Below, piece after piece: positions 1 through 45,826 of a stretch of DNA of 45,826 bases. Each line of letters starts with the position of its first letter. Position 1 is the stretch's first letter. Location of the stretch: the NCBI GenBank assembly GCA_014378995.1, contig JACMMP010000239.1:1-45826 (forward strand), in the 5' to 3' direction. Under the pieces are notes generated by a model that searched no databases, had not been told where the DNA came from, and was given only the letters and a program-made list of their open reading frames with translations. Origin of the DNA: Hyphomonadaceae bacterium. GTDB lineage: Bacteria; Pseudomonadota; Alphaproteobacteria; Caulobacterales; Aquidulcibacteraceae. The translations under genes were made by a program, and so were the position numbers.

Positions 1-204
1 CATTGCGCGACATCGCCTGGAACGCTTGCGCGTTGGCGGCGAGCGCGTTGAACGCTTGGGCGTCACGCGCCAGCGCCTGGAACGCTTGGGCGTTCGATGC
101 TTTGGCCTCCAACGCCCAAGCGTTCCAGGCGCTGGCGCGTGACGCCCAAGCGTTCAACGCGCTCGCCGCCAACGCGCAAGCGTTCCAGGCGATGTCGCGC
201 AATG
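1..204. repeat. 94-bp perfect inverted repeat (arms 1-94 and 111-204, 16-nt spacer)
   Basis: Bases 1-94 are the exact reverse complement of 111-204, checked base by base; the pairing fails at 95/110. The left arm begins at the first base of the window. The right arm has the coding orientation of the decapeptide-repeat gene, and the same orientation recurs near 598-709, so the left arm is the inverted copy. A perfect arm ending exactly at the sequence end is typical of a fold-back chimera or a hairpin contig end, but a real DNA hairpin cannot be excluded from sequence alone. Confidence 0.95.
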
Positions 205-1061
205 CCGAAGCGTTCCAAGCTTTGGCGCGCGATGCGCAAGGCCTCACGGCGATGTCGCGCAGCGCGCAAGCATTCCAGGCGCAAGCGCGCGACGCCCAGC
301 TCGCTTCCGCCTTTGGCTCCAACGCCCAAGCCTTCGCCGTAATGGCGCGGGAGCCGCAAGCTTTCGCGGCGATGGCGCGGCATCCCCAAGCGTTCGAAGC
401 GCTGGCCCGTCATCCTCAAGCGTTCGCGGCGATGGCGCGCGATCCGCAGGCGTTCGCCGCCTTCGCGCGCGGCTCAAACTTCGCCGCCGCCGCCCGTGAA
501 CCGCAAGCGGTGGCCGCTATGGCGCGGGACGCGCAAGCCTTCCAGGCGCTCGGCCGCGACGCTCAAGCCATGAACGCTCTCGCCCGCGATGCGCAGGCGT
601 TCGATGCTTTGGCCTCCAACGCCGAAGCGTTCCAGGCGCTGGCGCGTGACGCCCAAGCGTTCAACGCGCTCGCCGCCAACGCGCAAGCGTTCCAGGCGAT
701 GTCGCGCAACGCGCAGGCGTTCAACGCCTTGGCGCGCGACGCGCAAGGCCTTTCGGCGATGGCGCGCAATGCCCAAGCGTTCCAGGCGCAGGCCGCTGCG
801 ATGCGCTCGGCGCAAGGGATGAACGCTCAGGCGTTTGCGATCATGGCGCGGCATCCGCAAGCCTTCGCCGCTATGGCGCAAAACCCGCAAGCGTTCGAAG
901 CGCTGGCGCGCAGTCCCCAAGCGATGAACGCACTGGCGTCCAACGCGCAAGCGTTCACGGCGCTGGCGCGGCAACCCGCATTCGCGGCGTTGGCGCGTGA
1001 GCCTGCGTTCGCGGCAATGGCGCGCGATCAAAGCTTCGCCAACGCCATCCGGGCGAATTGA
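3..1061 (+). CDS. Decapeptide-repeat protein, 5' end uncertain
   Basis: I do not recognise this protein. From about base 95 to the stop it is almost wholly tandem ten-residue units with consensus A-Q-A-F-Q-A-L-A-R-D. A variant has proline first (P-Q-A-F-A-A-M-A-R-H). About 31 units are visible. Blocks of alanine-type units alternate with proline-type units, and the whole block order occurs twice, offset by 507 bp (169 residues); both copies open with F-D-A-L-A-S-N. Hydrophobic residues fall at positions 1, 4 and 7 of each unit, which suggests amphipathic helices (inference). No membrane segment or cysteine pattern is seen in the repeat part. The open frame through bases 1-94 reads the inverted arm, gives a different low-complexity sequence (tryptophan, alanine, asparagine) and has no ribosome binding site before it, so the true start is probably missing. 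The stop lies 67 bases before the next gene on the same strand. Function unknown. Confidence 0.6.
   Translation: MRDIAWNACALAASALNAWASRASAWNAWAFDALASNAQAFQALARDAQAFNALAANAQAFQAMSRNAEAFQALARDAQGLTAMSRSAQAFQAQARDAQLASAFGSNAQAFAVMAREPQAFAAMARHPQAFEALARHPQAFAAMARDPQAFAAFARGSNFAAAAREPQAVAAMARDAQAFQALGRDAQAMNALARDAQAFDALASNAEAFQALARDAQAFNALAANAQAFQAMSRNAQAFNALARDAQGLSAMARNAQAFQAQAAAMRSAQGMNAQAFAIMARHPQAFAAMAQNPQAFEALARSPQAMNALASNAQAFTALARQPAFAALAREPAFAAMARDQSFANAIRAN
91..709 (+). repeat. Direct super-repeat, 507-bp period, within the repeat gene
   Basis: Bases 91-202 and 598-709 match at every position except 117/624 (c versus g). The offset of 507 bp is 169 codons, so the frame is kept. Outside this core the two halves continue to match at protein level, block by block, with more divergence. 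A recent internal duplication or gene conversion is the simplest reading. Confidence 0.85.
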
Positions 1062-1128
1062 CGCGTCCCGGCGCGTCGTAAAGGCGAGGCGCCGATAAGG
1101 CGCCCGCCAGACGTGCTAGGTGGGGGAC

Positions 1129-4100
1129 GTGGGAATCCGCACGCTTCTGTGCTCCGTGGCAGCGCTAGCGCTCGCGCCTATTGGCGCGGCGCATGCGCAG
1201 CAAGACGCTCTAGCGCCGCTTCAAGAGGCGCCGCCGCAGGATAATGTGGCGGCGCCGCCCTTGGCGCCCCAGCCCGTCGGCGAGGAGCAACCGCCGCCGC
1301 CCAGCCGCGCCCCGGAAGACATTCCGGTTATCGATTTGAGCCGCATCGAAACCGAGGACTTACGCCTCCTCTATTTCGACCCCTCCGAAACGTATCTGAC
1401 ACCCTATGTCGGGCGCAGCTTCGAGAACGCGCTTGCCTATCAGCGCCGCATGTTCAACTGGGAGCCGTGGGATCAGGTCACGCTGCTGCTGAAAGATTTC
1501 TCCGATTACGGCAACGCCGCCGCGCGCTCCTCACCCAACAACGCGCTGCTGATCGACATCGCCCCGCTCAGCTTGACGTACGAGACGTTCAGCCCCGGCG
1601 AGCGCTTTTACACTTTGACCAATCACGAAGTGACGCACGTCGCTTTGATGGATGTCTGGAACGAGCGCGACGCATTCTGGCGGCGCGCCTTCGGCGGCAA
1701 GCCGATGCCGGTGCAGGAGCATCCAGAATCGATCCTCTACAATTATCTCACAACACCGCGCGTGAACGTGCCGCGCTGGTATCTCGAAGGCAGCGCCGTG
1801 TTCATGGAGACATGGATGGCCGGCGGCTTCGGCCGCGCCCAGGGCGCTTACGACGAGATGGTGTTCCGCTCGATGGTGCGCGACGACGCGCATTTCTATT
1901 CGCCGGTCGGCCTCGAATCCGAAGGCATCTTCGTCGACTTCCAAGTCGGCGTGAACGATTACCTCTACGGCACGCGCTTCTTCAGCTATCTGGCGCTCAC
2001 CTATTCGCCCGAACAAGTGGTGGAATGGCTACGGCGCGATGAGGACAGCGAAGCCTATTACGCCTCGCAGTTCGAGCGCGTGTTTGACCGCCCGCTGGGC
2101 CAAGCTTGGCGCGACTGGATTGCGTGGGAGCACGAATTTCAGCGCGTCAATCTGGCGTCGGTGCAGGCGTTTCCGCTGACGCAAGCGTCGCCGCTGGCGC
2201 CGCGCGCGCTCGGTTCGGTTTCACGCACCTACATCGATCCCAGGACCGGCGATCTCATCGGCGCGTTCCGCTATCCCGGCGTGATCGGGCACCTCGGTGT
2301 TCTGTCGCCGCAATCGGGCGACATCCGCCGGCTCACCGACATCAAGGGGGCGATGCTTTATCGCGTCACCTCGCTCGCCTACGATCCAGAGACCAACACA
2401 GCCTGGTACACGACCGACAATTACGCCTACCGCGACATCATGCAGATCGATGTCGCAAGCGGGCGCCAGAGCATGGTGCTGCGCGACGCGCGTATCGGCG
2501 ACGTGGTGTTTAACCCAAGCGACCGCTCGCTCTGGGGCCTGCGGCACCTGAATGGCTTTGTCACCCTGGTCCGCATTCCGGCGCCGCACACGAACTGGAA
2601 CCAGGTTCACACGTTCCCGTTCGGCCGCGTTCCGTTCGATCTCGACATCTCCCCGGACGGCGCGTTGCTATCGGCCTCAGTCGGCGAAGTGAGCGGCGAT
2701 CAATCGGTGCAAGTTTTCCGCATCGATGAATTGTTGGCTGGTTCATCGACGCCGATCGCTCAGTTCACCATGGGCTCATCGACGCCCGAAGGGTTCGTGT
2801 TCTCGCCGGACGGTCGCCACCTCTACGGCAGCGCTTACTACACCGGCGTCTCCAACATCTTCCGCTTCGAGATCGCGACGCAGACGCTCGAGGCTGTCAG
2901 CAACGCCGAGACCGGATTCTTCCGCCCGATCCCGCAAGCCGATGGCTCCCTCATCGTCTACGAATACACGGGCGACGGCTTCCGGCCGGCCGTGATCCAG
3001 CCGCAGCCGCTCGACGATCTGGGCGCCATCCGCTTCCTTGGCGCTGAAATTGCGCAGCGCCATCCGATCGTGACGACGTGGACCGCGGGCTCGCCGAGCC
3101 AAGTCGATTTCGACGCCATGATCACAGAACGCGGGCGCTACGTCCCACGTGACGAAATGCGCCTTGGCGCCGCCTACCCGGTTATTGAAGGCTATCGTGG
3201 CCGCGCCGCGCTCGGCTATCACGTCGTGTTCGAGGATCCGCTGCAGTTCAACACACTGCATGCGACGTTATCCTACACGCTGGACTCCCCATACGAGGAC
3301 CAGGACTGGCACTTCGATATTGAGTACCGCACCCTAAAGTGGCGCTTCCGCTACTGGCACAACGATGCGGACTTTTACGACTTGTTCGGCCCAACCGAAC
3401 GCGCCCGCGCAGGCGACGCGGCCATCGTCGGCTATCGCCACTCCTTCATCTACGATCCGCCGCGCCAACTCGATCTTGACGTTGAAGCGGCGTACTACAC
3501 CGGGCTGGACACTCTGCCGACGGCGCAGAACGTCCAGAGCCAGTTCGATACGCTCGCCTCATTCAATGCTCAGCTGCACTACACCAACACGACGCGCTCA
3601 CTCGGCGCGGTGGATCACGAGCGCGGCTGGCGCTGGGATCTGGCGGTCGGCGCGGATCATGCCAATGACGAGGTTTTCGCGAGCATTCGCGGCGGCGTCG
3701 ATTTCGGCGTGCCGCTGCCGATGAACAATTCCTCGGTCTGGCTCTACACCGCGGCCGGGACAGTGGGAGGCGATGAGCAGAGTCCGCTGGGCAGCTTCTA
3801 TCTGGGCGCCTTTGGCAACAATTACGTCGATGACCGCGAAGTGAAGCGCTATCGCGAATACGACAGCTTCCCCGGCTTTGAGATCAACGAGATCAGCGCC
3901 CGCACCTTCGTGCGCGCCGTCGCGGAGGTGAACCTGCCGCCGATCCGGTTTGAAGACATCGGCAATGCGAGCTTCTTTCTGAGCTCCGTGCGCACCGCGG
4001 CCTTCCTTGGTGCGCTGGAGGCGGAGCCCAGCATTGGCGAGCGCCGGTCATTGCAGACGGTTGGCGTTCAAGCCGATTGGAATTTCACGGTCGCACACCG

Positions 4101-4194
4101 ATTGCCGATGGTGTTTTCTCTCGGCTATGCTGAGGGCTTCGAGGATGGCGAGCGCCAAGGCAACGAAGTGCTCGTGTCGCTGAAGATCATGTGA
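1129..4194 (+). CDS. Exported zinc-peptidase / propeller / beta-barrel fusion protein
   Basis: The 1021-residue product begins with a signal peptide ending near A-H-A-Q, then a proline-rich linker to about residue 65. The next 270 residues hold a gluzincin-type site: H166-E-V-T-H170, with E220 in W-Y-L-E-G as the likely third zinc ligand, as in the Peptidase MA-like group. Residues of about 345-640 contain repeated S-P-D-G-type turns typical of WD40/TolB-like propellers. The last 350 or so residues are rich in alternating aromatic strands and look like an outer-membrane beta-barrel, although the final residue is Met rather than the usual Phe. I chose GTG 1129 because AGGTGGGGGA precedes it; GTG 1120 is the alternative. 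A surface or periplasm-facing protease is inferred; the substrate is unknown. It overlaps the following PrsW gene by one base, so the two are probably made together. Confidence 0.8.
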   Translation: MGIRTLLCSVAALALAPIGAAHAQQDALAPLQEAPPQDNVAAPPLAPQPVGEEQPPPPSRAPEDIPVIDLSRIETEDLRLLYFDPSETYLTPYVGRSFENALAYQRRMFNWEPWDQVTLLLKDFSDYGNAAARSSPNNALLIDIAPLSLTYETFSPGERFYTLTNHEVTHVALMDVWNERDAFWRRAFGGKPMPVQEHPESILYNYLTTPRVNVPRWYLEGSAVFMETWMAGGFGRAQGAYDEMVFRSMVRDDAHFYSPVGLESEGIFVDFQVGVNDYLYGTRFFSYLALTYSPEQVVEWLRRDEDSEAYYASQFERVFDRPLGQAWRDWIAWEHEFQRVNLASVQAFPLTQASPLAPRALGSVSRTYIDPRTGDLIGAFRYPGVIGHLGVLSPQSGDIRRLTDIKGAMLYRVTSLAYDPETNTAWYTTDNYAYRDIMQIDVASGRQSMVLRDARIGDVVFNPSDRSLWGLRHLNGFVTLVRIPAPHTNWNQVHTFPFGRVPFDLDISPDGALLSASVGEVSGDQSVQVFRIDELLAGSSTPIAQFTMGSSTPEGFVFSPDGRHLYGSAYYTGVSNIFRFEIATQTLEAVSNAETGFFRPIPQADGSLIVYEYTGDGFRPAVIQPQPLDDLGAIRFLGAEIAQRHPIVTTWTAGSPSQVDFDAMITERGRYVPRDEMRLGAAYPVIEGYRGRAALGYHVVFEDPLQFNTLHATLSYTLDSPYEDQDWHFDIEYRTLKWRFRYWHNDADFYDLFGPTERARAGDAAIVGYRHSFIYDPPRQLDLDVEAAYYTGLDTLPTAQNVQSQFDTLASFNAQLHYTNTTRSLGAVDHERGWRWDLAVGADHANDEVFASIRGGVDFGVPLPMNNSSVWLYTAAGTVGGDEQSPLGSFYLGAFGNNYVDDREVKRYREYDSFPGFEINEISARTFVRAVAEVNLPPIRFEDIGNASFFLSSVRTAAFLGALEAEPSIGERRSLQTVGVQADWNFTVAHRLPMVFSLGYAEGFEDGERQGNEVLVSLKIM

Positions 4195-5261
4195 TGGATG
4201 CCGACCTGCTTTTGAAAGCGCTCATTGCGCTTGCGCCTGTGCTGATCCTCCTTCTCGTGTTCGACCGGCTCGACGTATTCAACCTCATTCCGCTCCGGGA
4301 CATCGCGCTGCTGGCGCTGACCGGTGCTGCGCTGGCGCTCATCGGCTTTCTCGCGAACTGGACCGTGATTGAAGGCTTTCCGATCGGCTTCGGCGCTTAC
4401 ACGCGCTATGGCGCCCCAGTTATCGAAGAGACGCTGAAAGCGGCGCCGGTGATCGCACTTTTTGCGAGGAACCGTTTGGGGTTCAAGATCGATGCGGCGA
4501 TTGCGGGCTTCGCCGTTGGGGCCGGCTTCTCGGTGGCGGAGAACGCCTGGTATCTCTTCACCATCTCCGGCGCCAACGTCAGCGATTGGCTTGTCCGCGG
4601 CTTTGGCACCGCGGTGATGCACGGCGCCGCCACCGCCCTCTTCGCCATCGTCTCGCACGAAATGTCGGAGAAGCAGGCGGCAAGCTCGGCGGCGCACTAT
4701 CGCTTCACGCCGCTACTTTTCCTGCCCGGGCTCGCGCTGGCGATGGCGATCCATTCGGCCTTCAATCATTTTCCGAACTATCCGTTGCCGATCATGGCCG
4801 TCACTCTGTTGCTGGCGCCGCTGACGCTGTTTCTGACGCTGCTGAAGAGTGACCGCGCGACGCAGCAATGGCTTTCAGCTGACGCCGCCGCCCATCGCAA
4901 GGCGCTGGCGGACATCCGCGCCGGCCATTTTTTGCAAAGCGACGTTGGCCGCGCCGTTCTCGAAGCGGTGGCGCCGATCAAGGGAGTCAGCGCGGAGGAC
5001 GTGCTCGCATGGGCGGAACTGAAAACCGCGCTGATCCTGCGTGCGGAGGAACTCATTCTCGCGAGCCACGCCGCCGCTGCAGACGCCGCTGGCGAAGACG
5101 AGCGTTTGCAGTTCGCTCGGCTCGACGCGCTCGAACAGCGTTTGGGTAAGACGATCGTGGCGGCGATTAACTCCCGTCTCGGTTTCAGCCGCAACGACGT
5201 CTACGAGTTGGGCCGCCTGCGCGTGCGTGTGCAATCAAGCAAGGCGACGGATGCAGCGTGA
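4194..5261 (+). CDS. PrsW-family intramembrane protease
   Basis: This 355-residue protein has several hydrophobic segments in its first 220 residues and the four PrsW signatures: E78-E79 in V-I-E-E-T-L-K, E116-N117 in S-V-A-E-N-A-W, H143 after a Met, and H187-x3-N191. PrsW proteins are membrane-embedded proteases; the Bacillus founder cleaves the anti-sigma factor RsiW. The soluble C-terminal 130 residues, predicted helical, are not part of the core family fold and may be a regulatory tail. ATG 4194 overlaps the preceding TGA by one base (TGATG), which implies translational coupling to the zinc-peptidase/barrel gene. A role in proteolytic envelope signalling is an inference; no sigma or anti-sigma gene lies beside it. 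Confidence 0.85.
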   Translation: MDADLLLKALIALAPVLILLLVFDRLDVFNLIPLRDIALLALTGAALALIGFLANWTVIEGFPIGFGAYTRYGAPVIEETLKAAPVIALFARNRLGFKIDAAIAGFAVGAGFSVAENAWYLFTISGANVSDWLVRGFGTAVMHGAATALFAIVSHEMSEKQAASSAAHYRFTPLLFLPGLALAMAIHSAFNHFPNYPLPIMAVTLLLAPLTLFLTLLKSDRATQQWLSADAAAHRKALADIRAGHFLQSDVGRAVLEAVAPIKGVSAEDVLAWAELKTALILRAEELILASHAAAADAAGEDERLQFARLDALEQRLGKTIVAAINSRLGFSRNDVYELGRLRVRVQSSKATDAA

Positions 5262-5282
5262 AGAACGCCGTACTCGCCCGCG

Positions 5283-5927
5283 CTAAGTCGCGCGGACTTC
5301 GCGGACCGGCTTCTTGACTGGCTTCGGCTTGCGCCGGAGCCGCTTCACGAATTCCCGGGCGGGCCTCGACTTTCGAAGGCCGTTCCAGATCGAAGCGAGT
5401 TGCATCGGAGAGGCGAACAGTTCGAACTTTGCAGTCAACTCGGCGCCGGGCGCGGCGCATTTCGAGAACGTAACGCTGTCGCGAACCGCAGCCGGCGTAA
5501 GCGTCAGCGCGGCCTGCACGCCGGTTTGGACGACGAGGTCCTTGGCATAATCGCCGGTGTTAATCGCCAGCGAGGTGTGCGCCACACGAGCCCCGTTCGC
5601 CATCAAACGCTGGATGGTGTGTGCGGCGACATCGGCGATGCCGGGGGTCAAGAATGCGTTGCCAACCCGAACGACGTCGTTGAAGTGCGTGACCGGGTCG
5701 CCGGGTTTTGCGTGCGGGAGGGCGCGTGCGGTCAGCTTCGGCCCAAAGCCCCAAAGCAGCCGCATGTCTGCACGCGCCGTCGACGTTGGCGTATCGACCA
5801 GGATCGTGGTCTTCGCTGGGGCCAGCAGAGCGGCAAGAAGGATTGCGACGACGACGACGCCGGCGCCCAGCGCCCACAGCAATACAGGCCCGTTGGCCAG
5901 CACATCGCCCATTATGTCCGTGGTCAC
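5283..5927 (-). CDS. Membrane-anchored protein of unknown function
   Basis: The 214-residue product has one N-terminal membrane segment at about residues 13-36, followed by a roughly 150-residue soluble domain and a strongly basic, proline-rich tail (K-P-K-P-V-K-K-P). I do not recognise the family. The soluble part has mixed helix and strand character and a single cysteine near the middle of a V-T-F-S-K-C-A segment. GTG 5927 is preferred because GGGGAGG lies six bases before it; an in-frame ATG five codons later is possible. It converges on the PrsW gene with only 21 bases between stops, and is divergent from the 34-residue membrane peptide, so the 57-base gap at 5928-5984 must carry both sets of start signals. 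Confidence 0.75.
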   Translation of the reverse strand: MTTDIMGDVLANGPVLLWALGAGVVVVAILLAALLAPAKTTILVDTPTSTARADMRLLWGFGPKLTARALPHAKPGDPVTHFNDVVRVGNAFLTPGIADVAAHTIQRLMANGARVAHTSLAINTGDYAKDLVVQTGVQAALTLTPAAVRDSVTFSKCAAPGAELTAKFELFASPMQLASIWNGLRKSRPAREFVKRLRRKPKPVKKPVREVRAT

Positions 5928-5984
5928 ACCGATCCTCCCCGCCCCCTACCCATATCCGTTGCGTCCGCCAAAGAGGAGACAAAA

Positions 5985-6089
5985 GTGTCGGGTCGCACGT
6001 TCGGTTTGATCGCGGTTGGCGTCTTTGTGCTGGCGATCGCGGCGCTGATCGTGATGATCACGGCGAGCGGGGCGAGCCCGATAGCCTAG
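5985..6089 (+). CDS. 34-residue single-span membrane peptide
   Basis: A short open frame starts at GTG 5985 with a strong ribosome binding site, AGAGGAG, eight bases upstream, and stops at TAG 6087-6089. The product has a short basic N terminus (S-G-R-T), one hydrophobic stretch of about 23 residues and a short polar tail. This gives a positive-inside orientation with the N terminus in the cytoplasm. It lies between two minus-strand genes. Its function is unknown. The strong ribosome binding site and the clean membrane-span composition are the evidence that it is real. Confidence 0.6.
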   Translation: MSGRTFGLIAVGVFVLAIAALIVMITASGASPIA

Positions 6090-6102
6090 CACCGGCGAAC
6101 GC

Positions 6103-6546
6103 TTATTCCGACGCTTGCGCTTCAACGATGATGCGGGCTCTGCGCCGCACTGGGACGTTCAGCCCCTCTTCGGTGACGGCGCCGCGTTCGCCAGCGGCGG
6201 CGACAACCATGCGCGAACGCGGCCAACCAACGCGGCTCGCCAAATATTCCGCGATCACCTGCGCACGCCGTTCGGAGATTTCGTCATTCGTGACGGCGTT
6301 GCCCGCTTCGTCAGTCTCGCCGATGACGCGGACCTCGCGGATATAGCAACCGCGGACCGCTTCACCCATGCCGTCTATAACGCGCTGCGCATCGTCGGTA
6401 AGTTCGGTGCTCCGGCCCGCGAAATAGATGTTGAAATCGCGTTGATAGCAGGTGGCCGGATCGAATGGCGCGGCCGCTTGCTGCGTGGCGGCGCAGCCAC
6501 CGAGAACGGCGGCCCCAACGCAAGCCAGCATCAATGTTCGCAACAT
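6103..6546 (-). CDS. OmpA-like domain lipoprotein
   Basis: The 147-residue product has a lipoprotein signal with lipobox L-G-G-C (Cys18) and an OmpA-like peptidoglycan-binding domain. The domain shows the F-x-I-Y-F-A-G-x-S opening strand and a later segment with T-D-E-A-G and I-S-E-R-R-A, matching the conserved Asp and Arg that bind diaminopimelate in the family. A periplasmic, outer-membrane-anchored protein linking membrane to cell wall is likely. Start 6546 is chosen because it places the lipobox correctly and has AGGGAGA upstream; an ATG eight codons earlier is less likely. It lies 35 bases downstream of ihfA on the same strand. Confidence 0.8.
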   Translation of the reverse strand: MLRTLMLACVGAAVLGGCAATQQAAAPFDPATCYQRDFNIYFAGRSTELTDDAQRVIDGMGEAVRGCYIREVRVIGETDEAGNAVTNDEISERRAQVIAEYLASRVGWPRSRMVVAAAGERGAVTEEGLNVPVRRRARIIVEAQASE

Positions 6547-6581
6547 ATGAATCTCCCTGAAGCACTCCACTGCGTAGCGCG

Positions 6582-6899
6582 CTAGCCCTTCGCGCGTCCG
6601 GCCCGGCCGCCCTTTTCCACAAATTCGCGCAGCATCTGCGATGGGCGGAAGGTGACGACCCGGCGCGGCGTGATCGGCACTTCCTCGCCCGTTTTCGGAT
6701 TTCGGCCAATGCGCTGACGCTTGGCGCGGACGTTGAAATTGCCGAAACGCGACAGCTTTACCGTCTGACCATCAACCAACGCGTCCTGCATCATTTCGAG
6801 CATACGCGTCAGCAGACGGTTTGCGTCGGCGCGCTGCATGTTGGCGCGACGGGCCAGCGCTTCTACCAGATCGGCGCGCGTGACTGTCTTTTCCGGCAC
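6582..6899 (-). CDS. ihfA: Integration host factor alpha subunit
   Basis: The 105-residue product is a HU/IHF-type DNA-bending protein. It has the dimerisation helices at the N terminus, L-S-R-F-G-N-F near the middle and the DNA-binding arm with G-R-N-P-K-T-G-E-E, whose proline intercalates into DNA in the family. The length is five to six residues over the usual 99-100, due to a Gly/Arg/Lys-rich tail. It follows fabH on the same strand, an arrangement common in Alphaproteobacteria (plsX-fabH-ihfA), and this supports the alpha assignment over HU. It would work with an IHF beta subunit encoded elsewhere. Confidence 0.9.
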   Translation of the reverse strand: MPEKTVTRADLVEALARRANMQRADANRLLTRMLEMMQDALVDGQTVKLSRFGNFNVRAKRQRIGRNPKTGEEVPITPRRVVTFRPSQMLREFVEKGGRAGRAKG

Positions 6900-6982
6900 C
6901 GGAGCCCCCTCCGCTACGCGCTCGACAGCGCGCCAGGAAAAGCTAGTCGTCCCGGTAGCTTAGGTCAAATCTTGCAGCGCGT

Positions 6983-7942
6983 TCACATGCGCACCAGCGC
7001 CGCGCCCCAAGTTAGGCCGCCGCCGAGCGCCTCCATCAGGACGAGCTGGCCCGGCTTTATGCGCCCATCGCGGACGGCGACATCGAGCGCCAGCGGAACC
7101 GAGGCGGCGGATGTGTTGCCGTGGAAGGCCACGGTGGACACAACCTTTTGGGCGTCGATGCCAAGCTTGCGCGCAACTCCGTCCAGGATGCGTTGATTGG
7201 CCTGGTGCGGCACGAACCAGTCGACCGCATCGATCGAGAGTCCCGCGCGCGCGCACGCCTCCAGCATCGCCCCGGAAATGTGCTCCACCGCTTGACGGAA
7301 AACGGCGTTGCCGACCATGCGGACTTTGCCGACGGTGTTTGTCTCCGAGACGCCGCCGTCCACATAAAGCAAGTCGTGCATGCGCCCGTCCGTGCGCAGG
7401 AATGTCGAGATGACGCCGCGATCGCCGGGACCGTCTTCGGCTTCCAGGATCACCGCGCCCGCGCCGTCTCCGAACAGAATGCAGGTGCCGCGATCGTCCC
7501 AGTCGAGCAGCCTCGAGAAGGTTTCCGCGCCAATGACGAGCGCCGTCTTCGCTTGGCCGCGAACGAGAAAATTGTCCGCCGTCGCGAGCGCGAAGATGAA
7601 GCCCGAGCACACGGCTTGAAGATCGAACGCCGCGCCCTGATTGATGCCGAGTTCGGCCTGCACGCGGGCGGCTGTGGCGGGAAATGTGAGATCGGGCGTC
7701 GTGGTGGCAACGATAACCAGATCGATATCAGAGGCTTCGCGGCCCGCCGCGTTCATAGCGTTTAGCGCCGCTACGCACGCGAGGTCTGAGGTTTTTTCAT
7801 CGTCGGCGGCGATGCGACGTTCGCGTATGCCGGTGCGCTCGACGATCCATTCATCGCTGGTGTCTAGGCGTTTGGCCAGCTCGGCGTTGGTAAGTACGCG
7901 CTCGGGCAAGTGGCCGCCGACGCCCAGCAGGACCGAGCGCAT
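6983..7942 (-). CDS. fabH: 3-oxoacyl-ACP synthase III (KAS III)
   Basis: The enzyme condenses acetyl-CoA with malonyl-ACP to start fatty acid synthesis in the cytoplasm. The 319-residue product has the Cys-His-Asn triad of KAS III: C112 in A-V-C-S-G-F, H246 in V-P-H-Q-A-N-Q-R and N276 in F-H-G-N-T-S. The CoA-binding W-I-V-E-R-T-G-I-R segment is present near the N terminus. Its ATG overlaps the plsX stop by one base (TGATG), so the two are probably translated together. The length is normal for the family. Confidence 0.97.
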
Positions 7943-9000
7943 CAGCCCACTTCCTTTTCCGCGGCAATGGTGGTTGCCGCCTCGGCCAGGCGCTTCAGAT
8001 TGGCGGCGATCTCTTCACGGTAGTGGCTGCGCGCCATCTTTTCGGCAACGCCGATAGCGGCTGCAAACCCGCGTCCGTTCGCGCCGCCATGGCTCTTCAC
8101 CACCAGCCCGTTCAGACCGAGAAAGAGCGCGCCGTTAAAGGTGCCGGGATCCATGCGGGCGCTGAGCTTTTTGAGAGCGGGATACGCGATCAATGCGCCC
8201 AGCTTCGCGAAGGGTCCGCTGGTCAGCGCCTCGCGCAACAACTGGCCGACAAGACGGGCGGTGCCCTCGCCGGTCTTCAGCGCGATGTTGCCGGTGAAGC
8301 CGTCAGTGACGACAACATCCACCGTGCCCTTGGAGATGTCGTCGCCTTCGACAAAGCCGCGGAAATTGAGATCGACGCCGGCTTCGCGGATGAGGCGAGC
8401 GGCGGTGCGAATTTCTTCGTGGCCTTTCTGATCCTCGGCGCCGACATTGAGCAGCGCGACAGTTGGGCGCGCGGCGCCCGAGACAGCGCGCTGGAACGCT
8501 TCACCCATAATGGCGAACTCAACCAGCTGCTCGCCATTCGCTTCAACGTTCGCGCCGACATCGAGGATCACGACGTAGCCGCCATTTGCGGCAGGCCAGC
8601 GCGCCGCGAGCGCAGGGCGATGAACGCCCTCCATCATGCGCAAGCGGAACATGGAAATGGCCATGAATGCGCCGGTATTGCCGGCCGAGACGACGGCGTT
8701 CGCCTGGCCGCTTTCGACGGCGGCAATGGCGTTCCAGAGACTGGAACCCTTGCCCTGGCGCAGCGCTTGGCTGGGCTTGATCTCCATGCCGATCGCCTTC
8801 TCGGCGGGCACGATCTCTGACACGGCCTTCGCCGCCGGGTGCCGATCAAGCAAGGCGGCGAGCCGGGCCGGATCGCCGTGAATGAGATAGCGAACGCCCC
8901 CGGCATTGGCTCGCGCGGCGATATCCACGCCTTCCACAACAATGTCGGGCGCGTGATCGCCACCCATCCCGTCAATGGAGAGAACGAGACCGTCCGGCAT
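7942..9000 (-). CDS. plsX: Phosphate acyltransferase PlsX
   Basis: PlsX makes acyl-phosphate from acyl-ACP, the first step of PlsX/PlsY phospholipid synthesis. The 352-residue product opens with [11 protein letters not shown] and carries further family motifs such as S-A-G-N-T-G-A and [10 protein letters not shown] chose ATG 9000 because the family starts just before this first motif; the frame stays open upstream to 9075, giving an unlikely Arg-rich extension. The gene lies between a bc1-chaperone gene and fabH. In many alphaproteobacteria a DUF177 gene sits just upstream of plsX; none is found here. Confidence 0.95.
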
Positions 9001-9048
9001 AGAGTGCGAGTGTCCTGAGTGTCCTAACGGCGTAGGGCGCCGCAGGGT

Positions 9049-9064
9049 GCGGACCATAGTCCGC
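9049..9064. repeat. Short palindrome GCGGAC-CATA-GTCCGC
   Basis: A perfect six-base stem with a four-base loop lies between the bc1-chaperone stop and plsX, and is followed on the plus strand by a run of eight cytosines near 9064-9071. The same GCGGAC/GTCCGC core occurs in the leader of the ribD reductase gene (17871-17889). It may be a dispersed repetitive palindrome or part of the plsX leader. Confidence 0.5.
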
Positions 9065-9089
9065 CCCCCCCGCAATTGCCAAACCGCTT

Positions 9090-9602
9090 TCAGCGAGGCG
9101 GCGCGGGCCAGCCATCCGTTTCAAGCAGGGCCAAGGCCGGACGAGCCCCCTGGGCCTGGGCGACGGCTAGGACATAGGCCGCCAAGGGTTCCGCCTCGTG
9201 GGCGCGCGTATTCCGCGAAATTGCGTCAGCCAGGGCCGGGACGTCCGCAGCTTCGATCGAGGCGGAATAGGCGCCGAGGCGGCCATAGAAGGAAGACGCC
9301 AGCTTATGCATCCGCTTGGGCACCGCCGTATCGCTGACGCCGGTCTCCCGCAGCCCGGAGTCGAATTGGCGGAAAAGCTGGTCCGTGAACGCCTGCGCGA
9401 GGGGCCGAAGGTCGGGCTCCGCCTGCAGGCGCATAAGCGCCAGCGCGGCATTGAGCGTCATCACCTCAAAGCGCCCCTCGAGCGTGTCGGGGACCCGCCC
9501 CTGCCCAAAGAAGGCAGGATTGCGGCTGACGGCGGTGACAGCCGCCAACAACCGCGCCGCGTCCTGCGTCGCCCTTGAACGGCGAAATGGCCAGATCGGC
9601 AT
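9090..9602 (-). CDS. Ubiquinol-cytochrome c chaperone family protein (Cbp3-like)
   Basis: The 170-residue helical protein resembles the UPF0174/Cbp3 family (ubiquinol-cytochrome c chaperone), which helps assemble cytochrome b of complex III. Features seen are F-E-V-M-T-L-N-A-A-L-A-L-M-R-L, then D-Q-L-F-R-Q-F-D-S-G-L-R-E, then a conserved segment with V-P-K-R-M-H and F-Y-G-R-L-G-A-Y. The location between bamE (divergent) and plsX is the usual place for this gene in alphaproteobacteria. A signal peptide is absent, as expected for a cytoplasmic or membrane-surface assembly factor. Confidence 0.85.
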   Translation of the reverse strand: MPIWPFRRSRATQDAARLLAAVTAVSRNPAFFGQGRVPDTLEGRFEVMTLNAALALMRLQAEPDLRPLAQAFTDQLFRQFDSGLRETGVSDTAVPKRMHKLASSFYGRLGAYSASIEAADVPALADAISRNTRAHEAEPLAAYVLAVAQAQGARPALALLETDGWPAPPR

Positions 9603-9696
9603 GCCCTGAACGTGCTCTCCCCTCTTGCTCGTCTGCGCGGTCCGCCTTACCGGTGGCTCACTGTTTTTGGGGCGGTACGCCCGCGAGGTGAATACG

Positions 9697-10179
9697 ATGA
9701 ATCGCGGATTTTTGCATCTTACGACGGCAGCGGCTCTCGCTGTGACCGCTGCGACAGAGGCCTGCGCGCCGGTGCAGACCTATAATGGCTTCCGCTCCGA
9801 CCGCAACAACGAGGAAATTCCCGATCCGCAAGTCGGCGTTGATACGCGCGACACGGTGATGCAGCGCTTTGGCTCGCCATCGACGACAGCGGTCTTCGAT
9901 CAGACTTCTTGGTTTTACGTCAGCGCCGTGCAGGAGCGTGTGGCGTTCTATGAGCCGCGCACGATAGAGCGCCAAGTGATGGTGGTCCGGTTCAACGGCG
10001 ACACCGTCACCGAAGTGGAGAAGTACGGCTTAGAACGTGGCCGCATCGTCGCTTACAACGACGAAGCCACCCCGACGCGCGGCCGCGAACTTGGCGTGCT
10101 CGAACAATTGCTTGGAAACGTTGGCCGTGCGCCTCCGATCCGAGACGAAGAGCGCGGCGGGCGAGCCGACCGCGATTGA
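9697..10179 (+). CDS. bamE: Outer-membrane assembly lipoprotein BamE (SmpA/OmlA)
   Basis: The 160-residue product matches the SmpA/OmlA fold: an N-terminal export signal, then Y-N-G-F-R-S, D-T-R-D-T-V-M-Q-R-F-G-S-P-S, S-W-F-Y-V and V-V-R-F-N-G-D-T-V. BamE is a small lipoprotein of the BAM complex that inserts beta-barrels in the outer membrane. The start at ATG 9697 has GAGGTG upstream. The acylation site would be Cys23 in T-E-A-C, an atypical lipobox because position -3 is Thr rather than Leu. It is divergent from the bc1-chaperone gene and is followed by a strong terminator. Confidence 0.88.
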   Translation: MNRGFLHLTTAAALAVTAATEACAPVQTYNGFRSDRNNEEIPDPQVGVDTRDTVMQRFGSPSTTAVFDQTSWFYVSAVQERVAFYEPRTIERQVMVVRFNGDTVTEVEKYGLERGRIVAYNDEATPTRGRELGVLEQLLGNVGRAPPIRDEERGGRADRD

Positions 10180-10200
10180 TCTTCAAGACGGACAAAAGAA

Positions 10201-10235
10201 AAACGCCCCGGCCAGAAGCCGGGGCGTTTGCTTTT
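10201..10235. terminator. Rho-independent terminator after bamE, facing hppA
   Basis: A 12-base perfect stem (10201-10212 with 10218-10229) with a five-base loop carries A residues at the left foot and T residues at the right foot (TTTGCTTTT). It lies between the convergent bamE and hppA genes and could stop transcription from both sides. Confidence 0.85.
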
Positions 10236-10252
10236 GGCGGTTATGATCCGCC

Positions 10253-12406
10253 TCAGCCGTTCCAGTGCGCCAACACTGCGAGCAGCAACAGCGCCACGAT
10301 GTTGGTGATCTTGATCATCGGGTTCACCGCGGGGCCGGCCGTATCCTTGTAGGGATCGCCGACAGTGTCGCCGGTGACGGCGGCCTTGTGGGCTTCAGAA
10401 CCCTTGCCGCCGTAATGACCTTCCTCGATCAGCTTCTTGGCGTTGTCCCAAGCGCCGCCGCCCGATGTCATTGAGATGGCCACAAAAAGGCCCGTCACGA
10501 TCACGCCGACCAGCAATGCGCCGAGCGAAGCCAGAGCTTGGCTCGGACCGGCGATCGCCCAGATCGCGAAGAACAACGCGATCGGCGCGAGCACCGGCAG
10601 CATTGACGGGATGATCATTTCCTTGATCGCCGCTTGCGTCAGGATGTCGACGGCGCGGCCGTAGTCCGGCTTCGCCGTGCGTTCCATGATGCCCGGGATT
10701 TCGCGGAATTGACGGCGGACTTCTTCGACCACTTGCTGAGCCGCACGGCCCACCGCGGTCATCGACCAGCCGGCGAACAGATAGGGCAGCAAGCCGCCGA
10801 TGAAGAGGCCGACGATGACGTACGGGTTGTTGAGCGCAAAGTCCGGCACAACGTTGGTGAAGAACGGATACTCGGCAGCGTTGGCTGCATAGTAGCGCAG
10901 ATCTTCAAAATAGGCGGCGAACAGCACCAGAGCGCCGAGACCGGCGGAGCCGATCGCATAGCCCTTGGTGACCGCCTTCGTGGTGTTGCCGACGGCGTCG
11001 AGTGCGTCAGTGGTGACGCGCACTTCCTTCGGCAAGTCCGCCATTTCGGCGATGCCGCCGGCGTTGTCGGTGACCGGGCCGAACGCGTCGAGCGCGACGA
11101 CGATGCCTGCAACCGAGAGCATGGTTGTCACCGCGATGGCGATGCCGAACACGCCGGCGAGCGTGAAGGCGGCGATGATACCTGCGACGATGGTGAGCGC
11201 GGGCAGCGCCGTCGATTCCATCGAGACCGCGAGGCCCTGGATTACGTTAGTGCCGTGGCCGGACTTCGAGGCTTCCGCCACGCTCTTGACCGGGCGAAAC
11301 GCCGTGCCGGTGTAGTATTCCGTGATCCACACGATCGCGCCCGTCACCAGCAAGCCGATGATGCCGCACCAGAAGAGATCCATGCCGCTAATGCCGGCCA
11401 GCTCCGACGTCGGGCCCAAACTTGGCGCGATCGAGCCCCAGCCCACCGTCACCTGAATCGCTGCAGCGAGACCGAAAGCCGAGAGAATGCCGGCCGCGAC
11501 GAGGCCCTTATAAAGCGCGCCCATGATGTTGTTGGACGAGCCCAGGCGGACGAAATACGTGCCGATGATGGACGCGAAGATAGCAAGGCCGCCGATCGCC
11601 AGCGGCAATAGCATGATGTCTGTAACTTCCGGCGCTGCGCGGAAGAGAATCGAACCCAGCACCATCGTCGCAACTGCCGTCACGGCGTAGGTTTCGAACA
11701 GGTCCGCGGCCATGCCGGCGCAATCGCCGACATTGTCGCCAACGTTGTCGGCGATGGTGGCGGGGTTGCGCGGATCGTCTTCCGGGATACCAGCTTCGAC
11801 TTTGCCGACCATGTCACCGCCGACGTCGGCGCCCTTGGTGAAGATGCCGCCGCCGAGACGGGCGAAGATCGAGATCAACGAAGCGCCAAAGCCGAGGCCG
11901 ACGAGGCTATCGACAACCGTGCGGCTGGTGGGCTCCAGGCCCATGAACTGCGTCAGCACGAGGTAGTATGCCGCGACGCCGAACAGCGCGCCGCCGGCGA
12001 CGAGCATGCCCGTCACCGCTCCTGCCTTGAACGCCATCTTGAGACCGCCAGCGAGGCTGGTGCGCGAAGCTTCCGCGGTGCGCACGTTGGCCTGCACCGA
12101 CACGTTCATGCCGATGAAGCCGGCAGCGCCCGAAAGCACGGCGCCGATGATGAAGCCAACTGGGATTTCCCAGATCGGCCAGAACAGAATGGCCAACACG
12201 ATGACCACGCCAACGCCGACGATGGCGATGGTGCGGTATTGGCGGTTCAGGTAAGCGCGGGCGCCTTCCTGAATCGCCGCGGCGATTTCTTTCATCAGGT
12301 CGGTGCCCGCGGGCGCCTTGGTGATGGCTTGCGTTTCAAGCCAGCCGTAGAGCGCGGCGATGACGCCGCTGGCTACGACCAGCCAAAGGATAAGTTCTTG
12401 GCTCAT
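10253..12406 (-). CDS. hppA: Membrane-bound proton-pumping pyrophosphatase, K+-independent type
   Basis: This 717-residue polytopic enzyme couples pyrophosphate hydrolysis to proton export across the inner membrane. The catalytic loops are clear: [11 protein letters not shown] at 194-204 and D-N-V-G-D-N-V-G-D at 220-228. The K+-dependence determinant reads [10 protein letters not shown] with Lys477; family knowledge links Lys here (and Thr three residues on) to K+-independent H+-pumping enzymes, Ala to K+-dependent ones. ATG 12406 is chosen, with CAGGTAAA before it; the open frame extends to 12532 with an unlikely Arg-rich leader. Gene-free 12407-12562 (156 bases) holds its presumed promoter; nothing else is recognised there. 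Confidence 0.95.
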
Positions 12407-12562
12407 TTTACCTGTCCTGGGCGCGGGACCGCGCCGGTTGGGGAAATGGGTTGGCCGCGCCGCGACTGTTCGTCGGCGGGTGCGCTTCCCCCAAAGGTGC
12501 GCGTTACTGCCAAAAGCCGCCACATTTCGCAATGGATAGCGTGGAACTAGGCGGCACTAAGC

Positions 12563-13009
12563 TCAGATGCCGGACCCCTGGCTGGAATACGTCGCCACAA
12601 TTGAAACCCTGGACACCGCTCTCTCGCCCAGGGCTTGGGTCGCGGCGGCCCGATAGATTTGGAGAGCGAGGGGCTCGTTGAGGGCGTTGTTGTCCGTGGG
12701 GTGCGCCAGATCGGAGGCGTGGCTGGCGCGGACCAGGGCGTCACGCAGAAACTGGGCGCGCTCGCGCGTGCGCCAAAGATCGACCCCTTGAGCGATCTCG
12801 ACCCGGATCGAAACGAACAAGTAGTTCACGAGCTCGCCGTCGCGCACCACCGGCACCGCCAGGTAGGGCGCGTCCATCGAACGCGAAGAGAGCGCGGGAT
12901 CGCCCTGCTCAGCCTCGCCCTTTTGTTTCGCTGGCGGACCGGAGCCGTAGGCAAGCCCCGCCGCCAGCGAAGTCGTCAGCAGGGCCAAGGCGATGGCGCG
13001 TATTTTCAT
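12563..13009 (-). CDS. Small exported protein of unknown function
   Basis: The 148-residue product has an N-terminal signal or anchor (M-K-I-R-A-I-A-L-A-L-L) and a compact C-terminal domain from about residue 50: a strand containing Y-L-A-V-P-V-V, then L-V-N-Y-L-F-V-S-I-R-V-E, then helices with F-L-R-D-A-L-V-R-A. This layout faintly recalls the periplasmic domain of FliL, but the match is too weak to assign. It lies 34 bases downstream of thiL on the same strand and is the last gene of the glyA-rib-thiL block. ATG 13009 was chosen because it gives the signal sequence; the longer frame would overlap thiL. Confidence 0.65.
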   Translation of the reverse strand: MKIRAIALALLTTSLAAGLAYGSGPPAKQKGEAEQGDPALSSRSMDAPYLAVPVVRDGELVNYLFVSIRVEIAQGVDLWRTRERAQFLRDALVRASHASDLAHPTDNNALNEPLALQIYRAAATQALGERAVSRVSIVATYSSQGSGI

Positions 13010-13043
13010 GCGCACACACTTGCGTGCGCCGGTTATCGACGCG

Positions 13044-14120
13044 TTACCGGCCCAGCTTGTGGCGGAACCCAGCGTTGGGGATGGGAATGGCGTCGCCTTG
13101 GAGATCGACGACACGCACCCCCTCGCCGGCTTCGATTGCGCCAATTCGGCTCAACCGCAACGCGCCGGCGCCTAGCGTGGCTTCCAGCTCAGCGCGCGCG
13201 GATGCCGGCGCCGTGAAGAGGACGACGTAATCGTCCCCGCCGGTGATGAGCTTGCGAAAATCGCCGCCGCTGAACGCCCAGCGCTCCGCCGGAATTGAGA
13301 ACGGCACTGCGGTCGCCTCAATGCGCAATGAAACGCCGGACGCTGCGGCGAGCTTTGCTGCGTCGGCGACGAGGCCATCGGACACATCCATCGAGGCGTT
13401 GGCAAAGCGCGCAACAAGGTCCGCGCACTCGGGACGGATAAAGGGCGCAAGGTACGTCGACATCAGCCACGCGGCCTCCGCATCGAACGGAAGTCCCGGC
13501 AAGGTTAGATAATCCGGCGTTTGTCCGGCCAGAGATTCGGACGTAGCGCGCGCCTCGTCCTCATCGCGGCCGCGCGCGAATTCGTCCATCTGCATCGCGC
13601 CGGATCGCAGCTGCAGTCCGAGCCATGCGGAGCCGATCTCGCCGCCAACGAGCCATACATCGTCGCCGACCTTGGCATCCGCGCGGGCGGGCGTGCGCTC
13701 GGCCAGCGGCTCACCAAACGCGGTGACGGAAATGATGAGCGGCCCATCGGTTGAGGTCGTGTCGCCGCCGAGCAATGTCATGCCGAAATGCGCGAGATCA
13801 CCGCCGAACGCCGCGGCAAACACTTCTATGTCTTCAGCCGGTCGCTCGTTCGGCCAAATTAGCGTCAGCAGCGCCGCGCGCGGCTGGGCGCCCTTAGCGA
13901 TGAGATCGGACACGTTCACACGCAGCGCTTTCATCGCGACGGTGGCGATGGGGTCGCCCTTCAAGAAATGCACGCCTTCGACGATCGCGTCGGTGGTCAC
14001 AACGTGGCGGCCTTCGATCAGCGCGGCGTCGTCGGCCAGGCCGCGCGCGCCCGCTGATGTCGCCAACGGCGCAAACAGTTTTCTGATGGTGTCGAATTCG
14101 TCCGCCGACTCGTTGGTCAT
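13044..14120 (-). CDS. thiL: Thiamine-monophosphate kinase
   Basis: ThiL phosphorylates thiamine monophosphate to the cofactor thiamine diphosphate. The 358-residue protein shows the AIR-synthase-like fold: G-L-A-D-D-A-A-L near the N terminus, V-T-T-D-A-I-V-E-G-V-H-F, then V-N-V-S-D-L-I-A-K-G-A-Q-P-R-A, L-L-G-G-D-T-T and a later M-D-V-S-D-G-L. It ends the nusB-thiL pair that follows the riboflavin genes. The length of about 358 is slightly above the usual 320-330, with an extra stretch around residues 160-185. Confidence 0.95.
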   Translation of the reverse strand: MTNESADEFDTIRKLFAPLATSAGARGLADDAALIEGRHVVTTDAIVEGVHFLKGDPIATVAMKALRVNVSDLIAKGAQPRAALLTLIWPNERPAEDIEVFAAAFGGDLAHFGMTLLGGDTTSTDGPLIISVTAFGEPLAERTPARADAKVGDDVWLVGGEIGSAWLGLQLRSGAMQMDEFARGRDEDEARATSESLAGQTPDYLTLPGLPFDAEAAWLMSTYLAPFIRPECADLVARFANASMDVSDGLVADAAKLAAASGVSLRIEATAVPFSIPAERWAFSGGDFRKLITGGDDYVVLFTAPASARAELEATLGAGALRLSRIGAIEAGEGVRVVDLQGDAIPIPNAGFRHKLGR

Positions 14121-14129
14121 GAGATGCGC

Positions 14130-14594
14130 TTATGCGCCCTGATCGGGCGAGCGCAAGTCGCGCGCGCACGCGTCGAGGGTGGCGTTCACGAAGCCAGGCT
14201 CGGGACCATCGAAAAAAGATTTTGCGATTTCGACATATTCGTCGATCACCACCGCCACCGGAATGTCTAGCCGCTGCTCAAGTTCAGCGGCGCCGGCTCG
14301 CAGGATCGCGCGCGCCACAGCGTCGAGGCGCTCCAGCCGCCAGCCCTTGCCCAGATGACGGGCGATGGCGCTATCCAAGGTGCGCTGACGATCGACAGCC
14401 TTTTCCACGAGCACCTTGAAGAGCTCGAGATCGCCTTCGGATTCGGTGTAGGTCGCCTCCGTCTCTCGCGGCAGCTTTCCCGCGACGAAATCTGCGATCA
14501 CATCGGCGGTGGAGGCGCCGGCAACCTCCATCTGATAGAGCGCTTGCACCGCACCCAGACGCGCGGCGCTGCGCGCGGCGTTTGGCGTGCTCAT
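14130..14594 (-). CDS. nusB: Transcription antitermination factor NusB
   Basis: The 154-residue all-helical protein matches NusB: N-terminal R-S-A-A-R-L-G-A-V-Q-A-L-Y-Q-M-E, central R-L-D-A-V-A-R-A-I-L-R-A-G-A-A-E-L and C-terminal V-V-I-D-E-Y-V-E-I-A-K-S-F-F followed by F-V-N-A-T-L-D. NusB binds boxA RNA with NusE (S10) during rRNA antitermination. The start overlaps the ribH stop by four bases (ATGA), the usual coupling in this block. Length is normal. Confidence 0.95.
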   Translation of the reverse strand: MSTPNAARSAARLGAVQALYQMEVAGASTADVIADFVAGKLPRETEATYTESEGDLELFKVLVEKAVDRQRTLDSAIARHLGKGWRLERLDAVARAILRAGAAELEQRLDIPVAVVIDEYVEIAKSFFDGPEPGFVNATLDACARDLRSPDQGA

Positions 14595-15067
14595 CGGGGC
14601 GCGTCCGCGAATTGCCGTTTGAGCGCGATAATGGCGAGCGCGGCGCGCGTTGCTTCGCCGCCTTTGTCGCCGCGCGCGGGATCGGCGCGTAGCTCAGCTT
14701 GTTCAATGTTTTCCACCGTGAGGATGCCATAGCCGATGGCAAGTCCATCGCGAACGGAAAGATCCATCAGCGCCCGCGCGCTCTCGCCGCAGACATAATC
14801 GTAATGGCTGGTTTCGCCGCGAATGACGCAGCCCAACGCGAGAAAGCCGTCATAGGTATTGGCGCGGGCGGCGTGAGCTATTGCGGCGGGAATTTCGAAC
14901 GCGCCGGGCACGGTAAATCGATCAAGCGCGGCGCCCGCCTCCGCCGCAACGGCTTCAGCGCCCCGTTGCAGCAGTGCGGCAATTTCACGGTAATAGGGTG
15001 CGACCACGAGCAATAGGCGCGCGCCGGCCAGCTTGGTCACGGGAAACTTCTCAGTGGTTTGCTTCAC
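14591..15067 (-). CDS. ribH: 6,7-dimethyl-8-ribityllumazine synthase
   Basis: RibH condenses 5-amino-6-ribitylaminouracil with DHBP, the next to last step in riboflavin synthesis. The 158-residue product has the family landmarks V-P-G-A-F-E-I-P, A-L-G-C-V-I-R-G-E-T-S-H-Y-D-Y-V and G-I-L-T-V-E-N-I-E-Q-A. It starts with GTG and overlaps the ribBX stop by four bases (GTGA), and its own stop overlaps the nusB start. Enzymes of this family form pentamers or 60-mers. Confidence 0.95.
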   Translation of the reverse strand: MKQTTEKFPVTKLAGARLLLVVAPYYREIAALLQRGAEAVAAEAGAALDRFTVPGAFEIPAAIAHAARANTYDGFLALGCVIRGETSHYDYVCGESARALMDLSVRDGLAIGYGILTVENIEQAELRADPARGDKGGEATRAALAIIALKRQFADAPR

Positions 15068-16191
15068 GGCTTAAACCCGCGCCAGCCATCGATAGAGAGG
15101 CCGTAGCCTTCGAGGCCGACAAGCTTCTGGGGATTGTCCGACAGTACGATCATCCGCCCGACGCCGAGTTCGCGCAGAATTTGCGATCCGATGCCGATGA
15201 CGCGAAGCTCGTCCGCCGCCTCCAGTTCGGCGGGCTCGCCGCTCAAGCGGCGCGACAGCGCATTCGGCATCAGATCGCGCAGCACGACGAGCACACCGGC
15301 GCCCTCGGCGTCGATTTCCGCAAGCGCCTTGTCGATCATGCCGGCGCGGGCGCCGTAGCCGCCGATCACGTCAGCCGCAAAGTCGATGCGATGGACACGC
15401 ACGAGGGCCGGGCTTTCGGCTTGAATGTCGCCCTTCACCAGAGCGGCGTGCTCGACCCCGTCCAGCCGGTTGCGGAAAACTACGAGCCGGAAGCCTTTGC
15501 CGGCGCGCGTGTCGAACGCCCCCTCATGCACTTTATCGAGATAACGGTCGTTGGCGCGCCGGTAGGCGATCAGGTCGTCGATCGCGCCGATCTTCAGATT
15601 GTGAAACTGCGCAAACGCGACCAGCTCCGGCAGGCGCGCCATGCTGCCGTCGTCATTCATGATTTCACAAATGACGGCGGACGCGTTTAGGCCAGCGGTG
15701 CGCGCAATGTCCACGCTCGCTTCGGTATGACCCGCACGCACCAACACTCCGCCGTCCCGCGCCATCAAGGGAAACACGTGGCCGGGCGAGACGATGTCGT
15801 CCGCGGCTTTGCTGGCGTCGATCGCGGTGGCGATGGTAAGCGCGCGGTCAGCCGCCGAAATGCCGGTCGAGATGCCTTCTTTGGCTTCGATCGACACGGT
15901 GAATGCAGTGCCCAGCCGCGCCTGGTTGCGCGGCGCCATCGGCTCCAGCCCCAGCGCACGCGTGCGCTCGGCGGTCAGCGCCAGACAGATCAGGCCGCGC
16001 CCATGCTTGGCCATAAAATTGACCGCCGCTGGCGTTGCAAATTGCGCCGGGATGATGAGATCCCCCTCGTTCTCGCGGTCCTCCGCATCGACGAGGATGA
16101 ACATGCGGCCCTCACGCGCTTCCTCGATGATCTCGGGGATCGGCGAGATGGCGCGCTTTAGCTCAGCGATTGGGGACGGCTGCGCCGTCAT
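15064..16191 (-). CDS. ribB: DHBP synthase fused to a degenerate GTP cyclohydrolase II domain (RibBX type)
   Basis: The N-terminal 205 residues are an intact 3,4-dihydroxy-2-butanone 4-phosphate synthase, with D-A-E-D-R-E-N-E-G-D-L, G-R-G-L-I-C, G-I-S-T-G-I-S-A-A-D-R and R-A-G-H-T-E-A. The C-terminal 165 residues are homologous to GTP cyclohydrolase II but have lost its zinc site. Where active enzymes carry C-L-T-G-D-V-F-G-S-x-R-C-D-C-G, this one reads V-H-R-I-D-F-A-A-D-V-I-G-G-Y-G-A-R, with no cysteine. The R-Q-E-G-R-G-I-G catalytic segment is also absent. Such RibBX hybrids are known in Proteobacteria. It should supply DHBP but not the GTP-derived branch, so a separate ribA is expected. It is coupled to ribE by a one-base overlap. 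Confidence 0.92.
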   Translation of the reverse strand: MTAQPSPIAELKRAISPIPEIIEEAREGRMFILVDAEDRENEGDLIIPAQFATPAAVNFMAKHGRGLICLALTAERTRALGLEPMAPRNQARLGTAFTVSIEAKEGISTGISAADRALTIATAIDASKAADDIVSPGHVFPLMARDGGVLVRAGHTEASVDIARTAGLNASAVICEIMNDDGSMARLPELVAFAQFHNLKIGAIDDLIAYRRANDRYLDKVHEGAFDTRAGKGFRLVVFRNRLDGVEHAALVKGDIQAESPALVRVHRIDFAADVIGGYGARAGMIDKALAEIDAEGAGVLVVLRDLMPNALSRRLSGEPAELEAADELRVIGIGSQILRELGVGRMIVLSDNPQKLVGLEGYGLSIDGWRGFKP

Positions 16192-16802
16192 CAGGGCATT
16201 CTCCGCGCTTCAACGAGGCGTGCCGCATAGCGCGCCATCATGTCCGCTTCCAGATTGACCTTATCGCCCGGCTGCAGCTTGGACAAAGTCGTAACTGCCC
16301 AAGTGTGCGGAATGATCAGCACCCCGAAGCCCTCGGCGTCCACCTCGTTCACCGTCAGCGAAACGCCGGAAATTGCGATTGAGCCCTTCTGCGCAATCAG
16401 GTGTTCGATCTCGGCTGGTGGTTTGATCTTGAGCCGCCAGCCTTCGCCATCCCGGCGCACGGACAACACCTCGCCCAGGCCGTCCACGTGACCCTGCACA
16501 ATGTGCCCGCCAAGTTCGTCGCCGACGCGAAGTGAGCGTTCGAGATTCACCCGGTCGCCCGCCTTGAGCGACGCCATGCTCGTCAGCGCCAGACTTTCTG
16601 CGGCTACCTCTACAACGTGCGTCATGCCACTCGCGCGGCCGGCTTTGCTCACCACGGTGAGGCAAACGCCGTCATGCGCGACGGACGCGCCTATATCGAC
16701 GCCAGCTGCATCGTAGCTGCTATCGATGGTTAAGCGCGCGAGCCGGTCGCGGCGCTCGACCGCCGTCACTTCGCCCAAAGCGGTGACAATTCCGGTGAAC
16801 AT
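16191..16802 (-). CDS. ribE: Riboflavin synthase alpha chain
   Basis: The enzyme dismutates two lumazines to riboflavin plus the ribitylaminouracil. The 203-residue product shows two lumazine-binding repeats: M-F-T-G-I-V at the start with G-A-S-V-A-H-D-G-V-C-L-T-V, and the second with G-H-I-V-Q-G-H-V-D-G and K-G-S-I-A-I-S-G-V-S-L-T-V. The start at 16802 gives the usual M-F-T-G-I beginning and overlaps the stop of the upstream gene by one base (TGATG). Its own stop likewise overlaps the ribBX start. Confidence 0.96.
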   Translation of the reverse strand: MFTGIVTALGEVTAVERRDRLARLTIDSSYDAAGVDIGASVAHDGVCLTVVSKAGRASGMTHVVEVAAESLALTSMASLKAGDRVNLERSLRVGDELGGHIVQGHVDGLGEVLSVRRDGEGWRLKIKPPAEIEHLIAQKGSIAISGVSLTVNEVDAEGFGVLIIPHTWAVTTLSKLQPGDKVNLEADMMARYAARLVEARRMP

Positions 16803-17188
16803 CAGATCACGACCCAAAAGATGCGATGGCCCGTAGCCGCGACAACCACATCTCCCTCAAGCGTCAATCGCAAGAAGGTACAGCGCGGATAAAAGATGAA
16901 GCCCCAGTCTCTGTACTCCAGCACCCACACGCTCTCGTTGCCGCAATAAGCTGGCGGCGCAAAGTCCGGCTCCCCAGGCTCGCTCGTGCTGCCAAGACCG
17001 ACTTTCTCCTGAGCAAGCCGGCGCGCATCCGAGCGACTGGCGCCGACCTGGAACCCCGGCTCCCTCGGCACAAACTCGCCAAGCGGTGAAGCAGCTAACC
17101 CAACCCCATGCCAAGCGAGGAAAAGACACAACGCCGCTAACAGACCCCGCAAGATCGCCTTATCCGTCAGCGACAGCAGCATCGGCAT
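16802..17188 (-). CDS. Small exported protein of unknown function inside the riboflavin operon
   Basis: The 128-residue product has an N-terminal membrane segment or signal at about residues 10-32 (G-L-L-A-A-L-C-L-F-L-A-W). A periplasmic part of about 95 residues follows, holding two cysteines (Y-C-G-N and P-R-C-T) that could form a disulfide. The C terminus is strand-rich (V-L-E-Y-R-D-W-G-F-I-F-Y, L-R-L-T-L-E-G-D-V-V-V). I do not recognise it. The start at 17188 has AAAGGT upstream; the stop overlaps the ribE start by one base and the ribD stop is ten bases upstream. It is therefore embedded in the riboflavin operon, but nothing in the sequence links it to flavin chemistry. Confidence 0.75.
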   Translation of the reverse strand: MPMLLSLTDKAILRGLLAALCLFLAWHGVGLAASPLGEFVPREPGFQVGASRSDARRLAQEKVGLGSTSEPGEPDFAPPAYCGNESVWVLEYRDWGFIFYPRCTFLRLTLEGDVVVAATGHRIFWVVI

Positions 17189-17198
17189 CCAACACCTT

Positions 17199-17861
17199 TC
17201 AGGCCCGCTCGTAGCTCTCCCACAGATCGGGGCCAAGTTCACGCAATGCAACTCGCCGCCAAGCCGGCGCTTCGGCGAGACGGGCGAGTTCGAGCGCCGC
17301 TACGGAAGGCCGCCCGTCCCCGCCCATGAGCATCGGGGCGCGGAACCATTCGAGGCGATCAACAGCGTCCGCGCCGAGCAGCGACGCGGCCAGGACGCCG
17401 CCGCCTTCCACGAGAACGCGCTCGACGCCTTCTTCAGCGAGCAAATCCAACGCGGCCTCTGCATCGATGCCGACAGGCCCGCGAGAAACCGCGCCAGTCT
17501 GGGCCCCGGCGGCTTCAAGAGCGGCGCGTGCGGCGGGGTTTCCGTCCAGGGCGCCGATGATCAACACCGGCCCGCGATCCAAGCTGGCGAACAAGCGCCC
17601 GCGCGGCGGCAAGCTGAACTCCGTGTCGAGAACCACCCGAAGCGGCTGGCGGCCGGGCGGCGGATCGGTGCGCGCAAGCAGTTCCGGATCGTCAGCGCGC
17701 GCCGTGCCGGCGCCGATCATCACCGCTTGCGCGGCGGCGCGCAGTCGCTGCACTTCAGCGCGCGATTCCTGGCCGGTTATCCAGCGGCTTTCGCCGGACG
17801 CCGTTGCGATGCGTCCATCGAGCGAGGTTGCGAGCTTCAGTGTGACGTGTGGACGGGACAT
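17199..17861 (-). CDS. RibD C-terminal reductase domain protein, deaminase domain absent
   Basis: The 220-residue product corresponds to the reductase half of RibD (NADPH-dependent 5-amino-6-(5-phosphoribosylamino)uracil reductase, dihydrofolate-reductase fold). It shows V-T-L-K-L-A-T-S-L-D-G-R-I-A, S-R-W-I-T-G, A-V-M-I-G-A-G-T, R-V-V-L-D and V-E-G-G-G-V-L. The N-terminal zinc deaminase domain (H-A-E and P-C-x-x-x-x-x-x-x-x-C) is missing both from the protein and from the DNA upstream, which belongs to nrdR. The protein starts at the normal domain boundary, so this looks like a clean split rather than decay. The position between nrdR and ribE is where full-length ribD is commonly found. Confidence 0.88.
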   Translation of the reverse strand: MSRPHVTLKLATSLDGRIATASGESRWITGQESRAEVQRLRAAAQAVMIGAGTARADDPELLARTDPPPGRQPLRVVLDTEFSLPPRGRLFASLDRGPVLIIGALDGNPAARAALEAAGAQTGAVSRGPVGIDAEAALDLLAEEGVERVLVEGGGVLAASLLGADAVDRLEWFRAPMLMGGDGRPSVAALELARLAEAPAWRRVALRELGPDLWESYERA

Positions 17862-17870
17862 CTTTGGAGC

Positions 17871-17889
17871 GCGGACCTTCAGGGTCCGC
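17871..17889. repeat. Palindrome GCGGACC-TTCAG-GGTCCGC in the ribD reductase leader
   Basis: A perfect seven-base stem with a five-base loop lies ten bases upstream of the reductase start, and could be a leader hairpin or a dispersed palindromic element. The core GCGGAC/GTCCGC also occurs at 9049-9064. Copy number elsewhere is unknown. Confidence 0.5.
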
Positions 17890-17946
17890 CTTCATGCGCG
17901 TTCGTCGGTCGGTTTTCTAGTGCGCGTCTGAAGACCCGCGGTCCGG

Positions 17947-18414
17947 CTATTCCTTAGCGCGCTTTGACTTTCCCGCTTCTTCGATGAAATCGGCAAAATC
18001 GCTGGCTTCGCGGAAGTCGCGATAGACCGAGGCGTAGCGAACGTACGCCACCGGGTCGAGGTGGTTGAGCGCCTCCATCACCATCTCGCCGATGGTTTCG
18101 GACGGCACTTCGTTTTCGCCCTGGCTTTCGAGCTTGCGGACGATGCCGGAGATCATCTGCTCAATCTGATCCTGCTCGATCGGCCGCTTGCGAAGCGCGA
18201 TGGAGAGCGAACGCGCCAGCTTGTCGCGGTCGAACGGTACGCGCCGGCCGGAGCGCTTCAGCACGACCAGGTCACGCAGCTGCACGCGCTCGAACGTGGT
18301 GAAGCGCGAGCCGCATTTATCGCACTGACGGCGGCGGCGAATGGCGGCGCCGTCCTCAGTCGGACGGCTGTCCTTCACCTGGCTATCTTCGTTCTGACAA
18401 AACGGGCAACGCAT
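17947..18414 (-). CDS. nrdR: Ribonucleotide reductase repressor NrdR
   Basis: NrdR represses ribonucleotide reductase genes in response to nucleotides bound by its ATP-cone. The 155-residue product has the N-terminal zinc ribbon (C3-P-F-C6 and C31-D-K-C34) and then an ATP-cone beginning [13 protein letters not shown]. The C-terminal [13 protein letters not shown] signature is also present. It follows glyA on the same strand, an arrangement typical of alphaproteobacteria. Length matches the family. Confidence 0.96.
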
Positions 18415-18436
18415 TCGGGCTCGCTATCGCTCGCAG

Positions 18437-18503
18437 GGAGTAGGGAATGGGGATTAGGTAAGCGAGTCGCGTCCCAATCCCTAATCCCAAGCCCCTAATC
18501 CCA
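18437..18503. repeat. Imperfect inverted and direct repeats between glyA and nrdR
   Basis: The spacer contains GGGGATTAGG at 18449-18458 and two downstream copies of the complementary CCCTAATCCC word (about 18479-18488 and 18493-18502). The words can pair as a stem of eight or more bases. The simple-sequence look suggests a mobile or amplified intergenic repeat; it could also act as a weak terminator or RNA stability element after glyA. Confidence 0.5.
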
Positions 18504-19799
18504 TCAGTAGATCGGAAAGCGCCCGGTTAGTTGCTCGACTTTCGCGGCGACCGCCGCCTCCGTGGCGGAATTGTCGCCGTTCGACTTCGACAGCCCATCC
18601 AGCACTTCGCAGATGAGATCGGCGATCTGGCGGAATTCAGCAGGGCCGAAGCCGCGCGTGGTGCAGGCCGGAGATCCCAGTCGCACACCCGACGTGATCA
18701 TCGGTTTTTCCGGATCGAACGGTATGCCGTTCTTGTTGCAGGTGATAAGCGCACGCTCGAGACTATGCTCGCCGGCTTTGCCGGTGACGCGCTTCGGACG
18801 CAGGTCCACCAGCATCAAATGGCTATCGGTGCCGCCGGACACGACCGCGAGCCCGTTTTCGATCAGCCGCGCTGCGAGGGCGCGCGCGTTTTCAAGCGTG
18901 CGTTGCGCGTAGAGCTTAAATTCAGGCTGCAACGCCTCGCCGAACGAGACCGCTTTCGCCGCGATCACATGCATGAGCGGCCCGCCCTGCAGGCCAGGAA
19001 ACACGGCCGAGTTGATTTTCTTGCCGAGGTCTTCGTCGTTCGAGAGGATCATGCCGCCGCGCGGACCGCGCAGCGTCTTGTGTGTCGTGGTGGTGACGAC
19101 ATGCGCGTGCGGCAATGGCGAAGGATAAACGCCGCCGGCGATGAGGCCCGCATAGTGCGCCATGTCCACCATCAAGATCGCGCCGACTTCATCGGCGATC
19201 TGACGAAAGCGCGCGAAATCGATCTGCCGTGAATACGCTGAGGCGCCGGCGAGGATAAGTTTCGGGCGCTCGCGGCGGGCGATTTCGGCCACTTGATCAT
19301 AGTCGATCAGATGATTGTCTTCGCGCACCCCGTAAGCGACGGGCTGAAACCACTTGCCGGAAATGTTCACCGGCGAGCCGTGCGTCAGGTGTCCGCCGCA
19401 AGCGAGGTCCATGCCCAAGAACTTGTCGCCCGGGTTCAGCAGCGCAAAAAACACCGCCTGGTTCGCGTTGGCGCCGGAATGGGGCTGCACGTTGGCGAAC
19501 TTGCAATCGAACAGGCGCTTGGCGCGCTCGATCGCCAGACGCTCGACCTCATCGACAAACTCGCAGCCCCCATAATAGCGCCGGCCGGGGTATCCCTCGG
19601 CGTACTTGTTGGTGAGCACCGAGCCTTGCGCCTCTAGCACTGCGCGCGAGACGATGTTCTCCGAAGCGATCAGCTCAAGCTGGCGCTGCTGGCGGTTGAG
19701 TTCGGCGCTGGCCGAACTGAAAATATCTGGATCGGCGCGTTCGAGTGAAGCTTCGAAAAAGCGATCGCGTTCGGCGGCGCGCCCGGCAGCCTGAGTCAT
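18504..19799 (-). CDS. glyA: Serine hydroxymethyltransferase
   Basis: GlyA interconverts serine and glycine, loading one carbon onto tetrahydrofolate, with pyridoxal phosphate. The 431-residue product shows [34 protein letters not shown] and the cofactor lysine K241 in [13 protein letters not shown]. Start ATG 19799 has GAGG seven bases upstream; a longer frame begins at 19841 but would cross the promoter proposed here. It is the first gene of the glyA-nrdR-rib-nusB-thiL block. Confidence 0.96.
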
Positions 19800-19811
19800 G
19801 TAGAACCTCGT

Positions 19812-19824
19812 CCACAACTTGTGG
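19812..19824. promoter_or_regulatory. Palindrome CCACAA-C-TTGTGG in the glyA leader
   Basis: A perfect six-base inverted repeat with one central base lies 12 bases before the glyA start, downstream of the proposed -10 and just ahead of the ribosome binding site. It may be a repressor site or a leader hairpin. No known operator was recognised. Confidence 0.35.
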
Positions 19825-19840
19825 TGTTGGAATCTCCCCA

Positions 19841-19869
19841 AACATAGTTCGCCGCTCCCGCGTAAGCAA
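19841..19869 (-). promoter_or_regulatory. Candidate sigma-70-type promoter for glyA
   Basis: On the minus strand, TTGCTT (19864-19869) and TATGTT (19841-19846) are separated by 17 bases and point towards glyA, giving a leader of about 35 bases. Confidence 0.45.
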
Positions 19870-19948
19870 AGCCGGGCGTTTCGGTTCGCCGAATTGGCGT
19901 ATCAACTGTAGAAAACCAAGCTCACGCACGCTAGGCCGTGAGTAATAC

Positions 19949-19978
19949 TTGCAGATGCTATGACATCGCGCCTATACG
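19949..19978 (+). promoter_or_regulatory. Candidate promoter for the mucR-like gene
   Basis: TTGCAG (19949-19954) and TATACG (19973-19978) are separated by 18 bases. Transcription would begin near 19985, after the first in-frame ATG at 19960, which supports the downstream start at 20020. Confidence 0.4.
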
Positions 19979-20019
19979 AACCAGAATGCGTTGTATTCGT
20001 TACGCAAAAGGCGCGGTTC

Positions 20020-20451
20020 ATGCGAGATGAAGACGAAGTCGCGCCGAGCGAAGACGCCGAAGCCTTGCGGATGACCACCGACATTGTCGCGGCCTTTGTG
20101 GCCAACAATAAAGTGTCATCTGAAGAACTGGGCGATCTGATCCGCACCGTGCACCGCACTTTGTCTGGGCTGACAGGCGCCGACGCCAATCGGCCGACGG
20201 AGCGCCCCAAGCCCGCGACGCCGATCAACAAATCTGTGCAGAGCGACTACATCATCTGCCTGGAAGACGGCAAAAAACTGAAGATGCTGAAGCGTTACTT
20301 GCGCTCGACTTACAAGATGTCACCCGACGAGTACCGCAAACGCTGGGGACTGCCGCCGGACTATCCGATGGTCGCGCCGTCCTACGCCGCGCGCCGTTCT
20401 GAATTCGCCAAGAAGATCGGCCTCGGCAAAGGCGTCCGGCGCAAAGACTGA
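20020..20451 (+). CDS. MucR/Ros-family transcriptional regulator with degraded zinc finger
   Basis: The 143-residue product has the MucR core: Y-I-I-C-L-E-D-G-K-K-L-K-M-L-K-R then M-S-P-D-E-Y-R-K-R-W-G-L-P-P-D-Y-P-M-V-A-P-S-Y-A, ending in K-K-I-G-L-G-K-G. MucR proteins bind AT-rich DNA and control surface polysaccharides, motility and cell cycle genes in alphaproteobacteria. In Ros the zinc ligands are Cys-x2-Cys and two His; here only the first Cys remains, the second is Asp and the His positions are Tyr and Thr/Tyr. Homologues with partial or no zinc site are known. Start 20020 is preferred over ATG 19960 because it gives normal length and lies after the proposed promoter. It converges on the DUF6898-like gene with a four-base gap. 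Confidence 0.88.
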   Translation: MRDEDEVAPSEDAEALRMTTDIVAAFVANNKVSSEELGDLIRTVHRTLSGLTGADANRPTERPKPATPINKSVQSDYIICLEDGKKLKMLKRYLRSTYKMSPDEYRKRWGLPPDYPMVAPSYAARRSEFAKKIGLGKGVRRKD

Positions 20452-20455
20452 GCGG

Positions 20456-20686
20456 TCAAACCAACTTGCCGGGTCGCGGCGGCGGCGGCGATGTGTTCTC
20501 GCTCTCGGCCTTCAATGCCCGTTCGAGCTTGCGCAGCGCCAAGGCGCGAACATCTGCCAAGGCCGCACTTGCGGGCGCCTGCACAACAACTTCGACGCCT
20601 GTAGCTGTGTCGATGGCGGCGACACGCTGAGCGTCGCCAATACGCGTGACCTCGAAGATGACTTCGCGGCCGGCCTCCCCGCTCAC
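20456..20686 (-). CDS. Small conserved protein (DUF6898-like)
   Basis: The 76-residue product begins [16 protein letters not shown] and continues with [16 protein letters not shown]. This resembles a short alphaproteobacterial family of unknown function that I recall as DUF6898. It forms a small beta-rich domain followed by a helix rich in Ala, Leu and Arg, and a proline-rich tail. Its GTG start overlaps the hemA stop by four bases (GTGA), so it is probably translated with hemA; an alternative ATG at 20716 would overlap hemA by more. A role in haem synthesis is not shown by the sequence. Confidence 0.75.
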
Positions 20687-21906
20687 GCCGGCACGTGCAC
20701 GGGGCACATCGCCCACACGGCTTTCATCGACTCAAGGAGACGATCCATCAGTTCGTCGTCGTGGAACGGGCTCGGCGTGAGGCGCAGCCGCTCAGTGCCG
20801 CGCGGCACCGTCGGGTAGTTGATGGGCTGCACGTAGATTCCGTAATCATTCAGCAGAATGTCCGAAATCTTCTTGCAGCGCGCCGCGTCACCCACCAGCA
20901 CCGGCACGATATGCGTAGTGGATTCCGACATCACCGGGATGCCGGCTTCGCGCAGCAGCTCCTTGAGGCGCTCGGAGCGCTCCTGCAAGCGATCCCGCAA
21001 GTGCGGGCATTCACGCACGATCCGCACGCTCTCAAGCGCGGCCGCGGCGATCGAGGGCGCCAGTGAGGTGGTGAAAATGAAGCCCGAGGCGGTGGAGCGG
21101 ATGGCATCGATTGCAGACGCCGGCCCGGTTACGTAACCGCCCATCGTGCCGAACGCTTTCGCCAACGTGCCTTCAATGAAATCGACGCGGTGCATCACAC
21201 CGTCACGCTCGGCGACGCCGCCGCCGGTCGGGCCGTAGAGGCCGACGCCGTGCACCTCGTCGAGATACGTCATCGCACCATAAGCCTGGGCGATGTCGCA
21301 GATCGCTTCGATCGGCGCGGTGTCGCCGTCCATCGAATAGACGCTCTCGAACGCGATCAGCTTGGGCGCATTGGCCGGCGCCTCGTTGATCAGCGCTTCA
21401 AGGTGCTGGATATCGTTGTGCCGGAAGATGCGGCGCTCGCATTTGGCGCGGCAAATGCCCTCGATCATCGAGGCGTGATTTTGCTCGTCGGAAAATATCC
21501 AGAGGTCGGGAAACAGTTTGGCCAGAGTCGATAACGTTGCATCGTTCGAAACGTAGCCCGACGTGAACAGCAACGCGCCTTCTTTGCCGTGCAGCTTAGC
21601 GAGTTCAAGTTCGAGATCGACGTGGTAGCTCGTGGTGCCGGAGATGTTGCGCGTGCCGCCAGCGCCGGCGCCCACCTTGTCCAGGGCGGCGTGGGCGGCG
21701 TCGAGCACTTCGGGACTCTGTCCCTGCCCCAGATAGTCGTTCGAGCACCACACCACGATGTCGCGGTAGGCGCCGTCTTCCAGGCGCAGGCGTGCGTGCG
21801 GGAAACGGCCGCGCTCGCGCATGATGTCGGCGAACACACGGTAGCGCCCCTCGTCGCGGATGCTGGCGACGGCGCTCTCGAAGACTTTTTTGTCCTCTTC
21901 TCTCAC
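20683..21906 (-). CDS. hemA: 5-aminolevulinate synthase (C4 pathway)
   Basis: The enzyme condenses glycine and succinyl-CoA to 5-aminolevulinate, the route typical of alphaproteobacteria. The 407-residue protein shows W-C-S-N-D-Y-L-G near residue 53, [23 protein letters not shown] and the cofactor lysine K250 in G-T-L-A-K-A-F-G. The likely start is GTG 21906. It is divergent from hemB, the next enzyme in the pathway, with about 120 bases between them. Confidence 0.96.
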
Positions 21907-21947
21907 TGGTGTTTGGCCTTTCGCCGCAAGCTCCTGCGGACGCGCGT

Positions 21948-21977
21948 GTTATAGGATAGAAACTGCCGACAAGGTAA
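21948..21977 (-). promoter_or_regulatory. Candidate promoter for hemA
   Basis: On the minus strand TTACCT (21972-21977) and TATAAC (21948-21953) are spaced by 18 bases and face hemA, leaving a leader of about 35 bases. Confidence 0.4.
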
Positions 21978-22025
21978 CTGGGGCGCTAAAGCGCATGTAG
22001 GTGCGCGGAGTTGCGAACGACTCGC

Positions 22026-23018
22026 ATGAAATACACTGCAAGCTATCCGGCGGCCCGGCCGCGCCGTCTGCGCCAAAGCGATTGGGTGCGCCGGCTCACG
22101 CGCGAACACCGGCTCTGCCGGGACGATCTGATCTGGTCGATCATTATTCATGACGGCGCAGACGATGAAGTGCCGGTCGCGGCCATGCCGGGCGTGGCGC
22201 GCCTTTCGGTGCGCGCCGCCGCCGCCGCGGCCAAGCGAGCGTCGAAACTCGGAATCCCGGCGATCGCGATCTTCCCTTACATCGACGGCGCGAAGAAGGA
22301 CTCCAGTGGGCGCGAGGCGCTCAATCCGGAGGGCCTTGTCTGCACCGCCGTGCGCGCGATGAAGGACGCGGCGCCGGAGGTGGGGCTGATGGTGGACGTG
22401 GCGCTCGATCCCTTCACCGATCATGGCCATGACGGCCTCCTGCATGAGGGGCGCATCCTCAACGATGAAACCGTGAAGGTGCTGACTGAGCAGGCCTTGA
22501 TCCAAGTCAGGGCCGGCGCCGACATCGTCGCGCCCTCCGACATGATGGATGGGCGCGTCGGCGCGATCCGCAGCGCGCTCGACGCCGAGGGCCATCAGGA
22601 CGCGATGATCATGTCCTACGCGGCGAAGTACGCGTCGGCGTTTTATGGCCCCTACCGCGAAGCGATCGGCTCAGCCAAGGCGCTCACGGGCGACAAGCGC
22701 ACCTATCAAATGGACTTCGGCAACACAGACGAAGCGATGCGCGAGGTGGCGTTGGATGTCTCTGAAGGCGCCGACATGCTGCTGGTGAAACCGGGCATCG
22801 CTTATCTCGATATCGTCTCGCGCGTGAAGGCTGAGTTCGGGCTTCCGACTTATGCGTTTCAGGTGTCGGGGGAATACGCGATGATCAAAGCCGCCGTCGC
22901 TAACGGCTGGGTGGAAGAAGACCGCATCGTGCTGGAGACGCTGACGGCGTTCAAACGAGCGGGGGCGGACGGCGTCGTCACCTATTTTGCGGCGAAAGCC
23001 GCTGAGCTGTTGGGCTAA
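22026..23018 (+). CDS. hemB: Delta-aminolevulinic acid dehydratase (porphobilinogen synthase)
   Basis: HemB joins two aminolevulinate molecules to porphobilinogen. The 330-residue product carries both active-site lysines, K201 in Y-A-A-K-Y-A-S and K255 in L-L-V-K-P-G. The metal-site segment reads D-V-A-L-D-P-F-T-D-H-G-H-D-G; the three cysteines of zinc enzymes are replaced, which marks the magnesium-type class common in alphaproteobacteria. ATG 22026 gives a family-like N terminus; a TTG at 22011 is in frame but less likely. The stop is seven bases from the convergent pseudo-receiver gene. Confidence 0.96.
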   Translation: MKYTASYPAARPRRLRQSDWVRRLTREHRLCRDDLIWSIIIHDGADDEVPVAAMPGVARLSVRAAAAAAKRASKLGIPAIAIFPYIDGAKKDSSGREALNPEGLVCTAVRAMKDAAPEVGLMVDVALDPFTDHGHDGLLHEGRILNDETVKVLTEQALIQVRAGADIVAPSDMMDGRVGAIRSALDAEGHQDAMIMSYAAKYASAFYGPYREAIGSAKALTGDKRTYQMDFGNTDEAMREVALDVSEGADMLLVKPGIAYLDIVSRVKAEFGLPTYAFQVSGEYAMIKAAVANGWVEEDRIVLETLTAFKRAGADGVVTYFAAKAAELLG

Positions 23019-23025
23019 GCGCTGC

Positions 23026-23877
23026 TTATGCGGCGCGTTGAATCGCCGCCTTGGCGACGGCGTGGCGTACGCCCTCGGCCACCGCTTCACGCGCTTGGGC
23101 GCTCTCAGCCGAAGCGGCCGACAATCTCGTCACGCCCGCCACGCACGCCTCGAACGCCGCCTTCGCTGCGGCGGGGGGCTGCATTCGCGCGGCGGTGAGC
23201 TGCAGCGCGAAGGCTGCGCAGGTGCGCATGAGCGGGCCGTCACCGGCATTGACAGCGTAACCCTGCACGGCGCGCAGAGCGGTCTCGCAATCGCGCTTTT
23301 TGTTGGGATCAGTTAAAAACTGGGCGGTCGCAGCGCCGAGCGTCCGCACAGACAGCTGCAACATATCGACGTGGCCCTTCGCCTCGGCAGCCGAGCTGTC
23401 GGCGCAGCGACGCTTTTTCGGCGCGCCCGCAGTCACGATGCCAGCCCGCCGGCACGGCCCGACATAGCCTTCAGCATCGATGAATGGACGCGGGCTGCCA
23501 AGCACCTTGTTGATGGTCGCCAGCAGCACCTTGGTGGAGATCGGTTTGCCGATGAGCGCATTTGCGCCGGCGTGACGGCATTCTTCCGCCATCGCGCGCG
23601 AGAACGCGCCGGAGGTGATGAAAACCGCGGCATGACGGTCGGCGAGACCGTGATTGCGGCGCAAAGCGCGGGTCCAGAGCGCACCGTCAGAGCCGGGAAG
23701 CTCGAACGAGGCGACGATGATATTGGCTTTGTAGATTTTCAAAGCATCCATCGCCTCGTCGGCGTTGGTGAACACGCGCACCTTGTCGACGCCGGCGTTG
23801 CGCAGCAAATCCAACATGATCTGCCCTTCGAACTTATTGGGTTCGATGAGGCAGACGGTCCAGTTCTTCATGCTCAT
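23026..23877 (-). CDS. Pseudo-receiver-domain protein with C-terminal helical region
   Basis: The first 120 residues of this 283-residue protein fit a CheY-like receiver: V-C-L-I-E-P-N at strand 1, N-I-I-V-A-S-F-E-L-P-G-S-D-G at strand 3, F-I-T-S-G at strand 4 and A-L-I-G-K-P-I at strand 5. The phosphorylated Asp (four residues before the conserved Pro) is Ser57, and the acidic pair at strand 1 is Glu12-Pro13, while Thr/Ser88-89 and Lys111 are kept. It is therefore unlikely to be phosphorylated. The C-terminal 130 residues are helical and alanine-rich and match no domain I know. A ribosome binding site GGAG lies before ATG 23877; ATG 23871 is an alternative. A role in protein-protein signalling is inferred. 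Confidence 0.8.
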   Translation of the reverse strand: MSMKNWTVCLIEPNKFEGQIMLDLLRNAGVDKVRVFTNADEAMDALKIYKANIIVASFELPGSDGALWTRALRRNHGLADRHAAVFITSGAFSRAMAEECRHAGANALIGKPISTKVLLATINKVLGSPRPFIDAEGYVGPCRRAGIVTAGAPKKRRCADSSAAEAKGHVDMLQLSVRTLGAATAQFLTDPNKKRDCETALRAVQGYAVNAGDGPLMRTCAAFALQLTAARMQPPAAAKAAFEACVAGVTRLSAASAESAQAREAVAEGVRHAVAKAAIQRAA

Positions 23878-23979
23878 GCCGCGCTCCGGCGCCCAACGAA
23901 GACGCCAAAGCTAACGCATGCCGCTTAAAAGAGGCTGAAAGCGCATGCAAGACAACGTGCGCTTCATGGTGAACGCACG

Positions 23980-24846
23980 CTAACGCTGCGGCCGCTCCAG
24001 GCGCGCGATCAGGCTGGACGTGTCCCACCTCTTGCCGCCCATCGCCTGCACGTCGGCGTAATACTCGTTCACGAGCTCTGTGAGCTCGAGCTTGGCGCCG
24101 TTGCGCTGCGCTTCATCGAGGACGAGGCCGAGATCCTTGCGCATCCAATCGACGGCGAAGCCGAAGTCGAAGCGGCCTTCAACCATCGACTTGCTGCGGT
24201 TTTCCATCTGCCAACTCTGCGCTGCGCCTTTAGAGATGGCGGCGATCACCTTGTCGACGTCGAGATCGGCGCGCTTGGCGAAGTGGAGCCCTTCCGCGAG
24301 CCCCTGAAGCACGCCCGCGATGCAGATCTGGTTTACCATCTTGGCGAGCTGGCCCGAGCCGGCCGGCCCAACCAGAGTCATGTTGGCGGCGTACGCGGCC
24401 ATGATTGGCTGAGCCTCAGCGAAATCACTGGGCGCGCCGCCAGCCATCACCGTGAGCTTACCGGACTCGGCCCCGGCTTGGCCGCCGGAGACTGGCGCGT
24501 CTAGAAAGCCGAAGCCCCGCTCCTCCGCCTTGCCTGCGAGTTCGCGCGCGATCTCGGCCGAGGCGGTGGTGTGATCGACGAAAATGGCGCCCTTGCGCAT
24601 CGTCGAGGCGGCGGCGTCGAACACTTCGCGCAGATCGCGGTCGTTGCCGACGCATGAGAAGACAATGTCGGCGCCTAGCGCGGCGTTTTCGATGGAGCTG
24701 TAGGTGCGGCCCTTGTGCTTCTGCGCCCAGTCGCGCGCCTTATCTTCGCTGCGGTTATAAACGGCGACGTCGTGGCCGGCGCTGGACAAATGCCCAGCCA
24801 TCGGCGCGCCCATCACGCCAAGCCCAATGAACGCGGTCTTCGCCAT
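23980..24846 (-). CDS. NAD(P)-dependent beta-hydroxyacid dehydrogenase (3-hydroxyisobutyrate dehydrogenase family)
   Basis: The 288-residue product has an N-terminal Rossmann motif, F-I-G-L-G-V-M-G-A-P-M-A, and the family signatures F-L-D-A-P-V-S-G-G, G-S-G-Q-L-A-K-M-V-N-Q with the catalytic Lys, and D-F-G-F-A-V-D-W-M-R-K-D-L. Members oxidise 3-hydroxyisobutyrate, tartronate semialdehyde, succinic semialdehyde (as reductase) or related compounds; the substrate cannot be read from sequence. The ATG at 24846 overlaps the flavin reductase stop by one base, so the two are coupled; GTG 24849 is possible. Confidence 0.9.
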   Translation of the reverse strand: MAKTAFIGLGVMGAPMAGHLSSAGHDVAVYNRSEDKARDWAQKHKGRTYSSIENAALGADIVFSCVGNDRDLREVFDAAASTMRKGAIFVDHTTASAEIARELAGKAEERGFGFLDAPVSGGQAGAESGKLTVMAGGAPSDFAEAQPIMAAYAANMTLVGPAGSGQLAKMVNQICIAGVLQGLAEGLHFAKRADLDVDKVIAAISKGAAQSWQMENRSKSMVEGRFDFGFAVDWMRKDLGLVLDEAQRNGAKLELTELVNEYYADVQAMGGKRWDTSSLIARLERPQR

Positions 24847-25334
24847 CACGTGCTCCTCGGATCGTCGGCGCGGCCGTATCGGCCGCGATAGAAGGTCAGC
24901 GCAGAGCCCGGCTTCACGCGGAAGTCGGTCACTTCGCCGATGATAATGAGATGGTCGCCTGCAACGCGTCTATCATGGGTGCGGCAGGCAAATTGCGCCA
25001 CACCCGCGCGCAGCACCGGCGCGCCTGCAAACAATTCGGCTTCGCCGCTCTCAATGCTTTCACGTTCCGGCCGCGCGAAGCGGACGGCGAGGCTCTCCTC
25101 CTCAGCGCTCAATATGGTGATGCCCCAGTGCTCGGCATTGGCAAAGACGTCATAGCGCTCGGACTGATCGCCGAGGCACCAAAGCAGCAATCTGGGCGCG
25201 AGCGACACCGATGTGATCGAATTGACGGTCATGCCCGACATGCGGCCATCCTCGCGCGCCGCCGACACGATCGTGACGCCGGTGGCGAAGGCGCTCATCG
25301 CGCGGCGAAACGCCTGTTCAGGCTCGACGTCCAT
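24846..25334 (-). CDS. Flavin reductase family protein
   Basis: The 162-residue product fits the flavin reductase-like, FMN-binding split-barrel family: F-R-R-A-M-S-A-F-A-T-G-V-T-I-V-S, then M-T-V-N-S-I-T-S-V-S-L-A-P-R-L-L-L-W-C-L and late D-H-L-I-I-I-G-E-V. Such proteins supply reduced flavin to a partner monooxygenase using NAD(P)H. No oxygenase gene is adjacent; the coupled downstream gene is a beta-hydroxyacid dehydrogenase. The upstream gap of 79 bases separates it from divergent motB. Confidence 0.88.
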   Translation of the reverse strand: MDVEPEQAFRRAMSAFATGVTIVSAAREDGRMSGMTVNSITSVSLAPRLLLWCLGDQSERYDVFANAEHWGITILSAEEESLAVRFARPERESIESGEAELFAGAPVLRAGVAQFACRTHDRRVAGDHLIIIGEVTDFRVKPGSALTFYRGRYGRADDPRST

Positions 25335-25413
25335 TCACACTCCAACCGTTCCTCAACGCGATCTTAACGCTGTTCGGCGAATGTCGCGCCCTCTCCGCCG
25401 GAACGGACGGACA

Positions 25414-26331
25414 ATGACCTCTGCGACCAATCAACGCCCCATCATCATCAAGAAGATCAAGAAGGTCAGCGGCGGTGGTCACCACGGCGGCGCCTGGAAG
25501 GTCGCGTACGCCGACTTCGTGACAGCCATGATGGCCTTCTTTCTGCTGATGTGGCTGATCAATACGACAAGTCCTGAACAGCGGCGCGGTATCGCCGAGT
25601 TTTTCGCGCCGGCGAGCGTCAGCCGGGTCTCCTCCGGCGCGGGTGGGCTGCTCGAAGGCACCAGCTTCGCCGAGGAAGGCGTAAGACATGGGCACTCGGC
25701 GCCCGTGGCGGCAGCCTCCGAGCCGCAATATACGTCCAACGCTGCCGACGAGAACCGCGCCCAGAGCCAAACCGAAGCCGGCGGCCAGCAAGCGCCCAAC
25801 GAGGACAGCCTAACCCGCGCCCGCACCTTGCGCGAAACCGCCGAATTCTCGCGCGCCGAGATCGCCATCCGCCAGGCAATGCAAGACATGCCGGATGTCG
25901 CAGAACTCTCACGCAACGTCATCGTCGAGCAGACGCCGGAAGGCCTGCGGATTCAAATCGTGGATCAGGAAGGCCGCTCGATGTTCAATGCCGGCGACGC
26001 GCGGCCAAACGAGCGGGCGCGGCGGCTGCTGGTGGCGATCTCAACCGTCGTCGCGCAACTGCCTAACCGGATCACGATCTCCGGCCACACCGACGGCTCC
26101 GCCCCCGGCGGACGCTACGCTACAAACTTCGAACTTTCGGCCGCACGCGCCAACGAGGCGCGCCGGATTTTGGCGACGCAAGGCATCCCATCCGAGCGAA
26201 TCTACGAAGTTGCCGGTCGCGCCGACAGCGAGCCCATGTTCGCCGACGATCCGACCCTGCCGGGCAACCGCCGCATCGCCATCACGCTGCTGCGCGAAGC
26301 GCCGCCCTTGCCGGACAATCACGGGCTCTAA
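25414..26331 (+). CDS. motB: Flagellar motor stator protein MotB
   Basis: MotB anchors the proton-driven stator to peptidoglycan. The 305-residue protein has a short basic N terminus, one membrane segment at about 36-50 preceded by the proton-carrying Asp34 in Y-A-D-F-V-T-A-M-M-A-F-F, a long Ser/Glu-rich linker and a C-terminal OmpA-like domain with I-S-G-H-T-D-G-S and L-S-A-A-R-A-N-E-A-R-R. The start at ATG 25414 has GGACGG before it; the frame is open upstream but that part is antisense to the flavin reductase. motA is not adjacent. Confidence 0.93.
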   Translation: MTSATNQRPIIIKKIKKVSGGGHHGGAWKVAYADFVTAMMAFFLLMWLINTTSPEQRRGIAEFFAPASVSRVSSGAGGLLEGTSFAEEGVRHGHSAPVAAASEPQYTSNAADENRAQSQTEAGGQQAPNEDSLTRARTLRETAEFSRAEIAIRQAMQDMPDVAELSRNVIVEQTPEGLRIQIVDQEGRSMFNAGDARPNERARRLLVAISTVVAQLPNRITISGHTDGSAPGGRYATNFELSAARANEARRILATQGIPSERIYEVAGRADSEPMFADDPTLPGNRRIAITLLREAPPLPDNHGL

Positions 26332-26371
26332 CGGCGGCGCAGAGAAACATTGCGGCCCGAGTCACGGTTAG

Positions 26372-26396
26372 GGAACCGGGTTCCATGGTCTCAGTT
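26372..26396 (+). promoter_or_regulatory. Candidate EcfG-type stress promoter
   Basis: GGAAC (26372-26376), 16 bases, then AGTT (26393-26396) matches the alphaproteobacterial general stress sigma consensus GGAAC-N16/17-CGTT at all but one base. GGAACC also forms a palindrome with GGTTCC at 26379-26384. Transcription would begin a few bases before the annotated start of the AI-2E family gene. Confidence 0.35.
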
Positions 26397-26407
26397 GATG
26401 CAGCGGC

Positions 26408-27640
26408 ATGACCCCGATTGAGCCCATCAATCCAAGCGCGACACTGATGTTCGCGACTCCTGACGCGCCAGCCCGCACGACGTTCATGGTCGGCGCGTTG
26501 AGGCTGATTGGCTTCTGCCTCGTGGCCATGACGACGATCGCCGCCGGGTTCACAATCTACGCGGCGCGGGAATTCCTGATCCCGATCGCGGCGGCTTTTC
26601 TGCTGGCGATCATCCTTTCCCCCGTGGCGCGCACGCTGGAGCGGCGCATTTCGCCGACCATTTCGGCAGGCCTGATCACGGTCGCCCTTGTCGGCCTGAT
26701 GGGAGGGCTGATCATGATGCTGCTCCCTGAGCTAGCGGTGCTATCGGAGCGGCTCCCGCGCAGCGTGCAGTTGCTGGAGCAGAGAATATCCGGCCTGCGT
26801 ACGGCGATGGCGGGCCTAGAACGAGCGTCCGAAGAAATTCAAGCCGCAACGCAGCAAGCTGGCGTTTCGACCGGCGCCGAGCCAATCGTGGTGCAGCAAG
26901 CGACACCGCTGACGATCGCGCTGACAAGCGTGGCCAAAGTGGCGGCGCAAATGGTGGCGGCGCTGTTGCTGACATTTTTCCTGCTCGCACAGCGGCGGCG
27001 GATGAAACTGATCATTATCGCGATGGCTTCGGCGCATTCGACGCGCAAGCGGCTGATCGCGATGTTCAACGACATCAAGTCGCGGATCTCGACCTATCTG
27101 CTCGCTATTTCACTCACCAGCTGCGGCGTCGGCGCGGCCTGCGCGCTGGGGCTTTATCTCATTGGCTTTCCTAACCCGTGGCTGTGGGGCGTCGCCATTG
27201 CAGCGGCGAATTTTATCCCCTTCATCGGCCCGGCGGCGATGCAGCTCCTCGCGCTTTTGGTCGGCGCGCTGACATACACGACCTTCTGGGAAGCGGTGAC
27301 GCCGGCGCTTGTGATCTGGGCGCTGAATTTTATCGAGGGACAATTGGTGACGCCGCACTTCGTCGCCAAAAGGGTCGTGCTGAACCCGCTGTCGGTTTTC
27401 CTGGCGATCGTGTTCGGCGCCTGGATTTGGGGCGTCGTCGGCGCAGTGGTGGCGGTGCCGGTGCTGATCGTCGGCGCCAGCATTATTCAGCACTGGTGGG
27501 CGCCATGCTCCACTGACAATCGCCGACCGATCATGCCCGCCCCACCGTGGCGTGGCTTTGCCTTCGAGAACCGCCTCCACGGACTGCGTCCGCGCAAAAA
27601 CGCCCTCTCCATTCAGGCGTCTGACATCGAAACGGTGTGA
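26408..27640 (+). CDS. AI-2E family permease
   Basis: The 410-residue product has the hydrophobic layout of the AI-2E transporter (PerM/TqsA) family. There are paired membrane segments at about 30-80 and 85-115 and a central soluble loop of about 100 residues. A second set from about 175 onward includes P-F-I-G-P, W-G-V-A-I-A-A-A-N-F-I-P and the late G-Q-L-V-T-P-H segment. Members export diverse small molecules or ions; the name does not prove AI-2 transport. No clear ribosome binding site precedes ATG 26408, so a leaderless message or a start at 26450 or 26486 is possible. The last 50 residues are polar and not family-like. Confidence 0.85.
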   Translation: MTPIEPINPSATLMFATPDAPARTTFMVGALRLIGFCLVAMTTIAAGFTIYAAREFLIPIAAAFLLAIILSPVARTLERRISPTISAGLITVALVGLMGGLIMMLLPELAVLSERLPRSVQLLEQRISGLRTAMAGLERASEEIQAATQQAGVSTGAEPIVVQQATPLTIALTSVAKVAAQMVAALLLTFFLLAQRRRMKLIIIAMASAHSTRKRLIAMFNDIKSRISTYLLAISLTSCGVGAACALGLYLIGFPNPWLWGVAIAAANFIPFIGPAAMQLLALLVGALTYTTFWEAVTPALVIWALNFIEGQLVTPHFVAKRVVLNPLSVFLAIVFGAWIWGVVGAVVAVPVLIVGASIIQHWWAPCSTDNRRPIMPAPPWRGFAFENRLHGLRPRKNALSIQASDIETV

Positions 27641-27680
27641 AATCGCCCTTGTCTGGGTTGATTTCCTTTCGACATGACTA

Positions 27681-27700
27681 TACCTTGGAATCACAAGGTA
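27681..27700. promoter_or_regulatory. Operator-like palindrome TACCTTG-N6-CAAGGTA before padR
   Basis: A perfect seven-base inverted repeat with a six-base centre overlaps a possible -10 (TATACC, 27679-27684) and, at its right arm, the AAGG ribosome binding site of padR. A TTGATT word lies 15 bases before the -10. The site would be well placed for autorepression by the PadR protein. Confidence 0.6.
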
Positions 27701-27704
27701 GCTT

Positions 27705-28031
27705 ATGTCGAACCCAGACGAACAATTTGCCGGCCTTCGAAAGGGGCTTTTGGAGTTCGCGATCCTGACCATCGTGTCGGGGCGCACGGTGTACGTCGGC
27801 GACATTTTGGCGACGCTGGCGCCGACCCCGTTCGCGACCCAGGAGGGCACCCTCTACCCCCTCCTCTCTAAGCTCCGGCGTGAGGAGTTGGTCGATTACC
27901 AATGGGTCGAAAGCGGACAAGGGCCGCCGCGCAAATACTACCAACTCACCGACAAAGGCGCCGGGCGGCTCGAAGAACTCGCCGCCTATTGGCGCCACCT
28001 CACCACCACCCTCGAAGGCCTAGGGCGATAG
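27705..28031 (+). CDS. PadR-family transcriptional regulator
   Basis: The 108-residue winged-helix protein has the PadR pattern: L-L-E-F-A-I-L-T-I-V near the N terminus, then Q-E-G-T-L-Y-P-L-L-S-K-L-R-R-E-E-L-V and the wing with P-P-R-K-Y-Y-Q-L-T-D-K-G. It lacks a long effector domain, so it is a small subfamily-2 type PadR. It lies three bases before the PspC-domain gene, and such padR-pspC pairs usually mean that the regulator controls an envelope stress membrane protein. ATG 27705 follows AAGG within the palindrome. Confidence 0.92.
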   Translation: MSNPDEQFAGLRKGLLEFAILTIVSGRTVYVGDILATLAPTPFATQEGTLYPLLSKLRREELVDYQWVESGQGPPRKYYQLTDKGAGRLEELAAYWRHLTTTLEGLGR

Positions 28032-28034
28032 AAC

Positions 28035-29168
28035 ATGGAACGCGTCGTCACGATCAATCTCAACGGCAACTCGTATCAGCTGGAAGAACCGGCTTACGAC
28101 GCGCTGCGGGCCTACATGGAGCGGGCGCAGGTCGCGCTCGCGGACAACCCCGACAAAGCCGAAATCATCCGCGACCTGGAGCAGGCCATCGCCGATAAAT
28201 GCAGCGGCTTTCTCTCAGCCAGCAAGACCGTGATCTCGCGCGAAGAGATGAACCGCATTCTCGGCGAAATGGGCCCGGTCGAAGGCGCGGCCGGCGCAGA
28301 TGGCGACGCGCCGCGCGCTGACAGCGCTGGCGGCGCTTCCGAACCGCCGCGCAGGCGCCTTTATCGCGTGAAGGACCGCGCGGTGATTTCCGGCGTGTGC
28401 TCCGGCATCGGCGCTTATTTCGACCTCGACGCGAACGTCATCCGGCTTCTCTTCATCCTCACCGCGCTGTTCACGTCGGGCTTTGGCATCTTGGTCTACA
28501 TCATCTTGATGTTCGCCATCCCTTCGGCGCACACGAGCGAGGAATGGGCCGCAGCGCACGGCGTGCCGTTCAACGCGCAGGAAATCATCGATCGCGCCAA
28601 GCGCGAGTACGGCAAGTTCGCGGACGATAACGCCCAGAGCTGGCGCAGCGAACAACACGCTTGGCGGCGCCAATGGCGCGAGCAGCAGCGCTCCTGGAAC
28701 GCCAGTTTCAATTCGTGGAGCGGCCCCGCCAGCGCCGCGCCGCCGGCCAAGCCCGTGGGCTATGTCGAGCGTATGTTCGCCGGGCTGTTCGCGTTCGTCT
28801 TCAGCGTGATTACAGCGGCGATGCTGATCGCGTTTCTGGTCGCGCTGTTCTCATTTTTGACGACCGGCGCGATCCTGGGCTGGGTGTCGCCGCCGGATAT
28901 TCCGAATTGGCTGACCATCGTCGTCATCTGCATCGCGTATGCGGCGCTGTCGTCGCCCTTCGCCGCTCTGCGCCGCACCTCTTACGCCACCCTTAGCGGG
29001 CGGCGTGCGTCCGGCGGCGCCGACGATTTCGTGGTGTTGGTGTTGGTCGCCGTGGCGGCGTGGTTTGCCTGGATGTACGTGCCCGAAGCCCGCCTGCTGA
29101 TGGAGCAAAGCTACATCGTCGTCCGCGACTTCATCACCCATTGGAACTGGAATTGGAATTGGAACTGA
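28035..29168 (+). CDS. PspC-domain membrane protein with Trp-Asn repeat tail
   Basis: The 377-residue product has a soluble N-terminal part of about 100 residues (N-L-N-G-N-S-Y-Q-L-E-E-P-A-Y-D-A-L) and then a PspC domain at about 107-165: R-R-L-Y-R-V, I-S-G-V-C-S-G-I-G-A-Y-F, V-I-R-L-L-F-I-L and a membrane span ending A-I-P. A charged Trp/Arg-rich linker and three further membrane segments follow. The protein ends in four Trp-Asn pairs encoded by near-perfect TGGAAY hexamers. PspC senses envelope stress in phage-shock systems; no pspA is nearby. It is cotranscribed with padR and followed by a strong terminator. Confidence 0.88.
   Translation: MERVVTINLNGNSYQLEEPAYDALRAYMERAQVALADNPDKAEIIRDLEQAIADKCSGFLSASKTVISREEMNRILGEMGPVEGAAGADGDAPRADSAGGASEPPRRRLYRVKDRAVISGVCSGIGAYFDLDANVIRLLFILTALFTSGFGILVYIILMFAIPSAHTSEEWAAAHGVPFNAQEIIDRAKREYGKFADDNAQSWRSEQHAWRRQWREQQRSWNASFNSWSGPASAAPPAKPVGYVERMFAGLFAFVFSVITAAMLIAFLVALFSFLTTGAILGWVSPPDIPNWLTIVVICIAYAALSSPFAALRRTSYATLSGRRASGGADDFVVLVLVAVAAWFAWMYVPEARLLMEQSYIVVRDFITHWNWNWNWN
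29142..29166 (+). repeat. TGGAAY hexamer tandem array, four units
   Basis: Four consecutive TGGAAC/TGGAAT units encode (Trp-Asn)4 at the very end of the PspC-domain protein, directly before the stop codon. Confidence 0.85.
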
Positions 29169-29192
29169 CGTTCCGAAGCACTCCATAGCCTA

Positions 29193-29224
29193 GGGCGCGA
29201 CTTAACGGTCGCGCCCCTTTTTTT
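29193..29224 (+). terminator. Rho-independent terminator after the pspC-domain gene
   Basis: A nine-base perfect GC-rich stem (29193-29201 with 29208-29216), a six-base loop and a run of seven T residues mark a strong intrinsic terminator on the plus strand. The T run reaches the stop codon of the convergent M48 gene. Confidence 0.93.
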
Positions 29225-30266
29225 ATCCCCACGGACCGGTCTTGGCGCCCACCGGCGCTTCTGCCGGCGCGGTAGGCATGGCGATGCGGCCGCCGGCGAA
29301 CTTCGCGAGCGCCTCGATGCGCTTGGCGATTGGCGGGTGCGTCGCAAAAACGCTGGCGAAGTCGGAGTGCGGATTCTCGATGAACATCTCGCGCACCTCC
29401 GATGGCGCATCGACGCTCGCATTGCCGGAAATCTTCTGCAGTGCGGAGATCATGGCGTCGGGATTTTTGGTCAGTTCCACCGCGCCGGCATCGGCCAGAT
29501 ATTCGCGCCGCCGCGACAGCGAAAAACGAATGACGATGGCGAGCGCATAAGCGATGGCGATAATCGCCAACGCAACCACGATGGCAATCAGGGCGCCGCC
29601 GCCGGAATCGCGGCCCCCCGACGAACGGCGGGAGCCGCCACCTGAGGGGATGCCAAACCGCATCGAGCGAAACGCCATCTCTCCGACGAAAGAGAAGATG
29701 CCGACGAACACCACTGCAATCACGAGCAGCCGAACATCGGCGTTGCGGATGTGCGTCAGCTCGTGCGCTAGCACCGCCTCTAGCTCTTCGTCAGAGAGGG
29801 CATTCATCAGCCCGCGCGTGACCGTGATCGAGTACTGGCCTTTGTGGAGCCCGGTCGCGAACGCGTTCAGCGCATCGGTTTCCATGATCCGCAGCGCGGG
29901 CATGGTAATGCCCCGCGATATGCAAAGGTTTTCGAGCAAATTGTAGAGCTTTGGCTCGGCGCGGCGGTCGACCTTCTTGGCGCCCGTCGCGGCGTCGATG
30001 ATGCCTTGGTAAAAGAAGTAGGCGATCGCGAACCACACGGCCGCGCCGATCAGCGCAAACGGCCAAGCCTGGGCCAACGCATCGGCGGCCCACAGGAACG
30101 GGCCAGCGACGGGATCCATCCCCGCTGTCGCGCCGGAAAACCCCGCATACAGCAGAAACAGCGCGTAGGTCAGCAGGATCAACAAAACTGGAAAACCGGC
30201 CATCAAGAGCACGGTTTTCCAATTGTTGTTCCAGATGTGGGTCTGGAGGCCGTAAGCGGCGCCCAC
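29223..30266 (-). CDS. M48-family membrane zinc metalloprotease (HtpX-like)
   Basis: The 347-residue membrane protein has two N-terminal spans (about 17-42 and 68-88) and the zinc motif H168-E-L-T-H172, with the third ligand in R-E-Y-L-A-D-A-G-A. Two more spans flank a Gly/Ser/Arg-rich loop between these motifs. HtpX-type proteases degrade misfolded membrane proteins. It starts with GTG, preceded by AGGGG, ten bases after the lemA stop. The lemA-htpX pair is a recurring arrangement. Confidence 0.92.
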   Translation of the reverse strand: MGAAYGLQTHIWNNNWKTVLLMAGFPVLLILLTYALFLLYAGFSGATAGMDPVAGPFLWAADALAQAWPFALIGAAVWFAIAYFFYQGIIDAATGAKKVDRRAEPKLYNLLENLCISRGITMPALRIMETDALNAFATGLHKGQYSITVTRGLMNALSDEELEAVLAHELTHIRNADVRLLVIAVVFVGIFSFVGEMAFRSMRFGIPSGGGSRRSSGGRDSGGGALIAIVVALAIIAIAYALAIVIRFSLSRRREYLADAGAVELTKNPDAMISALQKISGNASVDAPSEVREMFIENPHSDFASVFATHPPIAKRIEALAKFAGGRIAMPTAPAEAPVGAKTGPWG

Positions 30267-30276
30267 GAGCGCGCCC

Positions 30277-30852
30277 CTAGCTGAACTTCACCTGCGGGGG
30301 GGCCGCGTCCATGCTGGCGCGGGTCTCTTCACCGACGTCGAAGAAGTCACGCGGTCCGAAGCCGAACATGCCGGCGAAGATCACCGCCGGGAATTGCTCG
30401 CGCGCAGTGTTGTATTCGCCAACGGCGTTGTTGAAGAAGCGGCGCGCGGCGGCGAGCTTGTTTTCGATATCTGAAAGCTCGGCCTGCAATTGCTGGAAGT
30501 TCGTGTTGGCCTTGAGGTCGGGATAGGCTTCCGACAGCGCGATCAAGCGCCCGAGCGCCTGGCCCAATATGCCTTCCGCGGCGCCCATGGCTTTTGGATC
30601 GCCGGTGCGTTCGGCGCTCACGGCGGCGTTGCGCGCCTGGATCACGGCTTCAAGCGTGCCGGCTTCGTGCGCGGCGTAGCCCTTCACGGTCTCGACCAGG
30701 TTCGGGATCAGGTCGTGGCGCTGCTTCAGCTGCACATCGACATCGGCGAAAGCCTGATTGCAGTTCTGCCGGAGCGCGACGAGCCGGTTGTAGATGCCTA
30801 TCAAAAGCGCCGCGATAACGGCGATGACGATCAGGATGATAATCAAGGTCAT
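30277..30852 (-). CDS. lemA: LemA-family protein
   Basis: The 191-residue product has one N-terminal membrane anchor at residues 2-20, followed by a long helical domain with the LemA signatures Y-N-R-L-V-A-L-R-Q-N-C-N-Q-A-F-A-D-V-D-V-Q-L, then R-H-D-L-I-P-N-L-V-E-T-V-K-G-Y and A-R-R-F-F-N-N-A-V. Function in the family is unclear; it is often linked to HtpX-like proteases as here. GGAAGGG lies before ATG 30852. Confidence 0.93.
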   Translation of the reverse strand: MTLIIILIVIAVIAALLIGIYNRLVALRQNCNQAFADVDVQLKQRHDLIPNLVETVKGYAAHEAGTLEAVIQARNAAVSAERTGDPKAMGAAEGILGQALGRLIALSEAYPDLKANTNFQQLQAELSDIENKLAAARRFFNNAVGEYNTAREQFPAVIFAGMFGFGPRDFFDVGEETRASMDAAPPQVKFS

Positions 30853-30905
30853 AGGAACCCTTCCGTGAAGTTCGCGCCACTCTTAGCGGAACTTGCTCAG
30901 AAGCG

Positions 30906-33143
30906 CTATCCAATCACGTCGCTGAACCGTCCCGAGCGCGAAAAGCCCTTTGGCGCCACTTTGCCGGCTGAGCCGCGCTTGCCGCGATACTCTTTCCATT
31001 CGGGCACGGCGCGGACGCGGCCGGCGGAATCTTCCCAGGTGAGGCCCTCGTTCTTGTCGAACACTTTCGCGTCCGCCAGGCCGCGGTCGTGATAGCTCTG
31101 CAGCTTCACGCCCTTGCCGCGCGTCATCTCCGGCAACTCATCCAACGGGAACACGAGGAGCTTCTTGCGCTCGCCAATGACCGCGACTTGGTCGCCCGTC
31201 ACCTTCGCCGCCTGCATGGCGCGGCCGTTCAGTATCTGCTTGCCCGAGCGCTTGGTCGCCAGCATCTCGTCTTCGCTGACGACGAAGCCGTAGCCCTCAT
31301 GGCTCGCAACGACGCGCTTGGCGCCGGCTTCGTACTTAAATAGCGCCACAGCCTCATCTATGTCGCCAAGCTCGATGGAGAGGCGGATGGGTTCGCCGTG
31401 CCCGCGCCCGCCCGGCAGCTTGTGCGCGTCGAGCGTGAAGGCCCGGCCGTCGGAGGCGAACAGCAACAGCTTGTCCGTCGTTTCGCAACGGACGATGTGC
31501 TGGGCGTGGTCGCCTTCTTTAAAGGTGAGGTTCGAGAGATCGCTGTGGCCCTTGAGCGCGCGGATCCAGCCCTTCTCTGAAAGGATCACAGTTACCGGCT
31601 CGCGCGCGACGAACGCTTCAACGTCGATCTCCGCCACTTCAGCGGCCTCGCCGAGTTCGGTGCGGCGCTTGCCCCAAGCCGTACCCGGGCCGAACAATTT
31701 GCGCGTTTCCTTCAGCTCAGCGCCGATCTTGCGCCACTGCTTGCGCGTATCTTCGAGCAGCCCTTGCAGCTCCTTCTGCTCTTCGCGCAACGCCGCATCC
31801 TCGCGGCGAATTTCCATCTCTTCGAGCTTGCGCAATTGGCGCAGCCGCGTGTTGAGAATGGATTCGGCTTGCACGTCGTTCAGCGTGAAGCGCGCGATCA
31901 GCTTGGCCTTCGCATCGTCCTCGTTGCGAATGATGCGGATAACTTCGTCGAGGTTGAGAAAGACGATCAGCAAGCCTGCCAGCACGTCTAGCCGCGAAGC
32001 GATCTTTTCCAAACGGTGCGCCGTGCGGCGCTGCAGTACGTCGCGGCGGTGGTCGAGAAAGGCGCGCAGCACCTCTTTCAGGTTCATGACACGCGGCGCG
32101 CCGTCGGCGTCCAGCACGTTCATGTTGAGGCTAATGCGCACTTCCAGCTGGGTGAGCTTGAACAAGCTCTCCATCAGCACGGCGGGCTCGACCGTGCGCG
32201 CCTTCGGCTCCAGCACCAGGCGCATCTCCTCGGCGCTTTCGTCACGCACATCGCCCAACATCGGCGCCTTCTTGCTTTCGATGACCGCCGCCAGCGCCTC
32301 GACCAGCTTCGACTTTTGCACCAGATGCGGAATCTCGGTGACGACGATGCGCCACATGCCGCGGCCAAGATCTTCGGTTTGCCAGCGCGCACGCACGCGG
32401 AATCCGCCGCGGCCGGTCTCATAAGCCTCGCGGATGCTTTCAGGCGGCTCGACGACGATGCCGCCGGTGGGGAAGTCCGGCCCAGGTATCAGTTTCAGCA
32501 ATTCGTCCGTCGTCGCCTTCGGATTTTCGATCAACGCTAGGGCGCCATCGATCAGTTCGGCCACGTTGTGCGGGGGAATGTTCGTCGCCATGCCGACGGC
32601 GATACCGGACGAGCCGTTGGCGAGCAGGTTGGGAAACGCCGCCGGCAGCACAACCGGCTCTTCCTTCGAGCCATCGTAACTCGGGCGGAAATCGACAGCG
32701 TCGTCGTCGATGCCCTCAAGCAGCGCTTCGGCTGCTTTGGTCATGCGGCTTTCAGTGTAGCGCATGGCGGCGGGGTTATCGCCGTCGATGTTGCCGAAAT
32801 TGCCTTGGCCGTCGATCAGCGGGTAGCGCGAGTTGAAATCCTGCGCGAGGCGCACCAGCGCGTCGTAAATCGATTGGTCGCCGTGTGGGTGAAAATCGCC
32901 CATCACATCACCGACCACTTTCGCCGATTTGCGGAACGCAGCGTCGGGTCCGAGATTGAGCCGCCGCATGGCGTAAAGCACGCGCCGATGCACCGGCTTC
33001 AAGCCATCGCGCACATCCGGCAGCGCGCGGCTGGTGATGGTGGAGAGCGCATAGGCGAGATAGCGCTTTGCCAGCGCTTCGCCGATCGGCTCATCCACAA
33101 TGCGGCCGCCTTCTTCCGGCGTCCGGGTGATGTCGTCAGCCAT
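30906..33143 (-). CDS. parC: DNA topoisomerase IV subunit A
   Basis: ParC is the breakage-rejoining subunit that decatenates daughter chromosomes, with ParE encoded elsewhere. The 745-residue product has Y-A-L-S-T-I-T-S-R-A-L-P-D-V-R-D-G-L-K-P-V-H-R-R, H-P-H-G-D-Q-S-I-Y-D-A-L-V-R and the catalytic Tyr129 in A-M-R-Y-T-E-S-R. The C-terminal third is a partial beta-pinwheel with R-G-K-G-V-K-L-Q-S-Y as a degenerate box; the absence of a true GyrA box (Q-R-R-G-G-K-G) favours ParC over GyrA. Start ATG 33143 is preferred over the one four codons upstream. Confidence 0.94.
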   Translation of the reverse strand: MADDITRTPEEGGRIVDEPIGEALAKRYLAYALSTITSRALPDVRDGLKPVHRRVLYAMRRLNLGPDAAFRKSAKVVGDVMGDFHPHGDQSIYDALVRLAQDFNSRYPLIDGQGNFGNIDGDNPAAMRYTESRMTKAAEALLEGIDDDAVDFRPSYDGSKEEPVVLPAAFPNLLANGSSGIAVGMATNIPPHNVAELIDGALALIENPKATTDELLKLIPGPDFPTGGIVVEPPESIREAYETGRGGFRVRARWQTEDLGRGMWRIVVTEIPHLVQKSKLVEALAAVIESKKAPMLGDVRDESAEEMRLVLEPKARTVEPAVLMESLFKLTQLEVRISLNMNVLDADGAPRVMNLKEVLRAFLDHRRDVLQRRTAHRLEKIASRLDVLAGLLIVFLNLDEVIRIIRNEDDAKAKLIARFTLNDVQAESILNTRLRQLRKLEEMEIRREDAALREEQKELQGLLEDTRKQWRKIGAELKETRKLFGPGTAWGKRRTELGEAAEVAEIDVEAFVAREPVTVILSEKGWIRALKGHSDLSNLTFKEGDHAQHIVRCETTDKLLLFASDGRAFTLDAHKLPGGRGHGEPIRLSIELGDIDEAVALFKYEAGAKRVVASHEGYGFVVSEDEMLATKRSGKQILNGRAMQAAKVTGDQVAVIGERKKLLVFPLDELPEMTRGKGVKLQSYHDRGLADAKVFDKNEGLTWEDSAGRVRAVPEWKEYRGKRGSAGKVAPKGFSRSGRFSDVIG

Positions 33144-33154
33144 TCTAGCTTCCA

Positions 33155-33185
33155 AGTGTCAGGTGTCGTGTGTCAGGTGTCAGGA
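33155..33185. repeat. Short tandem repeats of GTGTCAGGTGTC between parC and recO
   Basis: Two copies of GTGTCAGGTGTC at 33156-33167 and 33170-33181 are 14 bases apart, with further partial copies, in the 72-base gap upstream of parC. A six-base inverted repeat (CGCCAG/CTGGCG, 33198-33214) follows just before the recO stop. Function unknown. Confidence 0.6.
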
Positions 33186-33215
33186 ATCGCCCGCAAACGC
33201 CAGATATGCTGGCGC

Positions 33216-33944
33216 CTAGAGCCGCCCTGCAAATCCCAATCGCTCAATCAGCCGGCGGCGGGATTCGGGGACGCCTTCGCCTTTGTGTTCGAACACGCGG
33301 CGCTCCAGGAAGTGACCGGCAAGCGCAAAAGCGTCTGCAACGTCTCCGGACTTTAATTCCGCCTCTGCATCGAGCAGGAACGGCGGCAACCGCAACAACA
33401 CATCCGCGTGCGGCGCGCCGGCCTCATAGGTGGCGGCGCGGCCGGTGCGCGGGCTGACCCAGGCGAGGTTCTCGGTCTGGCCGGTCACCGCACAGCGCGA
33501 AAGATCGAGCCCGTAACCGAGCGCGCTCAGCAGCCCCAGCTCGAAGCGCGTGTAAAGCGCGGGCCAAATCTCCGTCTGCGGCATCGCTTCGATCAGCACA
33601 ATCAATGCGTCATAGAGTTGGGGATAAGCCTGCCGCTCAGGCGTTGCGCCGCGGATCAGCGACACCGCCGATGAGAGCCCTGCGAGCGCCGCCGGATCGT
33701 CGAGCAACCGCGTCGCGTGCGGCTCCACCAACTCAAGCGGGTTGTAGAAACCAAGCTGCTCGCTTAGCCGCGCCTTCCAGCCTGCATGCACGAGATTGCC
33801 AGATTGCAGCATCGGCTGCGATTTGCGCCCCGCATGCACGACGCCGCCGTAGCGGCCATGTTCACGCGCGAAAACTTCGGCGACAAGCTTGCCCTCACCG
33901 AACGGGCGCGCACCCAGCACGATAGCGTCGTCAACCCATTCCAT
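33216..33944 (-). CDS. recO: DNA repair protein RecO
   Basis: RecO anneals single strands and, with RecR, loads RecA. The 242-residue product shows the OB-fold start (W-V-D-D-A-I-V-L-G-A-R-P-F-G-E) and H-G-R-Y-G-G-V-V-H-A-G-R. The helical part follows with F-E-L-G-L-L-S-A-L-G-Y-G-L-D-L and the C-terminal region with R-R-L-I-E-R-L-G. It lies directly downstream of era, the usual order in many bacteria (rnc-era-recO). Confidence 0.93.
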   Translation of the reverse strand: MEWVDDAIVLGARPFGEGKLVAEVFAREHGRYGGVVHAGRKSQPMLQSGNLVHAGWKARLSEQLGFYNPLELVEPHATRLLDDPAALAGLSSAVSLIRGATPERQAYPQLYDALIVLIEAMPQTEIWPALYTRFELGLLSALGYGLDLSRCAVTGQTENLAWVSPRTGRAATYEAGAPHADVLLRLPPFLLDAEAELKSGDVADAFALAGHFLERRVFEHKGEGVPESRRRLIERLGFAGRL

Positions 33945-33947
33945 GAA

Positions 33948-34877
33948 TCACGCTTCGTAATCTAGCCCCAGCCGTTGATAGAGCGCGCGCTCTTCGGTCA
34001 AACCTTCGCGCACCTTCACGTGCAGGAAGAGGTGGATGCGGCGATCGAACGCCGCCTCCATGTCCTTGCGCGCGAGTTCACCGATCGTCTTGATGGTTTG
34101 GCCCTTGGCGCCGATGGCGATTTTGCGCTGACTTTCGCGTGCGACGTAGAGAATTTGATCGATCTTTGCGGAGCCGTCCTTGCGCTCCTCCCAGGTCTCG
34201 GTTTCTACCGTCAATTCGTACGGCAGCTCCTCGTGCAGCCGCAAAAACGCTTTTTCACGGGTGATCTCGGCGGCCAGTACGCGCGCCGGCGCGTCCATGA
34301 TTTGATCTTCCGGGAAGAGCCACGGGCCCACCGGCGCGCGTTCGGTTAGCACGCGCGCGATATCCGCGACGCCATCGCCTTTTTTGGCGGAGATCATGAA
34401 CACGTCGGTGTAGAGGCCCTGTTCGACAAGCTTAGTCGTGATCGCCAGCAGCTCCGGACGAGACACGACATCGACCTTGTTGAGCACGAGGATCGAGGCG
34501 AGATCCATCTGCTTTAGCTTCGCCGCAATCGTCTCGGAATCCTCAATCGAGCGCGCGTCGGCGCTGCGTTTATCCGTGCCCACATGGGCGGCGGCGTCGA
34601 CGACATGGATGATTGCGTCGGCGCCTTCTAGCGCGCTCCAGGCCGCGGCCACCATCGCCCGCTCTAAGCGCTTCTTGGGTGCAAATACGCCCGGCGTGTC
34701 GATCAAGATGAGCTGGGCGGCGTCGTGCATGGCGATGCCGCGCACGAGCGCACGCGTCGTCTGCACCTTCTGCGTCACCGCCGCAACCTTTGCACCGACC
34801 AGCGTGTTCACGAGCGTGGACTTGCCCGCGTTCGGCGCGCCCAAAACAGCGACGACGGCGCATCGTTGTTCAGCCAT
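33948..34877 (-). CDS. era: GTPase Era
   Basis: Era binds the 3' end of 16S rRNA and acts in 30S assembly. The 309-residue product has G1 G-A-P-N-A-G-K-S-T, G3 D-T-P-G, G4 N-K-V-D and a C-terminal KH domain with G-A-K-G-Q-T-I-K-T-I-G. Its start overlaps the rnc stop by eight bases. Confidence 0.97.
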   Translation of the reverse strand: MAEQRCAVVAVLGAPNAGKSTLVNTLVGAKVAAVTQKVQTTRALVRGIAMHDAAQLILIDTPGVFAPKKRLERAMVAAAWSALEGADAIIHVVDAAAHVGTDKRSADARSIEDSETIAAKLKQMDLASILVLNKVDVVSRPELLAITTKLVEQGLYTDVFMISAKKGDGVADIARVLTERAPVGPWLFPEDQIMDAPARVLAAEITREKAFLRLHEELPYELTVETETWEERKDGSAKIDQILYVARESQRKIAIGAKGQTIKTIGELARKDMEAAFDRRIHLFLHVKVREGLTEERALYQRLGLDYEA

Positions 34878-35571
34878 GGACGCCCTGCGCTTTCAGGAAT
34901 GCGGCAGCGGCCGCGCGCTGCGCGTCGCGCTTGGAACTGCCCTCGCCGCGCGTTGCGGGCAAGCCGTCGATCCGCGCTTCAATGACAAAATGCGGCGCGT
35001 GCTCAGGACCGGTCTGTTCAATCACGGCATAGCTCAAACCACGTTTCTGCGCCGCCGCCCACTCCTGCAACACGGTTTTCGCATCGCGCGGAATGGTTTC
35101 CCCTGCTGCAAAGGCGTCGCCCCAGAAGCGCATTACGAAGGCCCGCGCCTCATCCATGCCGCCATCCAGATAGAGCGCGGCGATCACGGACTCGCAAATG
35201 TCGGCGAGAATGGCCTCTTTGCCGCGCCCGCCACTTGAGTCCTCCGAAGGGGAGAGGATCACCGCGTCTCCCAAGGCTGCGGCGCGGGCGGCGCGAGCGC
35301 AGGCGTGCCGGTTCACCAGCGCATTGTAACGCGGCGCAAGCTCGCCTTCGTTTTCTATCTTGTGCTGCGCAAGCAGCCGCTCGGCGACGATGAGACCAAG
35401 CACGCGGTCGCCAAGAAATTCCAAGCGATCGTATGAGCGGCCCTTGCGCGCGCCCTCGAGTACGCTCGCGTGCGTCAGCGCCTCGCGCAGAAGCTCTCCG
35501 TCATCGAACGTGTAGCCGATGCGCGCTTCCAATTCAGAGAAGCGGACGTCCTGCTTGCGCGGCCCGCTCAT
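34870..35571 (-). CDS. rnc: Ribonuclease III
   Basis: RNase III cleaves double-stranded RNA in rRNA and mRNA processing. The 233-residue product has the signature L-E-F-L-G-D-R-V-L-G-L near residue 50, the second catalytic region with D-I-C-E-S-V-I-A-A-L-Y-L-D-G-G, and a C-terminal double-stranded RNA-binding domain ending K-R-D-A-Q-R-A-A-A-A-A-F-L. It lies between lepB and era, the standard order. Confidence 0.96.
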   Translation of the reverse strand: MSGPRKQDVRFSELEARIGYTFDDGELLREALTHASVLEGARKGRSYDRLEFLGDRVLGLIVAERLLAQHKIENEGELAPRYNALVNRHACARAARAAALGDAVILSPSEDSSGGRGKEAILADICESVIAALYLDGGMDEARAFVMRFWGDAFAAGETIPRDAKTVLQEWAAAQKRGLSYAVIEQTGPEHAPHFVIEARIDGLPATRGEGSSKRDAQRAAAAAFLKAQGVHG

Positions 35572-35581
35572 CGGCCGGCGC

Positions 35582-36346
35582 TCACTCCACCGCCTTCAGG
35601 AAGCGATCGCCGCGGAAGCCGGTGAACAGCGTCCACGGCCGGAATAGCGACGTGGTGTTGTCGAACGATACGACGACGAATTGCGCCGGGCCGACCAGAT
35701 TGTCGTACGGCACGAAACCCACAACAGAGGGCACACGGCTGTCGGCCGAATTGTCCCTGTCGTCTCCCATCATGAAGTAGTGGCCCTCCGGCACTTCGAA
35801 CACGCGTGTGCTGTCGAGTTCGGTCATGCCCTTGTCGCACGTGAGGTAGCTCACGCCATTCGGCAGCGTCTCGCGATACGTCGTGACTTCGCCGAGCCTC
35901 ACGTTGGGATCGGGACACTCATCAGTTCCATCGATGCGCTCGCGCTGTACCGCTTCGCCATTGATGTGCAGAACGCCATTGTTGATCTGGATGCGGTCGC
36001 CCGGCATGCCGATCACGCGCTTGATGAAGTCGCGGTCCGGTTCAGGCGCCGGCCGGAATACCACCACGTCGCCGCGTTGGGGCTCGCTGCCGAACAGGCG
36101 TCCGTGCGGAAGCAAGCCTTCGAGCGGCGCGAACGAAAAGCGCCCGTACCCGTAAGACCATTTGGTCACGACGATATAATCGCCGACAGCCAAGGTCGGT
36201 TGCATCGAGCCGGATGGGATGCGGAACGGCTGCGCAATCGTGAAGCGCAGCACCATCGCCAGCGCCAGCGCGTACAGGATCGTCTTCACATTGTCCCAGA
36301 AGACGCTCATCGCGGGCGTCGACTCGCCAGTGGATGTCATGCTCAT
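35582..36346 (-). CDS. lepB: Signal peptidase I
   Basis: LepB removes signal peptides from exported proteins at the outer face of the inner membrane. The 254-residue product has one clear N-terminal membrane segment (about 19-40), the nucleophile Ser47 in P-S-G-S-M, the general base Lys109 in D-F-I-K-R-V-I-G and the G-D-D-R-D-N-S-A-D-S-R box. The start at ATG 36346 has GGGAT upstream. The 125-base gap to acpS (36347-36471) contains nothing I recognise. Confidence 0.96.
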   Translation of the reverse strand: MSMTSTGESTPAMSVFWDNVKTILYALALAMVLRFTIAQPFRIPSGSMQPTLAVGDYIVVTKWSYGYGRFSFAPLEGLLPHGRLFGSEPQRGDVVVFRPAPEPDRDFIKRVIGMPGDRIQINNGVLHINGEAVQRERIDGTDECPDPNVRLGEVTTYRETLPNGVSYLTCDKGMTELDSTRVFEVPEGHYFMMGDDRDNSADSRVPSVVGFVPYDNLVGPAQFVVVSFDNTTSLFRPWTLFTGFRGDRFLKAVE

Positions 36347-36471
36347 TCGTATCCCACTTCACACCGGCGCCACCGGGCGGGCTTTGCAGCCGCTCGTGAA
36401 CGCTGGCGAAACTCCACTGACCTTGCCCACCCCGGCGCGGCCAAGCTTTTCCCTATCCAGGCGGATGGACC

Positions 36472-36897
36472 TCAAGCTTTCGGCGCTTGGCCTATGGGCG
36501 CCGACTCCGCCGAAATGATGACGTAAGCGACAGCAAGCGGGAAATCGTCGGTCAAGGTGACATGGACGTAAGGGGTGTAGCCCGCCGGCGTCATGGACGC
36601 GAGCCGCGCCGCCGCCCCGCCCGTCAACTTGATCGTGGGCTGGCCGGTTTTCAGATTAGCGACGCCCATGTCGCGCCAAAAAACCCCTTGTTTCAATCCT
36701 GTACCCAAGGCCTTAGAGCAGGCTTCCTTGGCCGCGAAGCGCTTGGCGAAGGTTGCCGCCCGCTCCAAAGGCTTGCGCTCGGCGCGGGCTCGCTCGGTCT
36801 CGGTGTAGATCCGGTGGGTGAACCGATCGCCAAAGCGCGCGAGCGTCCGCTCGATGCGGCGGATGTCGATAATGTCCGAACCGATGCCGAGGATCAT
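36472..36897 (-). CDS. acpS: Holo-ACP synthase
   Basis: AcpS attaches 4'-phosphopantetheine to acyl carrier protein. The 141-residue product starts [15 protein letters not shown] and has the metal-binding [14 protein letters not shown] segment. It lies 11 bases downstream of pdxJ, a widely kept order, and the length is normal. Confidence 0.95.
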
Positions 36898-36908
36898 GGG
36901 GCGCGCTT

Positions 36909-37667
36909 CTAGGCCCCGGCCCGGCCAGCGTCGATGCGGCGGCGCATCTCGCCGACAGCCTGGGCAAGGCCAGTAAAAATCGCCTCACCGATCAGAAAAT
37001 GACCGATGTTCAATTCGGCCACTTCGGGAATGGCGGCGATGGGCTCGACAGTTTCGTAGTCGATGCCGTGCCCTGCATGCACTTCGAGCCCGAGGCTCGC
37101 CGCTTGCCGGGCGCCGGCCTTTAGCGCCTCTAAAATCGCCGCCGCCTTATCCTCGTGTCCGTCGCGCGCGGCGTCACAATAAGCGCCGGTGTGCAGCTCA
37201 ACCACCTCCGCGCCAGTGCGGCTCGCGGCTTCGATCTGCAGCGGATCGGCGCCTATGAAGAGCGAAACGCGGCTGCCATTGTCGCGTAGCTTCGCGACGA
37301 ATGGCGCGATCCAGTTGTGGCCGCCCGCCACGTCGAGCCCGCCCTCGGTCGTGCGCTCCTCGCGTCGCTCCGGCACTAGGCACACCGCGAGCGGGCGATG
37401 CTTCAAGGCAATCTCTAGCATCTCTGAGGTCACGGCCATTTCAAGATTCAGCGGACGTCCACGCTCACGCAGCATTGCGGCGAGGTTGGCGATATCCGCA
37501 TCTGAAATGTGCCGGCGATCTTCGCGCAGGTGCGCCGTAATCCCGTCAGCGCCCGCTTCCAAAGCAATGATCGCGGCGCGCGAAGGATCAGGATACGACA
37601 CGCCGCGCGCGTTGCGGATCGTCGCGACGTGATCGATGTTAACGCCCAAGCGCACCCGCTTCGTCAT
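36909..37667 (-). CDS. pdxJ: Pyridoxine 5'-phosphate synthase
   Basis: PdxJ condenses 1-deoxyxylulose 5-phosphate with aminoacetone 3-phosphate to form pyridoxine phosphate. The 252-residue TIM barrel starts [18 protein letters not shown] and contains [13 protein letters not shown] and V-E-L-H-T-G-A-Y, then a late I-G-H-F-L-I-G-E-A. Its start overlaps the pyrE stop by four bases (ATGA). Confidence 0.96.
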
Positions 37668-38248
37668 GCAGCGAGTCCCCGCGAGCCCGGCTTGATCGCC
37701 GGAATCGCGGCCAGTTCAGGCGGCAATTGATCGGCCGGATAGGCCGGCGCGTCCACGCAAGCGAGCGAGATCAGCTTTGCCCCGATGTCAGCCGTGCCGC
37801 CGGAGCGATCGATCAAGCACGCAGCGCCAACAAGTTCGCCCGGATGACCGCGGATCGCATCAAGGCATTCGCGCGATGAGAGCCCGGTGGTGACGACGTC
37901 CTCCACCATCAGCACGCGCTGCCCCGGCAGAATCTCGAAGCCGCGGCGCAACTGAAATTCGCCTTTCTCGCGCTCGACGAACATCGCCTTGGCGCCCAGA
38001 TGGCGCGCCGTCTCATAGCCAGGGATAATTGCGCCCACCGCCGGGGACACGACCACATCGATTTTTCCGAACGCGGCCTCGGCTTTTTGCGCCAACGCCC
38101 GGCACAAAAGCTCAGTCCGCGCCGGGTCCATGAAAACTGCGTTCTTCTGGAAGAACACCGGCGAGTGCAGCCCCGAGGAGAGCACAAAATGCCCCTCCAG
38201 CAGCGCGCCCGCGGCGCGGAATTCGTCGAGCACTTGATCCTGATTCAT
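37664..38248 (-). CDS. pyrE: Orotate phosphoribosyltransferase
   Basis: PyrE forms orotidine 5'-phosphate from orotate and PRPP in pyrimidine synthesis. The 194-residue product shows [24 protein letters not shown] and the PRPP-binding [13 protein letters not shown]. The last has Glu where Asp is most common. It is four-base coupled to pdxJ and 40 bases after the rsh stop. Confidence 0.94.
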
Positions 38249-38288
38249 GGCCCGCGATTTAGCACCGAACTGGCGGCGAGCAAACGCG

Positions 38289-40529
38289 CTAGCCCTTTAC
38301 GCGCTCAACTTCTTTGACCGCCTTGCTGGTGCGCATGGCGGCGAGGATGTTGGTCACGTGCTTGGCGTCGGCGACTTCGACGTCGAACACCATGTCGAAG
38401 AAGTCGATCGTCCGCTTGACTAGTCGCAAATTCAGGATGTCGCCCTCGTTCTCGGCGATGATGCGGCACAGCTCCGCCAGCACGCCGCGTTTGTTCTCGA
38501 CGGTGGCTAGGATGCGGCTGGTGGCGAGCGTTTTCTTAAGCGCTGTCGGCGTCCAGGCGAGATCGACCCAGGTCACGTTTTCGTCGTTCTCATACGGCGC
38601 GAGCTGATCGCAATCGATCGTATGCACGACGACGCCCTTGCCGGGGATTTGCACGCCGATAATGCGGTCGCCTGGGATGGGCGAACAGCATTCCGAAAAA
38701 TGCAGCGCGACGCCGGGCGTCAGATCGCTGCCTTTGACGTAGAGCTTGGCCTTTTCCACTTCCATGGGCTTGCGGCCCATATCCTTGCGGACCTTCTCCT
38801 CAAGCCCAGGAAACGCGGCCACCGCCACCGCGCTCGCTTTGATCGAGCCTTCGCCGACGGCGATGAAGAGCTCTTCCTCATCGTGCTTGCCCAGATGCTC
38901 CGCTGCGTGCTGGAGCGCCGTCTCCGCCAATTCGTGTCCGTAGCGGTGCAGCGCGTGGGCGATGAGATCGCGGCCGAGACGCGCGAACTGCTCGCGCTTG
39001 GCGTGACGCTCCAAGCGCCGCTGCGCGGACTTGGCGCGGCCCGTCTTGGTCAGCGCTTCAAATCCGGGCACCGGCCCAATGCGGTCGCCGACGGCGATTT
39101 CCACCACATCTCCGTTGCGCAGCACGGTGCGCAGCGGCCGCTCGATGCTGTTGATTTTCGCGCCGGTGCAACGATCGCCGATCGAGGAGTGGACAGCGTA
39201 GGCAAAATCGAGCGGCGTCGCGCCCTGCGGCAGCGGGATCAGCGCGCCCTTCGGCGTGAAGGCGAAGACGTGATCGGTGTACATTTCGAGCTTCGCATGC
39301 TCGAGAAATTCGCCCGCATCGCCGCCATGTTCTGCGATCTCCAGCAGTGAACGCGTAGCTTCACGCGCATCGAGGCCGGCGGAAGCCGCCAGCTCTTCGT
39401 CGAAGCCGTACGACTCGTTCTTGTAGCGCCAGTGCGCGGCAACGCCGTTTTCCGCGATCTGATCCATCTGCTCGGTGCGGATTTGGATTTCCACGCGGAC
39501 GTTGCCAGGCCCGATTACGATGGTGTGGATTGAGCGATACCCGTTCGGCTTTGGGTTTGAGATATAATCTTCCACCTGATCGGGCACGCAGCGCCATGTC
39601 TGATGAATCAAACCCAGCGCGCGATAGCAATCGTCCGGATTGTCGACGATGACGCGGAATGCATAGACGTCCGCCAAATCGGCGAATTCCATGCTCTTGC
39701 GCTGCAGCTTGCGCCAAATCGAGTAGGTCTGTTTCTCGCGCCCAAACACGCGCGCGTCGATGCCGGCGAACTCGAACACCTCCATAATGGTCTGGATGAT
39801 GATCGCGACATTGGCGCCCTTTTCAATACGGAGCTGCTCAAGGCGCGCATTGATCGCGATCTCCGCATCGAGAAAGGCTTCGTGGAAGGCGAGGCTTTCC
39901 AGTTCGCGCGCCATCTTCTCCATGCCGATGCGCCGCGCCAGCGGGCCGTAAATCTCCAGCGTCTCCATGGCGATGCGACGACGGCTGGCAGGATTGGGCA
40001 CGTGCGTCAGCGTGCGCATGTTGTGCAGGCGGTCGGCGAGCTTGACGATCAGCACGCGCACGTCGCGCGACATAGCGAGAATGAATTTCTGCAGGTTCTG
40101 CGCCTGCTTGTTCTCCTCGCTTTGAATTTCAAGCTGCGAAAGCTTGGTGACGCCTTCAACGAGGTCGGCGATCTCGTCGCCGAATTTCTTTTCGATCTCT
40201 TCGCGCGTTGCCTCGGTGTCCTCGATCGTGTCGTGAAGGAGGCCGGCGACGATCGTCGCCGCATCGAGCTTATACTCGGTCAGAATGCCGGCGACTTCGA
40301 TCGGGTGCGCGAAGTATGGATCGCCCGAATGGCGCTTCTGGCTGCCGTGCTTGGCGGTCGCGTAGACGTACGCCCGATTGACCAAATGCTCGTCGAGCGA
40401 GGGGTCGTACGCGCGCATGCGTTCGACCAGCTCGAACTGACGCAAATAGCGGGTGCGCGGCGGCGCCTCTCCCGCGCCAGCTTTTTTGCCGGCCGGGGCG
40501 TTGGCGGCGACGCCGTCACCGCCGGCCAT
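38289..40529 (-). CDS. rsh: Bifunctional (p)ppGpp synthetase/hydrolase (RelA/SpoT homologue)
   Basis: The single long Rsh enzyme typical of alphaproteobacteria makes and breaks (p)ppGpp. The 746-residue product has an intact HD hydrolase ([15 protein letters not shown]), a synthetase domain with [12 protein letters not shown] and [10 protein letters not shown], a TGS domain ([11 protein letters not shown]) and a C-terminal ACT domain. Both activities should be present. It starts three bases after the rpoZ stop; that pairing (rpoZ-spoT) is widely conserved. Confidence 0.95.
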
Positions 40530-40532
40530 GGC

Positions 40533-40883
40533 TTAGTACCGTTCGTCGCGCTGAGCTTCGGCTTCTTGCTGGAGCGCGCGCAGCACGTCCTCTTCGCTGG
40601 TGTCGACCGGCGCCGCGAGGGCGAGGCGATCCTGCTCGTCTTCGGCCTGCGTCGCCGGCTGCACGTCCTGGTAAAGCATGACGTAGCTGTCGCGCAGCTC
40701 TTCGGGGGTCACCGCCGAATCGGCGATCTCGCGCAGGGCGACGACCGGGTCTTTATCCCGATCCCGGTCCACAAGTGGTTCAGAACCTGAGGAAATATTG
40801 CGCGCACGGTGGGCCGACAACAGCACCAGCGAGAACCGGTTCGGGATCTTATCAACGCAGTCTTCGACGGTAACGCGAGCCAA
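40533..40883 (-). CDS. rpoZ: RNA polymerase omega subunit
   Basis: Omega helps RNA polymerase assembly and contributes to ppGpp response. The 116-residue product starts with [27 protein letters not shown], the family N terminus. Position 40883-40881 is a TTG codon, supported by GAGGAA upstream, so a rare TTG start is inferred. The C-terminal half is acidic and Gln-rich. The 112-base gap before it (40884-40995) contains nested inverted repeats but no clear terminator. Confidence 0.93.
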
Positions 40884-40995
40884 GGCGTGTTTCCTCTAGG
40901 TCAGACAGGATAGGAATGGTCGTCCTACCTAGTGGTCTCCGCGGTTTTTCGCAATGCGAAGGACCACCGCAGGTGCGAAAAGAGGGTGAGCCGCC

Positions 40996-41520
40996 CTACC
41001 CGCGGTCCAATTTCAAAGCGCTAACCCTCCGGTAACCTTCGCTCAAGTCTAGGGCGGCCAGCATTTCGGAAACCGCCAGTCCCAAGCTCGGGTGGCGCCA
41101 GTCCGGCGCGATCTCGGCCATGGGCGCGAGCACGAAGGCCCGCTCGTGGATGTGCGGGTGCGGCAGTATGATCTCTCCGAAGGCGCCCTGCAGATCGCCA
41201 ACGGCGAGCAGATCGAGATCTAGCGTGCGGGACTCCCACTTGGTGCGGCGGGCGCGGCCAAATTGCGCCTCGATGGTCCGCATCTGGGCGTACGCCGCTT
41301 GCGGCTCACTCAGCTTGGCGTCGACCTCCACCACCGCGTTGAAATAGTCCGGCTGATCGGCGCCCGGCGGCCAAGCGGGCGTTCGCCACACGCCGGATGC
41401 GGCACGCAACATAAAGCCCGCCTCGCGCATTGCGCTCAAAGCTTGCGCCAGCAACGTTGGACCCTCGGCGCCGTTAAACGGCATGTTGGTTCCCATGGCG
41501 ATGAAAGCGCTGGCGTGCAT
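40996..41520 (-). CDS. folK: Hydroxymethyl-dihydropterin pyrophosphokinase
   Basis: FolK transfers pyrophosphate to 6-hydroxymethyl-7,8-dihydropterin in folate synthesis. The 174-residue product has A-F-I-A-M-G-T-N, S-G-V-W-R-T-P-A-W, D-Y-F-N-A-V-V-E-V, R-T-L-D-L-D-L-L-A-V-G and L-P-H-P-H-I-H-E-R-A-F-V-L-A-P. It is divergent from the NYN-domain gene, with 47 bases between starts. Confidence 0.95.
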   Translation of the reverse strand: MHASAFIAMGTNMPFNGAEGPTLLAQALSAMREAGFMLRAASGVWRTPAWPPGADQPDYFNAVVEVDAKLSEPQAAYAQMRTIEAQFGRARRTKWESRTLDLDLLAVGDLQGAFGEIILPHPHIHERAFVLAPMAEIAPDWRHPSLGLAVSEMLAALDLSEGYRRVSALKLDRG

Positions 41521-41567
41521 GAGACCAAATCATTTAGAGCGCGGGGCGCGCCAAGGAATTTCACTTC

Positions 41568-42164
41568 ATGAACCTGCTGGACCGGCTGATCCATCCTGAC
41601 GAGCGCGTCGCCATTTTCATCGACGGCGCCAATCTGTATTCCGCCGCCAAGGGGCTCACCTTCGATATAGATTATCGCAAGCTGCTCGAAGAGTTCAAAA
41701 AGCACGGGCGCCTGGTGCGGGCCTATTATTATACGGCGCTCGTCGAAGATCAGGACTTTTCCCCGATCCGTCCGCTCGTCGATTGGCTCGACTATAACGG
41801 CTATACGCTGGTGACCAAGCCGGCCAAAGAGTATGTCGATGCAAACGGCCGGCGCCGCTTCAAAGGCGATATGGATGTCGAACTGGCGATTGACCTCTTG
41901 CAGGCCGCCGCGTTCATCGACCATGCTTTCCTCTTCTCCGGCGACGGCGACTTCCGAGCCGCCATCGAAGCGGTGCAGCGCAAGGGCGTGCGCGTGAGTG
42001 TTGTGTCGACCATCAAGTCCAACCCGCCGATGGCGTCGGACGACATCCGCCGCGCGGCGGATAATTTCGTCGATCTCGTCGATCTCGCTGACCTGATCGG
42101 CCGCCCGCCGCGCGAGAAAGCGGCCGACAGCCGTCATGATTTCGCCGACGACGAGGATCGGTGA
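41568..42164 (+). CDS. NYN-domain (LabA/DUF88-like) putative nuclease
   Basis: The 198-residue product fits the NYN family of PIN-like proteins: V-A-I-F-I-D-G-A-N-L-Y near residue 17, K-G-D-M-D-V-E-L-A-I-D-L-L and F-L-F-S-G-D-G-D-F near residue 125. The acidic residues of these motifs would bind metal. The domain is often an RNA-processing nuclease, but the substrate is not evident. AAGGA precedes ATG 41568. Its stop overlaps the uracil-DNA glycosylase start by four bases (GTGA), which suggests shared expression with a DNA repair enzyme. Confidence 0.9.
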   Translation: MNLLDRLIHPDERVAIFIDGANLYSAAKGLTFDIDYRKLLEEFKKHGRLVRAYYYTALVEDQDFSPIRPLVDWLDYNGYTLVTKPAKEYVDANGRRRFKGDMDVELAIDLLQAAAFIDHAFLFSGDGDFRAAIEAVQRKGVRVSVVSTIKSNPPMASDDIRRAADNFVDLVDLADLIGRPPREKAADSRHDFADDEDR

Positions 42165-42805
42165 ACGAGGCGCCGCCTGAAGCGCCGAAGGATTGCCCGC
42201 TTTGCCCGCGGCTCGTCGGCTATCGCGAACAGAACAAGCGCGCCGAGCCGACTTGGTTCAACGGCGCCGCGCCCTCGTTCGGCGATCCCGACGCGCGCCT
42301 GCTGATCGTGGGCTTGGCGCCAGGACGCACCGGCGCCAATCGTACTGGCCGGCCCTTCACCGGCGACTACGCGGGGGATCTGCTCTACGCCACGCTCAAA
42401 AGACTGGGGCTGGCGGAAGGGGAGTATCGAGCCGACCCCAGTGACGGCTTCACGCTCATTGGCGCCATGATCACCAATGCCGTGCGCTGCGCGCCGCCCG
42501 AAAACAAACCGACGCCCGCTGAAATAGCAACGTGCCGGCCATTCCTGGCTTCCCGCATTGCAGCGCTGCCGCAGCTGCGCGCGATCATGGCGCTCGGCTC
42601 GATCGCGCACGAAAGCGTGCTTCGCGCGCACGATTTAAAGCCCACGGCCGCCAAGTTCGGTCATGGGGTTGAAGCGGCCTTGCCGAACGCGCTGACCCTG
42701 ATTTCGAGCTATCATTGCTCGCGCTACAACACGCAGACGCGGCGACTCACCGCCGACATGTTCGAAGCTGTGATGACGCGCGCGAAGGCGTTGGCGAAAC
42801 TTTAA
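42161..42805 (+). CDS. Uracil-DNA glycosylase, family 5 (UDGb type)
   Basis: The 214-residue product has the UDGb signature G-L-A-P-G-R-T-G-A-N-R-T-G-R-P-F-T-G-D and four cysteines placed for an iron-sulfur cluster (C-P-L-C near the N terminus, then V-R-C and T-C-R in the middle). The late S-S-Y-H-C-S-R-Y-N motif carries the active-site His. Such enzymes remove uracil and other deaminated bases. It starts with GTG, is coupled to the NYN gene and ends overlapping the convergent TPR gene by three bases. Confidence 0.92.
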   Translation: MNEAPPEAPKDCPLCPRLVGYREQNKRAEPTWFNGAAPSFGDPDARLLIVGLAPGRTGANRTGRPFTGDYAGDLLYATLKRLGLAEGEYRADPSDGFTLIGAMITNAVRCAPPENKPTPAEIATCRPFLASRIAALPQLRAIMALGSIAHESVLRAHDLKPTAAKFGHGVEAALPNALTLISSYHCSRYNTQTRRLTADMFEAVMTRAKALAKL

Positions 42806-43629
42806 ATCGTGACGCCATAGTTCTGATACATGCGCGTGATGCCGGGCTCCGCGCGCTCCGCCGCGGCAAAATCAGCTCTGGCGCCGGCTTCATCGCCCAT
42901 ACGCAGCCGCGCCGCACCGCGACCGAAGAGGAAGTGGCCCCGCCCGGGTTCTATCGCGAGCGCCGCGTTGTAATCGGCGATCGCCAAGGCGTATTCACCG
43001 CGCTTCAACTGCACTAGGCCGCGGCTGTCCAAAGTGGCGGCCGAGCGCGGGTCCAGCCGAAGCGATTCATTGCAGTCGATCAAAGCAAGATCGAGTTCCT
43101 CGCCGCTCACCGCCCGCAGCCAGCAGCGGCTGTTCCACAGCGAAGCGTCAAGCGGCCGCTCGACGAGCGACCGGGTCAGGAGTTCTATTTCACTCAGCCG
43201 TCCGTCCTCAAGTTGACGGCGCGCGGCGTCTCGCATCGACACCGCGCTCTCCAGCCCGGGGCGTAGATCCAGCACCGCGTCATAGTCGAGGATCGCTGCG
43301 TCAAAGGCCTCACGATTGAAATGAAGCTGCGCGCGCTCAAGATAAGCGTTGACGAATGTGGGGTCGATCCGCAGCGCGCGTCCGAAGTCCGCTGCTGCAC
43401 GCGCATCTTGCACCATCTCCGCGCGCAGCATGCCGCGATAAACTAGCGCCTCGGCTTTCCGCGCGGGCTCTGTCATCGCCGAAGCAATTACCGCCGAGCA
43501 GGCGTCCAGACGCTGCTGGGGGTATCCCGCGCCCTCGCAGACGCTCCATTGCTGCGCCGCGCGCGCCTCGGGATCGGACGGCGCACACGCCGCCACCGCG
43601 ATGAGCGCCAGCGCGAGCGGCCAACGCAT
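42802..43629 (-). CDS. TPR-repeat lipoprotein
   Basis: The 275-residue product has a lipoprotein signal with lipobox V-A-A-C (Cys15), and then five or more tetratricopeptide repeats, each with the Y/L-x2-R and A-x-x-D-Y/F-x-x-A-L pattern (for example A-A-A-D-F-G-R-A-L and A-I-A-D-Y-N-A-A-L). TPRs mediate protein contacts, here probably in the periplasm. ATG 43629 overlaps the smpB stop by one base (TGATG); a longer frame begins at 43671 but would run into smpB. The function is not known. Confidence 0.83.
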   Translation of the reverse strand: MRWPLALALIAVAACAPSDPEARAAQQWSVCEGAGYPQQRLDACSAVIASAMTEPARKAEALVYRGMLRAEMVQDARAAADFGRALRIDPTFVNAYLERAQLHFNREAFDAAILDYDAVLDLRPGLESAVSMRDAARRQLEDGRLSEIELLTRSLVERPLDASLWNSRCWLRAVSGEELDLALIDCNESLRLDPRSAATLDSRGLVQLKRGEYALAIADYNAALAIEPGRGHFLFGRGAARLRMGDEAGARADFAAAERAEPGITRMYQNYGVTI

Positions 43630-44102
43630 CAGCCGCGGTCTTTGAGCAGGCGGGATTGCTGACGTTTCCATTCGCGATCCTTGGTCGCCGCGCGTTTGTC
43701 GTGCGCCTTTTTGCCCTTGGCTAGTGCGATCTCGATCTTCGCGATGCCGCGATCGTTGAAATAAAGCTTCAGCGGCGCGAGCGTCCGGCCTTCACGCTCG
43801 ACCGCGCCCATGAGTCGCTTCAACTCGCGCCCGCGCACCAGAAGCTTTCGCCGCCGGCGCGGTTCGTGGTTGAACTGACCGGCCGGTGGGTATTCGGGTA
43901 TTGTCGCGTTGATGAGCCAAAGTTCGCCCCGCTCGGTGTGTGCATAGCTTTCGGCGATGTTCGCCCGTCCGTTGCGCAGCGATTTCACTTCAGTGCCGAC
44001 GAGTTGGATGCCGGCCTCGAGCGTGTCTTCGATCGCATAGTCGAAGCGCGCGCGGCGGTTCTCTGCGATGAGCTTGCGGCTGGGCTCTGCCTTCTTGGCC
44101 AT
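43629..44102 (-). CDS. smpB: SsrA-binding protein
   Basis: SmpB carries tmRNA to stalled ribosomes for trans-translation. The 157-residue product shows [25 protein letters not shown] and [11 protein letters not shown], with the basic C-terminal tail. It lies three bases after dapA, as in many alphaproteobacteria. The tmRNA gene is not in the window. Confidence 0.96.
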
Positions 44103-44105
44103 GGC

Positions 44106-45005
44106 TCAGACCAGCTCCGCGTGCGTCATCGCGGCGCGTATTTGCGCCTTGGCGGCGTCGCTGCAGGCCAGCAACGGCAAGCGCACCTCTTCGCTGCATA
44201 GACCAAGCAGCGAGCAGGCGTACTTCGCGGGCGCCGGCGACGGTTCGGCAAACATCGCCTTGTGCAGCGGCGCGAGCATATCGTCGATTTTGCGGGCCGT
44301 ATCGAGCGCGCCCTGCAGAATCGCGTCCTGCAATTGCGCGCAAAGCATCGGCGCAACGTTGGCCGTCACCGAGATGCAGCCAACGCCGCCCAGAGCGTTA
44401 AAGCCGATTGCGCTCGGATCCTCTCCGGAGAGCTGCACGAAATTTTCGCCGCACAGCGCGCGGTGGCGTGTGACACGCGAAAGATCGGCGCTCGCATCCT
44501 TGCAGCCGACCACGTTCGCCAGCTTCGAGAGCCGGCCCATCGTATCGACGCTGATATCGATGACCGTGCGCCCGGGCACGTTGTAGACGACGATGGGAAT
44601 ATCGACGGCGTCATTGATCGCGGTGAAGTGCGCGACCAGCCCGTCCTGGCTCGGCTTGTTGTAATAAGGCGCGACGACCAGCACCGCATCGGCGCCCGCT
44701 TGCTTGGCGCGCCGCGCCAGCTCGATCGCGTGCGCGGTATTGTTCGAGCCCGCGCCGGCAATCACGGGAACTTTTCCCGCTGCCGCCTCCACGCAAAGCT
44801 CCACGACACGGGCATGCTCATCGAGGCTCAGCGTGACGCTTTCCCCCGTGGTGCCGCAGGGCACGAGGCCGTGTGACCCTTCCGCCACTTGCCTTGCGAC
44901 AATGGCTAAGAAAGCCCGTTCATCTACGATTCCGTCACGGAATGGCGTAATCAATGCCGGAATCGATCCGTAGAACTTTGGTGAAGAGCCGCTGCGGTGT
45001 GCCAT
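44106..45005 (-). CDS. dapA: 4-hydroxy-tetrahydrodipicolinate synthase
   Basis: DapA condenses pyruvate with aspartate semialdehyde, on the path to lysine and diaminopimelate. The 299-residue TIM barrel shows [25 protein letters not shown] and the Schiff-base lysine in [11 protein letters not shown] 45005 is chosen because AGGA lies upstream; a GTG at 45023 is possible. It is divergent from the transglycosylase gene, so two cell-wall functions share the 99-base gap. Confidence 0.95.
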
Positions 45006-45104
45006 TGGCGCGATTCCTGCCACACTGTCGGGCGAGGTTAAATAGCGGCTCGCCAGCCTGGCTTGCGGGCTGTCTTTTGTTTCGGTTTCGGCGCGGAGAA
45101 GGCT

Positions 45105-45826
45105 ATGGACGTGGCTAGAATGACCCGTATCGCCCTGACGGCGCTAGCCGCTAGCGCTTTTCTGGTCGCCTCCAGCGTGGGGCAGCCGCAGGTCGCGCCC
45201 GCGACGGCCACCGCTGACGCCGCCGTTTACACGCCGCCGCCGCCTTTGCCCTCCCAAGCCGAGCGCATGCGCTTGCGCAGCGGCATGGCGGCTGCGGAAT
45301 CGAGCGACTGGTCAGGATTGGCACAGCTTCGCGATGGAGCAACGGATCCTTTGATCCGGCGCATGCTGCAATGGCGTTGGGCGTCGTCTACCGATGCGCC
45401 GCTCTATTTTGACGATATCGCACAGGCGCTCACCGAATTGCAGGGCTGGCCCGGCCGCACCACCATGCGCACCCGAGCCGAAGAGGCCATTTTAAGTTCG
45501 CGTCTTTCGGCGTCGGACCGGGTCGCGTTCCTGCGCTCTGAAAACGGCCCGATCACCGGCGACGGACGTATGGCCCTCGCAATTTCGCTGAAGGCCAATG
45601 GCCAGCGCAGCGAAGCGGCCGAAATCGCCCGCGCCGCGTGGCGCGACGATGCGCTCTCCACGGAAATGGAAGATCGCGCGCTGGCCGAATTCAGCTCCGC
45701 GTTCACCAGCGAAGACCACGCCGCACGCGTCGATGGCCTGCTCTGGCGCGACCAGCACACCGCCGCTCGCCGCCTGCTGCCGCGGGTGTCGACCGCCGAC
45801 CGGTTGCTGGCGAACGCGCGCATTGC
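45105..45826 (+). CDS. Soluble lytic murein transglycosylase, 5' part
   Basis: The frame begins at ATG 45105 (GGAGAAGG upstream) and runs off the right end after 240 codons. It has a signal peptide ([14 protein letters not shown]), a proline-rich stretch and a helical U-shaped domain with [32 protein letters not shown] and [11 protein letters not shown]. These are typical of Slt70-like transglycosylases upstream of dapA in alphaproteobacteria. The catalytic domain lies outside the window, so activity cannot be judged. Confidence 0.85.

Follow-up and report, generated by a model that had tools for sequence, protein, structure and literature searches.

A decapeptide-repeat protein with a predicted membrane anchor is encoded beside two putative proteases in a Hyphomonadaceae bacterium and other proteobacteria

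The first gene of the window (the whole stretch of 45,826 nt that was analysed) reads as a chain of ten-residue units and raises the question of whether such a monotonous sequence is a true protein and, if so, what it does directly upstream of a gene for an exported peptidase. The window comprises contig C69 in full, one of 252 contigs in a draft genome that is 88% complete, and the gene lies at its very edge.

The repeat gene and the contig edge

The frame at 96–1061 (+) is open and is built of units of the type D/N-A/P-Q-A-F-x-A-L/M-A-R, which bears out the decapeptide units proposed in the preliminary description. A pattern parse gave 30 matches, 27 of them in a ten-residue register and three overlapping out of register, and left a few degenerate units unparsed, so that the earlier count of about 31 units is a fair one. 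Tandem Repeats Finder reported 64% matches between 30-nt units at 110–788, and the self-identity of the protein at a lag of 10 was 0.476 compared with at most 0.235 in 500 shuffles.

When comparing the sequence with itself a longer period of 169 residues (507 nt) was also seen. The protein self-identity at lag 169 was 0.474 over 152 residues, the control being at most 0.294 in 50 shuffles (best of lags 100–199), and the DNA self-identity was 0.565 at lag 507 but 0.26 at 506 and 0.25 at 508. The first block copy is located at 93–599 (+) and the second, together with a C-terminal tail conserved in the genus according to the orthologues, at 600–1061 (+); the best-matching part of the duplication covers 213 nt with 89% identity. 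The second block ends at the stop codon and is shifted by an indel (lag 167 also scores 0.40), and while the 507-bp period was thus recovered, the claim that the entire block order is duplicated holds only approximately. Within one protein the two blocks are on average 80% identical (12 proteins), whereas between proteins the first blocks share 71% and the second blocks 76% identity (66 pairs each), means that include distant pairs. The argument is instead carried by a tree, given without support values, in which, for the more divergent proteins (L026 with L029, L028 and L030), blocks cluster by species, and this grouping suggests that the repeat blocks have been homogenised inside genes.

The gene does not begin at position 95, as had been assumed; it is cut by the contig edge, and the window holds its C-terminal part at 93–1061 (+), with 321 codons from position 96, as delimited by the orthologues and by the remainder of the gene on another contig. 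The 216 N-terminal codons form the 3' end of contig C89 (14059–14706), whose final 30 nt recur exactly at position 477 of the window, and it may be at this shared stretch that the assembly broke. Comparison with the second block suggests that about 32 codons are lacking between the two parts. A promoter-like sequence, TTGAC...GCTAC, was found by eye in an alignment of the upstream regions, conserved in the genus, and in L016 it is located within ~80 nt before 14059; it suggests that transcription starts at the repeat gene.

Bases 1–92, to which no strand was assigned, are identical in 92 of 92 positions to the reverse complement of 113–204 and enclose with it a loop of 20 nt. With bases 1–92 included, the longest exact inverted repeat measures 94 nt; once these are removed it falls below 12 nt, while exact inverted repeats in six orthologous genes reach at most 14 nt. 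Nothing comparable to the fold-back at 1–204 was found in the six orthologues or in the part on C89, and bases 1–92 are probably a contig-end fold-back, i.e. an artefact of assembly. Other contig ends in this draft assembly may carry the same fault.

This fold-back, together with antisense frames that are likewise open for long stretches, could be taken to mean that the region encodes no protein and is untranslated repeat DNA or a product of the assembly. The substitution pattern speaks strongly against it. Compared with the closest orthologue, L072, over 320 codons, the gene shows dS 1.29 and dN 0.087 with 37, 16 and 152 changes at codon positions 1, 2 and 3, which supports the translation of this strand as described earlier. 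None of the remaining five frames does as well (dS 0.72 and dN 0.14 in the best, an antisense one), and coding in another frame or strand could be ruled out. In nine pairs of repeat genes dN/dS was 0.03–0.11, indicating purifying selection, and 14 further genomes of the genus contain orthologues, as do named isolates, Sphingomonas alba for example. The explanation is thereby refuted for 93–1061 and holds solely for 1–92, and for the locus as a whole we give it practically no credence. The repeat gene is a real and strongly conserved gene for a predicted bacterial envelope protein, cut off in the window.

Distribution, anchor motif and relatives of the repeat

At an E-value of 1e-3 the repeat gene matched 17 of 61 related genomes. 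One match (L033 in G021, E 7.7e-4) was dropped as spurious, the frame reading as ATP synthase delta, which leaves 16 true carriers: the genome itself, 14 further members of the genus (the gene running into a contig edge in one of them) and a single genome of a different family in the order. Wider searches showed a patchy spread, with 21 of 398 genomes in the order (E 1e-5) and 5 of 385 in the class (E 1e-8), the own genome counted in both. A scan of GTDB species genomes with an N-terminal alignment yielded 44 loci, whose carriers are labelled Hyphomonadaceae, Caulobacteraceae, Caulobacter, Phenylobacterium, Croceicoccus, Marinicaulis, Wenzhouxiangella, Rhizobacter and other proteobacteria as well as Sphingomonas, the latter including S. 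segetis, S. alba, S. cremea, S. caseinilyticus, S. rhizophila and further Sphingomonas.

Full orthologues are ~520–575 aa long. In the complete proteins of the genus a short tail is followed by a hydrophobic helix, a conserved segment (GTIAPAERYRSAQVxDxDVTLGDxxVPxLMQTDAFELMVNDPSFRALA) and then repeat units up to the C-terminus. In an alignment of 45 sequences (43 loci, L110 and the gene of the window) no variation is seen at G, T, I and R in GTIAPAxRY, at G in LGD or at Q and D in MQTD, all 45 being identical there, and the part common to all lineages consists of the anchor and this juxtamembrane motif. Neither the membrane anchor nor the cut at the contig edge had been recognised in the preliminary description.

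The repeats that follow the motif differ. Among 43 proteins the best period was 10 residues in 36, nine in five and eight in two, and the number of residues after the motif ranges from 177 to 562. Weak periodicity was seen in L095 and L102–L104 (identity 0.17–0.19 against a background of 0.10–0.13), and L110 contains a four-residue AANS repeat as far as the contig end. In L105 (9941–11143) and L106 (5650–6777) the anchor motif is followed by an eight-residue repeat of Ala, Ser, Lys and Asp (AAADSAAK type) with a period identity of 0.76–0.83.

The repeat had been described as belonging to no named family, and for Pfam and NCBIfam this largely stands: nothing scored above its cut-off for the protein of the window, and no family describes the unit. 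Pentapeptide, HEAT and Sel1 repeats, with which a comparison had been proposed earlier, and TPR were not listed by Pfam for the window protein at E 1, nor for 13 or 10 members of the family at E 0.01. Short Pfam matches and a common D/N-P-x-x-F-x-x-L pattern make YlbE, STI1/HOP DP and XPC-binding domains resemble the unit, but the YlbE matches span only 24–27 of 61 profile positions. The YlbE (PF14003) whole-protein cut-off of 27 was reached by two of ten orthologues (28.2 and 27.0 bits); these scores are sums of pieces of 24–26 residues, none significant alone and with no single-domain match, and YlbE was rejected. Also set aside were DUF2153, Cons_hypoth95, STI1, XPC-binding and PMG, below cut-off wherever one was shown, and FANCI cap, HRP, pb9, ClfA and SMc04171, which appeared below cut-off for the eight- and nine-residue proteins and were taken as low-complexity matches.

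Where the earlier description fell short is that a relative does exist among phage tail fibres. The sequence search was led by 7QLR, a receptor-binding protein of C. difficile phage CDHS-1 (profile E 4.6e-13), and the phage family phrog_7809 matched three of five repeat proteins, namely those of the window (E 1.8e-14), L072 (6.4e-16) and L094 (2.4e-25), with no match to the nine-residue proteins L107 and L109. PMC13324602 refers to a bioRxiv preprint (Dowah et al. 2021) for the receptor-binding structure of a siphophage, and this would appear to be 7QLR. Both 7QLR and phrog_7809 share with the repeats tandem ten-residue units having N, D or S at the join and hydrophobic residues inside; they belong to phage virions, whereas the repeat gene is chromosomal, located beside proteases and membrane-anchored. 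In the search that found 7QLR, WRAP-T chains, which we take to be designed propellers, scored down to E 7e-6, and part of the score of 7QLR may therefore be repeat bias. We read the two as the same kind of repeat, a similarity that stops short of proof of common descent. A tblastn search with L094 found no match in 50,697 phage records, a weak test as simple repeats were filtered.

The packed helices proposed earlier found some support in structure prediction. An AlphaFold2 model of L072 (15 sequences) shows mostly an eight-residue helix and a two-residue turn per unit, at a mean pLDDT of 53 and pTM of 0.30. With this low-confidence model Foldseek also placed 7QLR first (E 1.6e-4, TM 0.21), and beta-catenin entries were listed at E 1.3e-3 and up with TM 0.2–0.36. 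A helical solenoid of repeats is thus weakly supported by the model.

The downstream protease genes

On the same strand and directly downstream, as had been noted before, lies the gene for an exported protein of 1024 aa at 1120–4194 (+), in which a metallopeptidase, a beta-propeller and a beta-barrel follow each other. The N-terminus reads as a putative signal peptide (1120–1197, +) ending in AHA/QQ, with the cut between A and Q. An alignment of homologues placed a HEVTH zinc-binding motif at residues 169–173 (1624–1638, +), and H169, E170, H173, E223 and E230 are invariant in 36 of 36 aligned homologues. Gluzincin-type metallopeptidases are recognised by HExxH plus a downstream Glu; this combination was found in all 36, and by motif the product is a putative gluzincin-type metallopeptidase.

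For structure prediction the alignment of 36 rows (A5) was reduced to 34 (A6) by removing L104, which is cut, and L105, which contains masked letters. The resulting AlphaFold2 model has a mean pLDDT of 80 and a pTM of 0.76. A search with the whole model barely covers the peptidase domain. For residues ~352–631 (2173–3012, +) VIA on the predicted model indicated a TolB-like propeller (Z 20.8, 242 residues, rmsd 2.7, model range 352–609), and residues ~681–1024 (3160–4191, +) are predicted from the model strands and VIA to form a C-terminal barrel like that of Deinococcus BamA, 8xnb (Z 19.3, 284 residues, rmsd 4.2, the first and last aligned residues being 192 and 1022). The product missed the Pfam cut-off for Omp85 (Omp85_2, 13.1 bits against 23.1). 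In its barrel and propeller folds the protein is similar to BamA/Omp85 and TolB but differs from them in the metallopeptidase domain that precedes both.

The start of the third gene, located at 4191–5261 (+), overlaps the stop of the barrel gene. It encodes a PrsW-family intramembrane protease according to Pfam (PF13367, 58.6 bits, cut-off 23.5) and its conserved residues, while the narrower NCBIfam PrsW model NF033739 was missed (20.3 bits, cut-off 225). The PrsW family is characterised by the conserved motifs EE, E, H and H, and in 33 sequences E79 E80, E117 N118, H144, H188 and N192 are kept at 95% or more.

The three genes form a conserved cassette, a feature missing from the preliminary description. 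In 41 of the 44 loci the peptidase gene comes next, on the strand of the repeat gene, and in the other three (L088, L097 and L110) the contig runs out inside the repeat gene. The gap between the two genes has a median of 55 nt; a single wide gap among the 41, of 844 nt, occurs in L090 (5785–6632). Where 700 nt or more of sequence remain (34 loci), a PrsW gene follows in 32, the two that have room but no PrsW being L086 and L107. Among the 61 relatives 16 carry both the repeat gene and the peptidase (E 1e-20) and 45 neither, and within the genus of the window both are found in 15 of 30 genomes; the relatedness of these genomes makes any formal chance figure for the co-occurrence too small. When the peptidase was searched for across the phylum it was found in 3 of 398 genomes, the own one counted, and a tblastn search gave no match in 72,556 plasmid records. 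Anti-phage defence was considered and dropped, PADLOC giving no match for four proteins.

In the two other carriers from the phylum-wide search, L112 and L113, whose peptidase relatives come from another family, only the N-terminal part of the peptidase matches and the genes directly upstream read as glycosyltransferase and pheT; by sequence, there is a wider peptidase-propeller family with members lacking a repeat gene directly upstream.

A barrel and a protease adjoining the gene of a repeat protein whose best outside relative is a phage tail fibre or receptor-binding protein could indicate a secreted surface fibre, which the peptidase or PrsW would cut from its anchor and the barrel carry to the surface. 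Such a fibre would work as an adhesin or phage-fibre-like binder, with units that vary because the partner surface differs, and it would fit the change of repeat type across lineages. PrsW has moreover been proposed, in PMC3482391, to process and export polymorphic proteins. The context is not that of a phage, with the protease cassette present in 41 of 44 loci. BamA is an insertase, and it is this fold that the barrel resembles; within the genus the repeats are, in addition, under strong purifying selection. We consider a surface fibre unlikely, also in view of the genes found upstream in some loci.

Upstream sigma-factor genes and the proposed role

Analysis of the DNA before the repeat gene showed that 9 of 44 loci (L081, L094, L102, L103, L104, L107, L108, L109 and L110) encode a kinase of RsbW type, a STAS protein and an ECF sigma factor there on the same strand, the domains being identified with Pfam in L107 and with BLAST in the others. 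A PP2C phosphatase gene is present in eight of the nine, L104 beginning inside the kinase gene. In the remaining 35 loci no such module was found on the same strand within 6 kb, a count in which the upstream DNA is short for several. The order of SpoIIE (PP2C), HATPase_c_2 and STAS genes resembles RsbU/RsbW/RsbV, with the differences that it adjoins an ECF-type sigma gene and that the module is not beside the gene of the window.

A separate anti-sigma-like gene occurs in L081, L094, L107, L108 and L109, a naming that rests on gene position and BLAST. The L107 protein is below the anti-sigma cut-offs (zf-HC2 20.1 bits against 22.2, NCBIfam anti-sigma 30.6 against 100), the L103 protein scores 20.5 bits with the NCBIfam model (cut-off 100), and the anti-sigma-like proteins of L094 and L102 have no Pfam match. 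In L102, L103, L104 and L110 the anti-sigma-like domain, anchor and motif are contained in one open frame with no intervening stop; compared with the separate anti-sigma proteins BLAST gave E 3e-6 for L103, 1e-8 for L104 and 6e-5 for L110, while the domain of L102 was judged by alignment to L104. Where the anti-sigma-like domain gives way to the anchor, all four have an internal ATG in frame, preceded by a Shine-Dalgarno-like GGAG. Constraint on the linker of these shared frames is weak (for two of three pairs pN approaches or exceeds pS), and together with the internal GGAG-ATG this makes a separate, shorter second product, and thus two products from one open frame, possible in these loci.

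Nothing similar was found for the gene of the window. Its first codons begin just before the anchor, with no anti-sigma domain on the same chain, and sigma or anti-sigma regulators were found neither on C89 nor in the window; a search for the sigma factor in the own, 88% complete genome gave eight distant matches at 26–31% identity, and one for the kinase gave no match, a negative of little weight with this tool.

A passive role can also be imagined, in which the protein is a spacer or tether in the periplasm, joining inner and outer membrane and bound to the barrel protein by its C-terminal end, the proteases serving only for turnover. The anchor at one end, the C-terminal tail conserved in the genus, an outer-membrane partner gene and the regular short-helix pattern of the model are all in line with this. 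A spacer is, however, hard to reconcile with a threefold variation in length after the motif (177–562 residues), and it leaves the sigma module unexplained; we hold it to be quite improbable. The sigma module in 9 of 44 loci and the frame shared with an anti-sigma-like domain also suit signalling better than a surface fibre.

Constant in this family are the anchor, the motif and the proteases, while the variable part is the rod. BamA-type proteins have the domains before the barrel in the periplasm, and the peptidase would accordingly stand next to the rod. PMC4598750 and PMC3482391 describe PrsW as the protease that acts at site 1 on the anti-sigma factor RsiW. Taken together, the constant anchor, motif and proteases, the link to sigma genes in a minority of loci and this role of PrsW suggest a protein that is read by proteases across the envelope, and a protease-linked periplasmic signalling protein is our best, if still tentative, reading.

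As a signalling protein it would be held in the inner membrane through a single helix near its N-terminus, which would lie inside, the invariant juxtamembrane motif being placed just outside the inner membrane and followed by a long periplasmic rod of tandem short alpha-helices. It would be the partner, and probably the substrate, of the two co-encoded proteases, the first an outer-membrane barrel protein with its metallopeptidase and propeller domains facing the periplasm and the second, in most cases, PrsW in the inner membrane. The repeat protein would in this way serve as the periplasmic arm of a proteolysis-controlled system for envelope signalling or remodelling. The output would, in certain loci of beta-, gamma- and other proteobacteria, go to the adjacent ECF sigma factor, controlled by PP2C, kinase and STAS proteins, and to the anti-sigma factor, while the lineage of the window would have kept anchor, rod and proteases but has no such regulators close by.

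The system resembles RsiW/PrsW/sigmaW of B. subtilis in having a PrsW-family protease and a single-pass membrane protein and, in 9 of 44 loci, adjoining ECF sigma and anti-sigma-like genes. It differs by the outer-membrane peptidase-barrel protein, the long repeat rod and the lack of sigma and anti-sigma genes in most loci, that of the window among them. One version of the signalling reading is a relay across both membranes, in which the peptidase on the BamA-like barrel would cut the rod, thereby license PrsW and, where present, free the ECF sigma factor; the rod unit would then be swappable (ten, nine or eight residues) with the reading device unchanged, and this combined proposal we regard as rather unlikely. 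No description of such a relay was found in the openly licensed literature, and we do not claim that the cassette is unpublished.

If the peptidase does cut the rod, an intramembrane protease would be reached from the outer membrane by direct physical means, a matter that is still open in envelope signalling outside the best-known examples. The family, with tandem repeats quite unlike one another behind the same anchor, also lends itself to studies of the origin and replacement of repeat proteins. What appeared as an odd repeat becomes a testable system of three genes, present in cultivable bacteria, and the repeat protein and its proteases may be part of an unfamiliar mechanism by which cells sense or remodel their envelope.
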